A stretch of 64,000 nucleotides of DNA, taken from Paraburkholderia sp. (GTDB taxonomy: Bacteria; Pseudomonadota; Gammaproteobacteria; Burkholderiales; Burkholderiaceae). The notes beneath the pieces were generated by a model, which made no database searches, was not told the origin of the DNA, and worked only from the letters and a program-made list of their open reading frames with translations. Position numbers and translations under genes: made by a program. Where the stretch lies: assembly GCA_004322045.1 (NCBI GenBank), contig SCRN01000013.1, positions 62,001 through 126,000 of the forward strand, given 5' to 3'. Shown here piece by piece: positions 1-64,000 of the stretch; position 1 is the first letter of the stretch, and every line of letters begins with the position of its first letter.

Positions 1-6
1 AGCCTC

Positions 7-567
7 CTACCGACGCACGCGATTCGACCATGTCGGCGGTACAACGACGCTGCCTTCTCTTAGAGGGATTTCTTGCGGAAGATTGCGCGCCCGCTCAAGC
101 GCGGGTGCAATACGTTCCTGCCACGCGGCAACGAGCGTGGCCGGTATGGAGCCCGCGACGGATCGTACTTTCCCGACGCACGCTGGCGTTCCGCATGAAC
201 ATGCAAATTCCCACGATAACTCGTGTCTGAACGTTCGATAGTCGATGGTGATCTCTTCCCCTGCCTTGGCGTCACGCACCGCGATGCCCACTCCGAGCCC
301 ATAGTCCAGAACCGTCGCTTCGCAGGAGTGATTCAGGAGGTGTGCTCCCCCGCACGGGAGAATTAGCTTGCCATCGGCGAGCCGATATCCATACTCGTCG
401 AGCCACTGCACCACGGCGGGGATGGCGGTCGTCAGTTGAGCCACGTCCCAAACGCGGCAGTTGGCACATGGGCCCCATACGACGGTACCGAGATGAATGT
501 CGCGCGAGGCAACGATCCCGGCACCGGACACGGCGCTAAAAGCTGGATACAAAGCAGAATGCAGCAT
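7..567 (-). CDS. SET-domain protein (putative protein/peptide lysine methyltransferase)
   Basis: The 186-residue product has the SET catalytic core: NHSC at residues 79-82, the stretch ending in Tyr110 after GEEITID, and a post-SET cluster with Cys123, Cys125 and Cys130 that should bind zinc together with the NHSC cysteine. SET enzymes use SAM to methylate lysine side chains. The start codon shares one base with the stop codon of the upstream ATP-grasp gene (TAATG), so the two are translationally coupled. It is the last gene of a kamA, methyltransferase, ATP-grasp, SET run. A lysine-type side chain on a small peptide or protein is a plausible target, but that is inference from context. The family call is secure; the substrate is unknown. 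Confidence 0.85.
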   Translation of the reverse strand: MLHSALYPAFSAVSGAGIVASRDIHLGTVVWGPCANCRVWDVAQLTTAIPAVVQWLDEYGYRLADGKLILPCGGAHLLNHSCEATVLDYGLGVGIAVRDAKAGEEITIDYRTFRHELSWEFACSCGTPACVGKVRSVAGSIPATLVAAWQERIAPALERARNLPQEIPLREGSVVVPPTWSNRVRR

Positions 568-1817
568 TACTGGATCCCGAGAATTTTTTGGGTGGCCCTT
601 TCAAACTCGGCGACTACATCCGCAGAGCGGCCCACCACGACATATCGCCATTTGCCTTCAATGTCGAACGTGTCCGCGGTCAATACCGCCCGCGCTTCTG
701 CTCCCCGGGCACTAAGGCCGGCAGCCTTCAGTGCATCTACAGCTTCTGCGAAATTCATCCGACGGCCTCCGGGTCGTACATCTGCGCGCCAGTGCGTCGG
801 CGATTGACCAGGATGCAGTCGTCTCGCCAGTTCTTCGAGGTACGTGCCCCCAGTGCGCCGTACGTTGGCTTCAGTCACAACGAAACCACCGTCGTATGCG
901 CCGCTATCGACGTCGAAAATCCCGCGGTAGCCGCGAGCGTGCAGCCAGTTGCCCAAAGCAGTGCCGGCTTCTACCAATTTTGGGTAAAGGGGGCCTGGTT
1001 CGGCTGGCGTCACCATTCCAGTCCATGCGTTGTTTACCGTTCGCTGATCACAGATGTAAAAAATGCTGGCGCCAGTATCGTCAATGGACATTTCAATGCT
1101 TGGGGTGCCGACAAACGGCAGATATTCTTCGTAGACCCAGCCGCAGTCGCGGTTGGGCTGGCTGGCGATAGCTTTTTTTACCTGCTCATCAATCTCGTTG
1201 TTGCTGCTTGAGCGTATAACGATGTTTCCGTATCCGTTGGAGGCCCGGTTGGTCTTGATGATCGCAGCCGAATGATCACGTAGAAATCGCTTGAGGCTGA
1301 ACGTCAACTCGTCCGAAGTTCGCGCATATCCTCCGTTTGCGACGTGCAGTCCCAAGGCGACGGCTATCTCGCGAAAGCCACGCTTTGTGTTGATCAGGCG
1401 CAACGCTTCCAGGGTAGACGCAGTTGGCAGCGAGGTGTACGGAAGAATACGTACGCCAGTCAGGCAAGAGAAATCCAACACCTGGCTATCCAGAACGAAG
1501 GGCGACAGTTCAGGTCGCGATGCGATGCGTTGCATTGCGCCGAGTTCGCGGACAACATCGATCGCGTGAACGCCACGTACCTCGGCCGGAGCGATGATTT
1601 CGATCTGCCCGACATCCAAGTCAAGCGTTGCGGCAACGTAGTCACGGAACGCCGAGCTGCAGGGAGCCAGCATCACGACGCAATCTCCGGGATATGCTTG
1701 CCAGAGCTTGCGCGGCGTTACCACCGCCATCGCGCGGCGATACGCATCGCTGGGGACGTCGGCCATGATTTCGTTGACGAGATTAGCCAGGATGGTACGG
1801 GTTGGTCGCTGCGTCAT
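567..1817 (-). CDS. PGM1-like ATP-grasp peptide ligase
   Basis: The 416-residue protein has three parts. The N-terminal region (about 25-80) resembles the pre-ATP-grasp domain. The ATP-grasp core has Lys188, a glycine-rich loop near 193-198 and metal ligands near Glu317 and Asn319. The C-terminal region (about 350-416) resembles the PGM1 C-terminal domain. Such enzymes join an amino acid to a peptide amine through an acyl phosphate; PGM1 itself attaches a non-protein amino acid to ribosomal peptides in pheganomycin synthesis. The start overlaps the upstream methyltransferase stop (ATGA) and the stop overlaps the SET gene start. With KamA upstream, beta-lysine is a reasonable guess for one substrate. 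The domain call is from residue patterns; the substrate is inference. Confidence 0.8.
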   Translation of the reverse strand: MTQRPTRTILANLVNEIMADVPSDAYRRAMAVVTPRKLWQAYPGDCVVMLAPCSSAFRDYVAATLDLDVGQIEIIAPAEVRGVHAIDVVRELGAMQRIASRPELSPFVLDSQVLDFSCLTGVRILPYTSLPTASTLEALRLINTKRGFREIAVALGLHVANGGYARTSDELTFSLKRFLRDHSAAIIKTNRASNGYGNIVIRSSSNNEIDEQVKKAIASQPNRDCGWVYEEYLPFVGTPSIEMSIDDTGASIFYICDQRTVNNAWTGMVTPAEPGPLYPKLVEAGTALGNWLHARGYRGIFDVDSGAYDGGFVVTEANVRRTGGTYLEELARRLHPGQSPTHWRADVRPGGRRMNFAEAVDALKAAGLSARGAEARAVLTADTFDIEGKWRYVVVGRSADVVAEFERATQKILGIQ

Positions 1818-2551
1818 ACGGTTGCCTCCCGGGTAGCGGTGAATATGGCGTGACCTGCGTATATCCAGACCACGTCAACTCCTACGAAGCCAGCGTCGCG
1901 GAGCCAGTCCAGGTGCTCGGCCACTGTTGAAGGCTGATCAATTGGATCGGGCGACAGTAGGCGGTAGTGGTTCCATCCTGTTTGCTCGAAAATCGTTGCG
2001 GCGTCGTCGCTGCATTGGCGAATGGATTCGCGTTGTACGGCATCTGCCCACTGGTCGCCGTAAAGTTTGCGGGCGACGGGGCCGGCGGCTTCTACCAAAT
2101 CGACCATGGCGAACACTCCGCCCGGGGTGAGCATCTCGTGAATGTCCCCATAGAGCGACCTCTTGCCATTGGCGTCGAGGTGATGCACCGCCAGGGAGGT
2201 CATTACGGCGTCATAACTGGCGGGCTGGCGCCAAGCACGTTCCTCGATGCTTGCTTGCAACAGTGCGTAACGACCATCGAACTCCTTTAGGCGCGCCTTT
2301 GCTTCAGCAAGCATTTCGGCACAGCTATCGAGCAGCGTCACACGTGCATCGGGCTTTGCGCGCAGATATGCCTCGGCCAGCCGGCCTTGGCCCGCGCATA
2401 TGTCGAGCACGTGGGGGGCGGAGAGATCGCTAAGCAGATCGCGCACGATACCAATTTGCTCATGGCGACGAGGTACAAAAACATCCCCGAACTTAATGAA
2501 TAATTCGGAGTCGGAGAAATTCCATGTCGATTGCATATGATCGGACGTCAT
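1814..2551 (-). CDS. Class I SAM-dependent methyltransferase
   Basis: The 245-residue product has the Rossmann-type SAM-binding motif I (VLDICAGQGRLAE, about residues 48-60), an acidic residue at the end of the second strand (LLDSC) and a motif IV-like segment around YDAVMTSLAVHHL. This pattern is typical of small-molecule or peptide methyltransferases. It overlaps the ATP-grasp gene by four bases. It lies 177 bases downstream of kamA, a gap that contains a 28-codon ORF. It is likely a tailoring enzyme of the same pathway. The acceptor cannot be read from the sequence. Confidence 0.85.
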   Translation of the reverse strand: MTSDHMQSTWNFSDSELFIKFGDVFVPRRHEQIGIVRDLLSDLSAPHVLDICAGQGRLAEAYLRAKPDARVTLLDSCAEMLAEAKARLKEFDGRYALLQASIEERAWRQPASYDAVMTSLAVHHLDANGKRSLYGDIHEMLTPGGVFAMVDLVEAAGPVARKLYGDQWADAVQRESIRQCSDDAATIFEQTGWNHYRLLSPDPIDQPSTVAEHLDWLRDAGFVGVDVVWIYAGHAIFTATREATV

Positions 2552-2619
2552 TCGTTTTAAATATCGATTTATGCTGAATTGATAACAAAAAGAACGCGAA
2601 GGTATAAGGTGACGAGATT

Positions 2620-2706
2620 CTACGAAAACGGCGAAAGTAGTGTCATGAAGGGACGATTTCTCAGACCGAAAGAACCGCGTGCCGATTCGGCTGAATCAAA
2701 TGACAT
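2620..2706 (-). CDS. Possible 28-residue peptide ORF between kamA and the methyltransferase gene
   Basis: An ATG at 2706 opens 28 codons ending with TAG, starting 22 bases after the kamA stop. The product begins MSFDSAESARG and ends PFMTLLSPFS. PGM1-type ligases can act on ribosomally made peptides, so a short ORF in this position could be a precursor. Against this, the bases before the ATG are pyrimidine-rich with no Shine-Dalgarno sequence, and no known leader motif is recognised. Treat it as a candidate only. Confidence 0.25.
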   Translation of the reverse strand: MSFDSAESARGSFGLRNRPFMTLLSPFS

Positions 2707-2728
2707 AAAAACGGGAGGCGAGCCGTTG

Positions 2729-3757
2729 CTAGGGCGACGGTGGATAAGCATGCAGTTTGTCCCACGGGTCCGTCACCAAGTAGGCGCCGCGGTCCTCCTT
2801 GATGTATGCGGGGCCGATGGGTACCTTACCGTGGCCACCCGGGATATCAAGTACATACAAGGGTTGACAAGTTCCACTCGTATTTCCGCGCAATTGACGC
2901 ATCAACTGCTGCCCGTGGCTGATGCTTGTCCGGAAATGACTTGTTCCCTTTGCGAGATCGCCATGGTGGAGATAGTAAGGCTTCACCCGATTGGCGACCA
3001 ATGTACGGAACAAAGATTCCAACGCCTGAGGTGTGTCGTTGACGCCCTTGAGAAGCACTGTCTGGCTTAACAAAGGGAAGCCTCCGGCCGACAGGCAGCA
3101 CAATGCGTCCTGAGCAGCTTGGCCGATTTCCTGACTATGGTTGGTATGAACAACGATCCATACGGGTGTCCGCACGCGCAGAGCATCGATCAATTCGTGC
3201 GTGATGAGTTCGGGGCTTACAATCGGAACGCGAGTATGAAACCTAATTACCTTGACATGTTCCATTGCATCTAGCGCTGTCATGATCGGGCGAAGTTTCT
3301 TTGCGGGCATGATCAATGGATCACCGCCGGAAAATATCACCTCCCATATCTTCTCATTGTTGCGGATATAGTTGAGGGCTTCATCCAGTTCCGACGCGTT
3401 CAGCATCTGTTTGCCGGGTCCGACCAATTCTCTTCTGAAACAGAAGCGACAGTAAACCGGGCACATATGCGTGATCTTTAGCAAAACACGATCGGGATAG
3501 CGGTGGGTGATACCACTGACAGGAGTGAACGGAGCATCTGCAATGGGGTCCCCAAGCTCCTCTGGTGCGTTAACCAGTTCCGAGCTACTTGGAATGAATT
3601 GCTTTGCAACTGGATCGTTCGGTTGAATGATCTGATGTTGGATTGCCGGAGTGATAGCGACAGCGTACTGTTCCGCAACCCTGGCTATCTCAGGTAATGC
3701 GTGTTCACTGATTAATCCGTGCCTTAAAAGGCCGTTAGCGTCGCGAATGGTTGGCAT
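2729..3757 (-). CDS. kamA: KamA-type radical SAM lysine 2,3-aminomutase
   Basis: The 342-residue protein carries the radical SAM iron-sulfur motif CPVYCRFC (Cys99, Cys103, Cys106), the SAM-binding GGDP segment near 144-147 and a C-terminal PGGHGK motif in which Lys311 should hold PLP. The sequence around the cluster (KITHMCPVYCRFCFRRE) is closer to aminomutases than to EpmB, although the length is like EpmB. Lysine 2,3-aminomutase converts L-lysine to beta-lysine. The gene is first in a minus-strand group with a methyltransferase, a PGM1-like ligase and a SET protein, so beta-lysine may be a building block. Arginine or another amino acid as substrate cannot be excluded. Confidence 0.85.
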   Translation of the reverse strand: MPTIRDANGLLRHGLISEHALPEIARVAEQYAVAITPAIQHQIIQPNDPVAKQFIPSSSELVNAPEELGDPIADAPFTPVSGITHRYPDRVLLKITHMCPVYCRFCFRRELVGPGKQMLNASELDEALNYIRNNEKIWEVIFSGGDPLIMPAKKLRPIMTALDAMEHVKVIRFHTRVPIVSPELITHELIDALRVRTPVWIVVHTNHSQEIGQAAQDALCCLSAGGFPLLSQTVLLKGVNDTPQALESLFRTLVANRVKPYYLHHGDLAKGTSHFRTSISHGQQLMRQLRGNTSGTCQPLYVLDIPGGHGKVPIGPAYIKEDRGAYLVTDPWDKLHAYPPSP

Positions 3758-4209
3758 AGTTGTTCTCGTTGGATAGAAATTCCGTAATATTGCGCTCTTT
3801 GCAGGTAATGATGATGTCTAATTAATTTAGATGGTCTTGTTATGGCAATCAATTTAACATGATGCAATCGCTCGGGTTAAGTGTAGAAATCTGTAGTAGA
3901 TGTGACCCGCTCGCGGTTTGATTGAATCAGGTGGAGGTGTCGCGCGCGGGTTGGGGGTACCTATGGCAGTCCCTTGGATTCTTTTCAAAAGACGATGTCG
4001 ATTCAACGCGGGGCCACTTTCTCCTTCCGGTCGTCCGAATTTTCAGAGCATCGCTGCATCTTCGGCAGATGTCGCTCTATAACCGTTGCCACGGCACCGC
4101 GAAGTTTCGATTGGTGCGAGGGTCGCGTACTTCGGTCGAGCATAGTTTCTTGCGATCAACGACCGCAGTTCGCATGAAATGACGTGACAGAATCGAGGAG
4201 AAACGGACG
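3758..4209. promoter_or_regulatory. AT-rich divergent intergenic region between kamA and the LuxR-type gene
   Basis: This 452-base gap separates kamA (-) from the regulator gene (+) and must hold the promoters of both. The part near kamA (about 3770-3870) is AT-rich and includes an imperfect palindrome, TCTAATTAATTTAGA, near 3818. A GAGGAGAAACGG ribosome-binding region precedes the LuxR start at 4210. No convincing ORF was seen. The positions of promoters or operators were not established. Confidence 0.4.
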
Positions 4210-5076
4210 ATGGGCTCAGCACGGAGTGAGTTTAACGAATCATTTTTTGAGCGTAATCCGTCTTTTGCCGCAACAAGCCATGTTGTGGAGTTTACGAGGC
4301 CGCTAATTTCACTTGGCCTCGGTTATTTTACGTTCGACCGCCACTATCTCGACGGTAGTAGAGTTGCATTAACTAATCACGCACAGTGGATCAGGTTTTA
4401 TTGGGAGAGTGGTCTATTCAGAAGGGCGGTATTCGAAAATTGGCCGTTGCAGTTTTCAAACGGCCACATACTATGGAATTGGCTCAGCCGAGAGCCTATC
4501 TATTCGGCTGCAGCCTCGCATGGTATTGATAATGGTGTAACCATAACAAAAAGATTTCAACAATACTGTGATTTCTTTCATTTTGGTGCCTTGAGCAATA
4601 ATTCAATAAGCGATGATATTATCGTAAAGAATATTGAGTATTTGCGTAGATTCGTGTCATTATTCGAGTATAAAATGAAACCACTGATTCGAGCCGCAGC
4701 AAGAGATAGGATATTCGCCTGTGTTTCCAATGGTCGCTGTGGTCAGGCGGCCGCGGGCAAGGTTGATATAGATGCTTTTGAGGACGGATTAAGTGATTTG
4801 CTGGGCAAGCGGGATACATCGAGATTCTATCTAGGGGAGGAGTTTGGGCACCGCTATTTGACCCGAGGTGAGGTGATTTTGCTTAAAGAGCTAACCGCTG
4901 GGGCCTCGTGCTCGGAAATGTCGGAGAAATTGAATATTTCAAATGGAGCGATAGATAAGCATATAAAAAATATCAAGGAAAAGCTAGGCTGTAAAACCTT
5001 GTGTCATCTCGGTTTCGTTGTCGGGCGACTCGATGCAAAGGTGATGCATAGCTTCTCCGATAAGCGTGGAGGGTGA
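4210..5076 (+). CDS. LuxR-type transcriptional regulator with non-canonical sensor domain
   Basis: The 288-residue protein ends in a LuxR/GerE helix-turn-helix (about residues 216-275: YLTRGEVILLKEL through LGCKTLCHLGFV). The N-terminal 200 residues contain SLGLGYFTFDRHYLDGSRVAL and do not show the usual acyl-homoserine-lactone pocket pattern, so the signal is unknown. A GAGGAGAAA sequence precedes the ATG. The gene is clearly richer in A and T than the operons on the right, suggesting transfer. It diverges from kamA and overlaps or abuts the transaldolase gene. It may control the kamA cluster; this is positional inference. Confidence 0.8.
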   Translation: MGSARSEFNESFFERNPSFAATSHVVEFTRPLISLGLGYFTFDRHYLDGSRVALTNHAQWIRFYWESGLFRRAVFENWPLQFSNGHILWNWLSREPIYSAAASHGIDNGVTITKRFQQYCDFFHFGALSNNSISDDIIVKNIEYLRRFVSLFEYKMKPLIRAAARDRIFACVSNGRCGQAAAGKVDIDAFEDGLSDLLGKRDTSRFYLGEEFGHRYLTRGEVILLKELTAGASCSEMSEKLNISNGAIDKHIKNIKEKLGCKTLCHLGFVVGRLDAKVMHSFSDKRGG

Positions 5077-5077
5077 G

Positions 5078-5755
5078 GTGGAATTTTGGTTGGATTCAAT
5101 TAACATGACGATTATCAAGCACGCCTCGGAGCTTGGTATATTAACTGGAGTTACCACTAATCCCGCGATATTGAGTAGATCGAGTGAGAAATTCGAGTGC
5201 GTGATCGAAAATCTTATCGCTTTTCAATCGGGGAAGGTCGCTGTTCAGGTTGTTGAGAATGAGTACGCATCAATAATCAAGCAAGCGAAGAAATTGGCCG
5301 CGATTAGCGATCGAATCGTGGTCAAGATTCCTGCGGTGGATGACGGTCTTCGGGCAATCGCGACGCTAGAGGGCGAGAATATTGCGACACTGGCAACAAC
5401 GATATTTGAGTCGCGGCAGATCGTTATGGCTTCGCTCTGCGGTGCTACTTATGCTGCTCCATATCTGAATAGAATCGAGATGTCGACGGGAGGTGCATTT
5501 GAAATATCAAAAAAATCTGAGAAGATAATTAGGACTTACGGCTTTAAGACCAGGATTCTGGCGGCGGCCGTCAAATCAGTCGAGCAATTCATGCGCTGTG
5601 CAGAACTCGGGGTATCTGCCGTGACAGTGTCTGATGATATCTATCACGCCTTGTTTGCCTCAAATGGAGATATTGTCTGTAGTCTCGAGAAGTTTGATCT
5701 TGCATGGGCCTCAAACGCTGGAATGAGGGAGTCGCAGTTTTTTGCTTTAGATTAG
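5078..5755 (+). CDS. Transaldolase / fructose-6-phosphate aldolase-like protein
   Basis: The product (225 residues from the GTG at 5078) shows the family motif GVTTNPAIL (about 24-32) and the Schiff-base lysine in RIVVKIPA (Lys83). Length fits the short fructose-6-phosphate aldolase type. An in-frame GTG at 5066 is possible, but 5078 is preferred. It gives the usual EFWLDSI beginning, lies just after the regulator's stop (5074-5076) and has GGAGG at 5068-5072 as ribosome-binding site. The gene is AT-rich like its partner. Coupling to a LuxR-type gene is unusual for central metabolism and suggests a role in making a sugar- or triose-derived precursor, which is inference. Confidence 0.8.
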   Translation: MEFWLDSINMTIIKHASELGILTGVTTNPAILSRSSEKFECVIENLIAFQSGKVAVQVVENEYASIIKQAKKLAAISDRIVVKIPAVDDGLRAIATLEGENIATLATTIFESRQIVMASLCGATYAAPYLNRIEMSTGGAFEISKKSEKIIRTYGFKTRILAAAVKSVEQFMRCAELGVSAVTVSDDIYHALFASNGDIVCSLEKFDLAWASNAGMRESQFFALD

Positions 5756-5763
5756 TCGTTTGT

Positions 5764-5785
5764 AGGCGGCAGCATGCTGCCGCCT
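5764..5785. terminator. Palindromic hairpin between convergent genes
   Basis: A perfect 22-base palindrome (AGGCGGCAGCA followed by its complement) lies between the transaldolase stop and the last bases of the CoA ligase gene. It can form the same stem in both RNAs and probably ends both convergent transcripts. No long T tract follows, so efficiency is uncertain. Confidence 0.55.
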
Positions 5786-7422
5786 CACATACTCCGCAAC
5801 GCAAACCGCTTCAACTTCCCCGTTTCCGTACGCGGCAACGCATCAATGAACTGAATCACGCGCGGGTACTTATACGGCGCGACCGTTTGCTTCACGAACG
5901 TTTGCAGCGCGGTGACGAGGGCATCGTCGGCGACGTAGCCTGGCTTGACGACGACGAACGCTTTCACCACTTGCCCGCGCTCCTCGTCAGGCACACCGAT
6001 GACGCCGCACTCCGCCACGGCCTCATGCTGCATCAACACGCTTTCGACCTCGGGCCCCGAGATGTTGTAACCCGCGGACACGATCATGTCGTCGGCGCGT
6101 GCTTGATAGAACACGTAACCGTCGGCATCAACATAAACTGCATCGCCAGGTAGATTCCAGCCGTCTCGCACGAACTTCTTTTGACGCTCGTCGGCCAAAT
6201 AGCGGCACCCGGTCGGCCCGCGCACGGCAAGCTTGCCGACCGTGCCGGCGGGTACAGGATGCATCTCGTCGTCGACGACCTGGATCACATAGCCCGGCAC
6301 GGCTTTGCCGATTGCATGGGGGCGCACTTCGTCGCCGGACGACGAAATGAAAATATGGATCATCTCCGTGCCGCCAATGCCATCGATCATCTCGATGCCT
6401 GTCGCCTTGCGCCAGAGCACCCGTGTGGCGTCGGGCAACGCCTCGCCCGCCGATACCGTTTTCTTCAAGCTCGCAATATCGAAGCGCGGCACGAGCGGCG
6501 CCATCTGTCGGTAGAACGTCGGTGCGGTAAACATCGTCGTCGCATGAAAGCGTTCGACGGTGCGCAGCAGCGTTTCGGGCGTGAGTCGTTCGATCAGCAC
6601 CGTCGATGCGCCAACTCGCATCGGAAAGCACAGCAAGCCTCCAAGACCGAACGTAAAAGCAAGCGGCGGCGTGCCGCAAAAGACATCGGTGAATGTCGGC
6701 TTCAGAATGTGACGCGGAAACAAATCGCACATCGCGAGCACGTCGCGATGAAAATGCATGCAGCCTTTCGGCGCGCCGGTCGTGCCGCTCGTGAATGCGA
6801 TCAGACAGACGTCGTCCGCCGCCGTGTCGCACGCCGCGAACTGCGTGGGTTTCGTTGCGGCCAACGACTCCATGGAACCGGGCGCGTTGCTATGAAACAC
6901 GCGTACGTCCACGAGATCGGCGCAATAGAATTCGTCGTTTTCATCGCAGCATCGGTCGAGCTCCTCGATCAAGCGCGCATCGCAAAGGGCTGCGCGGATC
7001 TGCGCTTTGTCGACGATTTGCTTCAGTTCCTTCGCTCGCAGCAGCGGCATCGTCGGCACGACGACCAATCCCGCTTTCAGGCTTGCTAGGAACGCCGCCG
7101 CCATCTGCAACGTATTAGGCCCGCGTAGCAGCACGCGGTTGCCGGGCACCAGCGCCATGTCTTCGACCAGCACACGCGCCCACCGATCGACCATCTCGCG
7201 CAACTGACGGTAGGTCGTGCCGCGTGGCGTATCGTCGATCTCCGACCAGATCGCTACGCGTTCGCCGTGCCCGGCCGCGATGGTGGCGTCCAGCAGCTCC
7301 GTCGCGCAGTTGAAGCGCTTGGGGTAGGAGACATCGGGGTGATCGAGCAGCAAGACCGGCCATTGATCTTGCGGCGGCAAATGGTCTCGCGCAAACGTAT
7401 CGACATGAGCTGACGGTTCCAT
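5785..7422 (-). CDS. abmG: 2-aminobenzoate-CoA ligase (benzoate-CoA ligase family)
   Basis: The 545-residue enzyme is an AMP-forming acyl-CoA synthetase with the P-loop-like TSGTTGAPKG (211-220), the GIGGTEM motif and the C-terminal catalytic lysine in TETGKLKRF. N-terminal sequence and length fit the benzoate/2-aminobenzoate ligase branch. It should activate 2-aminobenzoate (anthranilate) or a related benzoate to its CoA ester. It is the last gene of an operon that starts with a bifunctional 2-aminobenzoyl-CoA monooxygenase/reductase-like flavoenzyme, which supports this substrate. The stop lies inside a palindromic terminator-like hairpin. Salicylate is an alternative, because the monooxygenase family also acts on salicylyl-CoA. 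Confidence 0.8.
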   Translation of the reverse strand: MEPSAHVDTFARDHLPPQDQWPVLLLDHPDVSYPKRFNCATELLDATIAAGHGERVAIWSEIDDTPRGTTYRQLREMVDRWARVLVEDMALVPGNRVLLRGPNTLQMAAAFLASLKAGLVVVPTMPLLRAKELKQIVDKAQIRAALCDARLIEELDRCCDENDEFYCADLVDVRVFHSNAPGSMESLAATKPTQFAACDTAADDVCLIAFTSGTTGAPKGCMHFHRDVLAMCDLFPRHILKPTFTDVFCGTPPLAFTFGLGGLLCFPMRVGASTVLIERLTPETLLRTVERFHATTMFTAPTFYRQMAPLVPRFDIASLKKTVSAGEALPDATRVLWRKATGIEMIDGIGGTEMIHIFISSSGDEVRPHAIGKAVPGYVIQVVDDEMHPVPAGTVGKLAVRGPTGCRYLADERQKKFVRDGWNLPGDAVYVDADGYVFYQARADDMIVSAGYNISGPEVESVLMQHEAVAECGVIGVPDEERGQVVKAFVVVKPGYVADDALVTALQTFVKQTVAPYKYPRVIQFIDALPRTETGKLKRFALRSM

Positions 7423-7435
7423 GGCTCGCTCCGGG

Positions 7436-7831
7436 TCAGTCGGGTATCACGGCGGTGGCTTCGATTTCTACTTTGGCACGGTCTTCGATGAGGGCGGCCA
7501 CTTGCACTGCGCTCATGGCGATGTCGTAATCGCCGATCAGTTCGCGAAACGCTTGACCGACATCGCGCGCCGCCGCCAGATACTCGCGCTTATCGGTCAC
7601 GTACCAGGTCATTCGTACGAGGTGCTCGGGGCGCGCCCCAGCTTCTTTCAAAATGGCGACGATGTTTTCCAGCGCTTGCCGTGCTTGCTCGGCGAACGAA
7701 TCGGAACGGAATTGCTCCGTGTGGTCCCAGCCGATTTGCCCGGCGATGAACACTTGTGTGCCGTGCGCGGCCACGCCGTTGGCATAGCCGCGCGGCTTGG
7801 GCCAACCGGCCGGTAACAGGGGACGTTTCAT
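7436..7831 (-). CDS. RidA family protein (enamine/imine deaminase-like)
   Basis: The 131-residue protein is the size of RidA/YjgF proteins and has the family pattern [13 protein letters not shown] near the N terminus, the central [17 protein letters not shown] and the C-terminal [12 protein letters not shown]. RidA enzymes hydrolyse reactive imines or enamines to ketones and ammonia. In a 2-aminobenzoate pathway, loss of the amino group may pass through an imine, so this gene may assist deamination. The start overlaps the thioesterase stop by four bases, and the CoA ligase starts 13 bases downstream. Family call is firm; the exact step is inferred. Confidence 0.85.
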
Positions 7832-8286
7832 CTAAGCGCCTCGTGAGCGTTCGGGGATGAGGAAGCGGCCGCTCGTTGCAGCGCCGCGCGAATATCGTTA
7901 GGAATGCAGATCGATTCGCCGGTATCGAGCGATGTCGTGACGAGCACTTGCTGCGCGATGAATCGAACGCCGTCGTTGCCTCGGCCGACAATATCGATGC
8001 CTACGGAGCGCTGACCGACCTTCGTCAGCGAAAGCGAGAGCGAAACCGTTTCGCCCATCCTGCTCGGGCGCGCAAATTCGCATTCGAGCTTGACGATGGG
8101 CAGGCCCACGCGGCGGCGCGCAATCATATCGGCGTAGTCGATGCCGAGCGAATCGGTGAACCAGTCTTCGACGAGCGCGTTCGTCAGCATCAGATACTGC
8201 GGAAAGAAGACGATGCCCGCGGGGTCGCACTGGGCGAAGCGAATGCGCACGGGACGTTCGAAGACGATGGGCGCTTGCTCGTTCAT
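7828..8286 (-). CDS. Hot-dog fold acyl-CoA thioesterase (4-hydroxybenzoyl-CoA type)
   Basis: The 152-residue protein contains the [19 protein letters not shown] segment characteristic of 4-hydroxybenzoyl-CoA/YbgC thioesterases, including the catalytic aspartate in CDPAG. It should hydrolyse an aromatic or short acyl-CoA, perhaps to rescue CoA from dead-end esters in the pathway. ATGA overlaps join it to the acyl-CoA dehydrogenase gene upstream and the RidA gene downstream. Confidence 0.85.
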
Positions 8287-9527
8287 TGGCCCGTTCCTTG
8301 GCCGTGAGCCGCATCGCCTCGTTCGGCATGCTCTTTGAGCAGATCGCGGCCGATGATGAGCTGTTGCACTTCCGTTGCGCCTTCATAGATACGCAGCGCG
8401 CGAATCTCGCGATAGAGCGTCTCGACGGGCGTGCCGCTGCAAACGCCTTGACCGCCCCACAATTGGACGGCCGCGTCGATGACGCGCTGCGCGCCTTCGC
8501 TCGCATGCCACTTCGCCATGGCGGCTTCGCGCGTGACGCGTTTGCCTTGGTCGCGCATCCACGCCGCACGGTAGACGAGCAGGGCGGCCGAATCGATCGT
8601 GAGCGCCATTTCCGCGAGCTTCGCTTGAGTGAGCTGAAAATCGCCGAGCGTTTGCCCGAACATGCGGCGCGTCGCTGCGCGATGCAGCCCCTGTGCCAAC
8701 GCATGCCGCGCGAAGCCGAGCGATGCAGCAGCCACCGACGTACGAAAAATGTCGAGCGTGCGCATCGCCAGCTTGAATCCTTCTCCGGCAGCGCCTAGCC
8801 GCTGCGCTTTCGGCACGCGCGCGCCATCGAAGCGCAGGCGTGCGAGCGGATGCGGGGCGATGACGTCGATGCGCTCGGCGATCGTGAAGCCGAGCGTGTC
8901 CGCATCGACGACGAATGCGCTGATGCCGCGCGCGCCAGGCGCCTCGCCGGTGCGCGCGAATACGACGTAGAAATCGGCTATGCCGCCGTTCGAGATCCAC
9001 GTCTTCTCGCCATCGAGCACATAGGCATCGCCATCGTCTCGCGCTGCCAGCGAAAGTGCCGCGACGTCCGACCCGGCATCGGGCTCCGAGAGCGCAAATG
9101 CCGCGATGGCATGGCCGCTCGCGACGCGCGGCAAGTAGCGGCGTTTTTGTTCCTCCGTGCCCGCGAGCGAGATCGCCCCCGAACCGAGCCCCTGCATGGC
9201 CAGCGCAAAATCGGCCAGACCCGAATGGCGCGCGAGCGTTTCGCGCAATAGGCAGACGGCGCGCGTATCGATCGTATCGCCGTGGCCGCCGTATGCCGCG
9301 CCGCCCACGCCATAGCGTAGCCAACCGTCTTCCCCAAGCGCGCGTACGAGGCGGCGGCACTGTTCGTCTACGCTCGCTCTGCCGTTCGGCCCGCTTTGCA
9401 ACGGCTCCGCGTGCGTGAGGAGCGACTGGTGCGAATCGCACCATGCCTGCAGATCGACGGCCAGCTTGCGATGCCGGTCCTCGAAGAAAGGCCAATCGAG
9501 CATGTCCGGCCACTGAGCTCTGGCCAT
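8283..9527 (-). CDS. Acyl-CoA dehydrogenase family protein
   Basis: The 414-residue protein is full length for the family. It has [13 protein letters not shown], the flavin-binding [13 protein letters not shown] and a C-terminal segment [17 protein letters not shown] that follows the IYEGT-type catalytic-loop pattern. It oxidises an acyl-CoA with FAD and passes electrons to ETF. In aerobic 2-aminobenzoyl-CoA metabolism the dearomatised ring goes through beta-oxidation-like steps, and this enzyme would do one of them. Only one base separates it from the enoyl-CoA hydratase gene. Confidence 0.85.
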
Positions 9528-9528
9528 G

Positions 9529-10386
9529 TCAGTCTCCTTCGAAGACGGACCGCGTCTTGGCTGCGAACGCGCGATACGCGCGCTCGAAGTCGCGCGTCGC
9601 CATGCAGATCGCTTGCGCCTGCGCTTCCGATTCGATCGCTTCGTCCACGCTCATGCTCCACTCTTGGTGCAGCATCTTTTTCGTGACGCCATGTGCGAAT
9701 GTCGGGCCCGACGCAATGGAGCGAGCTAGTTCCTCCGCATCGGCTATCAACTGATCGGGCGCGCAGAGACGGTTGTAGAAGCCCCAGGCGAACCCTTCTT
9801 CGCCGCTGGCCGAGCGCCCCGTGAACAGCAGCTCCGAGGCTCGCCCCTGTCCGATGATGCGCGGCAGGATCGAACATGCGCCCATGTCGCATCCGGCCAG
9901 GCCGACCCGTGTAAACAGGAACGCCAGCTTGCTGCGCGCCGTGGCGAGTCGCATATCGGCGGCCATTGCGATGATCGCGCCCGCGCCCGCGCAGACGCCG
10001 TCGACCGCGGCGACGATGGGTTGCGGGCAGTGGCGCATGGCTTTGACGAGATCGCCTGTCATGCGGGTGAACATCAAAAGCTCCGGCATTGGCAGGCCGA
10101 TCAGCGGGCCGATGATTTCATGAACGTCGCCGCCCGAGCAGAAGTTCTCGCCCGCGCCATGGACCACGACAGCTTTGACGTCGGTAGCATAAGCGAGACT
10201 GCGGAACAGGTCGCGCAGCTCCGCATAGGAATCGAACGTCAACGGATTCTTGCGCTCGGGGCGATCGAGCATGACCGTGCCGACACCATCAGCCACGCTC
10301 CAACCGAAGTGACGAGCGCGATACTCTGAAAGTGTCGTGCGATTGCCAGCTCGCAGGGCGTCGGCGTTCATTGCGGCATCCGTCAT
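9529..10386 (-). CDS. Enoyl-CoA hydratase/isomerase family protein
   Basis: The 285-residue protein shows the crotonase oxyanion-hole segments [16 protein letters not shown] and [21 protein letters not shown]. It likely hydrates or opens an alicyclic enoyl-CoA after ring reduction. A good AGGAG sequence sits 10 bases before the ATG at 10386. It follows the MarR gene by about 47 bases and leads directly into the acyl-CoA dehydrogenase gene. The reaction is inferred from context; the family is certain. Confidence 0.85.
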
Positions 10387-10432
10387 TGCTTGGTTCTCCT
10401 ATTCATTCGCGTCGCGCAACTCGTCGCTCGCT

Positions 10433-10972
10433 TCAACTCTTGATGCAATCGAGCAAGTGCTGCTTGAGCTTGCCCAAACGCTGCTGCATCTTCGATTTAT
10501 CGTCGATCGATAAGCCACCGAACAATTCGACGACCCACCGTTCGTGCGCTTGAGCCATCTTGTCGAATAGCGTGCGGCCCGCGGGCGTGAGGCGTACCGT
10601 GAAGGCGCGGCGATCGTTGGGATCGGCATCGCGTGCGACGAGGCCTTCTTTTTCCAATTGGTCGGTCAGCCCCGTCACGTTGCCGCCCGTCACCATTAGG
10701 CGTCGCGAAATCTCGCTCATCTTGAGCCCTTCGGGGTGACGTTCCAGTTGCGCCATGAAGTCAAAGCGCGGCAGTGTCGTGTCGAATTCCGTGCGCAAGC
10801 GGCGGCGCAATTCGGTTTGCACGAGATTGGTCGTCGTCAAAAGACGCAGCCACAGCCGCAGGCTCGTATGGCTGTCGGCGCCCGTACTCATTTCGAGGTC
10901 GACGACGTTGTGCGCCCGCGCTTCGCGCGGTGCGGCTTTCTTTCTTGTCGAGGTGCGAACGGCGTCGCTCAC
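10433..10972 (-). CDS. MarR family transcriptional regulator
   Basis: The C-terminal 150 residues form a MarR winged helix: [46 protein letters not shown] followed by the wing [16 protein letters not shown]. The open frame extends far upstream, but the GTG at 10972 is preferred because it overlaps the SDR stop as GTGA; the product is then 179 residues. An ATG at 10891 (152 residues) is also possible. It sits inside the operon it probably controls. MarR proteins of aromatic operons usually repress until an aromatic acid or its CoA ester binds. Confidence 0.85.
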
Positions 10973-11760
10973 ATTACTTCTCCGCCGGAGATGGAAATCG
11001 ATTGGCCCGTCACCGAGGCCGATTCGGGCATGACGAGCCACAGCACCGCATGAGCGACTTCGTCGGGTGTAATGAAGCGCCGTTGCGGGTTGGCGCGTTG
11101 CAGCGCCGTGCGTGCTTCGCTTGCGCTTCGCCCGGTTTTGGCGACGACCCGATCGAGTGAGGTCTGTAACAAGGGTGTTTCCGTGTAGCCCGGGCAGACA
11201 GCGTTGACGGTGACACCCGTGGTGGCCGTTTCGAGCGCGAGGGATTTGGTGAGCCCGATGACGCCGTGCTTCGCGGCGCAATAGGCCGTCACGTACGGAT
11301 AGCCGATTTGACCTGCGGTGCTCGCGACATTCACGACGCGGCCGAAACCGCGCTCGATCATGGAGGGCAACGCGGCTTGCGTGCAGAGGAATACGCCGGT
11401 CAAGTTGACTTCGAGCATGCGTTGCCACAGCCCGAGGTCTGTCTTGGCGAACGGGGCAGCTTGCGCCTGCCCGGCATTGTTGACGAGCACGTCGACCGGA
11501 CCGAGCGCATCGCGCGCCGATGCGAAAGCTTCGTCCACGGCGTCGGGGTTAGTGACATCGACGGTGGCGCAATGCACTGCATACGATGCGCCGAGCGCCG
11601 TGCGTTGTGCTTCGAGCTTGGCCGAATCGCGGCCCATGAGGGTTACGCGAGCACCCGCATCGACGAGCGCTTTCGCGATCGCCGCCCCGATACCGCTGCC
11701 GCCGCCTGTGACGACAGCGTGCAGATCGTCGAGCGAATGCACCATCGGCTTCGCACTCAT
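10969..11760 (-). CDS. Short-chain dehydrogenase/reductase (3-hydroxyacyl-CoA dehydrogenase-like)
   Basis: The 263-residue protein has the NAD(P)-binding TGGGSGIG (18-25), NNAG (94-97) and the catalytic YCAAK (160-164). Start ATG 11760 overlaps the monooxygenase stop (ATGA). It probably oxidises a hydroxyacyl-CoA formed after hydration, feeding a beta-oxidation-like ring-cleavage route. Similarity to acetoacetyl-CoA/3-hydroxybutyrate-type SDRs is visible, but the natural substrate is inferred from the operon. Confidence 0.85.
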
Positions 11761-14108
11761 TGCGCCACCTCTGCGGGTGTCGCTGCTGCGACATGAGCCG
11801 CGCGTTCGCGCTCGAAGTTGCGTTCGAGCTGGACTTTTGCGGCCGCGTATTGCTTCGGCCAGGCGACATCGAAGAAGCCGATTTTGGCGGCTTCGGTGAG
11901 CGTCCAGGCCGGATTGGCCAGATGGGGCCGGGCCACGGCACAAAGATCGGCGCGGCCCGCGGCGATGATGCTGTTGACGTGATCCGCTTCGGAAATTGCG
12001 CCCACCGCGATCGTGGCGATGCCCGCTTCGTTGCGGATACGATCCGAGAACGGCGTTTGAAACATGCGACCGTAGACGGGTTTTTCCGCTTTGCTGACTT
12101 GTCCTGACGACACGTCGATCATGTCCGCGCCGGCCGCTTTGAACGCGCGCGCGATTTCGACGGCATCGTCGGGCGTCGTTCCACCCTCCACCCAATCGTT
12201 CGCAGAGATACGCACCGAAATCGGTTTGCCTTGCGGCCAGACCTTCCGAATGGCGTTGAACACTTGCAGCGGATAGCGCAGCCGGTTTTCGAGCGAGCCG
12301 CCGTATTCGTCGGTGCGGTGGTTCGTGAGCGGGGAGATGAAGCTAGACAAGAAGTAGCCGTGCGCGCAGTGCAGCTCGAGCCAATCGAAGCCGGCTTCCT
12401 CGGCGCGTTGGGCGGCGCGTATGAACTGGGCTTCGATCTCACGCAGTTCGTCGTGGCGGGCCGCATGCGACCACTGGCTGATCCCGGCGAGATATTGTTG
12501 CGGCGAAGCCGAAACGATCGGCCAATTGCCCTCGGGCAATGGTTGATCGATGCCCTCCCAACTGACGCGCGTCGATGCTTTCGCGCCGGCGTGGCCTAGT
12601 TGCATGCCGATTTTCGCATCGCTCATGCGATGGACGAATTCGACGATGCGGCGCCAAGCATGCAGATGCTCGTCGGTGTACATACCGGGGCAGCCGGGTG
12701 TGATGCGCCCTTCCGGCGAAACGCAGGTCATTTCCGTCATGACGAGCCCGGCCCCGCCCATCGCACGTGCGCCGAGATGCGTCAGGTGGTAATCGCCTAC
12801 CGTGCCGTCCACGGCCAAGTATTGCGCCATGGGCGAAACGACGACGCGATTCTTGAGCTTGATGTCGCGCACGGAGAACGGCGTGAACATCGGGGGAATC
12901 GATTGCTTCGTATCGCGCGCGCCTTCGACGCCGGCCTTCTGAGCAAGCCATTGCTCGAATGAGCGTACATAGTGCGGATCGCGTTGACGCAAGTTCTCAT
13001 GCGAGATGCGTTGCGAGCGCGTGAGCAGCGAATAGGCGAACTGCTCCGGATCGAACGAGGCGTAGCGGCTGACGTGCTCGAACCATTCCGTCGAATTGCG
13101 TGCGGCGTTTTGGATACGCAGCACGTCGACGCTGCGCGTTTCCGTGTAGTGGGCGAGGGCGGCGCGGAGATCGTGCGGGTGGGCATCGATGCTGTCGGCT
13201 AGTGCGATTGCGTCTTCGAGCGCGAGCTTCGTTCCGGACCCGATCGAGAAGTGCGCCGTATGCGCAGCGTCGCCCATGAGTACCACGGGGGTTGTGCCGG
13301 CGTTCGCACGTGGCCTGTAATGCACCCACTGTTCGTTGACGACGCGCGGGAACCGAATCCATTGCGCGGAGCCGCGTAGATGAGCGGCGTTCGACATCAA
13401 CGGGTGGCCGTCTAGGTACTTCGCGAATAATCGTTCGCAGAAAGCGATGCTGTCTTCTTTGTTCATTTCGTCGAGGCCAGCCGCGCGCCAGACGCGCTCG
13501 GGCGCTTCGACGATGAAGGTCGAGGTGTCTTGATCGAAACGGTAGGCGTGCGCTTGAAACCAACCCCATTCGGTTTTTTCGAAGGCGAAGGTGAAGGCGT
13601 CGAATAGCTTGTGGGTGCCTAGCCAGACGAAACGGCAATCGCGCACGTCGATATCGGGGCGATACGTCGCGGCGTATTTCTGACGGATGGGGCTATTGGC
13701 GCCGTCGCAGGCGATGATGAGATCGGCGTCGTAATCCTCGTCGTTCGTCACGTTGGTTTCGAAGACGAGCTTGACGCCGAGCGCTTCACAGCGTGCCTGA
13801 AGGATATTGAGCAGACGTTTGCGCCCGATGCCGCAGAATCCGTGGCCCGAGGAGCGGATGGTGCGTCCGCCGAAATGGACGTCGATGTCGTCCCAGTGGT
13901 TGAACGCATCGAGGATCATCTCGGCGCTCGGGGCATCGGCCGTGCATAGGTTTTCTAGCGTTTGGTCGGAGAAGACCACGCCCCAGCCGAAGGTGTCGTA
14001 GGGGCGATTCCGCTCGATGACGGAGACTTCGTGCGCCGGGTTGCGCAGTTTCATCAATAGGCCGAAGTAGAGCCCGGCGGGCCCGCCCCCGATGCAGACG
14101 ATGCGCAT
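11757..14108 (-). CDS. Bifunctional 2-aminobenzoyl-CoA monooxygenase/reductase (salicylyl-CoA 5-hydroxylase/oxidoreductase type)
   Basis: The 783-residue protein is a fusion. Residues 1 to about 380 are an FAD monooxygenase of the p-hydroxybenzoate hydroxylase class (GGGPAG at 7-12, GDAAH motif in [15 protein letters not shown]). Residues about 400-783 are an old-yellow-enzyme-like NADH:flavin oxidoreductase ([35 protein letters not shown]). This architecture is known for 2-aminobenzoyl-CoA monooxygenase/reductase of Azoarcus evansii, which hydroxylates and dearomatises the ring, and for salicylyl-CoA 5-hydroxylase homologues. A GAGGAGGCACC ribosome-binding site precedes the ATG. It is the first gene after the promoter. 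Confidence 0.9.
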
Positions 14109-14135
14109 GGTGCCTCCTCGCGTGTCGATGGAGGA

Positions 14136-14164
14136 AATTTAGGAGTAAATAGTTTAGGTGTCAA
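14136..14164 (-). promoter_or_regulatory. Sigma70-type promoter of the 2-aminobenzoate operon
   Basis: On the minus strand TTGACA (14159-14164) and TAAATT (14136-14141) are separated by exactly 17 bases and lie just before the monooxygenase gene. The AT-rich element carries repeated AGTAAA words about 20 bases apart on the plus strand, a possible site for the operon's MarR protein. The promoter match is visible; the operator is inference. Confidence 0.7.
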
Positions 14165-14487
14165 GTAAACGATGTGGGTGGGCTGCTGGGGTTCGGTGTG
14201 TTGATTCGGTGTAATAAAGTTCGTCTTGGGGACAGATGCGGGTGCTTCCCCGTCCCAGCGCTGGGAGACCGCGAAAAGACAAGGAGGTGTCGCCCCGGCG
14301 CTGCTGCCGCGAACTGAATGATTGGCAGGGAAGGACGGGTCCGCTGCTCCATTGGGTTCGAACTGGCGATATCGTCAAACCATGTTGCACGCGCGTTTAT
14401 CAGGACGGCAACGATCATCTCCGTTGACAAGAGGACGAGGTACGTCCCCGTAGTTTAAGTGGGTGGCTTTGTTTAGGGATCCAGGGG
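14165..14487. other. Intergenic stretch with no gene recognised
   Basis: No convincing coding sequence was seen between the 2-aminobenzoate promoter and the SnoaL-like gene. Short ORFs lack ribosome-binding sites and recognisable products. A GGGTTCGAAC word near 14355 resembles a tRNA T-loop, but no cloverleaf could be built around it. Confidence 0.4.
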
Positions 14488-15276
14488 TCATGGCCACCAT
14501 ATCCAGTTGAAGGTATCAATAAGGTCAAACCAGGCACGGCGCAATTTCTTTGCCAAGTTTGACGCATCGTCGTTTTTATCATCTGTAATGTGTTGCGCTT
14601 CAATCTCGCTCAAGATGAAGAAGAGGAACCTTTCGGGCGACGCGTCACAAAGAGGTTTGGCATCAACCAGGGTGACAATGGACGACTTTCCATCATCGAC
14701 CGTCACATCCAGCTTGCGGAAGGTCTTTGAACCCCCGCCACCAAACCCAAGGCTAGACGCCAGATTAAAGCCTGGATCGTTCTCCTTCACATGGAACACA
14801 AACCTTCGGAGTATTTTCATATTCCTCCGTAGTCCATGGGCTTCATCCTCACTGAGCTGAAGCTTCTCCCCCAATTTCGCATCATCACCACTCACCCACT
14901 GCTCATCGCTCACTGCTTCGTAGTGAGCAAACGCTTTCTCGATTTTCCGATGAGGCCCGAAGTGAAACACTTCCAGTGCCAGCCGCCCGTCCGAACCGCG
15001 ATAGTGAAGAGCAATGCTGCCGACGCCGGTGAGAACGGCGATCAAGTCGAAATGCAAATCTGGAAGCATCTGGAGGGCTTTGGACCAATACGCCCTAACA
15101 GTCTCCGCGCCACGAAGACGTCCGCTTGGCTCGCCCGCCACCTTGATGATCATCGGAGATGACATTTCGAAATCGTCTGCATAGTGCAAAAGGACGCGGT
15201 CAAGGTCGTGTGCATTCCATGCGTCGATCCATTCCCTGGAAAATTGATGCGCAAATTCTTGTGTGATCGTTTCCAT
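14488..15276 (-). CDS. SnoaL-like domain protein with C-terminal extension of unknown function
   Basis: Residues 1-127 of this 262-residue product follow the SnoaL/NTF2-like pattern (WIDAWNAHDLDRVLLHYADDFEMSSP, then RLRGAETVRAYWSKAL and a conserved YRGSDGRLALEVFHFG strand). This is a cone-shaped pocket used by small-molecule isomerases and many binding proteins. Residues about 128-262 match nothing recognised and are less Burkholderia-like in composition (many K, D and F), so the gene may be a fusion. An IS5 element begins 70 bases upstream of the start and may separate it from its original promoter. Function unknown. Confidence 0.65.
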   Translation of the reverse strand: METITQEFAHQFSREWIDAWNAHDLDRVLLHYADDFEMSSPMIIKVAGEPSGRLRGAETVRAYWSKALQMLPDLHFDLIAVLTGVGSIALHYRGSDGRLALEVFHFGPHRKIEKAFAHYEAVSDEQWVSGDDAKLGEKLQLSEDEAHGLRRNMKILRRFVFHVKENDPGFNLASSLGFGGGGSKTFRKLDVTVDDGKSSIVTLVDAKPLCDASPERFLFFILSEIEAQHITDDKNDDASNLAKKLRRAWFDLIDTFNWIWWP

Positions 15277-15342
15277 GTTTCATTCCAAGTTGTTCTGAAC
15301 ATCGGTACCTTCAATCTGAACGCGACGCTTGCGCACCTCAAT

Positions 15343-16684
15343 CTAGCAGGCTGTTGAAATACCTCCCGCAGACGTCATCCAAGCGGGAGGGGTAAACCTT
15401 GAAACAAGGAATCGACCAACACTGAGAGCGAAGCGATGCGCGGAGCGGATGGCTACACCGAGACGATGTTCACGATGGCGAAGCTCGATGACTTCGTGCC
15501 GGCCAATCATCCGCTGCGGCCGATTCGCCTTTGGTTGAACGACGCTCTTAAGCGCATGGACGGCGTGTTCGCGCGCATGTACGAGAGCGACGCGAAAGAC
15601 GGCAGGCCGAGCATCGCGCCCGAGAAGCTGATTCGCGCGTTGTTGCTGCAAGTGCTGTATTCGATTCGCAGCGAGCGCATGCTGATGGAGCAAATCTCCT
15701 ACAACATGCTGTTTCGTTGGTTTGTCGGCTTGGCGATGGACGATGCAGTGTGGGACCACTCGACGTTCAGCAAGAACCGCGACCGACTGCTCGCGCACGA
15801 TGTCATAGTGGGTTTGTTCAACGAGACGGTGGAGACGGCGCATGCACGCGGTCATCTCTCGGGCGAGCACTTCCGCGTCGACGGCACACTGATTCAGGCG
15901 TGGGCGGGCCATAAAAGCTTCGTGCGCAAGAACAAATCCGACGACGATACGCCGCCCCAAGGAGGTGTTCGCCAGCGCGAGGATTGGCACGGCGAGAAGC
16001 GCAGCAACGAGACGCATGAATCGAGCAGCGACAGTCAGGCGAAGCTGTTCCGCAAGAGTCGCAATACCGGTGCGATGCTTTGCTGTATGGGGCACGTGCT
16101 CACGGACAACCGGCATGGTCTGGTGGTCAACGCGCAAGTGACGCAGGCCAACGGCACGGCCGAGCGAGATGCGGCGGCCGACATGCTTGCTGATGCGGCG
16201 CGGCTTGCCGAGGTGCCGATTTCGGTGGGGGCCGAAAAGAATTACGACACGGCCGGGTTTGTCGCGACGTGTCGCGCCAATCGCGTGACGCCGCATGTCG
16301 CGCAAAACGACGCGCGCGCAGGCGGCTCTGCCATTGACGGGCGCACGACACGTTGGGCGGGCTACACCGTCAGTCAGCGTAAGCGCAAATGTATCGAGCA
16401 AGTGTTCGGCTGGAGCAAGACGATTGGCCGGATTCGGAAGGTCATGTGTCGCGGGCGCGAGCGAGTCGAGCAGTTGTTTCTCCTGACGCAGGCGGCCTAC
16501 AACCTCACGCGCATGCGAACGCTCGCGGCGAAAGCGGCATAGAGGCGAAAGTCGGCGAGGAAATGACATCGAATCGGCCCGAATTAAGGAAATCCAGCAT
16601 CAAATCAACACCCCCAAATCGGCGCAGCAGCTCTTTGGGAAGCTACCGCCGCGCCACAAGGGGGATACTTCAACAGCCTGCTAG
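15343..16684 (+). mobile_element. IS5-family insertion sequence, complete, with CTAG target duplication
   Basis: The element spans 15347-16680 (1334 bases). Its ends read CAGGCTGTTGAA and the complement TTCAACAGCCTG, and each end is flanked by CTAG (15343-15346 and 16681-16684). This is the target duplication typical of IS5 relatives. It holds one transposase gene. The intact ends, duplication and ORF suggest fairly recent insertion, between a SnoaL-like gene and a porin remnant. Confidence 0.9.
15436..16542 (+). CDS. IS5-family transposase
   Basis: The 368-residue transposase has the IS5-group N-terminal domain (DDFVPANHPLRPIRLWLNDAL), the first catalytic aspartate region FRVDGTLIQAW, and the C-terminal YxxRxxxE-like segment KRKCIEQVFGWSKTIGRIRK. 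The frame is uninterrupted, so the element may be active. It sits alone inside a 1334-base element with matching inverted ends. Confidence 0.9.
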   Translation: MRGADGYTETMFTMAKLDDFVPANHPLRPIRLWLNDALKRMDGVFARMYESDAKDGRPSIAPEKLIRALLLQVLYSIRSERMLMEQISYNMLFRWFVGLAMDDAVWDHSTFSKNRDRLLAHDVIVGLFNETVETAHARGHLSGEHFRVDGTLIQAWAGHKSFVRKNKSDDDTPPQGGVRQREDWHGEKRSNETHESSSDSQAKLFRKSRNTGAMLCCMGHVLTDNRHGLVVNAQVTQANGTAERDAAADMLADAARLAEVPISVGAEKNYDTAGFVATCRANRVTPHVAQNDARAGGSAIDGRTTRWAGYTVSQRKRKCIEQVFGWSKTIGRIRKVMCRGRERVEQLFLLTQAAYNLTRMRTLAAKAA

Positions 16685-16701
16685 GACTATTCACTATATG
16701 G

Positions 16702-16857
16702 ATGAATCTGCGCAACCCAATGATCTGTGGAGCGGGCCTCGCTCTCGCGTCGGCCTGCGCCAGCGCACAATCGTCGGTAACGCTGTGCGGTGTTCCAGAT
16801 ACCTTCGTTGGATACCAATCTGCGCAGGTGGGCGGCAAATCGACCGAGTGCGCGTAG
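16702..16857 (+). pseudogene. Remnant of a Gram-negative (Burkholderia-type) porin gene, 5' end only
   Basis: An ATG at 16702 opens 51 codons that read as a signal peptide ending ASACASAQ, followed by SSVTLCGVPDTFVGYQSAQVGGKSTE and a stop at 16855. In Burkholderia porins the mature protein starts with QSSVTLYGVxDxxxxYxSN.GGKS, so this is clearly the beginning of such a gene. The rest of the roughly 350-codon gene is gone. The remnant starts 18 bases after the IS5 target duplication, suggesting rearrangement near the insertion. Confidence 0.7.
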
Positions 16858-16912
16858 CGATCATATAGCGCCGGCCGTCGTAGGTGCTTTCCCTAGAGTT
16901 CGAGAGATGTGG

Positions 16913-16941
16913 TTGACGGCCGAATACGGGCCTCGTAAATT
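16913..16941 (+). promoter_or_regulatory. Sigma70-type promoter of the amide/nitrile operon
   Basis: TTGACG (16913-16918) and TAAATT (16936-16941) are separated by 17 bases. Transcription would begin near 16947, directly before two hairpins and a terminator, giving a leader of about 120 bases before the first gene. The sequence match is good; the start site is inferred. Confidence 0.65.
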
Positions 16942-16950
16942 TGCACCATC

Positions 16951-16991
16951 GATTGCCTGGTTTCAAGGGCAATCAGCGGCAACGATGCCGC
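16951..16991 (+). promoter_or_regulatory. Tandem leader hairpins, candidate ANTAR (AmiR) target
   Basis: Hairpin P1 (16951-16974) pairs GATTGCC with GGCAATC. Hairpin P2 (16976-16991) pairs GCGGC with GCCGC around the six-base loop AACGAT, which has A at position 1 and G at position 4, the known ANTAR-target loop signature. P1 as drawn has a loop of 8-10 bases rather than six, so it fits less well. The pair lies one base apart between a promoter and an intrinsic terminator, and the operon itself encodes an AmiR-like ANTAR protein. Confidence 0.55.
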
Positions 16992-17012
16992 GCTACATAT
17001 GGAAGGCTATGC

Positions 17013-17053
17013 AGCCCCCGAACTTGCGTACTACGCCAGTTCGGGGGCTTTTT
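17013..17053 (+). terminator. Intrinsic terminator in the leader of the amide/nitrile operon (attenuator)
   Basis: A perfect 12-base stem (17013-17024 with 17038-17049) encloses a short GCGTACTACGC inner hairpin and is followed at once by a run of T residues and then a second T-rich stretch. It lies only about 20 bases before the first gene's start, so without antitermination most transcripts should end here. It matches the role of the terminator in the Pseudomonas amiE leader, which AmiR overcomes. Confidence 0.85.
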
Positions 17054-17070
17054 GCTTTTGGAGAACAAAA

Positions 17071-17967
17071 TTGGAAATCAAGCAGCACGCTCCGGCCGAG
17101 CAGGGGATCACCGGCCCCGTCGTCGCTTGCATACAGATAGAGCCCCACGTCGGCGAAAAGCGAGAAAACGTCGAGCGTTCGGTTCGCTACATCGAAGAGG
17201 CGGCACGCAATGGCGCCTCCCTGGTGGTATTGCCGGAGCTAGCCAACACGGGGTACGTCTTTGCCGACAGGGATGAAGCGTTCGCGCTCTCGGAAGCATT
17301 ACCGGACGGCGTGACCACTCGGATTTGGGCGGATGCGGCACGACGGCTCGGGGTTCACATCGTTGCGGGCATTGCCGAACGGGCGGACAACCGGCTCTTC
17401 AATTCGGCCGTTTTTATCGGTCCGTCAGGAACGATCGGGACGTACCGAAAACTCCATCTTTGGAACGACGAAAACCGTTTCTTCGAACCCGGCAATCTCG
17501 GCGTGCCGGTCTTCGATACCCCCTTGGGGCGGATCTCGATCGCCATCTGCTACGACGGATGGTTTCCCGAGGTCTATCGGTTGGCTGCCACGCAAGGTGC
17601 CGACATCGTCTGCGTGCCGACGAACTGGGTTCCGATGTCGGGACAACCGGGCGATCGAACGGCGATGGCCACGATACTCACGATGGCCGCGGCGCATAGC
17701 AATGGTCTGATGATCGCTTGTGCGAATCGGATCGGCACGGAGCGCGGCCAGCCCTTTATCGGCCAGAGCTTGATCGTGGGCGCCGACGGATGGCCCATGG
17801 CCGGCCCGTCCAGTTGCGACCGCGAGGAAATCCTGTACGCCGCACTCGATCTGGAGCGGGCGCGGTCCGGGCGCACGCTGAACGCATTCAATCACGTACT
17901 GCGCGACCGGCGCTCCGACGTGTACGACCCAATGCTGGGCACTGGCTGGACTTCCTCGCCCGCATAA
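17071..17967 (+). CDS. Nitrilase-superfamily carbon-nitrogen hydrolase (amidohydrolase)
   Basis: The catalytic triad is visible: Glu in VVLPELANTGY, Lys in TYRKLHLWNDENRF, Cys in IAICYDGWFPE. The enzyme hydrolyses a non-peptide C-N bond in an amide, carbamoyl compound or nitrile. An open frame extends up to an ATG at 16999, but that start would lie before the leader terminator. The TTG at 17071 with GGAG at 17060-17063 is preferred and gives 298 residues, normal for the family. It is first in an operon with a Liv-type transporter, an amidase and AmiCR, so it probably acts on an imported amide. The exact substrate is unknown. Confidence 0.85.
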   Translation: MEIKQHAPAEQGITGPVVACIQIEPHVGEKRENVERSVRYIEEAARNGASLVVLPELANTGYVFADRDEAFALSEALPDGVTTRIWADAARRLGVHIVAGIAERADNRLFNSAVFIGPSGTIGTYRKLHLWNDENRFFEPGNLGVPVFDTPLGRISIAICYDGWFPEVYRLAATQGADIVCVPTNWVPMSGQPGDRTAMATILTMAAAHSNGLMIACANRIGTERGQPFIGQSLIVGADGWPMAGPSSCDREEILYAALDLERARSGRTLNAFNHVLRDRRSDVYDPMLGTGWTSSPA

Positions 17968-18027
17968 GCGAGCCAACGATGTCCGCATGATCCTGAATCC
18001 AATCCTACGATACGTGAAGGAGACACT

Positions 18028-19200
18028 ATGAAACCGTCCAAACTACAGATTCTCATCGGCGCCGTCAGCATGGTCGTGGCTGCGCTGGCGTCGAGCACCG
18101 CTTCATGCGCCGCGGAACCCATCAAGATCGGCGTTGCCGTGGGTTTGTCCGGCGCCAACAGCGTGGTCGCGCCTGCAGTCGTGCAGTCGTCGCAGCTTGC
18201 CGTCGACGAAATCAACGCGGCAGGCGGGATTCTCGGGCGCAAAGTTCAGCTCGAGATCGCGGACGACGCGTCCGGCGCCGTCGGCGCGCAAAAGGCGTAC
18301 GACACGCTGGTCTTCCAGAAGAACGTCGATGCCGTCATTTCGATGGAAACCAGTGCGGCCCGCAACGCGGCGCTGCCCATCGTGGCCCGGGGAAAGAAGC
18401 CGTTCATCTATACGTCGTTTTACGAGGGCAAGTCTTGCAGCCCATGGATGTACGTCAACGGTTGGGTGCCGGACCAGCAGGTTGCGCCGGTGGTCGACTA
18501 CTTCGAGAAAAGCAAAGGCGCGAAGACCTTTTATCTCGTCGGCAACGATTATGCCTTTGGGCGCGGCATGCTCGATTTCACGGCGAAATACATCACGCTG
18601 CACGGCGGAACGGTGATCGGCGAAGAATACTTGCCGATCGACGGCACGGACTGGACGCCGATCCTCTCGAAGATCCGCTCGGCTCACCCGGACGCGCTGA
18701 TCAGCGCGACAGCCGGCGGCGCGCCCAACGTCGCCTTGGCCAAGCAATTGAAGGCGTCTGGGCTGACGCTGCCCTACGGCAACCTGGCCATCGACGAAGG
18801 TACTGCGAAGAGCATGGGGGACGTCGCCACGGGCATCTATATGTCCGGCTCCTACCTGACGAGTATCGGTACGCCTGAGAACGGTAAGTTTCTCGATGCG
18901 ATGCGCAAACGCTTCGGCAAGAATATGAAGACACCGAATGAACTTTCGGAGCCGCAATACGAAGCGTTTTTCCTCTACAAGGCGGCGGTCGAAAAGGCCG
19001 GCACGACGGATCCCGATAAGGTCATCAAGGCACTCGGGCAGGTGTCGTTCGACGGGCCGCGCGGTCCTGTGAAAATGGACGAGAGCCGCCACACGCCGCT
19101 TGCGATGCGGCTCGGGCAGATTCAGACGGACGGCTCGGTGAAGATCCTTCAGACATTCACGAATGTCGACCCGGGCAAGCAATGCCCGAATATCAAGTAA
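18028..19200 (+). CDS. ABC transporter periplasmic substrate-binding protein (amide/branched-chain amino acid type)
   Basis: The 390-residue protein begins with a signal peptide (MKPSKLQILIGAVSMVVAALASSTASCAA) and continues with a type I periplasmic binding fold (IKIGVAVGLSGANSVVAPA, AVDEINAAGGILGRKV). It resembles the Liv and amide/urea-binding group and is a homologue of the AmiC encoded later in the operon. It should bind the amide substrate in the periplasm and deliver it to the LivH/LivM permeases. A ribosome-binding GAAGGAGAC precedes the ATG. Confidence 0.9.
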   Translation: MKPSKLQILIGAVSMVVAALASSTASCAAEPIKIGVAVGLSGANSVVAPAVVQSSQLAVDEINAAGGILGRKVQLEIADDASGAVGAQKAYDTLVFQKNVDAVISMETSAARNAALPIVARGKKPFIYTSFYEGKSCSPWMYVNGWVPDQQVAPVVDYFEKSKGAKTFYLVGNDYAFGRGMLDFTAKYITLHGGTVIGEEYLPIDGTDWTPILSKIRSAHPDALISATAGGAPNVALAKQLKASGLTLPYGNLAIDEGTAKSMGDVATGIYMSGSYLTSIGTPENGKFLDAMRKRFGKNMKTPNELSEPQYEAFFLYKAAVEKAGTTDPDKVIKALGQVSFDGPRGPVKMDESRHTPLAMRLGQIQTDGSVKILQTFTNVDPGKQCPNIK

Positions 19201-19272
19201 GGATTTGAGATCGCACGTTCGCTTGCTCGTCCTTCGATAGGATGTGCGGGCGAACGTGAACCGGAGACGGAC

Positions 19273-20106
19273 ATGGTTTTGGCACTGGACGTTTTAACGA
19301 CCGCGGCGATCCTTTTTATCGTGACTGCCGGGTTGATGGTAATTTTCGGCGTGATGAAAATCGTCAACTTCGCGCATGGCGCTCTGCTGACGATGGGCGC
19401 CTATGCAAGCTTCGTTGTGACGCAATTGAAGCTCGATCCTTGGGTCGGGCTGCCGCTCGCACTGATCGTCGGCGTGGCAGTCGGCATGCTGGTCGAACAA
19501 GTGATCGTGCGGCCTCTGTATAAGCGCCCGCTCGATGCGATTCTCGCCACATGGGGGCTCGGGATCGTGATCGGCCAGCTCATCGTCATGGCGTTCGGTC
19601 GCGAGGTGCAGTTTGTCGAAACACCGCTGAAGGGGGCCATTTCGGTCGCAGGCATCGAATATTCGGCCTACCGCTTGCTGTTGGTTCCGATCGCCGCGGG
19701 CTTGTGCTTGCTTTTGACCGCGCTGCTTTCCGGCACACGCTTCGGCGTCAAGACCCGCGCGGTAATCATGAACGAGGACCTGGCACGCGGGCTCGGAATT
19801 CATTCCGGCCGGATTCGCTTCATCACCTTCAGCCTCGGTGCCGCGCTCGGCTCCCTGGCCGGAGCGTTGATGACACCGCTATCCAGCGTCGAGCCGAACA
19901 TGGGACTGGCTTATCTGATCAATGCTTTCATGCTGGTGATGGTGGCGGGGTATTCGATGGTGAGCCTGCTGGCCACGTGCCTGGTATTCGGCGCATGCCA
20001 AGTGCTAGTCAGTACCTTCGTCAGCCCGGTATTGGGCGGCCTGACCATCGCTGTGCTCGCTGCTTTTACGTTGCGTATCCGTCCGCAGGGGTTCTCTCAT
20101 GGCTAA
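19273..20106 (+). CDS. LivH-type ABC transporter permease
   Basis: The 277-residue hydrophobic protein has the LivH pattern: LMVIFGVMKIVNFAHGALLTMGAYASF near the N terminus and the cytoplasmic RTRAVIMNEDLARGLGIHSGRIRFITF-like EAA loop. It forms one half of the inner-membrane channel for the imported amide. It overlaps the downstream fusion gene by eight bases. Spacing from the binding-protein gene is 72 bases with a GGAGACGGAC ribosome-binding region. Confidence 0.9.
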   Translation: MVLALDVLTTAAILFIVTAGLMVIFGVMKIVNFAHGALLTMGAYASFVVTQLKLDPWVGLPLALIVGVAVGMLVEQVIVRPLYKRPLDAILATWGLGIVIGQLIVMAFGREVQFVETPLKGAISVAGIEYSAYRLLLVPIAAGLCLLLTALLSGTRFGVKTRAVIMNEDLARGLGIHSGRIRFITFSLGAALGSLAGALMTPLSSVEPNMGLAYLINAFMLVMVAGYSMVSLLATCLVFGACQVLVSTFVSPVLGGLTIAVLAAFTLRIRPQGFSHG

Positions 20107-21946
20107 GGCTACTGCGTCGCCGGGCAATGTCGGCATCGGACAGCGCGCGGCCGACAATCGGATGCGGCACATGCGCGGATTGCTCCTGGTCGGCGGGCCG
20201 GCGATCGCGCTTCTGATCGCCGGTCCATTCCTGTTCGGCACGTATCTGCTGAACGTCCTGATTCAAGCGTTCTTCTTCTCGATCGTTGCGGTGACCGTGG
20301 ATGTGCTCTGGGGCTATACGGGTTATCTGACGTTCGGTCAATCGGCCTTTTTCGGCATCGGCGCTTACGCGGCGGGTCTCGTCTTCACACATGGCGGGTT
20401 TTCGCCGGGCTACGTCTTGCTGGGACTCGGCGTGGCGATCGCGGCGGCCGCGGCCGTCGCCGCAGTGCTCGGCTGGCTGTCCTTCTACCGCGGCGCATCG
20501 CCTTTCTTCGCGACTGTCATGTCGCTCGTGCTGCCGATCGTGCTGTCCCAATTGCTGTTGTCGGGCGGCGAGTGGACGGGTTCGAGCTCAGGCCTGACGG
20601 GGTATGAAACCTTCGACCTGTCGCTTCAGGCATGGTATGGAATCGCGGGTGCGGGCTTGCTGATCATCGCAACGCTAGCCTGGTTCTTCGTACGCAGCGA
20701 CGGCGGCCGCACGTTGGTGGCGATTCGCGACAACGAGTCGCGCTGCCTGTACCTCGGTATCGATACGTCGCTCGTCAAGATCGTCTTGTTGATCGTGGCG
20801 GCGATCGTTGCCGGTGTCGCGGGGTTTGGTTACGGCGCGTTCAGCGGGGTGGTCGCGCCGGAACTCACCGGGTTCGTTCTCGGCACGCAATTGATCATCT
20901 GGGTGGCGCTCGGCGGCCGAGGCACCCTGTGGGGGCCGGTCGTCGGCGCGCTCTTGATCAATGTCGTGACCTCGTACCTCAGCGGCAGCTTGCCGTTCGC
21001 GTGGCAATTGATTCTCGGCGCTGCGTTCGTGGCCGTCATCATCTTGCTTCCACAGGGGCTTGTGCCGTTGCTCGCGAGGCCATTCCATAGGCTGGCTGGT
21101 GCCGGCACACAACCGATCCTGGTCGAGCGAGATGTGCAAGCGCGGTCCGCGCAGGCGGCCTCGGAACCTGCGCTGCAAATGAACGACGTCGCAAAGCATT
21201 TCGGCAGCCTGAAGGTGCTGCAGGGTATCGGTCTGCATGCCGATGCCGGCGAGTTGGTCGGTTTGATCGGCCCGAACGGCGCGGGCAAGACCACATTGAT
21301 GCGTTGCATGAGCGACGGCGCCGAACGATCCGCGGGACGAGTCGTGCTGTGCGGCAACGATATCAAGCAACTCCCGCCGGACCGCGGCGTGCGGTTCGGG
21401 TTGGGCCGCAAATTCCAGAATGCCAATATCTTCGATAGCCTGACGGTTGCGGAATGCCTGCGGATCGCGGGTACGCTTATCGAGCAGCCTTCACTGTTTC
21501 GGCGCTCGAACTCGCTGGCGCTACCGCCCTATGCGCTCGAAGTCGTTCGCGCGACGGGCCTCGACCGGAAGCTCGGCACCGTTGCGAAGGATCTGTCGCA
21601 CGGTGAGCAACAAGCGCTAGAGCTCGCAATGGTACTGGCGCTGGAACCGCGCATCGTTCTGCTCGACGAACCGACAGCGGGGTTGACCAAGACCGAACGC
21701 ACTCAGATCGGGAGGGTCCTTGCCTCGCTGGCCCATCGATATCGGCTCTGCTGTCTGCTCGTCGAACACGATCTCGATTTTGTCGCCGAGATCGCCACGC
21801 GGATCGTGGTCCTTCATCACGGTCGCATCGTGATGCAAGGCAGCTTCGATGAAGTCGTCAATTCGGAGCTCGTCAAAACAATCTATGCGGGGACGCCGCA
21901 GTCTGCGGCGGGCCACGGATCCGGCAATCACGGGGAGCCATCATGA
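20099..21946 (+). CDS. LivM permease-LivG ATPase fusion protein
   Basis: The 615-residue protein joins two functions normally encoded separately. Residues about 25-330 are a multi-spanning LivM permease (VDVLWGYTGYLTFGQSAFFGIGAYAAG). Residues about 360-600 are a LivG-type ATPase with Walker A GPNGAGKTT, the signature LSHGEQQ (one residue off the usual LSGGQ) and Walker B IVLLDEP. It provides one channel half and one ATP-binding half. It overlaps livF by four bases. Such fusions occur in some Burkholderiales and rhizobia, but the two-gene form is commoner. Confidence 0.9.
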   Translation: MAKATASPGNVGIGQRAADNRMRHMRGLLLVGGPAIALLIAGPFLFGTYLLNVLIQAFFFSIVAVTVDVLWGYTGYLTFGQSAFFGIGAYAAGLVFTHGGFSPGYVLLGLGVAIAAAAAVAAVLGWLSFYRGASPFFATVMSLVLPIVLSQLLLSGGEWTGSSSGLTGYETFDLSLQAWYGIAGAGLLIIATLAWFFVRSDGGRTLVAIRDNESRCLYLGIDTSLVKIVLLIVAAIVAGVAGFGYGAFSGVVAPELTGFVLGTQLIIWVALGGRGTLWGPVVGALLINVVTSYLSGSLPFAWQLILGAAFVAVIILLPQGLVPLLARPFHRLAGAGTQPILVERDVQARSAQAASEPALQMNDVAKHFGSLKVLQGIGLHADAGELVGLIGPNGAGKTTLMRCMSDGAERSAGRVVLCGNDIKQLPPDRGVRFGLGRKFQNANIFDSLTVAECLRIAGTLIEQPSLFRRSNSLALPPYALEVVRATGLDRKLGTVAKDLSHGEQQALELAMVLALEPRIVLLDEPTAGLTKTERTQIGRVLASLAHRYRLCCLLVEHDLDFVAEIATRIVVLHHGRIVMQGSFDEVVNSELVKTIYAGTPQSAAGHGSGNHGEPS

Positions 21947-22650
21947 GCGCTATCGCATTGAACTTGCAGGACGTGACCAGCGGATACAAGGCCTCGATCG
22001 TGCTGCGCAAGCTATCGATGACGGTGTCGGGCGGCGAGGCCGTCGCATTGCTCGGCAAGAACGGCATGGGCAAATCGACCTTGCTCAAGACGATCATGGG
22101 CTATCTGCCGAAGAAGACCGGGGCGATCCAGGTGAACGGACTCGACATCACTCGTGCACCGTCGCACCAGATCGCGCGGGCCGGCATTGCCTATGCGCCC
22201 CAGGAGCACGCGCTGTTTCAGGACCTCACCATCCGCGACAACCTGCGGCTCGGGCTGCCGAAGGTATCCGTCTTCGACGAGCGCTTCGCGGAAATCGAGC
22301 CGATATTTCCGGTGTTCAAGAGTCGCCTCAAGCAGTACGCCGGAACACTCTCCGGCGGCGAACAGAAGATGCTGCTAGTTGCCAGAGCGTTGATGATGCG
22401 GCCCTCGGTCATCCTGCTCGATGAAATCACGGAAGGCCTGCAACCTTCGGTCATCGATCGTCTTGCGCAAGCGCTGCTGTGGGAACGCAACCGCCGCGGC
22501 ACGGCGCTCCTGCTCGTCGAACAGCACGTTCCGTTTGCCCTCGAGGTCGCGGACCGCTACGCCATCCTGAAGCAAGGCGAGATCGTCGACCACGGCGACG
22601 CGAAGGGTGAAGGCGCGGCGGAATCGATCTTCGGTCACTTGCGCGTCTGA
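21943..22650 (+). CDS. LivF-type ABC transporter ATP-binding protein
   Basis: The 235-residue ATPase has Walker A GKNGMGKST, signature LSGGEQK and Walker B VILLDEI. The last residue replaces the usual DEP, as seen in many LivF proteins (DEITEGL). It pairs with the ATPase half of the preceding fusion. ATGA overlap with that gene implies coupled translation. Confidence 0.9.
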   Translation: MSAIALNLQDVTSGYKASIVLRKLSMTVSGGEAVALLGKNGMGKSTLLKTIMGYLPKKTGAIQVNGLDITRAPSHQIARAGIAYAPQEHALFQDLTIRDNLRLGLPKVSVFDERFAEIEPIFPVFKSRLKQYAGTLSGGEQKMLLVARALMMRPSVILLDEITEGLQPSVIDRLAQALLWERNRRGTALLLVEQHVPFALEVADRYAILKQGEIVDHGDAKGEGAAESIFGHLRV

Positions 22651-22677
22651 TCGCTCAAAACAGGAAACCCGAATCCG

Positions 22678-23961
22678 ATGATTGCCAATTCTCTTTATCA
22701 GCCCGTCTCGGGATTGAAACTCGCGCTTGGAGCCGGTGACGTTCCACGTGAGCGCGGCGCCATGGTGCTCGACTCGCTCGCGCGCATCGACGAAGTCGAT
22801 CCTCGAATCAACGCGATGACTGCCGTGATACGGCGCGAGGCGGCGATGGCGAACGCCGCGGTTGCGTCGGGGCCTTTGGCCGGTATTCCGGTTGCGGTGA
22901 AAGACATCTACGACACCCAAAATTTGTCGACGAGTTACGGGTCGCCGATATATGCCGGACATCAGCCCAAATCCGATGCGGCCATCGTCACGCTGTTGCG
23001 CAGGAACGGCGCGATCATCGTCGGTAAGACGACAACCAGCGAGTTCGCCTATATGGCACCGACTGTTACGCGCAATCCGTGCGACATGGAGCGAACGCCC
23101 GGGGGATCGTCGTCGGGATCCGCTGCCGCCGTGGCAGCCGGAATGGTACCGTTCGCGATCGGCTCGCAGACGGGCGGCTCGACCATCCGTCCCGCGTCGT
23201 TTTGCGGGATCGCCGGCTATAAGCCCACGTTTGGATTGCTATCGACGGTCGGTATGAAATGCTTCTCGTGGTCGTTCGACACGGTAGGCCTTTTCGCCGC
23301 GGGCGTGCTCGACGTGGCCTACTTGGCTCAGGCCTTGTCGGGGCGCCAACTCGCGGTCGGCGGTGTGGGCGACATGCCAGCGTTTGGCATTCCGGAAAGC
23401 TACCCATGGACGAAGGCATCCGCAAATGCGAGCGCCGTGCTGGATGTCGCTATTGCAGCGATCGAAGGGGCGGGCGGTCGTGTGAAGCGGATTCGCTTCG
23501 ATTCTTGGATGGCCGATTTGATCGACGCGCACGACACGATTCAAAGCTACGAGGCGTGGCGCGCGTTGGGATACGAGTACGATCATCGTCGAAACGACTT
23601 GTCGCCCATCCTTGCGGGATTCATGGATCGGGCGGGCTCGGTGGACACGGCGACATACGCGAAGGCGTGCGCCTTGATGGGGCATGCCAAGGATAGGCTC
23701 GCGCGATTGTTCGAGGGTGTCACCGCGCTCCTGACACCAAGCGCGCCCGATGAGGCGCCGGTGGGATTCGATTCGACGGGCGACCCCTCATTCAATCGGA
23801 ATTGGACGCTGCTCGGATGTCCATGCGTCAACGTCCCCGGATTGCACGGCGAACGAGGGGGGCCGATCGGCATGCAGATCATCGGCCGGCCGTGGGACGA
23901 CGCACGATGCCTGAGTGCCGCTGTATTCGCCGAACGCGCGATTGCAGCGTATCGTTCTTGA
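22678..23961 (+). CDS. Amidase signature family amidohydrolase
   Basis: The 427-residue enzyme has the Ser-Ser-Lys triad pattern: Lys in [12 protein letters not shown], and the glycine/serine-rich signature [14 protein letters not shown] followed by [14 protein letters not shown]. It hydrolyses a carboxamide to acid and ammonia. With the nitrilase-family enzyme it gives the operon two different amide hydrolases, suggesting a substrate with two amide-like bonds or a two-step route. Substrate not identifiable from sequence. Confidence 0.88.
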
Positions 23962-23977
23962 ATGCGGGAGTTGCTTC

Positions 23978-25147
23978 ATGACTAAGGAAAGCCAACCTCC
24001 GAGCAAGGGGCGCGACGAGCAATGGCGCATCGGCATTCTGTATTCGCGAGCCGGCGTGACCTCGGTAACCGAATCGGAGCACTTCTTCGGCACCGTTCTC
24101 GCGATCGAGGAAATCAATGCGGCGGGCGGCGTCGCGGGACGCCTGCTCGATCCGGTCGTCTACGATCCCAAGGGCGAGGCGGACGAATATCGCCGCCTCG
24201 CCACGCTCATGCTGCAGGAAGACGATGTAACGGTCATTTTCGGGTGTTCGACTTCGTCGAGCCGGAAGGCCGTGCTACCGGTGATCGAGCGCAACAACGC
24301 GTTATTGTGGTATTGCTCGATCTACGAGGGATTCGAGTATTCGCCAAACGTGATCTACACCGGCGCGGTGCCCAATCAAAACGGCATGCAACTCGCTGCA
24401 TGGCTGCTGCGCAACGTCGGGCGACGGTTTTTCCTGGTCGGTGCCGATTACATCTATCCGCGCGAATCGAACCGTATCATTCGAGACATCGTGGAAGACC
24501 ATGGAGGTGAAATTGTCGACGAAGTCTACCTGCCGAGCGATGCTGATCCGGCGTCGCTGAAATCCGTCATCGACGAGATCGAATCGGTCGGCCCGGATGT
24601 TGTTTTTTCGACGCTGATCGGTCGCGGGGCGCGGACCTTCTACAAGTTGTACCGGGAGCGGGGCTTCGATCCGACGCGCTATCCCATCGCCAGTCTGACC
24701 ATGACCGAAGGCGAGATTCGCATGATCGGCCCGGAACTTTGCAGCGGGCATATCGTTTCCGCTAGCTATGTCAATACGCTGGACAACGAGAGCAATCGCC
24801 ACTACTTGGAAGCATGGCGCACGCGATTCGGAGACGAGCCGGCCAGCATGTGGTCCGAGATGGCTTACAACCAAGTGCATCTATTCGCCCGGGCGCTTGC
24901 GCGGGCGCAAACGCTCGATACGGCGAGATTGGTCGAAGCCGTTCATGAGGTGGAATTCGATTCGCCGGAAGGCCTGCTTAGGATCGATCCCGGCAACAAC
25001 CACGCTGTCTTGACGCCGCGCATTGCGATTTGCAGATCGGACGGCAGGTTCGATGTCGTATGGGAGAGCCGCGGGCCCGTCAAACCGGATCCCTATCTAA
25101 CCGCGTACGGCCTAGCCGAATTCTGGCTTGACGGGGAACGTTCATGA
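23978..25147 (+). CDS. amiC: AmiC-like amide-sensing negative regulator
   Basis: The 389-residue protein is a type I binding-protein fold without a signal peptide (WRIGILYSRAGVTSVTESEHFFGTVLAIEEINAAGGVAGR), as in cytoplasmic AmiC of Pseudomonas. AmiC sequesters AmiR until an amide inducer binds. The ATG at 23978, with GGGAG just upstream, is preferred to the longer frame from 23915, which overlaps the amidase. The downstream amiR gene overlaps it by four bases. Confidence 0.88.
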   Translation: MTKESQPPSKGRDEQWRIGILYSRAGVTSVTESEHFFGTVLAIEEINAAGGVAGRLLDPVVYDPKGEADEYRRLATLMLQEDDVTVIFGCSTSSSRKAVLPVIERNNALLWYCSIYEGFEYSPNVIYTGAVPNQNGMQLAAWLLRNVGRRFFLVGADYIYPRESNRIIRDIVEDHGGEIVDEVYLPSDADPASLKSVIDEIESVGPDVVFSTLIGRGARTFYKLYRERGFDPTRYPIASLTMTEGEIRMIGPELCSGHIVSASYVNTLDNESNRHYLEAWRTRFGDEPASMWSEMAYNQVHLFARALARAQTLDTARLVEAVHEVEFDSPEGLLRIDPGNNHAVLTPRIAICRSDGRFDVVWESRGPVKPDPYLTAYGLAEFWLDGERS

Positions 25148-25764
25148 CCACGAGCGCGCGTCGTTTATTCGATGATCTGCGCTCGCTGCGCGTCGCCGTC
25201 ATCCATCCGCCGGGCGACGACCGAAGCGTCTTGGAGGAGCAGTTGCGCCGGATCGGCTGCCCGGTCCGCGCCATTTGGCCGTTTCCTTCTCAGTTGCCGG
25301 CGGATGCCGACGTCATATTTTTTCTGGTGGGACCGGAGCTTCGATGCGCTGGCAACTGGTGCGCGGCCGATACGAACGCGACGCTGATCGCCTTGTCCGA
25401 CTACGAGAATCCCACCGCCCTGAAAATGCTCGTGGACACGCAGGCGCAGGGTGTGATCACGAAGCCGTACCGTTCCAGCGGGATCCTGAGCACGCTCGTG
25501 CTCGCCCGGGCCTCGTCGGGCTACCAGCAACGGCTGCAAAACAAGATCGGCAAGCTGGAGGAGGCGATCAAGGCGCGGCGCCATGTCGAAAAGGCCGTGC
25601 GTATCCTGATGGAGGCGCAGCGGCTTACCGAGAACGAAGCCTATGAACACATGCGCTCCCGCGCGACGGGATTGCGTGTCACCGTGGGCGAGATCGCGAC
25701 GATGGTGATCGACGCGTACGAGGCAATCGAAAAGCTTGGACTGGGGAAGGCACCGAAGCTTTGA
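25144..25764 (+). CDS. amiR: AmiR-like ANTAR-domain antitermination regulator
   Basis: The 206-residue protein has an N-terminal receiver-like domain (LRVAVIHPPGDDRSVLEEQLRRIGCPV) without an obvious phosphorylation set, a coiled-coil around 125-145, and a C-terminal ANTAR domain (about 145-200, AVRILMEAQRLTENEAYEHMRSRA). ANTAR proteins bind paired RNA hairpins and let RNA polymerase pass a terminator. Such hairpins and a terminator lie before the operon's first gene, at 16951-17053. The gene overlaps amiC by four bases, the usual sensor-antiterminator pair. Confidence 0.9.
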   Translation: MTTSARRLFDDLRSLRVAVIHPPGDDRSVLEEQLRRIGCPVRAIWPFPSQLPADADVIFFLVGPELRCAGNWCAADTNATLIALSDYENPTALKMLVDTQAQGVITKPYRSSGILSTLVLARASSGYQQRLQNKIGKLEEAIKARRHVEKAVRILMEAQRLTENEAYEHMRSRATGLRVTVGEIATMVIDAYEAIEKLGLGKAPKL

Positions 25765-25915
25765 ACAACCGAGTCGAATCGAATCGTATACGCGGCCGGC
25801 TGCTCCCAACGTGACGATTGCCTCTACGCGCTCCTGGTCTCTCAACATAACGCAAGACGGACTTTATTCTGCGGCAGGATCGCGGAACCGCGGTTTCCGC
25901 TTGTGATGACGGACT

Positions 25916-26086
25916 TTGGCCGATAGTGTTGAAAAACTCGTCGGCTATGCGTCGCGCGAGGTTTTCAGGGGCCCCCTTACCCGTGGCGGATGCTCTCGAG
26001 CGGTTTATACACCGATCTGAGAGGTCGATTTTTCGAGCGCCGCGCACGCAGCGAGACAACCGGAGTTTTTCAACACTATCGGCCAA
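25916..26086. repeat. MITE-like element with perfect 24-base inverted ends
   Basis: TTGGCCGATAGTGTTGAAAA... at 25916-25939 is repeated in exact reverse complement at 26063-26086. The 123 bases between have no gene. The TGTTGAA word at the ends also occurs in the ends of the nearby IS5 element, so it may derive from an insertion sequence that lost its transposase. No clear target duplication was seen. The rest of the 505-base gap between amiR and the next gene (25765-26270) holds no gene that I can support. Confidence 0.65.
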
Positions 26087-26270
26087 CAGCGGGCATTGGA
26101 CGGTTCTAGGCACATCGTCGACAATGGGAAGAGCTACCGAGCGGCAGCTTACCTAGAGTTCCTCGGTAACGGCGCTAGCAAAGCTGAGAATGGAATCGTC
26201 CGCAGACCACGGCCCTGTTCCGTCAGTGCTGCAGGACTCGTCCCTATGACCAACGAACTGCGAGGCTTTC

Positions 26271-26822
26271 ATGTCCCGTATTGCCGTAATCGTTATCGAC
26301 GTGCAGAAAAAGTTTTTTAGCGGCCAGGCGGCCGCGTATCGCGCCAACGATGTGATAGATGGCATCAATCGAGTCACGGGCGCGGCGCGCAGCAAGAATG
26401 CCCCTGTCTTTTTTGTGCAGCACGAGAGCGATGCGAATGGGCCACTGGCGCACGGCAGCGACGCGTGGCAATTACCCGCCGGCTTGGTTCGCGAGCAGAA
26501 TGACGGGGCGATCTTCAAGACTGTCGGCGATTCGTTTCAGAACACTTCGCTTGCGGAGCAACTCAGGGAAAAGGATATTGATAGCGTACTGCTGTGCGGG
26601 TATGCATCGGAGTTCTGTGTCAACGCCACGGCTCGCCGGGCGGAACTGCTTGGCCTGCGCACCATGGTAGCGTCCGACCTTCACACGACCCATGACAAGC
26701 CGCATCTAACCGCAGACAAAATCGTCGAGCATCAGAACTTCGTTTGGGCGAATTCGTCGATGTCAGGCAGACGCGTCAGACTACTTGGGCTAGCGGACGT
26801 TCTGGAAACGGAGTTTCAATAA
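26271..26822 (+). CDS. Isochorismatase-family cysteine hydrolase
   Basis: The 183-residue protein has the Asp-Lys-Cys triad pattern of the family: IAVIVIDVQKKFF (Asp10), a lysine in AIFKTVGDSF and the nucleophile in LLCGYASEFCVNATARRA. Family members hydrolyse isochorismate, nicotinamide, carbamoyl or hydantoin-type compounds. Given the amide operon just upstream it may be part of amide catabolism, but a MITE separates them. Substrate unknown. Confidence 0.85.
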   Translation: MSRIAVIVIDVQKKFFSGQAAAYRANDVIDGINRVTGAARSKNAPVFFVQHESDANGPLAHGSDAWQLPAGLVREQNDGAIFKTVGDSFQNTSLAEQLREKDIDSVLLCGYASEFCVNATARRAELLGLRTMVASDLHTTHDKPHLTADKIVEHQNFVWANSSMSGRRVRLLGLADVLETEFQ

Positions 26823-26845
26823 ACATGATGAAGCGTCGCAGAGAG

Positions 26846-26868
26846 GCTCCGCCCTCAGGGCGGAGCCG
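26846..26868 (+). terminator. Hairpin after the isochorismatase-like gene
   Basis: GGCTCCGCCC, a three-base loop and GGGCGGAGCC form a perfect 10-base stem 23 bases after the stop codon. There is no strong T tract, so it may end or protect the transcript. No other role is apparent. Confidence 0.5.
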
Positions 26869-26904
26869 GCCTGTCTCTTCGGACGCTGATCGGCGGCGGA
26901 TTCA

Positions 26905-27110
26905 ACCGGTCGATGCAACACCTAGAATCTGCGTGATCAGCGGAGGTGTTGCAAATGAAGCAGCGACCGAGAATTTATTACTCCGAGACCCAGAAAGCGC
27001 TGATGTGGGACCGATGGCGCAAGGGCGATACGATTCATCAGATTGCCAAACTGTTTGATCGAGGCCATTCTTCGATTCAGCGGATTCTATCGGAGAACGG
27101 TGGCAGCTTG
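26905..27110 (+). mobile_element. Truncated IS30-family element
   Basis: From ATG 26955 the frame reads KQRPRIYYSETQKALMWDRWRKGDTIHQIAKLFDRGHSSIQRILSENGG, the N-terminal helix-turn-helix of IS30-like transposases. It then passes into unrelated sequence and stops near 27185. The catalytic domain is missing. Bases near 26910-26950 (GCAACACC and GGTGTTGC) may be part of the left end. This is a dead fragment; its right limit is approximate. Confidence 0.6.
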
Positions 27111-27309
27111 AATTACTGCGTGTTTCTCAAGGCCTACGCCGTTGTGCTTGCCGAACCGCTTCAATCTACGGAGATAGTCTTATAGTCTCCACGGCCCTTG
27201 GAGGCGGAGCGATTGCGATCGATTTTGCGGAGATAAGTTCTGACTCAGTTATTGAGATGGTGAAATGCCGTGCCATATCATGTCTCATTCACGATGAAAG
27301 TAAACGAGC

Positions 27310-27579
27310 CTACGATGTCTTCACGATATCCACAACATGCGGGGGTAACAGCGAACGTAGGGTTGCCGCGTATTCGGTCGTGAATTTCTCGTCTACGCCG
27401 CGGCAGAGCAAGTTTGCCATCCGCTCATTCAGGAGCTTACGTAGAGCCGCAGAAAACGCCGACACATCCTGCACGAGCGGCAACGTGGCCTGTAACGCGG
27501 TTTCAAGCGCCTCGGTCCGAGCTTGCATGAGATTGATCCGCGCCCAAAGCTTGTCGACTTCCCCATCGATATCGTTCAC
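27310..27579 (-). CDS. Small hypothetical protein, probable coiled coil
   Basis: The 89-residue product starts MNDIDGEVDKLWARINLMQARTEALETALQATLPLVQ, an amphipathic heptad-like helix, and continues with SAFSAALRKLLNERMANLLCRG. No known domain was recognised. A GAGGAGCAGCC ribosome-binding sequence precedes the ATG, which supports a real gene. Flanked by an IS30 fragment and intergenic DNA; role unknown. Confidence 0.5.
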   Translation of the reverse strand: MNDIDGEVDKLWARINLMQARTEALETALQATLPLVQDVSAFSAALRKLLNERMANLLCRGVDEKFTTEYAATLRSLLPPHVVDIVKTS

Positions 27580-27900
27580 GGCTGCTCCTCGTCTTTCATC
27601 GACCGCTTCGCCTCAATCGCATCCCCATTCGAGCGGAGTCCCTTTCATAAAGGCTCGGGTACCACCTATGTCAGCCTGCTCCTCGGACGGAATCCGCTCG
27701 TTGACTTGCATCAAGTCGTAAAGTTGCGCCCGCCGACATCATGGTCTCGGTGCTCAGGAATATGCAATACGGGGCACCGAGTGAGTCCCCGATGACTGGG
27801 CGATCGGGGAGCCGATATTGCTACGATTTGGGCGCGGAGGCGCGACAGTCTTTGGCTCCGCGTCTTGCGTATAGCAAGACAAGACATGGAGTATGGTCCG
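27580..27900. other. Intergenic region with one hairpin, no gene seen
   Basis: No supportable gene lies here. A stem at 27787-27809 pairs CCCCGAT with ATCGGGG. The sequence just before 27901 supplies the ribosome-binding site of the OsmC-like gene. Confidence 0.4.
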
Positions 27901-28323
27901 ATGACTGAAGCGCAGCCAAAGATGACTTTTCTCGTTCACGCTCAACGCAACGATGCGCACGGCAGTGTCGCACACTGCAAGGAGGCATCGATCTCCCTCG
28001 ACACGGGTCTGGATGGTCGCAAAGACGCGCTGAATCCGGCTGAACTGCTGCTCGCCGCGCTGTCAGCATGCATGATCAAGAACATCGAGCGTGTTGCCCC
28101 CATTCTGAAATTCCGGTTCCGCAGCGTCGAAGTGCATGTGCATGGCGTCCGACAGGACAAGCCGCCGCGTCTCGAGTCCATCGGCTACGAAATCATTGTC
28201 GATACCGATGAGAACGATCGTCAACTCGATCTGTTGCATCAGAACGTGAAGAAGTACGGCACCGTTTTTAACACTGTCGCACCGGGTACTTCGCTGTCCG
28301 GCACGATCCGACGCGCGGCATGA
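27901..28323 (+). CDS. OsmC-family protein
   Basis: The 140-residue protein has the OsmC core: AELLLAALSACMIKNIERVAPILKF contains the resolving/peroxidatic cysteine in SAC and the second half reads KYGTVFNTVAPGTSLSG. The usual second cysteine (SCP-type) appears replaced here by threonine/valine, so peroxide reduction is not assured. ATG 27901 has GGAG about 10 bases upstream; an ATG at 27886 is also possible. Just upstream of the thiolase gene, possibly cotranscribed. Confidence 0.8.
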   Translation: MTEAQPKMTFLVHAQRNDAHGSVAHCKEASISLDTGLDGRKDALNPAELLLAALSACMIKNIERVAPILKFRFRSVEVHVHGVRQDKPPRLESIGYEIIVDTDENDRQLDLLHQNVKKYGTVFNTVAPGTSLSGTIRRAA

Positions 28324-28354
28324 GTCACACCCCGTCCCTGTGAGGAGCATATTC

Positions 28355-29539
28355 ATGAGCAATAGAGAGATCGTCCTGTGCAACCCGGTCCGCACTGCGA
28401 TCGGTACCTATGGCGGTTCGGTCAAGGACGTGCCGGCACCCGCCCTCGGCGCGATCGTCATTCGGGAAAGTCTCAGGCGAGCCGGATTGTCCCCCGATAA
28501 GGTGCAGTCGCTCGTGATGGGTAATGTGATTCAGGCCGGCGTCAAGATGAACCCGGCCCGCCAGGCCGGCATCGCCGGTGGGTTGCCGGTCGAGGTTCCC
28601 GCGCTCACCGTCAACCGTGTCTGCGGCTCGGGTGCTCAAGCGATTGCCAGCGCAGCGACCGAGATCTGGGCTGGGCTGATCGATTGTGCGATCGCAGGCG
28701 GCATGGAGAACATGGATCGCGGCCCTTACCTGTTGCCGCAGGGGCGTTGGGGCGCCCGGATGGGCGACGTCACCCTGTTCGACAGCATGCTGATGGACGG
28801 ACTGAACGACGCATTCAGCGGTCAGCATTCCGGCTGGCATACCGAGGACCTGGTGACGAAGTACGGTATTTCGCGCGAAGACCAGGACCGCTGGGCGCTA
28901 CGCTCGCAACAGCGTTTCGCCGAGGCGCAGTCCTTGGGCCTGTTTGATGCCGAGATCGCGCCAGTCGAGATATCCGGCCGCAAGGGACCGGCCGTCTTTT
29001 CAAGAGACGAGCACAACCGGCCGGACACCACGGCCGAATCCCTCGCCAAGTTGCGTCCGGCTTTCCGCAAGGACGGCACGATCACCGCCGGCAACGCCCC
29101 CGGGCTGAACAGTGGTGCAGCCGCGACGATCGTCGCCGAACGCAACTGGGCCGAGCGAAATGGTCTGGCGCCGGTGGCGCGGGTCGTCAGCTATGGTGTG
29201 GGGGCCGTCGAGCCGGGTTTCTTCGGCCTGGGGCCCATTCCCGCCGTCCGACAGGCCATGGGTCGCGCCGGCTGGTCCGTGGCCGATGTGGATCGGGTGG
29301 AAATCAACGAGGCGTTTGCGGCAATTGCATTGGCCTGTCTGCGCGAATTGGGTTTTGCGGAGGACATCGTCAATGCCGAAGGGGGCGCGATTGCTCATGG
29401 TCACCCGATTGGCGCAAGCGGCGCTGTCTTGATCACCCGTCTTTTGCACCAGATGCAGCGGAACGGCGGCCGACGTGGCATCGTCACCCTCTGCATCGGT
29501 GGCGGTCAGGGCATTGCGCTCGCGCTCGAGATTCTGTGA
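28355..29539 (+). CDS. Acetyl-CoA acetyltransferase (thiolase)
   Basis: The 394-residue enzyme shows the three thiolase motifs: nucleophilic cysteine in TVNRVCGSGAQAI, GHPIGASGA and the C-terminal CIGGGQGIA. It condenses or cleaves acetoacetyl-CoA or a longer 3-ketoacyl-CoA. ATG 28355 is chosen because GAGGAG lies 9 bases before it. Role may be in beta-oxidation of aromatic breakdown products or in PHB synthesis; not decidable here. Confidence 0.9.
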   Translation: MSNREIVLCNPVRTAIGTYGGSVKDVPAPALGAIVIRESLRRAGLSPDKVQSLVMGNVIQAGVKMNPARQAGIAGGLPVEVPALTVNRVCGSGAQAIASAATEIWAGLIDCAIAGGMENMDRGPYLLPQGRWGARMGDVTLFDSMLMDGLNDAFSGQHSGWHTEDLVTKYGISREDQDRWALRSQQRFAEAQSLGLFDAEIAPVEISGRKGPAVFSRDEHNRPDTTAESLAKLRPAFRKDGTITAGNAPGLNSGAAATIVAERNWAERNGLAPVARVVSYGVGAVEPGFFGLGPIPAVRQAMGRAGWSVADVDRVEINEAFAAIALACLRELGFAEDIVNAEGGAIAHGHPIGASGAVLITRLLHQMQRNGGRRGIVTLCIGGGQGIALALEIL

Positions 29540-29570
29540 GATTCGCGCGAATGGAAACGGAGCGAAGGCT

Positions 29571-30460
29571 TTGAGTCACGCCCACGACTCCGATACCTCG
29601 TCATCAGGTTTCGGTCGTGCGTTCGCCGTCGGCATTGCGCTCAATATGAGCTTCGTGGTGGCCGAAGCGCTTTTCGGCTGGCGCGCCGACTCGCTCGCGC
29701 TGCTGGCTGACGCGGGACATAACCTTAGTGATGTGGGCGGCTTCTGCTGGCGTGGGCGGCCCTCGCGGCCGGCCGTCTGCGCCCGAATGACCGCCACACG
29801 TACGGCTGGCGCCGCGGCTCCATACTGGCGAGCTTCACCAATGCCGTGATCCTGCTCGTGGCGATGGGGGCGTTAGCGTGGGAAGCGGTGCAGCGCTTCC
29901 ACTCGCCCGTGCCGGTCGAAGGCACAACGGTGATGGGCGTTGCCGGCGTCGGCATCGCCGTCAACGGCATCACGGCAGCAATGTTCATGACGCGCACGAA
30001 CGAGGATCTGAACATTCGCGGTGCGTTCCTCCACATGCTAGCCGACGCGTTGACTTCGATCGGCGTGGTATTCGCAGGAGCCCTCTACGTCTGGCGGGGA
30101 TGGATCTGGATTGACCCCGCCACGAGCCTGGTAATTGCGGCCGCGATTGTCGGGGGCACCTGGTCGCTCCTGCGCCAATCGGTGCATCTGCTGTTTGACG
30201 GCGTCCCCGAGCATGTCGACCTTTCTGCGGTGCGCCAGAGTTTGCTGGCACTACCCGGCGTCCAGGCTGTGCATGATCTGCACGTCTGGGCAATGAGCAC
30301 CCACGAAGTGGCCCTGACCGTGCATCTCGTGATGCCAGACGGCCACCCGGGCGATGCTTTTCTGCGCGACCTCGACGAAACGCTCCACGCCCGCTTCAGC
30401 ATCACCCACCCTACGGTCCAGGTCGAGACGAACGCGATCGAGCATGTCGACAGGATTTAA
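29571..30460 (+). pseudogene. Cation diffusion facilitator (CzcD/ZitB type), frameshifted
   Basis: The gene begins at a TTG (29571): SHAHDSDTSSSGFGRAFAVGIALNMSFVVAEA and reads as a CDF transporter to DAGHNLSDV, with the metal-site motif HNLSD. Near 29738 the frame shifts by one base. The second frame continues RLLLAWAALAAGRLRPNDRHTYGWRRGSILASFTN and runs to the normal C-terminal domain at 30460. A one-base deletion, either real or a sequencing error, explains this. Intact, it would export zinc or another divalent cation. Confidence 0.8.
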
Positions 30461-30646
30461 GCGCCCGGGCACCTGCGCGATATGCTCGCATTCCGCATCA
30501 CAACTTGTCGTGGGGCATAACCAATCGATTGGACTGATGCCTCATTATTCCATGCCGACACGATACGATCGACGGTTGCCTGCATTGCCATTCGAATCAG
30601 CGTCATGCCGTCGCCGTTCGAACGTGGCCTGTGTCACGCCAGCGCG

Positions 30647-32011
30647 TTACGGCAATGTTACGTCGGGTGGTCGACTGTACACGGGCGCGAACCCCCCGCC
30701 CGGTGTGCGAAAATTCGTGGTTTGGCCCTGATACAGGCGTGCCGCGATCCATTGCACCGAGCCGTCGTATGCGTAGTTGCGCAAATCGAACTTGAGCGTT
30801 TGTATCGCCTCGTGCTGCTCGATGGTCCGCAGGCCCGGTGCAACCATGGCCTGCGCCACATAGTTCCCCGTAAGGATGTCCTGCCATACGCGTTTCGTGA
30901 CCTTGTCACCGCGATAGGCAGCACGACCTCCAAATCCGGTGGTCGGTTTGAAGAACAATTCGCGTCGCTCCGCCCACAAACGCTCAGCGTGCGTGGCGTC
31001 GACAACTTCGGTGAGGGGAATGCTGTCCAGCAGCATCGTCTGAACGCGAGGCGACACACCCAATGCCTGCAGGCTGGTCGCGTCGCCAAGCAGCGCGAGG
31101 TTTCGTTTGTCTGCAAACAGCGCGTGAGCGCGCGGATGCGGCGTCAGTACGACCGCGCGTTGCAGGTAGGCTTCGCGCAACAGCGCGCTGCCGGGGGCCT
31201 CCAATGCAAAATCGGTCAGCCGGTTGTAGACGAGATCGACTTCCTTTTCGTTGTGCCAAAGCGTACCGGCTCGTAACACCAGCGCGGCAGGATCGGCAAT
31301 CGCGGCCGAGATGCCATGGCGCTCGAACAGGCGCTGGAACAGGAGAAATTCCGGATACAGATACTGCTGCTCTGGTGCTTCGTCAACGATGACGATTGTA
31401 CGTAGCGGTTGCGTGCGTCCCGCCAGTCGCCATTCGTTGAGAAACATCGCAACGATCCCCAGCTCAAACGCGTCGACCGACGCCAGAGACGGAACCATGC
31501 CGGCCATCGCGTCGCAGCACGCCCGCTGGGCCCGGGCCAGGACGGCGTTGAGCATCGCGCCGCCAGCGTTGGTATTGATCTCGATCAGTCCAAGATGGCC
31601 GTGATCCAGATGAAAGTCATAGCCGAAGAATACCCCTCGGTTGCCTGGGTCATGATGAGCAACGGCGGGAGCTCGCTCCAGTACCTGTTGCTGGTAAGCC
31701 GGCAGCGCGATGACCGATTCTATCGCACGCACGACCTGGGCCATGCGTTGCACATGGGCATCGGAAACGAAAACCGGCTGTGCCGCGAACAGGTAGGGGC
31801 AGCGATGCCTGATCAGAGCATACAGGTCCCGCTGGCCTAACTCCGATTCGAGCGCGCGATCCAGTGCCTGGGCGTCGAGGCTGATGCAGAAGCATTCCCG
31901 GTTCAGTGCATCGATCATGGCTCTTTGGCTGTCGAGGTGATCGGTATCGACAGATAGACCGACGTCACTCGTGCGCGTGAGCCGTTCATCAGGCATCCGT
32001 GGTCGAGTCAT
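30647..32011 (-). CDS. ATP-grasp-like protein of unknown function
   Basis: The 454-residue protein contains ATP-grasp-like features: GYDFHLDHGHLGLIEINTNAGGAMLN, ADKRNLALLGD and FFKPTTGFGGRAAYRGDKVTKRVW, the last resembling a lysine/glycine nucleotide loop. The order of these motifs is unlike standard ATP-grasp enzymes and may be permuted. The longer frame to 32119 overlaps the upstream gene; ATG 32011 is chosen for its GGAGAAAC ribosome-binding site and ATGA overlap with the 424-residue gene. It likely activates a carboxylate for ligation; substrate unknown. Confidence 0.6.
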   Translation of the reverse strand: MTRPRMPDERLTRTSDVGLSVDTDHLDSQRAMIDALNRECFCISLDAQALDRALESELGQRDLYALIRHRCPYLFAAQPVFVSDAHVQRMAQVVRAIESVIALPAYQQQVLERAPAVAHHDPGNRGVFFGYDFHLDHGHLGLIEINTNAGGAMLNAVLARAQRACCDAMAGMVPSLASVDAFELGIVAMFLNEWRLAGRTQPLRTIVIVDEAPEQQYLYPEFLLFQRLFERHGISAAIADPAALVLRAGTLWHNEKEVDLVYNRLTDFALEAPGSALLREAYLQRAVVLTPHPRAHALFADKRNLALLGDATSLQALGVSPRVQTMLLDSIPLTEVVDATHAERLWAERRELFFKPTTGFGGRAAYRGDKVTKRVWQDILTGNYVAQAMVAPGLRTIEQHEAIQTLKFDLRNYAYDGSVQWIAARLYQGQTTNFRTPGGGFAPVYSRPPDVTLP

Positions 32012-33282
32012 AGTTTCTCCATACCCCTTCTCAGCAGCGCAACCAATGCACCGCCTGCTACAAGCGCGGCGCCAACGGTCCAGGCGAGCACGGCGCCCAA
32101 TTCGCTGCGGTAAAACCACGTGGCAATGCCCGACGCGATAAAGCCGATCTCGGTCGCGCCGAATACAACCGTCAACCAGAACTGCAGTTCCGTCATCCGC
32201 GACTGGTAACGTGTCGTGAGCATGAAGCTCACGGTTTCGAGACGCTCCATCACCGCGTCGTAGGCATCCACGATACCGAGTATGTGCTCGCCGTCTTCTG
32301 CCACTGTGTCGCCGAATCGCGTCGTCGCCATGGTGGCGCCGTAATATTCCTCAAGGCTATCAGTAACCTCCCGCCGCAAATCGAGCAAACCGCCAATCGT
32401 CGTCGGTCCGGTGCGAGCCAGGCGCTCATAAAGCTGCACCAGCACCGCGCGTTCGATCAGCAGCAGCTCCAGCGTGAGGAGAAAGGGCATCGCACTACGC
32501 GGCGGCACGCCGGCCTCGAACGCTAGCGCGGACGCCTCGTCCCGTGTGTCATGAATATCGAGCGCGGCACGCCGGCCGAGCAAGGTGAGGCCCCCCGAGC
32601 GGGCGCAATAGTCCCGTGCAAGTTCAGTTTCCACCACCGCCGGCTTCAGCGCCCGGGTTGATCGGTCGCGCCAAAGCAACTGCACAATATCGCTCGAAAA
32701 CGCATCGAGGAAAACGTCCAGCGTTTGATCCGCCAGACGAAGTGCACAGCAGGGCAAGTACTGCCGGTAGTGATCCGATCCGCCCAGGGCGCGGTTTAAC
32801 GGTTTCAGCACTCGCCACACCGATGCCGGCAACCCTTCGGGCGTATCATCATCCAGCCAGGCTATCCAACGACTGACATCCAGCTCCTGACAAGGAGCGG
32901 GTAACCAGACTTCCCAAAGCGCGACACCTGCGAGATGCGTGTAGAGATGCACGTCTGCCACGTTTGGAATCCCGGGCGTGGTGCTGTGCATTTCAAGCGC
33001 GATACGCCCAACTGGCCAATGCCGTTGGCGTTCCGCTGCAAGGAACGGTACCCCGAGAACGTGGGCTTCAGTTTCGGCGCGAAGAGTCCGATACGTTGCC
33101 AACTGCTCTGCCGTGAAAGGCAAGATCGAGGCATCGTGCGCGAAACTGTCGGTACACGAGTCGACCTCCAACTCCCCGGTCCGCTTCACCAGAGACACGG
33201 AAAATAGCAGCACGAAACCCGGCGTCACCACAGGTAATGCCGCGCGCAAGTCCGTGCCTGGGGGGAGCGTTGGCTTGTCCAT
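32008..33282 (-). CDS. Uncharacterised protein with two C-terminal membrane segments
   Basis: The 424-residue protein has a large soluble part (1 to about 360) and two hydrophobic helices near the C terminus (FWLTVVFGATEIGFIASGIATWFY and LAWTVGAALVAGGALVALL). A helical stretch before them (SLEEYYGATMATTRFGDTVAEDGEHI) recalls membrane-anchored coiled domains of the CorA or DUF155 kind, but the match is weak. It is translationally coupled to the ATP-grasp-like gene, so the two probably act together. Function unknown. Confidence 0.6.
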   Translation of the reverse strand: MDKPTLPPGTDLRAALPVVTPGFVLLFSVSLVKRTGELEVDSCTDSFAHDASILPFTAEQLATYRTLRAETEAHVLGVPFLAAERQRHWPVGRIALEMHSTTPGIPNVADVHLYTHLAGVALWEVWLPAPCQELDVSRWIAWLDDDTPEGLPASVWRVLKPLNRALGGSDHYRQYLPCCALRLADQTLDVFLDAFSSDIVQLLWRDRSTRALKPAVVETELARDYCARSGGLTLLGRRAALDIHDTRDEASALAFEAGVPPRSAMPFLLTLELLLIERAVLVQLYERLARTGPTTIGGLLDLRREVTDSLEEYYGATMATTRFGDTVAEDGEHILGIVDAYDAVMERLETVSFMLTTRYQSRMTELQFWLTVVFGATEIGFIASGIATWFYRSELGAVLAWTVGAALVAGGALVALLRRGMEKL

Positions 33283-33373
33283 CAGATCAGAGCCTGCCTC
33301 TGAAACCCGGTTGCTGCGGTCATGTTCATGCCCTTCCTGACCTGGATGCCAGTCGTGTCCGGTCTGCCGGTTA

Positions 33374-33616
33374 TCAGGACCGGCCAGCCAGCCAGCTTTC
33401 CACCTGTGCCCGGCTGGGCACTCCCCCGGCGTGCATCACCTTCCCGTCCACCACGACGCCGGGCGTACTGAGTACGCCGTATTTCATGATGCTCGGGATG
33501 TCTTCCACTTTTTCCACGCGCGCTGCAATACCCTTTGCCGCGAGCACGTCCTCTATCAGCTTTTGCGTGGCCTTGCAGTTCGCACAGCCTGTCCCCAGGA
33601 CCTTGATCTCAGTCAC
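33374..33616 (-). CDS. Small thioredoxin-fold protein
   Basis: The 80-residue protein has the redox motif CANC (residues 11-14 region, GTGCANCKAT) and the cis-proline segment STPGVVVDGKVMHAGGVPS. This is the family of small archaeal-type thioredoxins often found next to UPF0718/ArsP permeases, as here. It probably handles thiol redox or metal-thiol chemistry associated with that permease. Confidence 0.85.
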   Translation of the reverse strand: MTEIKVLGTGCANCKATQKLIEDVLAAKGIAARVEKVEDIPSIMKYGVLSTPGVVVDGKVMHAGGVPSRAQVESWLAGRS

Positions 33617-33644
33617 GATGATTCCCCTATCGATATCATTGCGG

Positions 33645-34703
33645 CTACATCACGAGATTGAAGACATAGCCAACGAAGACGATGCCGATTGCCACCACAC
33701 CGGCGAACAGCGCGATGAGCCTGGGCCGCATCACCTTCTTCAGGATCATGAACTCAGGCAATGACAGCGCGGTCACCGACATCATGAATGCGAGCGTGGT
33801 GCCGAGCGCCGCGCCTTTACCGAGCAGTGCCTGAACTACGGGAATGATGCCAGCGGCGTTGGAATACATCGGTACCCCGATCAGTACCGCGAGCGGTACC
33901 GACCACCAGGCGCTCTTTCCCATCAGACTCGCCATGAAGTTCTCGGGGACGTAGCCATGGATCCACGCTCCCACGCCCACTCCCGCGACGATGTAGGGCG
34001 CCACTTTCACGACGATCTCACGCACATGCCTCCAGCCTTGCGCAAAGCGTTGCGACCAGTCTAGCCCGGCTTCGTCAGCGTTGACGGCGGGCATGTCGAA
34101 TACCCAGGCCTCGACCAGTTGCACCGGATTCATCCGCCCAATGACGAGTCCGGCAACGATGGCGATGACCAGGCCCAGGCCGAGATACAACGCTGCAATC
34201 CTCCAACCGAACAAGGCGAGCAGCAGCGCCAGAGCGACTTCGTTGACCATCGGTGCGGACACCAGAAAGGAGAAAGTCACACCCAGCGGAACGCCTGCCG
34301 TGAGAAATCCGATAAACATCGGCACTGCAGAACAGGAACAGAAAGGCGTGACGATCCCGAGCGCGGCCGCCAGAATACTGCCCACCGCCTGACGTTTGCC
34401 TGCCAAAATCGCGCGGGTCTTCTGCGGGGCGAAGAAACTCTGGACCACGCCCACAACAAACACGACCAGCGTCAGTAGCATCAGCACCTTGGGCACTTCA
34501 AACAGGAAGAAGCTCGTTGTGCTATACAGACGCGAGTCAGGTGCAATGGGCAGCAGATGCATTAGCGCCCCCGTTGCGGGTTCGAGAACGCTGTACAGGA
34601 GGCCCCACGTCACGACGAACAGGATCGGCACCAGCCACGCCCGCCAGACGGGCGGATGAGCCTTTCCAGAAGGGACCGTCGGGGTTCGCAACTGCGTAGT
34701 CAT
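33645..34703 (-). CDS. UPF0718/ArsP-type permease
   Basis: The 352-residue multi-spanning protein carries the family hallmark TPFCSCSAVPMFIGFLTAGVPLG and the matching SAPMVNEVALALLLALFG. Relatives include the organoarsenical exporter ArsP, while others have unknown substrates. The thioredoxin-fold gene follows at 28 bases. Eight or more membrane segments are evident. Arsenic, thiol-bound metal or sulfur compound export are possibilities. Confidence 0.85.
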   Translation of the reverse strand: MTTQLRTPTVPSGKAHPPVWRAWLVPILFVVTWGLLYSVLEPATGALMHLLPIAPDSRLYSTTSFFLFEVPKVLMLLTLVVFVVGVVQSFFAPQKTRAILAGKRQAVGSILAAALGIVTPFCSCSAVPMFIGFLTAGVPLGVTFSFLVSAPMVNEVALALLLALFGWRIAALYLGLGLVIAIVAGLVIGRMNPVQLVEAWVFDMPAVNADEAGLDWSQRFAQGWRHVREIVVKVAPYIVAGVGVGAWIHGYVPENFMASLMGKSAWWSVPLAVLIGVPMYSNAAGIIPVVQALLGKGAALGTTLAFMMSVTALSLPEFMILKKVMRPRLIALFAGVVAIGIVFVGYVFNLVM

Positions 34704-34733
34704 GCCATTTCTCCGGAATATCCCGTCGTGATC

Positions 34734-35732
34734 TCAGGCCGCGCTCACACTGAGGCGGGTGAGATAGAAGGGTTCCACTGGCCCGATCTCCACCATCGCA
34801 CCGACCGGTGCAGCAGCGGCCTTGAAGCGCGCATCGAGATGCGAGTTTTCGTGATCCCACACCGACTCCCAGATGCCGTGCATCAAGTAAGCTCGCGGGC
34901 TGCCATCAGTTCCAACTTCCCGCAGAATCTCTGTGCTAATCGCCTTGCGGTAAAAGCGGTTGTCACGGCTGCCGGGCATGCCGGAGCCGTCGGCCGTGTC
35001 TTCGGGCTGGCAGGTCTGTTGGGCGACCTCCAGCAGCGGGCCAATCCGAACATCGAACTCAGGCACCCGCGCCTCCGCGACGGACACGTGATTGCCAACC
35101 GTCACCCAGTTGCCGGGACCGGCATCCGCCGGCTGCCGGAGAAAACGCAGCAGCTCTTCGCGATTGCGGTAGATGCCGTGGCGATCGCCGGCCACCCGCG
35201 TTTCGAAGACTCGGCGATAAACGGCCATCGGTGCCGAGTCCGAAATGGCTTGCCCATCCTTGGTTGAAACCGGGTGCAGGTGAGGCAAAAACAGTTGATC
35301 GAATACGGCATCGATTCCTGCAGCCTGCAACTCCCCGAGGCTCGCGAATCGCACGAACAGGCTGTAGAAGAGCGGCAGCGTATGCGCCTGGACTCCGTCC
35401 AGATAGGCGTTGGCCAGCGCCCCTTTGTACGGCTCCGGATAATTCTTGACCATGGTCGACTCGCCGCTCATCTGCTTGAGCGTCGCACTGAGAAAGCCGG
35501 GCTCGGTGCGTACACGCCCCGCGAAATTCTGCATGGCGACATCGAATCCGGTCTTGAGCGATGGCATCACGCGAAGTTCCGCGTAAAAAGTCACGGGGCC
35601 GGTGACCATGTGCCCACCCGTGGGATGAGCGACGTCGGCGCTTGCGCCAGTGGTGCCGACAACCAGGGCGGCGCCAAGAACAGGGGCAGCGGCGAGCATA
35701 TGGCGACGCGTCGCGGAAAAGCGTGGATTCAT
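34734..35732 (-). CDS. Tat-type secreted hypothetical protein
   Basis: The 332-residue protein begins with a signal sequence containing twin arginines (ATRRHMLAAAPVLGAALVVG), so it may be exported folded by the Tat system. The mature part contains VTFYAELRVMPSLKTGFDVAMQNFAGRVRTEPGFLSATLKQM and a second similar segment, recalling a duplicated antibiotic-biosynthesis-monooxygenase (ABM, dimeric alpha-beta barrel) fold; such domains can bind heme. It follows the sigma factor gene by 84 bases. Function unknown. Confidence 0.6.
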   Translation of the reverse strand: MNPRFSATRRHMLAAAPVLGAALVVGTTGASADVAHPTGGHMVTGPVTFYAELRVMPSLKTGFDVAMQNFAGRVRTEPGFLSATLKQMSGESTMVKNYPEPYKGALANAYLDGVQAHTLPLFYSLFVRFASLGELQAAGIDAVFDQLFLPHLHPVSTKDGQAISDSAPMAVYRRVFETRVAGDRHGIYRNREELLRFLRQPADAGPGNWVTVGNHVSVAEARVPEFDVRIGPLLEVAQQTCQPEDTADGSGMPGSRDNRFYRKAISTEILREVGTDGSPRAYLMHGIWESVWDHENSHLDARFKAAAAPVGAMVEIGPVEPFYLTRLSVSAA

Positions 35733-35816
35733 CCTTGCGCTCCAGATCGATGGATTCTCTCCGGAGACGAACGAACACCGAAAAGGATGCAGCGTTCAGC
35801 AAAAAAATTCACATGC

Positions 35817-36362
35817 TCATCCCGAATTGCGGGGTACATGACAGCAAACCCGGCCAGCCTCATCGAAACGCACCTGGCAGTTGTGCGTCAGAATGACGCG
35901 CATCCGCTGCCGCGCCCGCTGGATACGGGATTTCGCTCCGGGCAGACTGAGTTGATACGCGTCGGCGAAAGTCTGAAGCTTCATGCCCTCGAGGTCGCAG
36001 CGCTGGATGATCTCGCGGTCCTGCTCAGACAGTTCAGCGAGCACACGGCCAAGGCACACGGCCAAGGCATCGATCGGCGCAATTTCCTCGCGATCTTCGA
36101 TGAGGTCGTCGGGCAACGGTATCGCATTCTTATGCAGGCGAATGTGGTCGACCAGCGCGTTACGGGCAACCTGGAACAGCCACGCGCGCGGATTGTCGAG
36201 TGCGCAGAAGGCTTCACCTTGTTGCATTGCCTTCACGAAGATATCCTGCAGGATATCTTCAGCCAGGGCGCTGTCGCCGACCCGATGAGTCAGATATCCC
36301 TGGATTTCCGATCGACATCGGCGCCATGCGGTCCGCGCGCACGCATCGGGTGATGTACTCAT
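35817..36362 (-). CDS. sigZ: SigZ-like ECF RNA polymerase sigma factor
   Basis: The 181-residue protein has sigma region 2 (AEDILQDIFVKAMQQGEAF, NPRAWLFQVARNALVDHIR) and region 4 (LSEQDREIIQRCDLEGMKLQTFADAYQLSLPGAKSRIQRARQRM), ending in a cysteine-containing tail (VRFDEAGRVCCH) as in SigZ. ATG 36362 with AGGAGACTCGA is preferred over the longer frame. No anti-sigma gene was found adjacent, so regulation is unclear. It probably controls the downstream secreted-protein/permease genes. Confidence 0.85.
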   Translation of the reverse strand: MSTSPDACARTAWRRCRSEIQGYLTHRVGDSALAEDILQDIFVKAMQQGEAFCALDNPRAWLFQVARNALVDHIRLHKNAIPLPDDLIEDREEIAPIDALAVCLGRVLAELSEQDREIIQRCDLEGMKLQTFADAYQLSLPGAKSRIQRARQRMRVILTHNCQVRFDEAGRVCCHVPRNSG

Positions 36363-36486
36363 TCGAGTCTCCTGGAACGCTGGCGAACCTGTCGACCTCA
36401 AGGTGCCGTCACGGATCGTCTAACTCATCGACGGCACAGTCCGGCGCATGAAGCCGCGCACGATCCACTTTTTGCGGCTGCAAAGC

Positions 36487-36600
36487 CTACAGCACCAATG
36501 TGGCAACCTTGTACGCGGTCACGACGACGATCAGCGCGCCAAACATCTGCTTGAGCCGGTCGCCCGGCACCCGGCGCGCCGAGATGGAGCGCGGACGGCG
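36487..36600 (-). pseudogene. C-terminal remnant of a TauE/SafE-type membrane transporter
   Basis: On the minus strand the bases read PRSISARRVPGDRLKQMFGALIVVVTAYKVATLVL and then stop. This ending (RVPxxRLKxxFGxLxxxxAxY) is characteristic of the last membrane helix of TauE/SafE sulfite-exporter-like proteins. The rest of the gene is missing upstream. It lies near the IS1182 element, which may mark the rearrangement. Confidence 0.45.
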
Positions 36601-36919
36601 CGCACCAAAATCCGTGTCCAGCTTGCGCCGGACCGGGAGATCGTCAGTTGACATAGGTCAACGAGGGTGAGTCGCACAAAAGTGAACGAAATTTGCGCTT
36701 TCGACGACAAGCGCCTCGCTATGTCATTGAAAGTAAACGGCCTTTCTCGCCGCCGTGGACCGGCGCGACGTTGTGTATAACGACATGACCTTAGACCCGT
36801 TGTCGAATCCATCGAAGCCTTCCGCGTCTCCGGAAATGCAAGCGCGTAGTCAACAATGGCACATACGGCGCAAATCCTTGGATGACCGTTTTTGAGGCGA
36901 GTGAAGGGCTGCTCCGGGT
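36601..36919. other. Intergenic stretch before the IS1182-family element
   Basis: No gene that I can support was seen. Composition is mixed, with lower GC around 36660-36740. Short ORFs lack recognisable products. Confidence 0.35.
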
Positions 36920-38551
36920 CGAGGCCGTGTGGAAACTCCATTTTTACGGTAGAAGGTTGGACTACCCCGCGAGGTCGAACGACTTCAGTAGATCGACCGG
37001 GCGCAAATCGAGAATCGTGGTGGCAGAAAGCCCTTCCGGGCTCTAGCTTCGCGCCAACTTCACGCTCTTCATCGCTCTCAAGACGCCAAGTATATTGATG
37101 ACCCGCTTGATGTTGTACGCAAGCACCTGAAGGCTCATTTCCGTGCTCACTCGCCCAAGCGTTCGAGTCAGGAAGTGAGCCGGACCCATCCAGTGCTTGA
37201 GCGTACCGAAGACGTGCTCGACGGTACTTCGACGGATAGTCATTGCATCAGGCTTTCGGTCGAGCCGGCGTTGCATGGCCTCAAGTATGTCTTCGTGCTC
37301 CCAGCGTCGGATACGCCGATAGTCGCTGGGTGAACATTGCTTCTTCATAGGGCAACGTGGACAAGCGCTGGGCCAGTACACCCGCAGATTCATGTCATTC
37401 TCAACGGTGTCGAAGCGATGAATGGCGCGCTCGCCGGCAGGGCATCGATAGACGTCGTCTCGCGCAACATAGACAAAGTCGGCTTTCGTGAAGAGCCCCT
37501 TCTTCCTTGATGCGGAGGTGAGTGGCTTCGGAACGTACGCGCTGATGTTGTTCAGTTCGCATGCGCGTATCTCCGGGCCACTGAAGTAGCCCCGATCAGC
37601 TAACACCTTCAGCTTCGGCTTGGCCATCGCGCGCTTCGCGGACGCCGCCATCCTGCTGAGTTGCCCGTGATCGTTCCCAACGTTGGTCACTTCGTGTTCA
37701 ACGATCAAGTGGTGCTTCGCGTCCACCGCGACCTGAACGTTGTAGCCGACAATGCCGGAGCCTCTGCCGCTTGTTGCCATGGACCGCGCGTCAGAATCGG
37801 TCTTCGACAGCTGTTTGTCCGGCTGTTTCTGCAGTTGCTTCCTGACCCGCGCAAGCTCGCGCATCTCCTGGCGCAAACGCGCGATCTTCTCGTACAGACG
37901 CACCGCTTTCACATCGGAACCGGTTGGGTTGGTCCGATCCGCCGTTTCGATTGCGTCGAGGTACCGCTGGATACTTTCCTCGATCTGCTGCCGACGCTTA
38001 TCGATCTTGCCAGTCGTGTAGTTCTTGTCGCGGCTGTTCACAGCCTTGAATTTGCTGCCGTCGATTGCCACGATGTCGCTGGACAATAGTTTCAGTCCGC
38101 GACACAGTTCGACGAAACGCCGGCATACGTTTCGAATGGCTGCGCCGTTGTCGCGGCGAAAGTCGGCGATCGTCTTGAAGTCCGGCGCTAGGCGCCCCGT
38201 CAGCCACATCAGCTCGACATTGCGCTGGCATTCACGCTCAAGGCGCCGGCTGGACGGAACACGGTTCAGATACCCGTAGATATAAATCTTGAGCATCACC
38301 CCTGGGTGATAAGACGGGCGCCCCGTTAGAGCTGGAATGGCCCCGTTGAAACCGAGATCCTCAAGCTCCAAATCGTCGACAAAGACATCTATGACCCTGA
38401 CCGGATCGTCCTGTCCGATGTAGTCATCGATGCATTCGGGCAGAAGTGAAACCTGCTTGCGGTCATCGCCTTCAACGAATCGCTTCATGACTCACCCGGG
38501 CTCAATGCGTTGATTCAGTTTAGGCGATTAGTGCGTTTTCACACACCCTCG
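36920..38551 (-). mobile_element. IS1182-family insertion sequence
   Basis: The outer bases read CGAGGCCGTGTGGAAAC at the left (36920-36936). The right end (38535-38551) reads, in reverse complement, CGAGGGTGTGTGAAAAC, imperfect inverted ends with three differences. The 1632-base size fits IS1182 relatives. CGAGG may be partly a target duplication, so the exact borders are uncertain. It carries one intact transposase gene. Confidence 0.75.
37043..38488 (-). CDS. IS1182-family transposase
   Basis: The 481-residue transposase starts MKRFVEGDDRKQVSLLPECIDDYI and has the DDE catalytic domain: DIVAIDGSKFKAV for the first Asp, LADRGYFSGPEI for the second and STVEHVFGTLKHWMG for the Glu. A cysteine-rich segment (CPAGE, CPRCPMKKQC) sits between. 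The frame is intact. Confidence 0.9.
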   Translation of the reverse strand: MKRFVEGDDRKQVSLLPECIDDYIGQDDPVRVIDVFVDDLELEDLGFNGAIPALTGRPSYHPGVMLKIYIYGYLNRVPSSRRLERECQRNVELMWLTGRLAPDFKTIADFRRDNGAAIRNVCRRFVELCRGLKLLSSDIVAIDGSKFKAVNSRDKNYTTGKIDKRRQQIEESIQRYLDAIETADRTNPTGSDVKAVRLYEKIARLRQEMRELARVRKQLQKQPDKQLSKTDSDARSMATSGRGSGIVGYNVQVAVDAKHHLIVEHEVTNVGNDHGQLSRMAASAKRAMAKPKLKVLADRGYFSGPEIRACELNNISAYVPKPLTSASRKKGLFTKADFVYVARDDVYRCPAGERAIHRFDTVENDMNLRVYWPSACPRCPMKKQCSPSDYRRIRRWEHEDILEAMQRRLDRKPDAMTIRRSTVEHVFGTLKHWMGPAHFLTRTLGRVSTEMSLQVLAYNIKRVINILGVLRAMKSVKLARS

Positions 38552-38691
38552 GCCGACCGCTGCCGTTGGCGGCCACGGCCTCCAAGGATGCGGGGCGGCC
38601 GTTGTCGTCGATCCGGGTTCGGCCACGACCTGACCGTCGAGATAGACTCGCGGTTTTACGCCGGAACACGACACGAATGAAAAAGCCATCG

Positions 38692-38946
38692 ATGGAATCT
38701 GCCGTTACGCTACGCCAAGCATATCTGGTCATGTTTGAGTTCCTCGAGCGAGAATGGGAGCCTCTCGATAGGCCCGAGGTGCTCGGCGCGCTTCTCGGTG
38801 GCCTCGCTCTTTGGGGTGACTCGCATGGACGTGGAGCGCCTATGGACGCTGCAGTTTTTCCAGAATGGCTTGAATGCGCCCACCGCGTGATTCGGGATGA
38901 CGAGCTTGGCGGTTACACAAGCGCCGACATCAGTTTGTCGCCCTAA
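38692..38946 (+). CDS. Small hypothetical protein, immunity-like
   Basis: From an ATG at 38692 (38677 also possible) 84 residues begin MESAVTLRQAYLVMFEFLEREWEPLDRPEVLGALLGGLALWGD and continue with WLECAHRVI. The MFEFLERxW...LGxLLGxLxLxxDG pattern appears in many small proteins of unknown role, some next to toxins, and may be an immunity protein. No toxin gene is present here and the ribosome-binding site is weak. It directly follows the IS1182 element. Confidence 0.45.
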   Translation: MESAVTLRQAYLVMFEFLEREWEPLDRPEVLGALLGGLALWGDSHGRGAPMDAAVFPEWLECAHRVIRDDELGGYTSADISLSP

Positions 38947-39238
38947 TAACGCGCAAGTGTGCCCGCTTCGAGGCGCCCTGATTGCCCGGAACGCGGGGAC
39001 CACGGCCGCTCGCATCGGGCTACAGACGGACGGCCACTTTCGCCCGCTCGACATCACCCCGCAGATCGTCGACACTTCAAGTCGGGGTCATGCAGCTTGC
39101 ATCGAGCGCCTGCCTGCTTGCACTCGCCACGCTTGGCCGTCGCCGCTCAGCACGTTTTTACACGACCTCGGTCGATCAGCGTCCGAGGCCGAACGTGCAA
39201 TCGTCTTCGGCGCGGCATTCCTGCGAAGGGCAGAAATC

Positions 39239-39322
39239 GTTAAGGTTTATTCGACGCCTGCCGACATGCGCGGAGATATGCACATTCATGCCGCCGATGG
39301 CAGGCATCGAATAAACCTTAAC
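39239..39322. repeat. Long inverted repeat (24-base arms, one mismatch)
   Basis: GTTAAGGTTTATTCGACGCC... at 39239-39262 returns as its complement at 39299-39322 with one difference, 36 bases apart. One extra outer base pair also matches. It could be a strong hairpin terminator, a small MITE or a pair of recombination sites. No gene was recognised from 38947 to 39462. Confidence 0.6.
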
Positions 39323-39462
39323 GGAAGGTGAAGATGACGCCGAGCCTACCCATCTCTGTCCTTGCACGTCTCGTCATGCAATCGGCGGCGGCGGAGATGC
39401 CGTGCTCATTGGTTTATTTGCGAAGGTCTGTGGCTCTTCGACGACTGTTGCCGACGTTGCAG

Positions 39463-39821
39463 TTACGCGGTTCCGATCAGCACGTCGGCGGGAATATACA
39501 GCGCATCGTGCAGCTTGCGGATCATAGCGAGGCTCAACGCGCGCCGGCGAGCACCTCATACACGCGGTTGCTGTCCCCGATGTACGGTTGCACGTCGGAG
39601 ACCGACAGACCTGCCTGTTCCATCCGAAATTTGATCGCCTCGATCGGGCTCGGCGCCGCCACGGGGAAGTGCTCGGCCTCAAACTTCTCAACGAGGATCG
39701 CTAGAATCTCCAACTCGTCGCGTTCCCGCGTGCCTGAAGCAGGATCCATCTCGACGAGCGCGGACACCGCCTTCAGGGCGGCCTCGTAATCGGCCTCGGT
39801 TCGAATCGGGTGAATGTCCAT
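39463..39821 (-). pseudogene. higA: HigA-type antitoxin gene with a frameshift
   Basis: The frame starts MDIHPIRTEADYEAALKAVSALVE and runs through MEQAGLSVSDVQPYIGDSNRVYEVLAGAR, then stops at 39534. In the next frame it continues SLAMIRKLHDALYIPADVLIGT to a stop at 39463, the normal end of HigA/XRE antitoxins. A one-base loss near 39536 explains the break. It sits four bases after the HigB-like sequence, the usual toxin-then-antitoxin order. Confidence 0.75.
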
Positions 39822-39825
39822 CTCG

Positions 39826-40044
39826 TTACTCCATTTCTACGGTCGCCGCATCGACCTTATCGTATTCCGCGTGCGTGCCGACAAACTTCACATACACCAC
39901 GCCGATCTGGTAGGCCACCGCGACGATCAACCGGAAGTCGTTGCCCTTGATGTTAAAAACCACGCGGTTCCGACCGACGAAGCTGGCGCTCGCGTACTGG
40001 TCCTTGATGTTCTGCGGGGTCTTCCAGTTGGCCTTCGACGCTTC
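39826..40044 (-). pseudogene. higB: HigB toxin, N-terminally truncated and fused to an HD-domain gene
   Basis: The last 72 residues of the open frame ending at 39826 read EASKANWKTPQNIKDQYASASFVGRNRVVFNIKGNDFRL... ending YVKFVGTHAEYDK, which is the C-terminal part of HigB mRNA interferases. The first about 20 HigB residues are replaced, in frame, by the end of an HD-domain protein. The toxin is likely inactive, in line with its frameshifted antitoxin. Confidence 0.75.
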
Positions 40045-40612
40045 CCAAGCGGAGCCGAGAATGATCTCGCAAAAGTTCAACCGTTTGTAGGTCGGGTCGC
40101 GCAGCGCCAGCACGTCGGCCTTCACGTTGCCGAACGTCGTCTCAGGCTTGCAGATGGTGCCGCTGGCGAAGGCGTCAATTATGTCGTTCTTGAACGTCTC
40201 CACGCGGGGATGAGCGTAGACGACTTGAGAACGCTGCAGTTCCGTAGATGCATCGTACGCGATGCCGAGCACATCCATTTCCACGCCCGCTGTCACGAGA
40301 GCGACGACCGGCTTCATATGCTTCGGAATGCCCGGAGTCGTATGCAGGGCGATCGACATCCATACCTGCTCGATGTCGTATCCGTTCACGCCGTACTGCT
40401 TAAGAAAGTTGCGCGCTGCGTTGGCGCCGTCGACTTCGAAGCGTTCCGTTTTGCTGCTGTAGGCCTCCACGAGCCCGACGTCATGGAAGATCGCGCCGAT
40501 ATAGAGCAGCTCGGGATCGTACTCGATTCCTTCGCGCTCACCGGTCAGTGCGCCAAACAGAAATACGCGCCGCGAGTGGTGATAGAGGAGGTCGGGCTCG
40601 GTGTCGAAGACC
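40045..40612 (-). pseudogene. HD-domain hydrolase, lacking its 5' end, fused in frame to HigB
   Basis: Reading leftward from about 40612 the product is VFDTEPDLLYHHSRRVFLFGAL, with the metal-binding HD pair in YIGAIFHDVGLVEAY, and later LHTTPGIPKHMKPVVALVTAGVEMDVLG. These are features of small HD-domain phosphohydrolases. The N terminus is missing: at about 40612 the sequence changes abruptly to a GlxA-type regulator read on the other strand. The 3' end runs into HigB without a stop. It is therefore probably non-functional. Confidence 0.7.
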
Positions 40613-41059
40613 ACGGTGCATGCAACTGCGCTGGCGGTGGCCAAGCGCCTGGTTGTCTTTGCGCAGCGGCAGGGTGGGCAGTCGCAGTTCAGTCCGTATC
40701 TGACGGCGCCTGCCGACGATACATCGCCGATTGCTAAAGTGCAGGCGCATGTGATGGCAAACATTCGCTACAAGTTCACGGTTCGCCAGCTCGCCGACGT
40801 GGCGGGCATGAGCGCACGCAATTTTGCGCGTGTTTTCGTGCAGGAAACGCATGTGACGCCGCACGGGTTCGTCGAGCGCGCGCGTCTCGACGCGGCACGG
40901 CAGAGGCTCGAGAGTGGCGATGCGCCACTGAAAGTGGCCGCATGGGAAAGCGGATTCGGCATCGCGGACCGGATGCGGGCCGTGTTCGCGAAGCGGCTTG
41001 GCGTCACGCCGCTGCAGTATCGCGAACGGTTCCGGCGAAAGCCGTCGATCGAGGCTTGA
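40612..41059 (+). pseudogene. GlxA/AraC-family regulator, N-terminal sensor domain lost
   Basis: The sequence HATALAVAKRLVVFAQRQGGQSQFSPYL is the end of the DJ-1/PfpI-like sensor domain of GlxA regulators, followed by a complete AraC helix-turn-helix pair (FTVRQLADVAGMSARNFARVF, PLKVAAWESGFGIADRMRAVFAKRLGVTP). About 170 N-terminal residues are missing, and the junction coincides with the truncated HD gene on the other strand. It could still make a short DNA-binding protein if a promoter exists. Confidence 0.75.
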
Positions 41060-41312
41060 TCGACTACGCAGGCTCGCTCGCCCACGCCGGATAGCTGCCG
41101 TCTGCGAGTGTTGGATTCGCGGCGGCGCAACGGACGTTCACCGCGACGGCGCGAGAGGCGGCTCAGGGGCGACGGAATAAACCGCTCGCGCGGTAGGCGC
41201 TACGGTCCGACGCCTGAGGTCAGGGAGAGGCCGGTCACGCGGTTTTATGTTGGCGAATAAGGCAATCCGCCTGCTGGGCTGCAACGCTTGCACCAGCGCA
41301 ACGTCGCGCCGA

Positions 41313-43679
41313 TCAGAAAAGACGTGCCTGGCCGGACATCACGGTTTCGAAGTCGCTGCCCACGAAAGCGAGAATCGCATCGGCGACGGGTTTCAGTTGA
41401 CGCTCGACATAGAAACCGTAATCGATCGGCGCCGCCAGCGTCTCGAGCGGCTGCGGGCCGGCTACCGTCATGACGTAGCTGATCCATCCGCCGTTCTGAT
41501 ACTGGAGCGGCCGCCCTTTCGCCCGGTTGAAGTCGTCTGCCACGCGCGCCGCGCGCACATGCGGCGGCACGTTGGCGCGATAGTCCTGCAGCGGGCGTCG
41601 TAGGCGTTTGCGGTAGGCGAGTTGGTCGTCGAGTTCGCCGCTCAACGTTTGCCGCACGTAATCGCGAACATAATCGGCATAAGGCTCGCGCTTGAATATG
41701 CGCCGATACAGTTCGCGTTGGAATTGCTGGGCGAGGGGCGTCCAATCCGTGCGGACGGTTTCGAGCCCTTTGAACACGATGTCATCGCCACCGTTCTGTG
41801 CGCGCGTGAGCCCCGCATAGCGCTTCTTGCTCCCTTCTTCCGCGCCGCGCACCGTCGGCATGAGAAAACGCGAGTAGTGACGCTCGAATTGCAGCTCGAG
41901 GGCGCTGTCGAGTCCGTAGCGCTCGCGCAAATGCGCCTTCCACCATGCATTGACGTGCCCGGCGAGGGCATTGCCGATCTTTACCGCGTCATCCTCGGCG
42001 TATGGTTGCCGGAGCCAGACGAATGTCGAATCAGTGTCGCCGTAGATCACGTCGTAGCCTTTCGCCTCGATGAGCTCGCGCGTCTGCCGCATGATTTCGT
42101 GCCCGCGCATCGTGATCGACGATGCGAGGCGAGGATCGAAGAAACGGCAACCCGATGAACCGAGCACGCCATAAAACGCATTCATGATGATTTTCAGCGC
42201 CTGCGAAAGCGGTGCGTTGTGTTGACGCTTGGCACGATCGCGGCTTTCCCAGACCTGACGCACGATCTCCGGCAGGCAGTGCTTGCGTCGCGAAAACCGC
42301 GCGCCGATAAAGCCTGGCACGGATTGCTCGTCGGATGGATCGGATAAGCCTTCGATCAACCCGACGGGGTCGATCAGAAAGGTGCGGATGATCGATGGAT
42401 ACAGGCTTTTGTAGTCGAGCACGAGGACCGAATCGTAAAGGCCGGGACGCGAATCCATGACGAACCCGCCCGGGCTGTTCTCGCCCGTGACATCGCCGAG
42501 ATTCGGTGCGACATAGCCGAGACGATGCATGCGCGGAAGATAGAGATGCGTGAAAGCCGCTACCGAACCTCCCATTCGATCGACAGGCAGTCCGGTCACC
42601 GAAGCGCGCTCGAGCAAAAAGGCGATGAGATCCGTCTTCTCGAAGAGACGCGTGACAAGTTCGCAATCCTTGAGGTTGTATCGTGCGAGCGCAGGTTTGT
42701 CCTCGTCGAACCGGCGCTGGATCTCTTCCATGCGTTGGTAGGGGTTGTCGATCGATTTGCCTTCACCGAGCAGAGATTGCGCGACATATTCGAGGCTGAA
42801 CGAAGGGAAGCTCCAGGTGGCCGCGCGCAGCGCTTCGATCCCGTCGATGATGAGACGACCGGCGGCCGCGGCGAAATAGTGCTGCGCGCGCGCCCCGTGT
42901 TCGCGCCATTCCATCTGCGTGCCGCCACGCCCAAGGCGCAGCGGCACGCCACATTGCTCGGCGTGCGCACGCAGGATGCGCAAATCGAATTGAACGAGGT
43001 TCCAGCCGATGATTGCATCCGGGTCGTGCTCGGCGAACCACGCATTCAGACGCTCGATCATTTGCGCGCGGCTGCCACAGTAGTCGAGCTGGAAATCGAG
43101 GCCGCCCGCGTCGCCGTTTTCGGGCGCGAGCATGAATACCTGGCGTTGTCCGCACCCTTCGAGCGCGATCGAGTAGAGCTCCCCGTGCGCGCTCGTTTCG
43201 ATGTCGAGCGACACGAGTCGCAGGCGTGGGCGATATTGCGCTCCCGGCTTCATCTCCGCGTTCAGCAGGCGGCCGTGCTCGTCGGCTTTGCCGCGAAACA
43301 GCACGGGCGCCGTGATGAATCGCTCCATCATGTAGCGATCGGGCGGCTGAATATCGGCTTCATAGATGTTGACCCCTGCTTGCGCCATTCGTTTGCCCAG
43401 CCCTGCGAGATGGCGGTATTGCTGCGTGTAGAGCCCGAGCACCGGACGTTGTCGAAAGTCCTTGAGCGAGAGAGGACGCAGTTCGGCTCGCGCATCGCCG
43501 TTCAATACTTGCTCGGCCGCAGCGCGCTGATCCGCGGGGATGAACGCCACGCACGGCTGATCGCGCAAACGCAACAGTCGTGGCCCGGCTTGCGTGGACA
43601 GCCAGAATTCGACTTCGGTATGCGTCCCGGAATCGCGCCAGTGACGCGTTAAAACGTAGCCCTCTTGGAAGTCGGTCAA
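41313..43679 (-). CDS. polB: DNA polymerase II (family B)
   Basis: The 788-residue protein is normal length for PolB. It has exonuclease motif [15 protein letters not shown], the polymerase motif [17 protein letters not shown], motif [21 protein letters not shown] and motif [11 protein letters not shown]. It takes part in replication restart and translesion synthesis. No canonical LexA box was found in the upstream gap, so SOS control is not shown. Confidence 0.95.
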
Positions 43680-43997
43680 AGCTATGATTACCGGTTAGTG
43701 AGAAGTATGAGGATTTTAATCTGACCGTACGGTTGGCCGAGGCGAATGGCGCGTAGCGGACGACCATTGGCGCTCACGATTGTCCGCATGTGAATCCGCG
43801 CCGCTATAACGTAGCAACGGGCGGCCGTTTCAACCATGCTGCGTATATATGTCCGTGGCAGTTCGAACGAGAAAATAAAACTCGCGGGTAACTCCCCGTA
43901 GAGCCTCACCGTCTGGGTGCATATATTAATTCGGGTACGGGCTGAATTTTCCTGGCGCGACGAAGGTGCCAACCTGTTCGCGGACTCGGAGAAAGCG
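43680..43997. promoter_or_regulatory. Divergent promoter region between polB and the sulfite dehydrogenase genes
   Basis: This 318-base gap serves polB (-) and sorA (+). It is locally AT-rich around 43700-43730 and 43845-43930. A CTGCGTATATATGTCC sequence near 43834 resembles only half of a LexA site. No gene was seen. Confidence 0.4.
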
Positions 43998-45230
43998 ATG
44001 ATCGACCAATACAACATCAGGCGTCGTCAGTTGCTGCAATCCTTCATGGCGGCAAGCGCGGGTTGCCTTACTTGGGGTCTGTCAGACGTTGCAAGAGCGG
44101 CGAATGCGATCACGCTGCCCTTTGAAAACGGGCTGCGAGAATTGACCACTGCGTTTCCGCAGAAAGGCGAGATGCTGCTGGTCCGCAGCCGACCGCCGTT
44201 GCTGGAAACTCCATTCTCTGTTTTCGATCAGGGCGTTTTCACGCCCAATGATCAGTTTTTTGTGCGCTGGCACTTGGCCGACATACCGACGCGCGTCGAC
44301 GCGCGCAGCTTCCGGGTCAAGATTCATGGAGCGGTGCAGCACGAAGTCGTACTCGGACTTGCAGAGTTGTCCAGGCAGTTCGAGCGAGTCGAGGTCGTCG
44401 CCGTCGACCAGTGCGCGGGGAACTCGCGCGGTTTCTTCAATCCCCGCGTTGCAGGCGGCGAGTGGGGCAATGGCGCGATGGGTAACGCCCGCTGGACGGG
44501 CGTGCGCCTCAAGGACATTCTGGACCGCGCGGGCGTGAAGGCGGGCGCGGTTCAGGTCCGCTTCAATGGGGCCGATGCAGGCGTGATCGCGGCGACGCCC
44601 GACTTCGTCAAGACACTGAGCATCGATCACGCGCGCGATGGCGAAGTGGTGGTCGCATTCGCAATGAACGGCAAGCCGTTGCCGTTACTGAACGGGTTCC
44701 CCCTAAGATTGGTCGTGCCCGGGTGGTATTCGACTTATTGGGTGAAGATGCTCGACGACATCGAGGTCATCGACACGCCGGATACCAACTTCTGGATGGC
44801 CAAGGCGTATCAGATTCCAGACACGCCGCATGCGAACGTGTCACCGGGCCAAAGCGGAGTCAAGACCGTCGCGATCAACCGGATGGTGCCACGCTCATTC
44901 ATCACGAACCTGAGCGACGGCGCTGTCGTGGATGTCGGCAGGCCGCAGCCTATACGCGGTATTGCGTTCGGGGGCGACGCCGGCGTTCGGCAGGTACATT
45001 TCTCGGCGGACAACGGGATGACGTGGGCGCTCGCAAAGCTCGGGCCGGATTACGGAAAATACAGCTTTCGTCGCTGGGAAGCGTCGTTCCTTCCGCGGCA
45101 TGCGGGGCAACTCATGCTGAAGGTGAAGGCTGTCAACGATAACGGTGTTCAGCAGCCGGATAAGCCAAACTGGAATCCCGGTGGCTACATGCGTAATGTG
45201 ATTGAATCGATGACCGTCGTTGCGGCGTGA
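43998..45230 (+). CDS. sorA: Molybdopterin sulfite dehydrogenase, SorA-like catalytic subunit
   Basis: The 410-residue protein begins with a Tat signal (RRRQLLQSF near residues 8-16) and belongs to the sulfite oxidase family: Cys139 in VDQCAGNSRG should bind molybdenum, and the dimerisation/Ig-like domain follows (RGIAFGGDAGVRQVHFSADNG). ATG 43998 with GGAGAAAG is chosen. It oxidises sulfite to sulfate in the periplasm and passes electrons to the cytochrome encoded next. Exact substrate not proven; methionine-sulfoxide or other sulfite-oxidase relatives are alternatives. Confidence 0.85.
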   Translation: MIDQYNIRRRQLLQSFMAASAGCLTWGLSDVARAANAITLPFENGLRELTTAFPQKGEMLLVRSRPPLLETPFSVFDQGVFTPNDQFFVRWHLADIPTRVDARSFRVKIHGAVQHEVVLGLAELSRQFERVEVVAVDQCAGNSRGFFNPRVAGGEWGNGAMGNARWTGVRLKDILDRAGVKAGAVQVRFNGADAGVIAATPDFVKTLSIDHARDGEVVVAFAMNGKPLPLLNGFPLRLVVPGWYSTYWVKMLDDIEVIDTPDTNFWMAKAYQIPDTPHANVSPGQSGVKTVAINRMVPRSFITNLSDGAVVDVGRPQPIRGIAFGGDAGVRQVHFSADNGMTWALAKLGPDYGKYSFRRWEASFLPRHAGQLMLKVKAVNDNGVQQPDKPNWNPGGYMRNVIESMTVVAA

Positions 45231-45240
45231 GGAGCGGATC

Positions 45241-45573
45241 ATGAGAGCATGGGCGTGGGTCACCCTCTCTTTCGCAGGTGTCGTCGCGACCAGCGTGGTA
45301 GCAGCCAAATCGCCAGCGAGCGTTGCGCAAGACACCGTGCAGGTTTCGCTGCCCGCGGGAAACGCTTTCCCGCAAGGACCCGGATCGGACCTCGCGAACC
45401 AGCATTGCCTGATTTGTCACTCTGCGGGTATGGTGATCCGCCAACCATCGCTGACGTTCGACGACTGGAAAGCCGAAGTGACCAAGATGCGTGCGGTCTA
45501 CGGCGCGCCGCTTCCACCCGAGAGTATTGAAGGTATTGCCCGTTATCTGGTGACGATCAATGGGAGACCCTGA
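45241..45573 (+). CDS. sorB: c-type cytochrome, SorB-like electron acceptor
   Basis: The 110-residue protein has a signal peptide (MRAWAWVTLSFAGVVATSVVAA) and one heme site CLICH, with a later methionine (VTKMRAVYG) as possible axial ligand. It follows sorA by 10 bases with GAGGAGCGG before the ATG. In SorAB enzymes this subunit accepts electrons from the molybdenum centre. Periplasmic. Confidence 0.88.
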   Translation: MRAWAWVTLSFAGVVATSVVAAKSPASVAQDTVQVSLPAGNAFPQGPGSDLANQHCLICHSAGMVIRQPSLTFDDWKAEVTKMRAVYGAPLPPESIEGIARYLVTINGRP

Positions 45574-45653
45574 CGCATGGTGGCCGCGGCGGTCAACGAT
45601 GCGTCGTCGGCCCGGGTTGGGTTGGGCTGCGACGCACCGGCTTCGCCCAGGCC

Positions 45654-45698
45654 GGCGCGTTTCGCCGCAAGTCGATCCACTAGTTAGCGAAACGCGCC
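45654..45698. terminator. Hairpin between convergent genes
   Basis: GGCGCGTTTCGC (45654-45665) pairs with GCGAAACGCGCC (45687-45698) in a perfect 12-base stem with a 21-base loop. It lies between sorB (+) and the large hypothetical gene (-), so it may terminate either. No T tract is present. Confidence 0.45.
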
Positions 45699-45743
45699 CC
45701 GTTCGAAATCGGCAATGCGCCGCCGACTACCGAACGACCGTCA

Positions 45744-47543
45744 TCACGGAGTCACGATCTGCTGCAGATAGTTGGTAATGATCGATTGTGTGAACCCGCA
45801 TATCTGATCGACTCCACCTACTTGGGACGAATTGACGTACGCCCTTCCGTAACTATCGGTGTAGCCCGCGACCGTCTTCGCAAAGTTTTCACCGAAGACC
45901 GTCGCGCCGACGATTACACCGGGCTGGTTGTACGCCCATTGCTGAAGGTAGGTCCCATCAAGTCCGATCTGAGTCTGCGGCACGAAGAACTGGGTGTAGT
46001 ACTGCTGCTTCGTAAAGGGACCCGCCCAACCGCCTGTCGTCACGCCGAAACCATCGTCGGAGAACAGGTTGTAGACAAGCGAGGTCGGCGGAAACGAGGG
46101 ACCATCGTTGAGGGTCTGCATCCACCATTCGTTGAGCGTCACGTAATCGTCTACCTGTTGTGCGCCGTTGTACCACACGGATAGATCGTCATCCCGATCG
46201 GCGACGTATTGCGAACAATCCCCACCAGGCCCCGTGACTGATGCAATCGTTCCGTGCCACCATTGCTTATCCGGCGCGCGATTCGGATAGGTGCGCGACT
46301 GAATCCCGTAGAGCTGCGAGCTGATTTGGATCTTGAGGTTGTCCGTATAGCTCTTGACGAGCTGTTGCGACAACAACGCCCAATACTCGTCGCCGTTGAC
46401 GACTGTCTGCGGCGTATAGGCCAGCATGCCGAGCGCCACGCTGCGCCCGGAGATCGGATCCGCATACGGCGATTGCCACAGGTTCTGCAAGTCGTCCCCG
46501 CTCGCCTGTTGCAGATTGTCGTGCATCTGCGTGACGTAATCGATCGTCGCATTGGTCGCATCGACGAGCATGTTCTGATATTGCTCGAGCGAGAACGTCC
46601 CGCCGCTGCTCTTGGTGGCGTCGACTGCCACCTGTACCCCGGCCGATACGAGGGAAGCCAGCACGCCGCCCACGCCCGGGATGGCGTTCAGGCAAGCCTG
46701 CACGGCGCCGAACAAGCAGTCGACGAGAATCTGCATAGTGGGATCGGCGATCGGCGCGGCGGTGAAATCGACGAAGACGCCCGTGGTCAGCGACGATGCC
46801 ACGCTCTCGCAGTTCTGCAGCGCCAGATACGTTTGGTGCAGGACCGCAACCACCGTATCCACGTTATCCGAGCTCGCCTCGGGCAATGGCCCGAGATCGT
46901 ATTCGGGGATGCCGATCAGCCCGCGCGTAGTGGCCCATTCCCATGTCGGCCAGCCTGCCGCGTACCCGATGTTTTGCGCCACGCGCATCGCGGCGTTGGC
47001 CCACACGGCGGGGTCCGTGAGATCGACGAGCTTCGCCGGCTGCCCCAGTGAGAAATACAGCTGCGTATTCGGCGCGTCATAGAAGGACAGCGGCGGATAG
47101 CTCTGCGTGAAGACGAGAGCCGATGCATTGACGCCGTCGCTGACGTAGGTCGGAATGGCAAGTTGATTCGCACCGTTCGCTTGCGCGGTTGCCCAACGCA
47201 TGATCGCTTGCCCGCAGGCTTGGGGATTGTTCGAGTCGTATCCGGGCAGGCTGGCGATCGGAATCTGTACGACGCTTAGCCCCGGATGGCTGACAAAGCA
47301 AATGACGCCCCATGTGCCGTCGCCGACTTCCCAAGTAGGAACGGCGCCTGCGAAACCTTGTGCTTGTGCCCACTGCATGACGGTGTAGACGGCGTACTGG
47401 CCCATCGGCACGGAGGCATTGGGCGGCGCGTACTGTGCGAGATCGACGGTGCTGACGTCCTGCCATTGGACGAGCTGCGTGGCTTGTGAGGGAGGCGGGA
47501 TTTCGCTAAAAGCGGAACGAAGGGCTTTCGATGCGGCGGTCAC
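45744..47543 (-). CDS. Large hypothetical protein, no family recognised
   Basis: The 599-residue product starts at GTG 47543, which has TAGGAG seven bases upstream; the longer ATG start at 47594 lacks such a site. It is rich in W, Y, Q and N, with repeated WEWATTRGLIG and WEVGDGTWGVICF-like segments in the first third. A hydrophobic stretch around residues 280-330 (ILVDCLFGAVQACLNAIPGVGGVLASLVSAG) is followed by mostly helical and then surface-like sequence. No signal peptide is obvious. The hydrophobic hairpin within a soluble protein resembles some pore-forming toxins, but this is speculation. Confidence 0.75.
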   Translation of the reverse strand: MTAASKALRSAFSEIPPPSQATQLVQWQDVSTVDLAQYAPPNASVPMGQYAVYTVMQWAQAQGFAGAVPTWEVGDGTWGVICFVSHPGLSVVQIPIASLPGYDSNNPQACGQAIMRWATAQANGANQLAIPTYVSDGVNASALVFTQSYPPLSFYDAPNTQLYFSLGQPAKLVDLTDPAVWANAAMRVAQNIGYAAGWPTWEWATTRGLIGIPEYDLGPLPEASSDNVDTVVAVLHQTYLALQNCESVASSLTTGVFVDFTAAPIADPTMQILVDCLFGAVQACLNAIPGVGGVLASLVSAGVQVAVDATKSSGGTFSLEQYQNMLVDATNATIDYVTQMHDNLQQASGDDLQNLWQSPYADPISGRSVALGMLAYTPQTVVNGDEYWALLSQQLVKSYTDNLKIQISSQLYGIQSRTYPNRAPDKQWWHGTIASVTGPGGDCSQYVADRDDDLSVWYNGAQQVDDYVTLNEWWMQTLNDGPSFPPTSLVYNLFSDDGFGVTTGGWAGPFTKQQYYTQFFVPQTQIGLDGTYLQQWAYNQPGVIVGATVFGENFAKTVAGYTDSYGRAYVNSSQVGGVDQICGFTQSIITNYLQQIVTP

Positions 47544-47866
47544 GATAGGTCTCCTACGCGAAACGTCGGTGAAGATAGCCGCCATGGATTTCACGGCGGC
47601 CGGGGGATGCGCCGAATGGCGCGAAAGCGCTTTCTTTTTTATGCTGCCGTTTCGTTCTGTTTTCTGTGCATTAATGCAGCATGTATGTGTTCGTTATTGC
47701 GAATGCCCGATTTTTCGTTTTGCCGATGGGCATTGGCGCGAAAATCCCTCGCGCGCCCGGGCGCATTGGGGCGCCGTTATCGTCGCTAATTGAAGCAGGT
47801 ATGCGTGGGGAATGCAATCTGCATCAGCTTTATTCGCTCCCATCCGGTCGCCTCGGAAAGAGCCGG
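47544..47866. other. Intergenic region with locally low GC, no gene seen
   Basis: The stretch 47625-47740 is T-rich and likely holds the promoter of the 599-residue gene. No supportable ORF was found. Confidence 0.35.
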
Positions 47867-48376
47867 CTACGCTGCCGCCAATTCTGCGAGTTTTGCCACC
47901 GTATTCATGTTGCGGGCGGTTCCGGACTTGGCGGCCCGGATCTTCAGTTTCGATTCCGCCATGCCATTTCCATAATGCACGTAGATTTCACGCATGCCGA
48001 GCGCGATCTCTTCCATCTGTTGGCCGCTCACGCCGGCCAGCGTGTCGGTAGGTGGCGGCGCGTCGAGGAATATAGCGACCGTTCGATTCGGTGCAGCTGA
48101 TGGGAAAGGATTTCCAGCGAGAATGGCGGCCAGCTCCGCACCGGTTCGGATCAGAACGCCTACCTGCTTGCCCGCGTATGTCTCAAGGCAACGCTCCAAC
48201 CTAGTCTTCACCGAAGTTTCAGAGAGAACGCTTTCGAAGACGACGTTGCCGCTGGCGATATACGTGCGCACCTTGGCAAAGCCGATGGACTCGCACATCG
48301 CCCGCAGCTCGGACATAGGAAGTTTGCCTGTGCCGCCGACGTTCACGGCTCGCAAGAGAGCGACATATTTGATCAT
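47867..48376 (-). CDS. DUF1697 family protein
   Basis: The 169-residue protein reads YVALLRAVNVGGTGKLPMSELRAMCESIGFAKVRTYIASGNVVFES, the standard beginning of DUF1697 proteins, and ends with AAKSGTARNMNTVAKLAELA, the conserved RNxxTxxKL motif. The family is common in bacteria and its function is unknown. Confidence 0.9.
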   Translation of the reverse strand: MIKYVALLRAVNVGGTGKLPMSELRAMCESIGFAKVRTYIASGNVVFESVLSETSVKTRLERCLETYAGKQVGVLIRTGAELAAILAGNPFPSAAPNRTVAIFLDAPPPTDTLAGVSGQQMEEIALGMREIYVHYGNGMAESKLKIRAAKSGTARNMNTVAKLAELAAA

Positions 48377-48530
48377 CGGTGCATTCTAGCGCCACAGCCG
48401 TCGACGTTGCGTTGGAGTCGGGGGGAAAGAGGCTTGTGCCGCAGCGCGCTTGACGAGGCAGTCCGCGCCACCTTCTGCCCGTGTTGCCGTTGCATGGGGA
48501 GGGTTGACGCGTCGGTGTGCGGGTACGAGC

Positions 48531-48576
48531 GTATGAAATTTTATACTATGGAGCTAAAAAGTATGATGTTTCATAC
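48531..48576. promoter_or_regulatory. Pair of operator-like palindromes
   Basis: GTATGAAATTTTATAC (48531-48546) and GTATGATGTTTCATAC (48561-48576) are 16-base palindromes whose starts lie 30 bases apart, about three helical turns. They sit in a locally AT-rich segment between the DUF1697 gene and the ccdAB genes, about 200 bases before ccdA. Which gene they control is not clear. Confidence 0.45.
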
Positions 48577-48774
48577 CTAGGTTTCGTTTCGTTTCGTTCG
48601 GCCATCCGCCGACGCGCACAGCATTCCAGCGTATGCGCGAACGTTCGGAGCCACCGGCGGCGAGGTTTGCGGGGGATCCACTAAAAAAGTGCATCCTGAA
48701 TGCGCATTGAAAATGTTGCGCGGTGCGGCGGTTCGTGGCACCATCGCCGTGAGACCTTCAACGGGAGCCCGATC

Positions 48775-49017
48775 ATGCCTGTTGCCTATGCAACTCTGCC
48801 AAAAAAATCTGCCAACGTGTCGCTGGCCGAAAGTCTGCTGATCGAAGCCAAAGACCTCGGGCTGAATGTATCCCAAGCGGCGGAGGCGGGGCTGGCGAGA
48901 GCCGTCTCCGAGAAGCGTGCCGAGGTGTGGCTGAAGGAGAACGCGGAAGCGATTGCGTGCTACAACGACTACATCGAGAAGAATGGTCTGCCTCTCGACG
49001 AGTTCCGGATGTTCTGA
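48775..49017 (+). CDS. ccdA: CcdA-type antitoxin
   Basis: The 80-residue protein has an N-terminal ribbon-helix-helix (KKSANVSLAESLLIEAKDLGLNVSQAAEAGL) and the C-terminal CcdB-binding tail EVWLKENAEAIACYNDYIEKNGLPLDEFRMF. It neutralises CcdB and probably represses its own operon. A GGGAG ribosome-binding site precedes the ATG. Its stop overlaps the toxin start. Confidence 0.92.
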   Translation: MPVAYATLPKKSANVSLAESLLIEAKDLGLNVSQAAEAGLARAVSEKRAEVWLKENAEAIACYNDYIEKNGLPLDEFRMF

Positions 49018-49316
49018 TGGAGCGCTTTACGATCTATCCACATCCCACGAAGCGAGGGTACCTGCTGAACGTGCAGGCCGATGCGATGGGTCACCTCGAC
49101 TCCCGGGTCGTGATCCCGCTGGTGCCGCTGACCGAGTTGCCAAAGCCTGCGACACGGCTCAATCCGCTGGTCGACATCGACGGCGAGCAGTATGTGATGG
49201 TGACGCAGTCGATGGGCGCCGTGTCCGTCAAGCTGTTGAAGCAAGGTGTCGGCAGTCTCTCTGACCGGTACGATGAAATCGTCGCCGCGATGGATCTACT
49301 ATTGCAAGGGTTCTGA
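49017..49316 (+). CDS. ccdB: CcdB-type gyrase-poisoning toxin
   Basis: The 99-residue protein follows the CcdB pattern: FTIYPHPTKRGYLLNVQADAMGHLDSRVVIPLVPL and the C-terminal VGSLSDRYDEIVAAMDLLLQGF. Family members poison DNA gyrase; the usual tryptophan and glycine near the end are replaced here (LLLQGF), so activity on gyrase should be tested. It shares one base with ccdA (TGATG). Confidence 0.9.
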   Translation: MERFTIYPHPTKRGYLLNVQADAMGHLDSRVVIPLVPLTELPKPATRLNPLVDIDGEQYVMVTQSMGAVSVKLLKQGVGSLSDRYDEIVAAMDLLLQGF

Positions 49317-49451
49317 TCTGCGATTCGAAAGTAAGCGTGAGGCGGTCGACGAGGGCATCAGAGCGTGCAGTTGCTGCTCTGACATACGAAGCTGAAAAGC
49401 ACGGTTCGCTATCTCGGCATTGAGATCGACCGACAGTGAATCGCTTTCAAC

Positions 49452-49895
49452 TCATCGAGGCGGCGCGGGGACCAGTCCGTACTCGGACATCACGGCGATA
49501 AGCTTCGCGCGGTCCGGTGGCTCGCTTGCATTAACGATGGCGCCGACGTCGCGGAAATACTGGGCGCCAATGTCGGGCGTCAGTATGATCAAGGCGCGAG
49601 CCGTATCACCGTGCGGATTGCTGAACTGATGGACCGATCCGCGTGGCGAATGCATCCATTGTCCTCGGGCTAGATCTCGAACCACTCCATCGACGCAATA
49701 CCGAAGCACACCGTCCAGCACATACACGCATTCCTCGTTATGGGTATGACTGTGCGGTGGAGGAACGCTCGACCCCGGAGGCACCGTCAATTCGAATACG
49801 CCCAACCCGCCTGTGCCGGCTCCATCGATCAGATACTGAATCGTCAGACGACCCACCGTGATCGGCTCGCTTGGGGCTGCGTCATCAAGAGTCAT
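49452..49895 (-). CDS. Cupin-domain protein
   Basis: The 147-residue protein has both cupin motifs: PPPHSHTHNEECVYVLDG (two histidines and a glutamate as metal ligands) and the later MHSPRGSVHQFSNPHG. ATG 49895 is preferred over the longer frame, which overlaps the divergent flavoprotein promoter. Many such proteins bind iron or manganese and act on small molecules. Substrate unknown. Confidence 0.8.
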   Translation of the reverse strand: MTLDDAAPSEPITVGRLTIQYLIDGAGTGGLGVFELTVPPGSSVPPPHSHTHNEECVYVLDGVLRYCVDGVVRDLARGQWMHSPRGSVHQFSNPHGDTARALIILTPDIGAQYFRDVGAIVNASEPPDRAKLIAVMSEYGLVPAPPR

Positions 49896-49987
49896 TTTGG
49901 GTGCCTCCGGTTTGAGGATTCGCGTCGGGCGCAATATTGCAAGTGTAGGCGGTAACATGCACTGCGACAGCAGCCAAGGAGAGCGCC

Positions 49988-51367
49988 ATGACGCAACGAT
50001 TCGAAGCAATCATCGTCGGCACCGGGCAATCCGGCCCGCCTCTCGCGGCGCGGTTGTCCGGCGCCGGAATGAAGGTCGCGATCGTCGAACGAGCGCAATT
50101 CGGCGGCACGTGTGTGAACACCGGTTGCATCCCCACCAAGACGCTGATCGCCAGCGCCTATGCGGCTCACTTGGCGCGGCGCTCCGACGAATTCGGGGTG
50201 GTGGTGAGTGGGCCGGTCACGGTCGACATGAAGCAGGTTAAAGCACGGAAAGACCGGATTTCGGCGCACTCGAGCCAAGGTGTCGAGCAGTGGGTCCGCG
50301 GTCTGGAAAACTGCACGGTCTATCGCGGCCACGCCCGCTTCGAGAGCGCGCATGTCGTTCGCGTCGGCACTGAATTGCTGGAGGCCGACCGGATATTCAT
50401 CAACGTCGGCGGTCGTGCACTCATCCCCGCCATGCCGGGTCTAGACCAAGTTGATTACCTCACGAACTCGAGCATGATGGAGGTGGACTTCGTGCCGGAG
50501 CACTTGATCGTCGTGGGCGGCAGCTATGTGGGCCTTGAGTTCGGTCAGATGTATCGGCGCTTTGGCTCCCGCGTAACCATCGTGGAGAAAGGCTCGCGCC
50601 TGATCACGCGCGAGGACGAAGATGTCTCGCAAGCGGTACGGGAGATACTGGAAAGCGAGGGGATCGACGTCCAGCTCAATGCTAACTGTCTCAGCGTGCG
50701 ACGCGATGCGGGCAACGTGGTCGTCGGACTGGATTGCGCCGCCGGAACTCGTGAAGTCGCGGGCTCGCATTTGCTCCTCGCCGTCGGGCGCGTGCCCAAC
50801 ACCGACGAACTCGGGCTCGACCGGGCCGGCGTCGAGACCGACGCGCGAGGGTACATCAAGGTGGACGAGCAGTTGCGCACCAATATCCCGAACATCTGGG
50901 CACTAGGGGACTGTAACGGTCGCGGCGCGTTCACCCATACGTCGTATAACGACTATGAGATCGTGGCGGCTAATCTTCTCGACAACGAAGCGCGCAAGGT
51001 TTCAGACCGAATCTCGGCGTACGCCATGTTCATAGATCCTCCGCTCGCCCGCGCAGGTATGACGCAAGCGGAAGCGATGCAATCGGGACGCAAGCTGATG
51101 GTTGGCACGCGCCCGATGACGCGTGTCGGGCGCGCCGTGGAAAAAGGTGAAAGCAAAGGCTTCATGAAGGTGATCGTCGACGCTGAGTCCCATCTGATTC
51201 TGGGCGCTTCGATCCTGGGTGTCACCGGCGATGAGGTGATTCACTCCCTGCTCGACGTGATGTATGCGAAGGCGCCATACAGCACGATTAGTCGTGCGAT
51301 GCATATCCATCCGACCGTCTCCGAACTCGTGCCGACGCTGTTGCAGGACTTACGGCCTGTGGGATAG
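49988..51367 (+). CDS. Mercuric-reductase-like FAD/NAD-dependent disulfide oxidoreductase
   Basis: The 459-residue flavoprotein has FAD-binding VGTGQSGPPLAARL, the redox-active pair in GGTCVNTGCIPTKT, an NAD-binding GGSYVGLEFGQMYRRFG and a C-terminal dimerisation domain with HIHPTVSE. It is in the dihydrolipoamide dehydrogenase/MerA family but lacks the N-terminal metal-binding domain and the C-terminal cysteine pair of true MerA, so mercury reduction is unlikely. AAGGAGAGC precedes the ATG. Role unknown. Confidence 0.85.
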   Translation: MTQRFEAIIVGTGQSGPPLAARLSGAGMKVAIVERAQFGGTCVNTGCIPTKTLIASAYAAHLARRSDEFGVVVSGPVTVDMKQVKARKDRISAHSSQGVEQWVRGLENCTVYRGHARFESAHVVRVGTELLEADRIFINVGGRALIPAMPGLDQVDYLTNSSMMEVDFVPEHLIVVGGSYVGLEFGQMYRRFGSRVTIVEKGSRLITREDEDVSQAVREILESEGIDVQLNANCLSVRRDAGNVVVGLDCAAGTREVAGSHLLLAVGRVPNTDELGLDRAGVETDARGYIKVDEQLRTNIPNIWALGDCNGRGAFTHTSYNDYEIVAANLLDNEARKVSDRISAYAMFIDPPLARAGMTQAEAMQSGRKLMVGTRPMTRVGRAVEKGESKGFMKVIVDAESHLILGASILGVTGDEVIHSLLDVMYAKAPYSTISRAMHIHPTVSELVPTLLQDLRPVG

Positions 51368-51452
51368 GGGCCGCTTCGCCGCCGCACGTTGGGTGCGGAG
51401 AACACGCTCCGGATACGATAGGCCTCTTGCTGCTTACCTATTCGACGCCCCT

Positions 51453-52217
51453 TCACGCAAACGGTAGCATTCCGGGCGGAGCCCTTCTAACCGTCGCCAG
51501 CGTCGTGCCGATGTGATCCTCGAGCGCCAGTGCGGCACGCGCATCGGCCCGCTGCATCGCCGCGTCGAAGATGCGGGCGTGCTCCTCGTGAACGTTACGC
51601 TGGCTATCTTCAAGTCCGATGCACAAGCGCCGATAACGCTCGCCATGCTGCGACAAGATGCGCAAAACCAGGAAAGTCCACGGCGACGCAGCGGCCGAGA
51701 TCAGCGCTTCGTGAAATCGCTTGTTGTGTGCTTCCCATGTCCCCCGATTCTCAATGGACACCGGCTGCTCGACCGCGGACAGCAACTCGAAGCTGCGGCG
51801 CACGCGTTCCTCCCAGGCTCCGTCGCCGCGTCGCACCGATTCGCGCAGCACATCCACCTCGATGTGAATGCGCAAACGCGTAATGTCTTCGAGATCGGCG
51901 AGCGACATTGGCGTCACGCGAAATCCGCGTTGCCCCTCGGCGACGACAAGCGCGTCGCTGACAAGCCGGGTCAACGCCTCGCGCAACGTACCCGCACCGA
52001 CGTGATAGGCGCCTTTCAGGTGCTCCACGCGTAGCTTCGTGCCAGGCGGGTAGCGCCCGTCGATGATGTGCTGACGCAATTCGTGATACGCCTGCTCGCT
52101 GAGGGTGCGCGCTTGGTCGCTAGGTTCGGCGAGAACCGATGCTTCATCGGGCTCCCCGTCGTGGCATCCGGCGGCGGCTGTGGCGCATAGAAGAGGATCC
52201 AGGTCCGGATGCTTCAT
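51453..52217 (-). CDS. GntR/FCD family transcriptional regulator
   Basis: The 254-residue protein has an N-terminal winged helix ([44 protein letters not shown]) and a C-terminal FCD ligand-binding domain ([52 protein letters not shown]). Its start overlaps the DmpR-like gene stop by four bases. FCD regulators sense organic acids; here it may respond to a ring-cleavage product, but that is inferred. Confidence 0.88.
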
Positions 52218-53908
52218 GATTGATCGCCTCCCTTGTGTTGATTCCGACTGAGCCGATAGCTCAGCTGCGGCCGTGTGAGCCCGAGCATCCGAGCGGCCGC
52301 CGACAAATTCCCGCTTGCCTTGCTGACCGCCTCGCGCAATAGCGCACGCTCGAGCCCGTCGAGCCCCTCGCCGCTCGTTTGCAACTGTCCCAGCAGTGCC
52401 TCGCAGTCGAACGACGCGGGACCGCCTTCTGCAATCTTCCCTCGCTGGTCGACGCCTGCGCCGATGGGCAGCCCTATGCCCGGAAAAAGCTCTCGCGCTT
52501 CGACCGGCCGATTCGGCTTCGACAAGATAACCGCGCGTTCTATGAGATTCTCCAGTTCCCGCACATTGCCGGGCCAGGCGTATTGGCGCAGCGCATCCCG
52601 AGCGTGGTCGCTCAAAGTGGAGGGTGGCTTGCCATGCATGCGTGCAAAGCGCTCCAACATCGCGCGCGCCAGCGGCTCGATGTCGTCGCGCCGCTCGCGC
52701 AGCGCAGGAATAGCCACCGGGTAGACGTTGATTCGATAGAACAAGTCGGCGCGAAACCGACCTTCCTGAACGGCGCGGCTCAGATCTTGATTGGTGGCGG
52801 CGACGAGGCGCACATCGACCTTGCGTGCTTGCGTCGCGCCCAGTCGCTCGACTTCCCCTTCTTGAATGACGCGCAACAGTTTGGCCTGCAACTCCATCGG
52901 CAATTCGCCGATTTCATCGAGGAACAGCGTTCCACCGTCGGCGCGCTCGAACCGGCCCGCACGAGGCGCCTGAGATCCGGTGTACGCGCCTTTTTCGGCA
53001 CCGAACAATTCCGACTCGATCAGCGCATGCGGAATCGCGGCGCAATTCACGGCGACAAAGGCTTTGTCGGCGCGAGGGCTCAACGCATGCAGCGCACGAG
53101 CGAAACGCTCTTTGCCGACGCCCGTTTCGCCCGTCAGCAAGACCGTGACCTTGGTGGGCGCAGCCGTCTTCAGCAACGCATAGGCCGTCCTGAACGCTTC
53201 GGACCGGCCGATGAGATCGGTCCGATCGGTATCGGGCATTACTTCTTGACGCAGCGACTCCACCTCGGTCTGCAGGTTTTCGATCGTGCTGAGCAGTGAC
53301 TCCGGCTTGAACCATGCCGCCAATTCGTCCGCGTCGGGCCATCGCTCGAGCGGTTTGCCGACGATGCGGCAATGCGTATCGCCCTTGCCCATGCAGGCCG
53401 TTTCCTTGAACAAGATCGTTCGGCCCATGAATGCGCTCGTGTACCCCGAGGCATAGCCGATCAACATCCAGCAGACAGGCTCGGCTTGCAGGCCGTAGCT
53501 GTGCTTGTGCGCCTCGGCCTCCCATGAATGTTCCCAATCGTATTCGCCCTCGAACTCGCCCGTTTCGGGATCGGCATCGAAGCGCAGCGGTGTGACGCGA
53601 ACCGCGCCCTCGAGCATATGCAGTTGCGGGCCAACGGCGAACATATCGTCGAGCGAAGCGTTGCCGCGGATCTCGCGGGCGAGCGCCGCGTCGCGCTCGC
53701 CCGCGGCAAAGCCCGCTCGCGTAAAACATCGACGCGTTTGCGCAGGCCCCACGCTCTCGATCATCTCTTTGCGCAACGCGGCTAGCGCAGCCGTGTGCAG
53801 GAGGACCATGCGCTGGCCGGCCAGCCAGATACGTCCGTCTTCCGCCGAAAACTGGATGAGCCGCCGCAGATCGGCGTCGGACGGATACGCGTTGGGTTTC
53901 CTAGTCAT
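52214..53908 (-). CDS. dmpR: DmpR/PoxR-type sigma54-dependent activator of phenol degradation
   Basis: The 564-residue protein has the XylR_N/V4R sensor region (about 15-210, with [17 protein letters not shown] and the V4R-type [17 protein letters not shown]), an AAA+ domain ([21 protein letters not shown]-like [22 protein letters not shown]) and a C-terminal Fis-type helix-turn-helix. It activates sigma54 polymerase on binding phenols. ATG 53908 is chosen for its GGAG; a longer frame to 53941 exists. It faces the phenol hydroxylase operon across the intergenic region. Symbol by family. Confidence 0.9.
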
Positions 53909-53968
53909 GCCGCCTGCTCCATCGAGATTTTGCACAAACACCCCCTTCGCGTGATGCGGGACGCCGGC

Positions 53969-54010
53969 TTCATCATTTCATCAAACATCGCATCAAGTGT
54001 TCATCAAAAC
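53969..54010. promoter_or_regulatory. Candidate upstream activating sequence of repeated CATCA words
   Basis: Four CATCA words at 53971, 53979, 53991 and 54002 lie about 8-12 bases apart, about 150-190 bases before the sigma54 promoter. DmpR-class activators bind upstream repeats at such distances. The words do not match the published palindrome exactly, so this is a suggestion. Confidence 0.35.
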
Positions 54011-54158
54011 ATAAAAACGGACGGGAAATCAATGCTCTGGCGAGCCGTTGCGATGCCAGACGACATTCGGGTTAACCGGGATTTTGCGCCGAAAGCCAGG
54101 CGTTGACGTCAGTGCTTTCCCCTAATTTCTCGAGATTTTCTGTCTTGTGCGGAGCGGA

Positions 54159-54174
54159 TGGCACGCTTGGTGCA
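54159..54174 (+). promoter_or_regulatory. Sigma54 promoter of the phenol operon
   Basis: TGGCACGCTTGGTGCA contains GG (-24) and GC (-12) separated by 10 bases, a near-exact consensus for sigma54. It lies 32 bases before dmpK and downstream of the divergent activator gene. Confidence 0.85.
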
Positions 54175-54205
54175 TTGATGATCCCGCACGGAGGAGACAC
54201 CCGCT

Positions 54206-54448
54206 ATGTACAACGATTCGCTACCCACGCAGGACAGGGCCGATGTATTCGACCCGGCCCGCAAGTTCGTCAAAGTCACCCGCGTCAATTCGCGTGGCTT
54301 TGTCGAGTTCGAATTCGCGGTCGGCATCCCCGAACTGTGCGTCGAACTGATGTTGCCGAGCACCGCTTTCGAAGCGTTTTGCCGCGCCCAGAACCCCGTG
54401 AGGCTCGATACACAAGGCGAACCCATCTTCAGCAGGAGCACGCAGTGA
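54206..54448 (+). CDS. dmpK: Phenol hydroxylase assembly component DmpK
   Basis: The 80-residue protein is the small first gene of phenol hydroxylase operons (ARKFVKVTRVNSRGFVEFEFAVGIPELCVELMLP). DmpK helps assemble the active diiron hydroxylase rather than catalysing. A GGAGGAGAC ribosome-binding site precedes the ATG. It overlaps dmpL by four bases (GTGA). Confidence 0.9.
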   Translation: MYNDSLPTQDRADVFDPARKFVKVTRVNSRGFVEFEFAVGIPELCVELMLPSTAFEAFCRAQNPVRLDTQGEPIFSRSTQ

Positions 54449-55440
54449 CCATCGATCTGAAAACAGTGGACATCAAGCCGCTGCGCAACACCTTTGCCCA
54501 CGTCGCCGCACAAATCGGCGGAGACAAAGCGGCATCGCGCTATCAAGAAGGCACGATGGGCGCGCAACCCGCCGCGAACTTCCACTATCGCCCGACCTGG
54601 GATCCGCAGCACGAGCTGTTCGATCCGGCACGCACCGCGATCAAGCTGAAAAACTGGTATGCGCTGAAAGACCCGCGCCAGTTTTACTACGCGTCTTGGA
54701 CAACCACGCGCGCCCGCCAGCAGGACACGATGGAAGCGAACTTCGAGTTTGTCGAATCGCGCCGCATGCTCGATGCGATGCCCGACGAACTCGTGCATCT
54801 CGCGCAGCAAGTGCTGGTCCCCCTGCGCCACGTGGCCTGGGGCGCGAATATGAACAACGCGCAGATCTGCGCGCTCGGCTACGGCACGGCATTCACCGCG
54901 CCTGCCATGTTCCACGCGATGGACAACCTCGGCATAGCCCAGTACCTGACGCGGCTCGCGCTCACGATGTCGGGCCCCGATGTGCTCGAGGACGCCAAGC
55001 AAGCGTGGATGCAGGCAGCGGCCTGGCAACCGCTGCGCCGCTATGTCGAGGACACGCTCGTCCTCGCGGACCCGGTCGAACTCTTCGTTGCGCAGAACCT
55101 CGCGCTCGACGGCTTGCTTTACCCGTTCGTCTACGAGCGCTTCGTGGACGAGCGCGTGGCCTTGGCCGGCGGCAGCGCGGTGGCGATGCTCACGGCTTTC
55201 ATGCCGGAATGGCACAGCGAATCCAGCCGCTGGATCGACGCCGTCGTCAAGACGATGGCAAGCGAATCGGAGGACAACAAAGCCCTGCTGACGCATTGGT
55301 TGCGCACCTGGGAAACACGCGCGGCCGACGCCTTGTTGCCGTTGGCGAACCTTGCATTCCCGGCGAGCGGCCAAGCCGTGCTCGACGAAACGCGGGAGCA
55401 ATGGCGCCGGCGTATCGAGAAGCTCGGTCTCGTCATTTGA
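54445..55440 (+). CDS. dmpL: Phenol hydroxylase beta subunit DmpL
   Basis: The 331-residue protein starts at GTG 54445 inside the dmpK stop; the open frame extends upstream only by chance. It contains FHYRPTWDPQHELFDP, RQFYYASWTTTRARQQDTMEANFEFVESR and the helical core typical of the hydroxylase beta subunit, which supports the diiron alpha subunit. It is part of the hydroxylase component that converts phenol to catechol. Confidence 0.92.
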   Translation: MTIDLKTVDIKPLRNTFAHVAAQIGGDKAASRYQEGTMGAQPAANFHYRPTWDPQHELFDPARTAIKLKNWYALKDPRQFYYASWTTTRARQQDTMEANFEFVESRRMLDAMPDELVHLAQQVLVPLRHVAWGANMNNAQICALGYGTAFTAPAMFHAMDNLGIAQYLTRLALTMSGPDVLEDAKQAWMQAAAWQPLRRYVEDTLVLADPVELFVAQNLALDGLLYPFVYERFVDERVALAGGSAVAMLTAFMPEWHSESSRWIDAVVKTMASESEDNKALLTHWLRTWETRAADALLPLANLAFPASGQAVLDETREQWRRRIEKLGLVI

Positions 55441-55470
55441 TTAGCGGTACTTATCGATCAGGAAAACAGC

Positions 55471-55740
55471 ATGTCCAATGTGTTTATCGCCTTTCAGGCC
55501 AACGAGGAATCCAGGCCGGTTATCGAAGCGATTCTCGCCGACAACCCGGCCGCGGTCGCGATCGAATCGCCGGCCATGGTGAAGATCGATGCGCCCGGGC
55601 GTTTGACGATCCGTCGCGAAACCATCGAGAACCTCACGGGATCGCGGTTCGATCTCCAGCAGCTACACGTCAATCTGATCACGCTCTCGGGACATATCGA
55701 CGAGGACGACGACCAATTCACGCTGAGCTGGACGAACTAA
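55471..55740 (+). CDS. dmpM: Phenol hydroxylase effector protein DmpM
   Basis: The 89-residue protein (SNVFIAFQANEESRPVIEAILADNP, later ETIENLTGSRFDLQQLHVNLITLSGHIDEDDDQFTLSW) is the cofactor-less MmoB/DmpM regulator that binds the hydroxylase and couples it to the reductase. It lies between dmpL and dmpN in standard order. Confidence 0.93.
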   Translation: MSNVFIAFQANEESRPVIEAILADNPAAVAIESPAMVKIDAPGRLTIRRETIENLTGSRFDLQQLHVNLITLSGHIDEDDDQFTLSWTN

Positions 55741-55774
55741 AGCATTCGATATCGCACATTACCAGGAGACACGA

Positions 55775-57322
55775 ATGGATACGCCTGTGCTGAAGAAGAA
55801 GCTCGGCCTGAAAGAGCGCTACGCGGCAATGACCCGCGGGCTCGGCTGGGAGACGACCTATCAATCGATGGATAAAGTGTTCCCGTACGACAATTACGAG
55901 GGCATCAAGATTCACGATTGGGACAAGTGGGTCGACCCGTTTCGCCTCACGATGGATGCGTACTGGAAGTACCAAGGCGAAAAGGAGAAAAAGCTCTACG
56001 CCGTGATCGACGCATTCACGCAGAACAACGCGTTCCTCGGCGTGACCGATGCGCGTTACATCAACGCGCTGAAGCTCTTCATCCAAGGCGTGACGCCGCT
56101 CGAGTATTACGCGCATAGGGGCTTTGCGCATGTGGGCCGGCATTTCACGGGCGAGGGGGCGCGTGTGGCTTGCCAGATGCAATCGATCGACGAGCTGCGT
56201 CACTACCAGACCGAAACGCATGCCATGTCGACTTACAACAAGTTCTTCAATGGGATGCATCACTCGAACCATTGGTTCGATCGCGTCTGGTACCTGTCCG
56301 TTCCGAAGTCGTTTTTCGAAGATGCTTGCACGTCCGGCCCGTTCGAATTTTTGACGGCGGTCAGCTTCTCGTTCGAATACGTGCTGACGAACCTGCTGTT
56401 CGTGCCGTTCATGTCGGGCGCGGCATACAACGGCGACATGTCCACGGTCACGTTCGGATTCTCCGCTCAGTCCGACGAATCGCGCCATATGACGCTCGGC
56501 ATCGAGTGCATCAAGTTCATGCTCGAGCAAGATCCGCAGAACGTGCCGATCGTGCAGCGCTGGATCGATAAATGGTTCTGGCGCGGTTATCGATTGCTCA
56601 CGCTCGTTGCGATGATGATGGACTACATGCAGCCCAAGCGCGTGATGAGTTGGAAGGAAGCGTGGGAGATGTACGCCGAGCAAAACGGCGGCGCGCTGTT
56701 CAAGGATCTCGCCCGCTATGGCATTCGCGAGCCGAAGGGCTGGCAAGACGCGTGCGAAGGCAAGGACCACCTCAGCCATCAAGCGTGGGCCACCTTCTAC
56801 GCGTTCGGCGCCGCGGCACCGTTTCATACGTGGTTGCCGCACCAGGACGAAATGGGTTGGCTTTCGGCCAAGTACCCGGAGACCTTCGATCGACTCTACC
56901 GGCCGCGCCTCGAATACTGGGGCGAGCGCGCCGATGCCGACGAGCGCTTCTACGTCAAGACGCTGCCGATGCTGTGTCAGACCTGTCAAATCCCGATGTT
57001 CTTCACGGAGCCGGGCGACGCGACGAAGACTTGCGCACGCGAATCGAGCTATCTCGGCAATCGCTATCACTTTTGCAGCGATCACTGCAAAGAGATCTTC
57101 GAGCACGAGCCCGAGAAGTACGTGCAGGCTTGGCTTCCCGTCCATCAGGTTTACCAGGGCAATTGCTTCAAGCCCGATGTGGATCCGTCGCGCGAAGGGT
57201 TCGATCCGTTGGCGGCGGTGCTCGACTACTACGAGGTGGGGGCGCGCGACACCATGGACTTCGAGGGATCGGAGGATCAGAAGAACTTCGCCGCTTGGCG
57301 TGGCCAAGCCACCAGCGTCTAA
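55775..57322 (+). CDS. dmpN: Phenol hydroxylase alpha (diiron) subunit DmpN
   Basis: The 515-residue subunit holds the diiron centre: DELRHYQTETHAM and DESRHMTLG supply the Glu/His ligand pairs. A C-terminal YHS-type segment (CQTCQIPMFFTEP through YLGNRYHFCSDHC) is also present. It inserts one oxygen atom into phenol to give catechol, using electrons from DmpP. Preceded by AGGAGACACG. Confidence 0.95.
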   Translation: MDTPVLKKKLGLKERYAAMTRGLGWETTYQSMDKVFPYDNYEGIKIHDWDKWVDPFRLTMDAYWKYQGEKEKKLYAVIDAFTQNNAFLGVTDARYINALKLFIQGVTPLEYYAHRGFAHVGRHFTGEGARVACQMQSIDELRHYQTETHAMSTYNKFFNGMHHSNHWFDRVWYLSVPKSFFEDACTSGPFEFLTAVSFSFEYVLTNLLFVPFMSGAAYNGDMSTVTFGFSAQSDESRHMTLGIECIKFMLEQDPQNVPIVQRWIDKWFWRGYRLLTLVAMMMDYMQPKRVMSWKEAWEMYAEQNGGALFKDLARYGIREPKGWQDACEGKDHLSHQAWATFYAFGAAAPFHTWLPHQDEMGWLSAKYPETFDRLYRPRLEYWGERADADERFYVKTLPMLCQTCQIPMFFTEPGDATKTCARESSYLGNRYHFCSDHCKEIFEHEPEKYVQAWLPVHQVYQGNCFKPDVDPSREGFDPLAAVLDYYEVGARDTMDFEGSEDQKNFAAWRGQATSV

Positions 57323-57337
57323 CGAAAGGAGGCAGTC

Positions 57338-57694
57338 GTGACCGTCACCGCACTCAAACCGTACAGCTTCCCGCCGCAAGACACGGTGGAGAAGTTTCCC
57401 GCACCGCTCCTGTACTTCGGCTGGGAGGAGCACCTGATGTTCCCGGCGCCGTTCTGTCTGCCGCTGCCGCCCGATACGCCCTTCGGGGCGTTGGAGGCGC
57501 AGATCCTGCCGTCGATTTACGGCAGCCACCCCGATTTTTCGAAGATCGATTGGAGCAGGGTGCAGTGGACCATGAGCGGCAAACCGTTCACGCCCGACCG
57601 CCAAAAGTCCCTCGCGGAAAACGGGATCGGACATAAGACGCTGATCCGATTCCGCACCCCCGGGCTGAACGGCATCAAGGGTTCTTGCAGCTGA
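57338..57694 (+). CDS. dmpO: Phenol hydroxylase gamma subunit DmpO
   Basis: The 118-residue protein begins TVTALKPYSFPPQDTVEKFPAPLLYFGWEEHLMFPAPFC and matches the small gamma subunit of phenol hydroxylases. It follows dmpN by 15 bases with AAAGGAGGC before the GTG start. Confidence 0.92.
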   Translation: MTVTALKPYSFPPQDTVEKFPAPLLYFGWEEHLMFPAPFCLPLPPDTPFGALEAQILPSIYGSHPDFSKIDWSRVQWTMSGKPFTPDRQKSLAENGIGHKTLIRFRTPGLNGIKGSCS

Positions 57695-57776
57695 TTGATT
57701 CACCCCTGCCGTCGAGAGCCGGCCGCGTACGCAGCCGGTTCTTCACCGAGATCGTAGCTTGACGTACCGATTCATC

Positions 57777-58844
57777 ATGAGCCATCAACTGACCATCGAG
57801 CCTTTGGGCGCAACCATTGAAGTCGAGGACGGACAAACCATCCTCGATGCCGCGCTACGCCAGGGAATTTATATCCCGCACGCCTGCGGACACGGGTTGT
57901 GCGGAACTTGCAAGATCGAAGTGCTCGAGGGCGAGGTCGATCTCGGCAACGCCAATCCGTTCGCGCTCATGGATTTCGAACGCGACGAGCGAAAGGCGCT
58001 CGCGTGCTGCGCGACCCTCGAGGCCGATACGGTGATCGAAGCCGACGTCGACGAAGACGCCGACGCTCAAACCATTCCCGTGAAGGACTTCGAGGCGCAA
58101 GTCACGCGCATCGTCGAACTTACGCCGACGATCAAAGCGATCCACTTGCGGTTGAGCGAACCGCTCGATTTCCAGGCGGGCCAGTATGTTCAATTGGAGA
58201 TCCCCGGCATAGAGGAGCGGCGCGCGTTCTCGATCGCGAATTCGCCCGCCGACGTGCGCGCCACAGGGGAGATCGAGCTGAACGTACGGCGCGTGCCGGG
58301 CGGCGCGGGAACGGCGTTCTTGCACGATGACCTTGCCGTGGGCGACCGGCTTCGGCTTTCGGGTCCGTATGGACGATTTTTCGTACGCAAGTCCGCCCAT
58401 ATGCCGATGATTTTCATGGCAGGCGGGTCGGGGCTGTCGAGTCCTCGCTCGATGATTCTCGATTTGCTGCAAAGCGGATGCACCGAGCCCATCACACTCG
58501 TCTATGGGCAGCGCAACGCCGCGGAGCTGTATTACGACGATGACTTCCGCGAACTCAGCCGGCGCTATAGCAATTTCAGTTATGTGCCGGCGTTATCGGA
58601 AGCCGCGAACGATTCGAGCGCAGGTTCGACCGCGCAGGGCTTCGTTCACGACGCGGCAAAGGCGCACTTCGAAAACGGCTTCGCCGGACACAAAGCCTAT
58701 CTGTGCGGGCCGCCCGCGATGATCGACGCCTGTATCACAACCCTTATGCAAGGCCGCTTGTTCGAAAGCGACATCTACCACGAGAAGTTCATCTCGGCCG
58801 CGGATGCGCAACAACTGCGCAGTCCGCTTTTCAGGAAGGTGTGA
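57777..58844 (+). CDS. dmpP: Phenol hydroxylase reductase DmpP
   Basis: The 355-residue reductase has an N-terminal plant-type [2Fe-2S] ferredoxin domain (Cys37, Cys42 and Cys45 in ACGHGLCGTC, with Cys77 or Cys78), then FAD- and NAD-binding domains (RAFSIANSPADV, MIFMAGGSGLSSPRSMI). It passes electrons from NADH to the hydroxylase. ATG 57777 is used; its ribosome-binding site is weak. Confidence 0.93.
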   Translation: MSHQLTIEPLGATIEVEDGQTILDAALRQGIYIPHACGHGLCGTCKIEVLEGEVDLGNANPFALMDFERDERKALACCATLEADTVIEADVDEDADAQTIPVKDFEAQVTRIVELTPTIKAIHLRLSEPLDFQAGQYVQLEIPGIEERRAFSIANSPADVRATGEIELNVRRVPGGAGTAFLHDDLAVGDRLRLSGPYGRFFVRKSAHMPMIFMAGGSGLSSPRSMILDLLQSGCTEPITLVYGQRNAAELYYDDDFRELSRRYSNFSYVPALSEAANDSSAGSTAQGFVHDAAKAHFENGFAGHKAYLCGPPAMIDACITTLMQGRLFESDIYHEKFISAADAQQLRSPLFRKV

Positions 58845-58845
58845 C

Positions 58846-59196
58846 GTGGACGCAATCGACACGAAAGTCGCCGTGACGATCGCGCAAACGGGCGAGCGCT
58901 ACAGCTGCTCAGGCCAGGAGTCGTTGCTCGCAGGCATGGCTAGGCTCGGGCGCCGCGGCATTCCCATCGGTTGCTTGAACGGCGGCTGCGGGGTCTGCAA
59001 GGTTCGCGTGCTGCACGGCGAGGTGCGCAAGCTCGGGCCGGTCAGCCGTGCCCATGTCTCGGTGGAGGAGGAGCAAGCCGGCTACTCGCTCGCCTGCCGG
59101 ATCGCACCGTGCGGCGGCGATTTGGAACTGGAGGTGGCCGGCAGGATGCAAAAACCGTTTTTCAAGGGATTCGCGTGCCGCGCGTCCCAAACATAG
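58846..59196 (+). CDS. dmpQ: Chloroplast-type ferredoxin DmpQ/XylT
   Basis: The 116-residue protein starts at GTG 58846, after AGGAAGG. It has a [2Fe-2S] motif (CLNGGCGVC with Cys in SLACRIAP). In meta-cleavage operons this ferredoxin keeps catechol 2,3-dioxygenase active by re-reducing its iron. It sits between dmpP and dmpB as in the classic order. Confidence 0.9.
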   Translation: MDAIDTKVAVTIAQTGERYSCSGQESLLAGMARLGRRGIPIGCLNGGCGVCKVRVLHGEVRKLGPVSRAHVSVEEEQAGYSLACRIAPCGGDLELEVAGRMQKPFFKGFACRASQT

Positions 59197-59223
59197 ACAA
59201 ACCGGAGAAGGAGGAGAGCCATC

Positions 59224-60168
59224 ATGGGTGTAATGCGAATCGGCCATGCAAAGCTGCGGGTCATGGACATGAATGCCGCGCTCAAGCACTACCAGGACGT
59301 ATTGGGCTTGAAGGAGACGATGCGCGATAGCAGCGGCAACGTCTACCTGAAGTGCTGGGACGAGTGGGATAAATACTCGCTGATTCTGACGCCGGCCGAC
59401 CAGGCGGGCCTCGACCACGTGGCCTACAAAGTCGAGCACGATGCGGATCTGGATGCGTTGCGGCAGCGCATCGAAGCCTATGGGATCGAAACGCGCATGC
59501 TGCCGGAGGGCACGTTGCCCGCAACAGGACGCTTGCTGGAATTCAAACTGCCGAGCGGCCATGTCATGCGCCTTTACGCATACAAGGAGCAGGTCGGCAC
59601 CGATGTAGGTTCGCTGAACCCCGATCCTTGGCCCGACGACGTCAAAGGATCGGCCGTGCACTGGCTCGACCATTGTCTGCTGATGTGCGAATTGAACCCG
59701 GAGAAGGGGATCAACCGCGTGGCCGACAACACGCAGTTCATGAAGACGTGCCTCGACTTCTACTTGTCGGAACAAGTGATGGTCGGACCCGACAACAGCA
59801 TCCAAGCCGCCGCTTGGCTGTTCCGCAGCACGACGCCGCATGACATCGCCTTCGTCGGCGGGGCGACGAACGGTCTGCACCACATCGCGTTCTATCTCGA
59901 CGATTGGGCCGATGTGCTCAAGTCCGCGGACGTGATGGGCAAGAACCGCGTGAAGATCGACGTCGCCCCGACGCGGCACGGTATTACCCGCGGCACGACG
60001 ATCTATTTCTTCGACCCGAGCGGCAACCGCAACGAGACGTTCGCCGGGCTCGGCTACCTTGCGCAGCCCGATCGCCCTGTGACCACCTGGACGGAGGAGG
60101 ACCTCGGTCGCGGCATCTTCTTCCACTCGGGCGAGATCAACGAGGCGTTCACGACCGTGTACACCTGA
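59224..60168 (+). CDS. dmpB: Catechol 2,3-dioxygenase DmpB
   Basis: The 314-residue extradiol dioxygenase has its iron ligands in [11 protein letters not shown] (His), [13 protein letters not shown] (His) and GNRNETFAG (Glu). It cleaves catechol next to the hydroxyls to 2-hydroxymuconic semialdehyde. Length and order fit the XylE/DmpB class. Confidence 0.95.
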
Positions 60169-60263
60169 TTGCGATTGCACCCGAACGGGCGCGCGAACCC
60201 TGGCGAGCGTTCGCGCGCGCGGCACTCACCCGACACCTATCCGATCTCCTCGTTGAAACCGAC

Positions 60264-61775
60264 ATGTTGACGACAACCCCCTCCGCCGTAACGGACGGCG
60301 CGGCCGCCGCGGATCGCGGCGTTCGAGAAATCCGCAATTTCATCAACGGCGAATACGTCGATGGCGTGCGTTGGTTCGATAAGCACTCGCCGCTCGACGA
60401 TGCCGTGATCGCGCGCGTCGCCGAGGCGGGCCGCGAGCAAGTGGACGCTGCGGTGCGTGCCGCGCGGGCCGCGCTGCACGGGCCCTGGGGCGCCATGGCG
60501 GTGGCCGAGCGCGTGCAGATTCTGTATGCGCTGGCCGACGGCATCAACCGCCGGTTCGATGATTTTCTTCAGGCTGAGATCGCCGACACGGGCAAGCCCG
60601 CCAGTCTCGCCAGCCACATCGACATCCCGCGCGGCGCGGCGAACTTCAAGATTTTTGCCGACGTGGTGAAGAACGTCCCGACCGAGTGCTTCGAGATGGC
60701 GACGCCCGACGGCACGGGCGCTCTGAACTACGCGGTGCGGCGGCCCGTGGGCGTAGTGGGCGTGGTCTGCCCTTGGAATCTTCCGCTGCTGTTGATGACA
60801 TGGAAAGCGGGGCCCGCGCTCGCATGCGGCAACACCGTCGTCGTCAAGCCATCGGAGGAAACGCCGCAAACGGCGGCGTTGCTGGGCGAAGTGATGAATG
60901 CCGCGGGTGTGCCGCGCGGCGTTTATAACGTCGTGCACGGTTTCGGACCGGGCTCCGCCGGCGAATATCTCACGACGCACCCCGAGGTGAGCGCGATTAC
61001 GTTTACCGGCGAAACGCGCACCGGCGCCGCGATCATGAGGGCCGCCGCCGAGGGCGCGCGTCCCGTGAGTCTCGAGATGGGCGGCAAGAATGCGGCCATC
61101 GTCTTCGCCGACTGCGACTTCGAGGCCGCGATCGAAGGCACGCTGCGCTCATGCTTTGCCAATTCCGGCCAAGTGTGTCTCGGCACGGAGCGCGTGTACG
61201 TCGAACGCCCGATTTTCGATCGTTTCGTGGCCGCGCTTAAGGCCGGCGCCGAACGCCTGCGGATCGGGTTGCCGAACGATAAAGAGACGGGCATGGGACC
61301 GCTCATCAGCCAGGAGCACAAACGCAAGGTCCTGTCGTATTACGCCAAGGCCGCGCAATTGGGTGCACGCGTCGTAACAGGCGGAGGCGTACCCGAGATG
61401 CCGGCGGAACTCGCGCGCGGCGCCTGGGTGGAGCCGACGATCTGGACCGGTCTCGACGACGATTCGCCGATCGCGCGCGAGGAAATCTTCGGCCCTTGCA
61501 CGCTCGTCATGCCGTTCGACACCGAAGAGGAGGTCGTGCGCCGAGCCAACGATAACGACTATGGATTGGCTACGGCGATTTGGACGACGAACCTATCGCG
61601 CGCCCATCGCGTGGCGGCGGCGATCGACGTTGGCATTGCGTGGGTCAACTCGTGGTTCCTGCGCGATTTGCGCACGCCGTTCGGTGGGGCGAAGCAGTCG
61701 GGCATCGGCAGGGAAGGCGGCGTGCATTCGCTCGAGTTCTACACGGAACTCAAGAACGTATGCGTGAAGCTTTGA
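60264..61775 (+). CDS. dmpC: 2-hydroxymuconic semialdehyde dehydrogenase DmpC
   Basis: The 503-residue aldehyde dehydrogenase has the glutamate motif SLEMGGKNAAIV and the nucleophile in SGQVCLGTERVYVE. ATG 60264 is chosen; the frame extends upstream into dmpB only by chance. It oxidises the ring-fission product to 4-oxalocrotonate with NAD, starting the dehydrogenase branch. Confidence 0.93.
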   Translation: MLTTTPSAVTDGAAAADRGVREIRNFINGEYVDGVRWFDKHSPLDDAVIARVAEAGREQVDAAVRAARAALHGPWGAMAVAERVQILYALADGINRRFDDFLQAEIADTGKPASLASHIDIPRGAANFKIFADVVKNVPTECFEMATPDGTGALNYAVRRPVGVVGVVCPWNLPLLLMTWKAGPALACGNTVVVKPSEETPQTAALLGEVMNAAGVPRGVYNVVHGFGPGSAGEYLTTHPEVSAITFTGETRTGAAIMRAAAEGARPVSLEMGGKNAAIVFADCDFEAAIEGTLRSCFANSGQVCLGTERVYVERPIFDRFVAALKAGAERLRIGLPNDKETGMGPLISQEHKRKVLSYYAKAAQLGARVVTGGGVPEMPAELARGAWVEPTIWTGLDDDSPIAREEIFGPCTLVMPFDTEEEVVRRANDNDYGLATAIWTTNLSRAHRVAAAIDVGIAWVNSWFLRDLRTPFGGAKQSGIGREGGVHSLEFYTELKNVCVKL

Positions 61776-61809
61776 CTTATCCCATCGACAGCACACATCG
61801 GAAAAGAAC

Positions 61810-62592
61810 ATGGATTCATCATTGATCAACGAACTCGGCGACAGCCTGTACGCGGCGCTCGCGACGCGCGAAACGCTCGCGCCATTGACCGATCGTTATC
61901 CGCAGATGTCGATCGAGGACGCGTATCACGTGCAGCAGCGCATGGTGGGACGCCGGCTCGACGCGGGGGAAGTCGTCGTCGGCAAGAAGATCGGCGTGAC
62001 GTCGAAGGCCGTCATGGACATGCTCGGTGTCTACCAGCCCGACTTCGGCTATTTGCTGTCCGGGATGGTGTACGGCGAAGGCGAACAGATCGCGCTCGAT
62101 ACGCTGATTCAACCGAAGGCGGAGGGTGAAATCGCCTTCGTGCTCAAAAAGGATTTGCTCGGCCCAGGGGTCACGAATGCGATGGTGCTCGCGGCGACTG
62201 AATGCGTCATGCCTTGCTTCGAGATCGTCGATTCGCGCATTCGCAATTGGCAGATCAAGATTCAAGACACGGTGGCCGACAACGCCTCTTGCGGTGTGTT
62301 CGTACTGGGCGACCGCGCAGTGCGTCCCCGCGACGTCGACCTGGCCGTGTGCGGGATGGTGCTCGAGAAGAACGGCGAGGTGATCGGCACGGGCGCGGGC
62401 GCCGCGGCGCTGGGCTCTCCGGTCAACGCCGTCGCATGGCTCGCCAACACGCTGGGCCGCCTCGGCATTCCCCTTAAAGCAGGCGAAATTGTGCTATCGG
62501 GCGCGCTCGCCGCAATGGCGAGCATTTCGCCGGGAGATGACTTCCGCGTCTCGATCGGGGGCATCGGCGCCTGCTCGGTGCGCTTCTCCTGA
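61810..62592 (+). CDS. dmpE: 2-oxopent-4-enoate hydratase DmpE
   Basis: The 260-residue enzyme shows the hydratase/decarboxylase pattern (VVVGKKIGVTSKAVMDMLGVYQPDFGYLLSGMVY and ALGSPVNAVAWLANTLG). It adds water to 2-hydroxypenta-2,4-dienoate to give 4-hydroxy-2-oxovalerate. The closely related 4-oxalocrotonate decarboxylase (DmpH) is a possible alternative; position before dmpF favours the hydratase. Confidence 0.85.
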   Translation: MDSSLINELGDSLYAALATRETLAPLTDRYPQMSIEDAYHVQQRMVGRRLDAGEVVVGKKIGVTSKAVMDMLGVYQPDFGYLLSGMVYGEGEQIALDTLIQPKAEGEIAFVLKKDLLGPGVTNAMVLAATECVMPCFEIVDSRIRNWQIKIQDTVADNASCGVFVLGDRAVRPRDVDLAVCGMVLEKNGEVIGTGAGAAALGSPVNAVAWLANTLGRLGIPLKAGEIVLSGALAAMASISPGDDFRVSIGGIGACSVRFS

Positions 62593-62619
62593 TCCCATCG
62601 TTTTCACAAGGACATCGTC

Positions 62620-63543
62620 ATGACTCAAAAAATTCGTTGCGCACTGATCGGACCCGGCAACATCGGCACCGATTTGCTCGCCAAGCTGCTGCGCAGCCCC
62701 GTGCTGGAACCCGTTTGGATGGTCGGCATCGACCCCGAATCCGACGGCCTCAAGCGCGCCCGCGAGTTGGGCATCAAGACCACGGCGGAAGGGGTCGACG
62801 GCCTGCTGCCCCATGTCAAAGCCGACAACATCCAGATCGCATTCGATGCAACGAGTGCTTATGTCCATGCCGAGAACAGCCGGAAACTCATCGAGCTCGG
62901 CGTCATGATGATCGATCTCACCCCGGCCGCCATCGGGCCGTATTGCGTCCCTCCGGTGAATCTGCGCGAGCACCTGGGCAAAGGTGAAACGAACGTCAAC
63001 ATGGTGACTTGCGGCGGCCAGGCGACGATCCCGATGGTGTCCGCGGTGTCCCGCGTGCAGCCGGTCGATTACGCCGAGATCATTGCGACGGTGTCGTCGC
63101 GCTCCGCGGGACCCGGCACGCGCAAGAACATCGACGAATTCACGCGCACGACTTCCGCAGCCGTGGCCAAGGTGGGCGGCGCGAAGCGTGGCAAGGCGAT
63201 CATCGTCATCAATCCGGCCGATCCTCCGCTGATCATGCGCGATACGGTGCATTGCCTGACCGAAGGCGAGCCCGATCAGGCCCGCATCACCGAGTCGATC
63301 CACGCGATGGTGGAACAAGTGCAGCGCTATGTCCCCGGCTACCGTCTTGTGAACGGCCCGGTGTTCGACGGCAAGCGCGTATCGGTCTATCTGGAAGTGG
63401 CGGGCCTGGGCGATTACCTGCCGCGGTACGCGGGCAACCTCGACATCATGACCGCGGCAGCGGCCCGCACGGCCGAAATGTTCGCCGAACAGTTGCTGGG
63501 ACTTCGGCCGCAGGCCGCCGCGGCGGAGCGGGAAACCGCCTGA
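62620..63543 (+). CDS. dmpF: Acetaldehyde dehydrogenase (acetylating) DmpF
   Basis: The 307-residue enzyme has NAD-binding [17 protein letters not shown] and the catalytic cysteine in [14 protein letters not shown]. It takes acetaldehyde channelled from DmpG and forms acetyl-CoA. Standard neighbour of dmpG. Confidence 0.95.
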
Positions 63544-63608
63544 CCGGATCGGTCGGAGCCGCTGGGGAAGCCACTGACAGGACTATTTAGGATAACTAAG
63601 GAATTGAG

Positions 63609-64000
63609 ATGGATCTCAAAGGCAAGCGAATCACCGTTCACGACATGACATTGCGTGACGGTATGCATCCGAAGCGCCACCAAATGACGCTCGAGCAAAT
63701 GCGCACGATCGCCAAAGGGCTCGACGAGGCCGGCGTTCCGCTGATCGAAGTGACGCACGGCGATGGGCTCGGCGGCTCGTCGGTCAACTACGGCTTTCCG
63801 GCGCACAGCGACGAAGAGTATCTCAGTGCAGTCATTCCGCTTCTGAAGCGAGCAAAGGTGTCGGCGTTGCTGTTGCCCGGCATCGGCACGGTCGATCATC
63901 TGAAGATGGCGCATGGGCTTGGCGTCCACACGATTCGGGTGGCGACGCACTGCACCGAGGCCGATGTCTCCGAGCAGCACATCACGATGGCACGCAAACT
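63609..64000 (+). CDS. dmpG: 4-hydroxy-2-oxovalerate aldolase DmpG, 5' part only
   Basis: The first 130 codons read [31 protein letters not shown] and onward, with the metal-site motif TLRDGMH, before the window ends. DmpG cleaves 4-hydroxy-2-oxovalerate to pyruvate and acetaldehyde, which passes through a tunnel to DmpF. The gene is partial here because of the window edge. Confidence 0.93.

Follow-up and report, generated by a model that had tools for sequence, protein, structure and literature searches.

A candidate AmiR antitermination leader ahead of a nitrogen-scavenging operon in Paraburkholderia

In the window analyzed here, a stretch of 64,000 nucleotides from Paraburkholderia sp. (assembly GCA_004322045.1, contig SCRN01000013.1), a leader of about 158 bases lies ahead of an eight-gene operon. 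According to Pfam and NCBIfam, the operon encodes a hydrolase, an ABC transporter, an amidase, AmiC and AmiR (Table 1). A preliminary description of the locus had listed a transporter, two hydrolases and, as the product of the last gene, an ANTAR protein, and all of these were recovered: the hydrolases match PF00795 and PF01425, the ABC genes lie between them, and the last protein carries AmiR_N and ANTAR domains, with P. aeruginosa AmiR (1qo0) as its best solved relative. The genes amiC and amiR, the last two of the operon, are adjacent and overlap by 4 nt; for amiC we chose the ATG start of Table 1, while the homology searches took 23972-25144. The transporter comprises a binding protein, two permease and two ATPase domains and is of the urea/amide/branched-chain type. 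As every Urt name stayed below its NCBIfam cut-off, annotation does not fix the transported compound.

Table 1. Features of the leader and the operon, in window positions
Feature	Position	Strand	Evidence and remarks
TAGGTGCTTTCCCTA motif upstream of promoter	16881..16895	+	its TTTCCCT 18 nt upstream of -35
Sigma-70-type promoter TTGACG-17-TAAATT	16913..16941	+	promoter scan
5'-terminal stem-loop (P1 of the preliminary description), 8-nt loop, not ANTAR	16951..16974	+	folding, covariation in 19 leaders
Upstream ANTAR hairpin P1 (P2 of the preliminary description), GCGGC-AACGAU-GCCGC, A1/G4	16976..16991	+	folding, covariation
13-nt linker, P1 to P2	16992..17004	+	leader comparison
Antiterminator hairpin P2, GGC-UAUGCA-GCC or GGCU-AUGC-AGCC	17005..17016	+	3' arm common with terminator
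Intrinsic terminator, 12-bp stem 17013-17024/17038-17049, inner helix, T-run	17013..17053	+	folding, covariation
GGAG ribosome-binding site	17060..17063	+	sequence; precedes TTG start at 17071
Carbon-nitrogen hydrolase (nitrilase superfamily)	17071..17967	+	PF00795 2.7e-58
Substrate-binding protein, urea/amide ABC type	18028..19200	+	PF13458; UrtA-like below cut-off
ABC permease, UrtB-like below cut-off	19273..20106	+	Pfam/NCBIfam
ABC permease-ATPase fusion, UrtC-UrtD-like below cut-off	20099..21946	+	Pfam/NCBIfam
ABC ATPase, UrtE-like below cut-off	21943..22650	+	Pfam/NCBIfam
Amidase-signature hydrolase	22678..23961	+	PF01425; nearest solved relative malonamidase E2, E 9.1e-93
AmiC-like ligand sensor	23978..25147	+	PF13433 1.5e-125; P. 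aeruginosa AmiC 1pea/1qnl E 2.3e-88
AmiR, AmiR_N pseudo-receiver and ANTAR	25144..25764	+	PF21332 1.9e-35, PF03861 2.3e-12; 1qo0 E 2e-26

The first gene starts with a TTG codon; in relatives, too, GGAG or a similar sequence stands ahead of the start. The ATG at 16999 shares the frame of this gene, and that frame runs through the terminator; automatic annotation may hence set the start too far upstream and so hide the leader. Further upstream, an IS5-family element (15343-16684) with an open transposase frame (15436-16542) lies about 230 nt from the promoter and is bounded by 25-nt terminal inverted repeats (15343-15367/16660-16684) that are 88% complementary. Beyond it, a 783-aa protein with an FAD-binding and an NADH:flavin oxidoreductase domain (PF01494, PF00724) is encoded on the minus strand at 11757-14108.

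The genome that contains the window has two ANTAR genes, the operon's amiR and one receiver-ANTAR gene (locus L157). The latter adjoins genes for an NMT1-like sensor and a molybdopterin oxidoreductase, and we regard it together with the sensor gene as probably a nasT-nasS pair. Close AmiR relatives (at least 77% identity) occur in 4 of 11 genomes of the genus, the present one included. In another locus (L161, G008:C15), a second AmiC-AmiR pair with 83-85% identity was found; within 12.5 kb around this second pair, no match to the hydrolase, the transporter or the leader was seen.

Upstream of the operon, the promoter put forward in the preliminary description was the sole sigma-70-type match in 601 bases on both strands, where shuffled sequences gave a mean of 0.3. 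Folding of 16941-17070 yielded -58.2 kcal/mol (z = -5.04), which none of 200 shuffles equaled. The best fold contains both hairpins that had been noted at first, together with the 12-bp terminator stem and its T tract, and places an additional 4-bp helix inside the terminator loop. A simple terminator scan did not call the leader terminator, in our reading because this inner helix puts the hairpin beyond the scan's loop limit.

ANTAR proteins are described as acting on two small hairpins, of which P1 is free and P2 overlaps the 5' side of a terminator, so that a held P2 shortens the terminator stem and parts it from the U-run (passages of PMC3369931, PMC3369936 and PMC8934654). For eutP and nasF, mutual exclusion of P2 and terminator is stated in passages of PMC3369931 and PMC3369936. 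The leader analyzed here holds three small hairpins, and only the third fits the place of P2: it shares 17013-17016, the terminator base, with the terminator, and the two structures are hence mutually exclusive. The 5' stem and the hairpin that follows it after 1 nt both coexist with the terminator. Most likely, therefore, the ANTAR pair consists of the hairpins at 16976-16991 (P1) and 17005-17016 (P2), the latter of which the first description had missed. Partition function calculations for growing transcripts gave P2 a probability of 0.10 with the transcript end at 17016, rising to 0.36 at 17018, 0.87 at 17020 and 0.98 at 17028. It then fell to 0.86 at 17040, 0.31 at 17044 and 0.01 at 17046 and was 0 from 17048 on. 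P2 thus forms and later yields as the transcript grows, in the order of events that co-transcriptional switching requires.

The pair proposed at first, 16951-16974 with 16976-16991, would leave 17005-17016 as a mere part of the terminator. We rejected it as the ANTAR target and consider it very improbable, although both hairpins are stable and conserved and covariation in 19 leaders supports the 5' stem. Neither hairpin touches the terminator, and they are spaced by 1 nt, in contrast to the 5-12 nt given for E. faecalis eut leaders in a passage of PMC3369931. Moreover, the loop of the 5' stem, already described as longer than six bases and in fact of 8 nt, varies in length and sequence among leaders and lacks the A1/G4 consensus pattern, and some alphaproteobacterial leaders (L084, L093, L096 and L098) offer only a small stem within 16 nt at this place. 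What stands of the first assignment is a covarying 5' stem and an ANTAR hairpin with the A1/G4 hexaloop AACGAU; the stem lacks an ANTAR loop and lies away from the terminator, and the hexaloop hairpin is the upstream member of the pair, with no terminator overlap. Likewise, gene order, homology and leader conservation strongly favor AmiC/AmiR antitermination of the operon, but not the first choice of hairpins. With 16976-16991 and 17005-17016 as the ANTAR pair, the 5' stem may be a message-stabilizing or spacing element. Of 73 leaders with sufficient length for the test, 64 have this stem at z < -1.5. In 19 leaders that we chose, all from the Burkholderia side, six of its eight pairs changed on both sides and 94.7% of cells were paired, compared with 25.4-63.2% in slid registers; 19 and 89 of 500 shuffles reached two of the five measures.

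Our comparison set comprised 81 loci, i.e., the window and 80 hydrolase relatives kept of 351 found. A leader precedes the hydrolase gene in 74 of them, and for 71 of these AmiR is encoded in the examined stretch. Of the other three, L034 and L045 are cut off by the end of their contigs, and in L081 amiR, on the opposite strand, runs across the border of the stretch. No AmiR was found in the examined stretches of the seven leaderless loci (L066, L067, L073, L074, L079, L082 and L085), some of which are short (3.9 kb for L074); an AmiR-like gene occurs elsewhere in the genomes of L066 and L067 and none in those of L082 and L085. The AmiC-AmiR genes lie downstream of the transporter genes in 58 loci and in the window, and upstream in 12 loci, where the leader stands between amiR and the hydrolase gene. 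The place of AmiC-AmiR hence varies while the leader stays before the hydrolase, which ties the leader to the first gene rather than to the position of amiR. Among five loci that we scanned (L027, L053, L062, L069 and L094), an asparaginase-family gene (PF00710/PF17763) replaces the amidase, so relatives vary in their second hydrolase.

For covariation analysis, the 74 leaders were thinned to 70 and then 55 by removal of identical and near-identical sequences (up to 3 differences). A joint MAFFT alignment of the 55 (A1) misplaces the terminator arm between leaders with 6- and 7-nt P2 loops; pairs were hence counted in two groups, A2 (26 leaders) and A3 (27 leaders), with L041 and L080 in neither. 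P1 and the terminator were paired in 92.6% of cells in A2, compared with 38.9-45.5% in slid registers, and in 96.7% in A3, compared with 32.1-49.1%; 8 and 7 pairs, respectively, changed on both sides. Their covariation score was well above that of the slid registers in both groups, with the caveat for A2 that a slide of -2 also gave 8 doubly changed pairs, at 40.4% of cells paired, and that 85 of 500 shuffles reached the count of further pair types. Paired hairpins are thus kept in homologous leaders, as the preliminary description had expected, with covariation in P1, the terminator and the 5' stem.

P2 is paired in 100% (A2) and 99.1% (A3) of cells, and one sequence among these 53 changed on both sides. 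In L068, the P2 5' arm, the shared arm and the terminator 3' arm read AGCU, AGCU and AGCU versus GGCU, AGCC and GGCU. Since P2 hardly varies, its pairing rests mainly on conservation, on the terminator overlap and on a control with other terminators. In this control, all 49 parsed leader terminators had a three-pair hairpin at their base, compared with 5 of 38 other terminators from these loci; the figures do not amount to a probability because the leaders are mutually related and the criteria (loop of 6 or 7) were set after the leaders had been seen, with 25 of the 74 leaders unparsed. The same control bears on the idea of a simple background attenuator that is always partly read through, in which the small hairpins merely stabilize the message. 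In general, 5'-terminal stem-loops commonly act as message stabilizers, which would suit such an attenuator. Nevertheless, P1 and the hairpin at the terminator base both reappear in leaders from Burkholderia relatives through to rhizobia, and the latter hairpin separates leader terminators from other terminators as above, so that we find a background attenuator scarcely credible.

The loops of the two ANTAR hairpins differ in how far they follow the known rule. AACGAU in the window's P1 has the six bases, the A1 and the G4 of the model in PMC3369931. Over the 74 leaders, the P1 loop has A1 in 72 and ends with T in 66, and its position 4 is G in 43, A in 27 and T in 4, i.e., P1 follows the rule loosely. 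The P2 loop has 6 nt in 43 leaders and 7 nt in 30, with one (L080) unparsed. It mostly keeps G4 (G in 58, A in 12 and T in 3 leaders, one unparsed) and begins with U in 72 of 74. The commonest P2 loops are TATGCA (31), TATGAAA (14) and TATAGAA (8). UAUGCA in the window has G4 and no A1; it thus departs from the published A1/G4 rule, and the leader is a variant rather than a strict dual A1/G4 hexaloop. L080 fits poorly, as its P2 would be GGGC-AAGUCC-GCCC, and the P2 loop of L081 is unlike that of other leaders. The linker between P1 and P2 has 7-12 nt in 64 leaders and 13-16 nt in the other 10 of the 74, the window with its 13 nt among the latter; for eutP, a passage of PMC3369931 reports that a 14-nt linker cut induction strongly.

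Linker length also bears on a different control of the terminator, by a small-molecule riboswitch or a leader peptide, with AmiR acting elsewhere. The ATG at 16999, in frame with the first gene, would suit a leader peptide, and the 5' stem and P1 could form an aptamer. Linkers of 7-16 nt do not keep the frame, and the leader peptide was rejected for this reason. For a riboswitch, Rfam gave no match at gathering score over the whole window and none that is plausible over the leader under relaxed settings. The catalogued RNAs that appeared over the leader (microRNA, CRISPR repeat and sok, at E up to 10) were far below their cut-offs and were discarded. As the presence of the leader also tracks that of AmiR, we judge control by riboswitch or leader peptide to be quite improbable.

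Upstream of the promoter, a TTWCCCT-type motif is kept in part of the Burkholderiales relatives. It occurs in 26 of the 74 leaders, 14-26 nt upstream of the -35 element (at 17-18 nt in 24 of them) and often within an imperfect AGG...CCT inverted repeat. The whole genome holds one copy with one mismatch allowed. The motif at 16881-16895 is possibly an activator site and thus a second layer of control.

Taken together, the locus very probably represents the leader of an AmiC/AmiR-controlled nitrogen-scavenging operon, with read-through predicted to depend on AmiR binding to P1 and P2. Following the P. aeruginosa system, we picture the switch as follows. RNA polymerase would start at the promoter at 16913-16941. 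Without inducer, AmiC would hold AmiR, the terminator at 17013-17053 would fold and transcription would stop. An amide-like ligand would cause AmiC to release AmiR, whose ANTAR domain might bind P1 and then hold P2. In this state, P2 would take the bottom four bases of the terminator 5' arm; the stem, thus shortened, would be drawn away from the U-run, and the polymerase could go on into the genes for the hydrolase, transporter, amidase, AmiC and AmiR. Amide-induced read-through, as first suggested, is a reasonable assumption, and the urea-type transporters here and urease in relatives make urea-like inducers also possible.

The covariance search that the preliminary description had called for turned out differently with Rfam, which had no match at gathering score, and with a model built from relatives. 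This model, R1, was made from A2, i.e., 26 leaders with the window among them. In the 6.0-Mb genome it found one strong copy (E 1.6e-22) and an opposite-strand echo of the same place (9.3e-4); further places at E 1.68 and 5.27 were rejected as targets, and in the receiver-ANTAR locus L157 nothing matched up to E 1. With stricter filters, R1 found matches at E <= 0.01 in 11 of 399 genomes of the order and in 15 of 398 of the phylum, the genomes G000 and G439 being in both sets. At E < 1e-6 there were 11 distinct leaders, including the window's, all in AmiC-AmiR loci: of the 10 others, nine have AmiR within their 3-kb locus, and in L138 it lies about 8 kb downstream. For matches between 1e-5 and 0.01, the 3-kb loci were devoid of AmiR; by eye, most of these matches were plain terminators or chance, L141 not being judged.

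Among the other AmiR loci searched, R1 matched at E < 0.001 in L168 (two places), L170, L173, L178 and L180 (three places), and more weakly in L174 (0.018) and L182 (0.029 and 0.1). Up to E 1, it found no match in L169 (which excludes L081's leader), L181 and L183. For the amiE genes of L171 and L172, the surrounding 4-kb loci contain no AmiR. In L168 (G439:C152:8800-18800), 23 nt separate the end of one leader (543-629) from a fused urease gamma-beta gene (652), which is followed by the gene for the urease alpha subunit (ureC after ureA-ureB, by Pfam). A second leader (9215-9303) precedes the gene for a urea-type binding protein that shares 68% identity over 210 residues with its counterpart in the window, and AmiC-AmiR lies between the two leaders. 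Judged from this arrangement, the L168 urease is apparently under ANTAR antitermination. On a Roseibium aggregatum plasmid (L180), R1 places at 1064-1158, 5561-5647 and 5662-5759 surround one AmiC-AmiR pair, with one leader before a cytosine permease gene and two in tandem before an urt operon. By eye, more distant AmiR loci keep this design with different loop letters, namely GGC-GACGAU-GCC in Roseibium, GGC-AAGGAU-GCC in Rhizobium johnstonii, GGC-UAUGUA-GCC in Aminobacter and R. leguminosarum and GGC-UGGCAA-GCC in Paracoccus yeei; the amiE leader of L170 has AGGC-AAUAAA-GCCU at the terminator base.

We class the leader as a variant of AmiC/AmiR antitermination. With the P. aeruginosa ami operon it shares the AmiC/AmiR pair (1pea, 1qo0) and, by the published description of the amiE leader, a leader terminator before the first hydrolase gene. 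The differences lie in the first enzyme, which falls into a different nitrilase-superfamily branch (73 bits, where the aliphatic amidase cut-off is 427), in the additional genes for a urea/amide-type ABC transporter and a second amidase, and in the P2 loop, which has U1/G4 here, whereas a passage of PMC3369931 describes the amiE P2 loop as A1/G4. The Enterococcus faecalis eutP/G/S/A leaders, the targets of EutV, likewise have two small hairpins, the second over the 5' side of the terminator (passages of PMC3369931 and PMC8934654). They differ in loop letters and linker and with respect to the extra 5' stem seen here, and EutV has a phosphorylated receiver in place of the AmiC-gated pseudo-receiver. 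Klebsiella oxytoca nasF (NasR) and NasST offer another ANTAR antitermination of a nitrogen operon (a passage of PMC3369936), albeit with another signal and sensor. Other AmiC-AmiR loci, with nitrilase, urt, formamidase or urease genes, occur on plasmids and chromosomes and have the same pair with different downstream enzymes.

As to earlier reports, passages of PMC3369931, the 2012 model, show that the P. aeruginosa amiE leader was used for AmiR's RNA target and name Burkholderia among the genomes with matches. Passages of PMC13209695 describe plasmid operons with amiE, amiC, amiR and ABC genes and do not mention leaders, and a passage of PMC8164766 extends ANTAR RNAs to actinobacteria. Among titles and the beginnings of abstracts, no paper names this operon or an ANTAR-controlled urease; the hit tables of PMC3369931 may already list this leader.

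We may speculate, at slightly less than even chances, that AmiC/AmiR antitermination is general for urea- and amide-scavenging operons of Pseudomonadota, with small multi-leader regulons in some genomes, a urease operon among the targets and a loop code of its own in this branch. Such a code, equally tentative, would read A-N-N-R-N-U in P1 and U-R-Y-G-N-A or a 7-nt form in P2, and, with the same reserve, the P2 5' arm would copy the 3' base of the terminator. If this is true, searches that need A1/G4 in both loops would miss much of the branch, and the loop code would be branch-specific, as distant AmiR loci differ again. The 74 leaders, with more in other AmiR loci, constitute a large comparative set for the RNA target of AmiR, and their comparison points to the likeliest place of P2 and to a relaxed A1 rule. 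The same switch stands before different nitrogen enzymes, apparently urease too.
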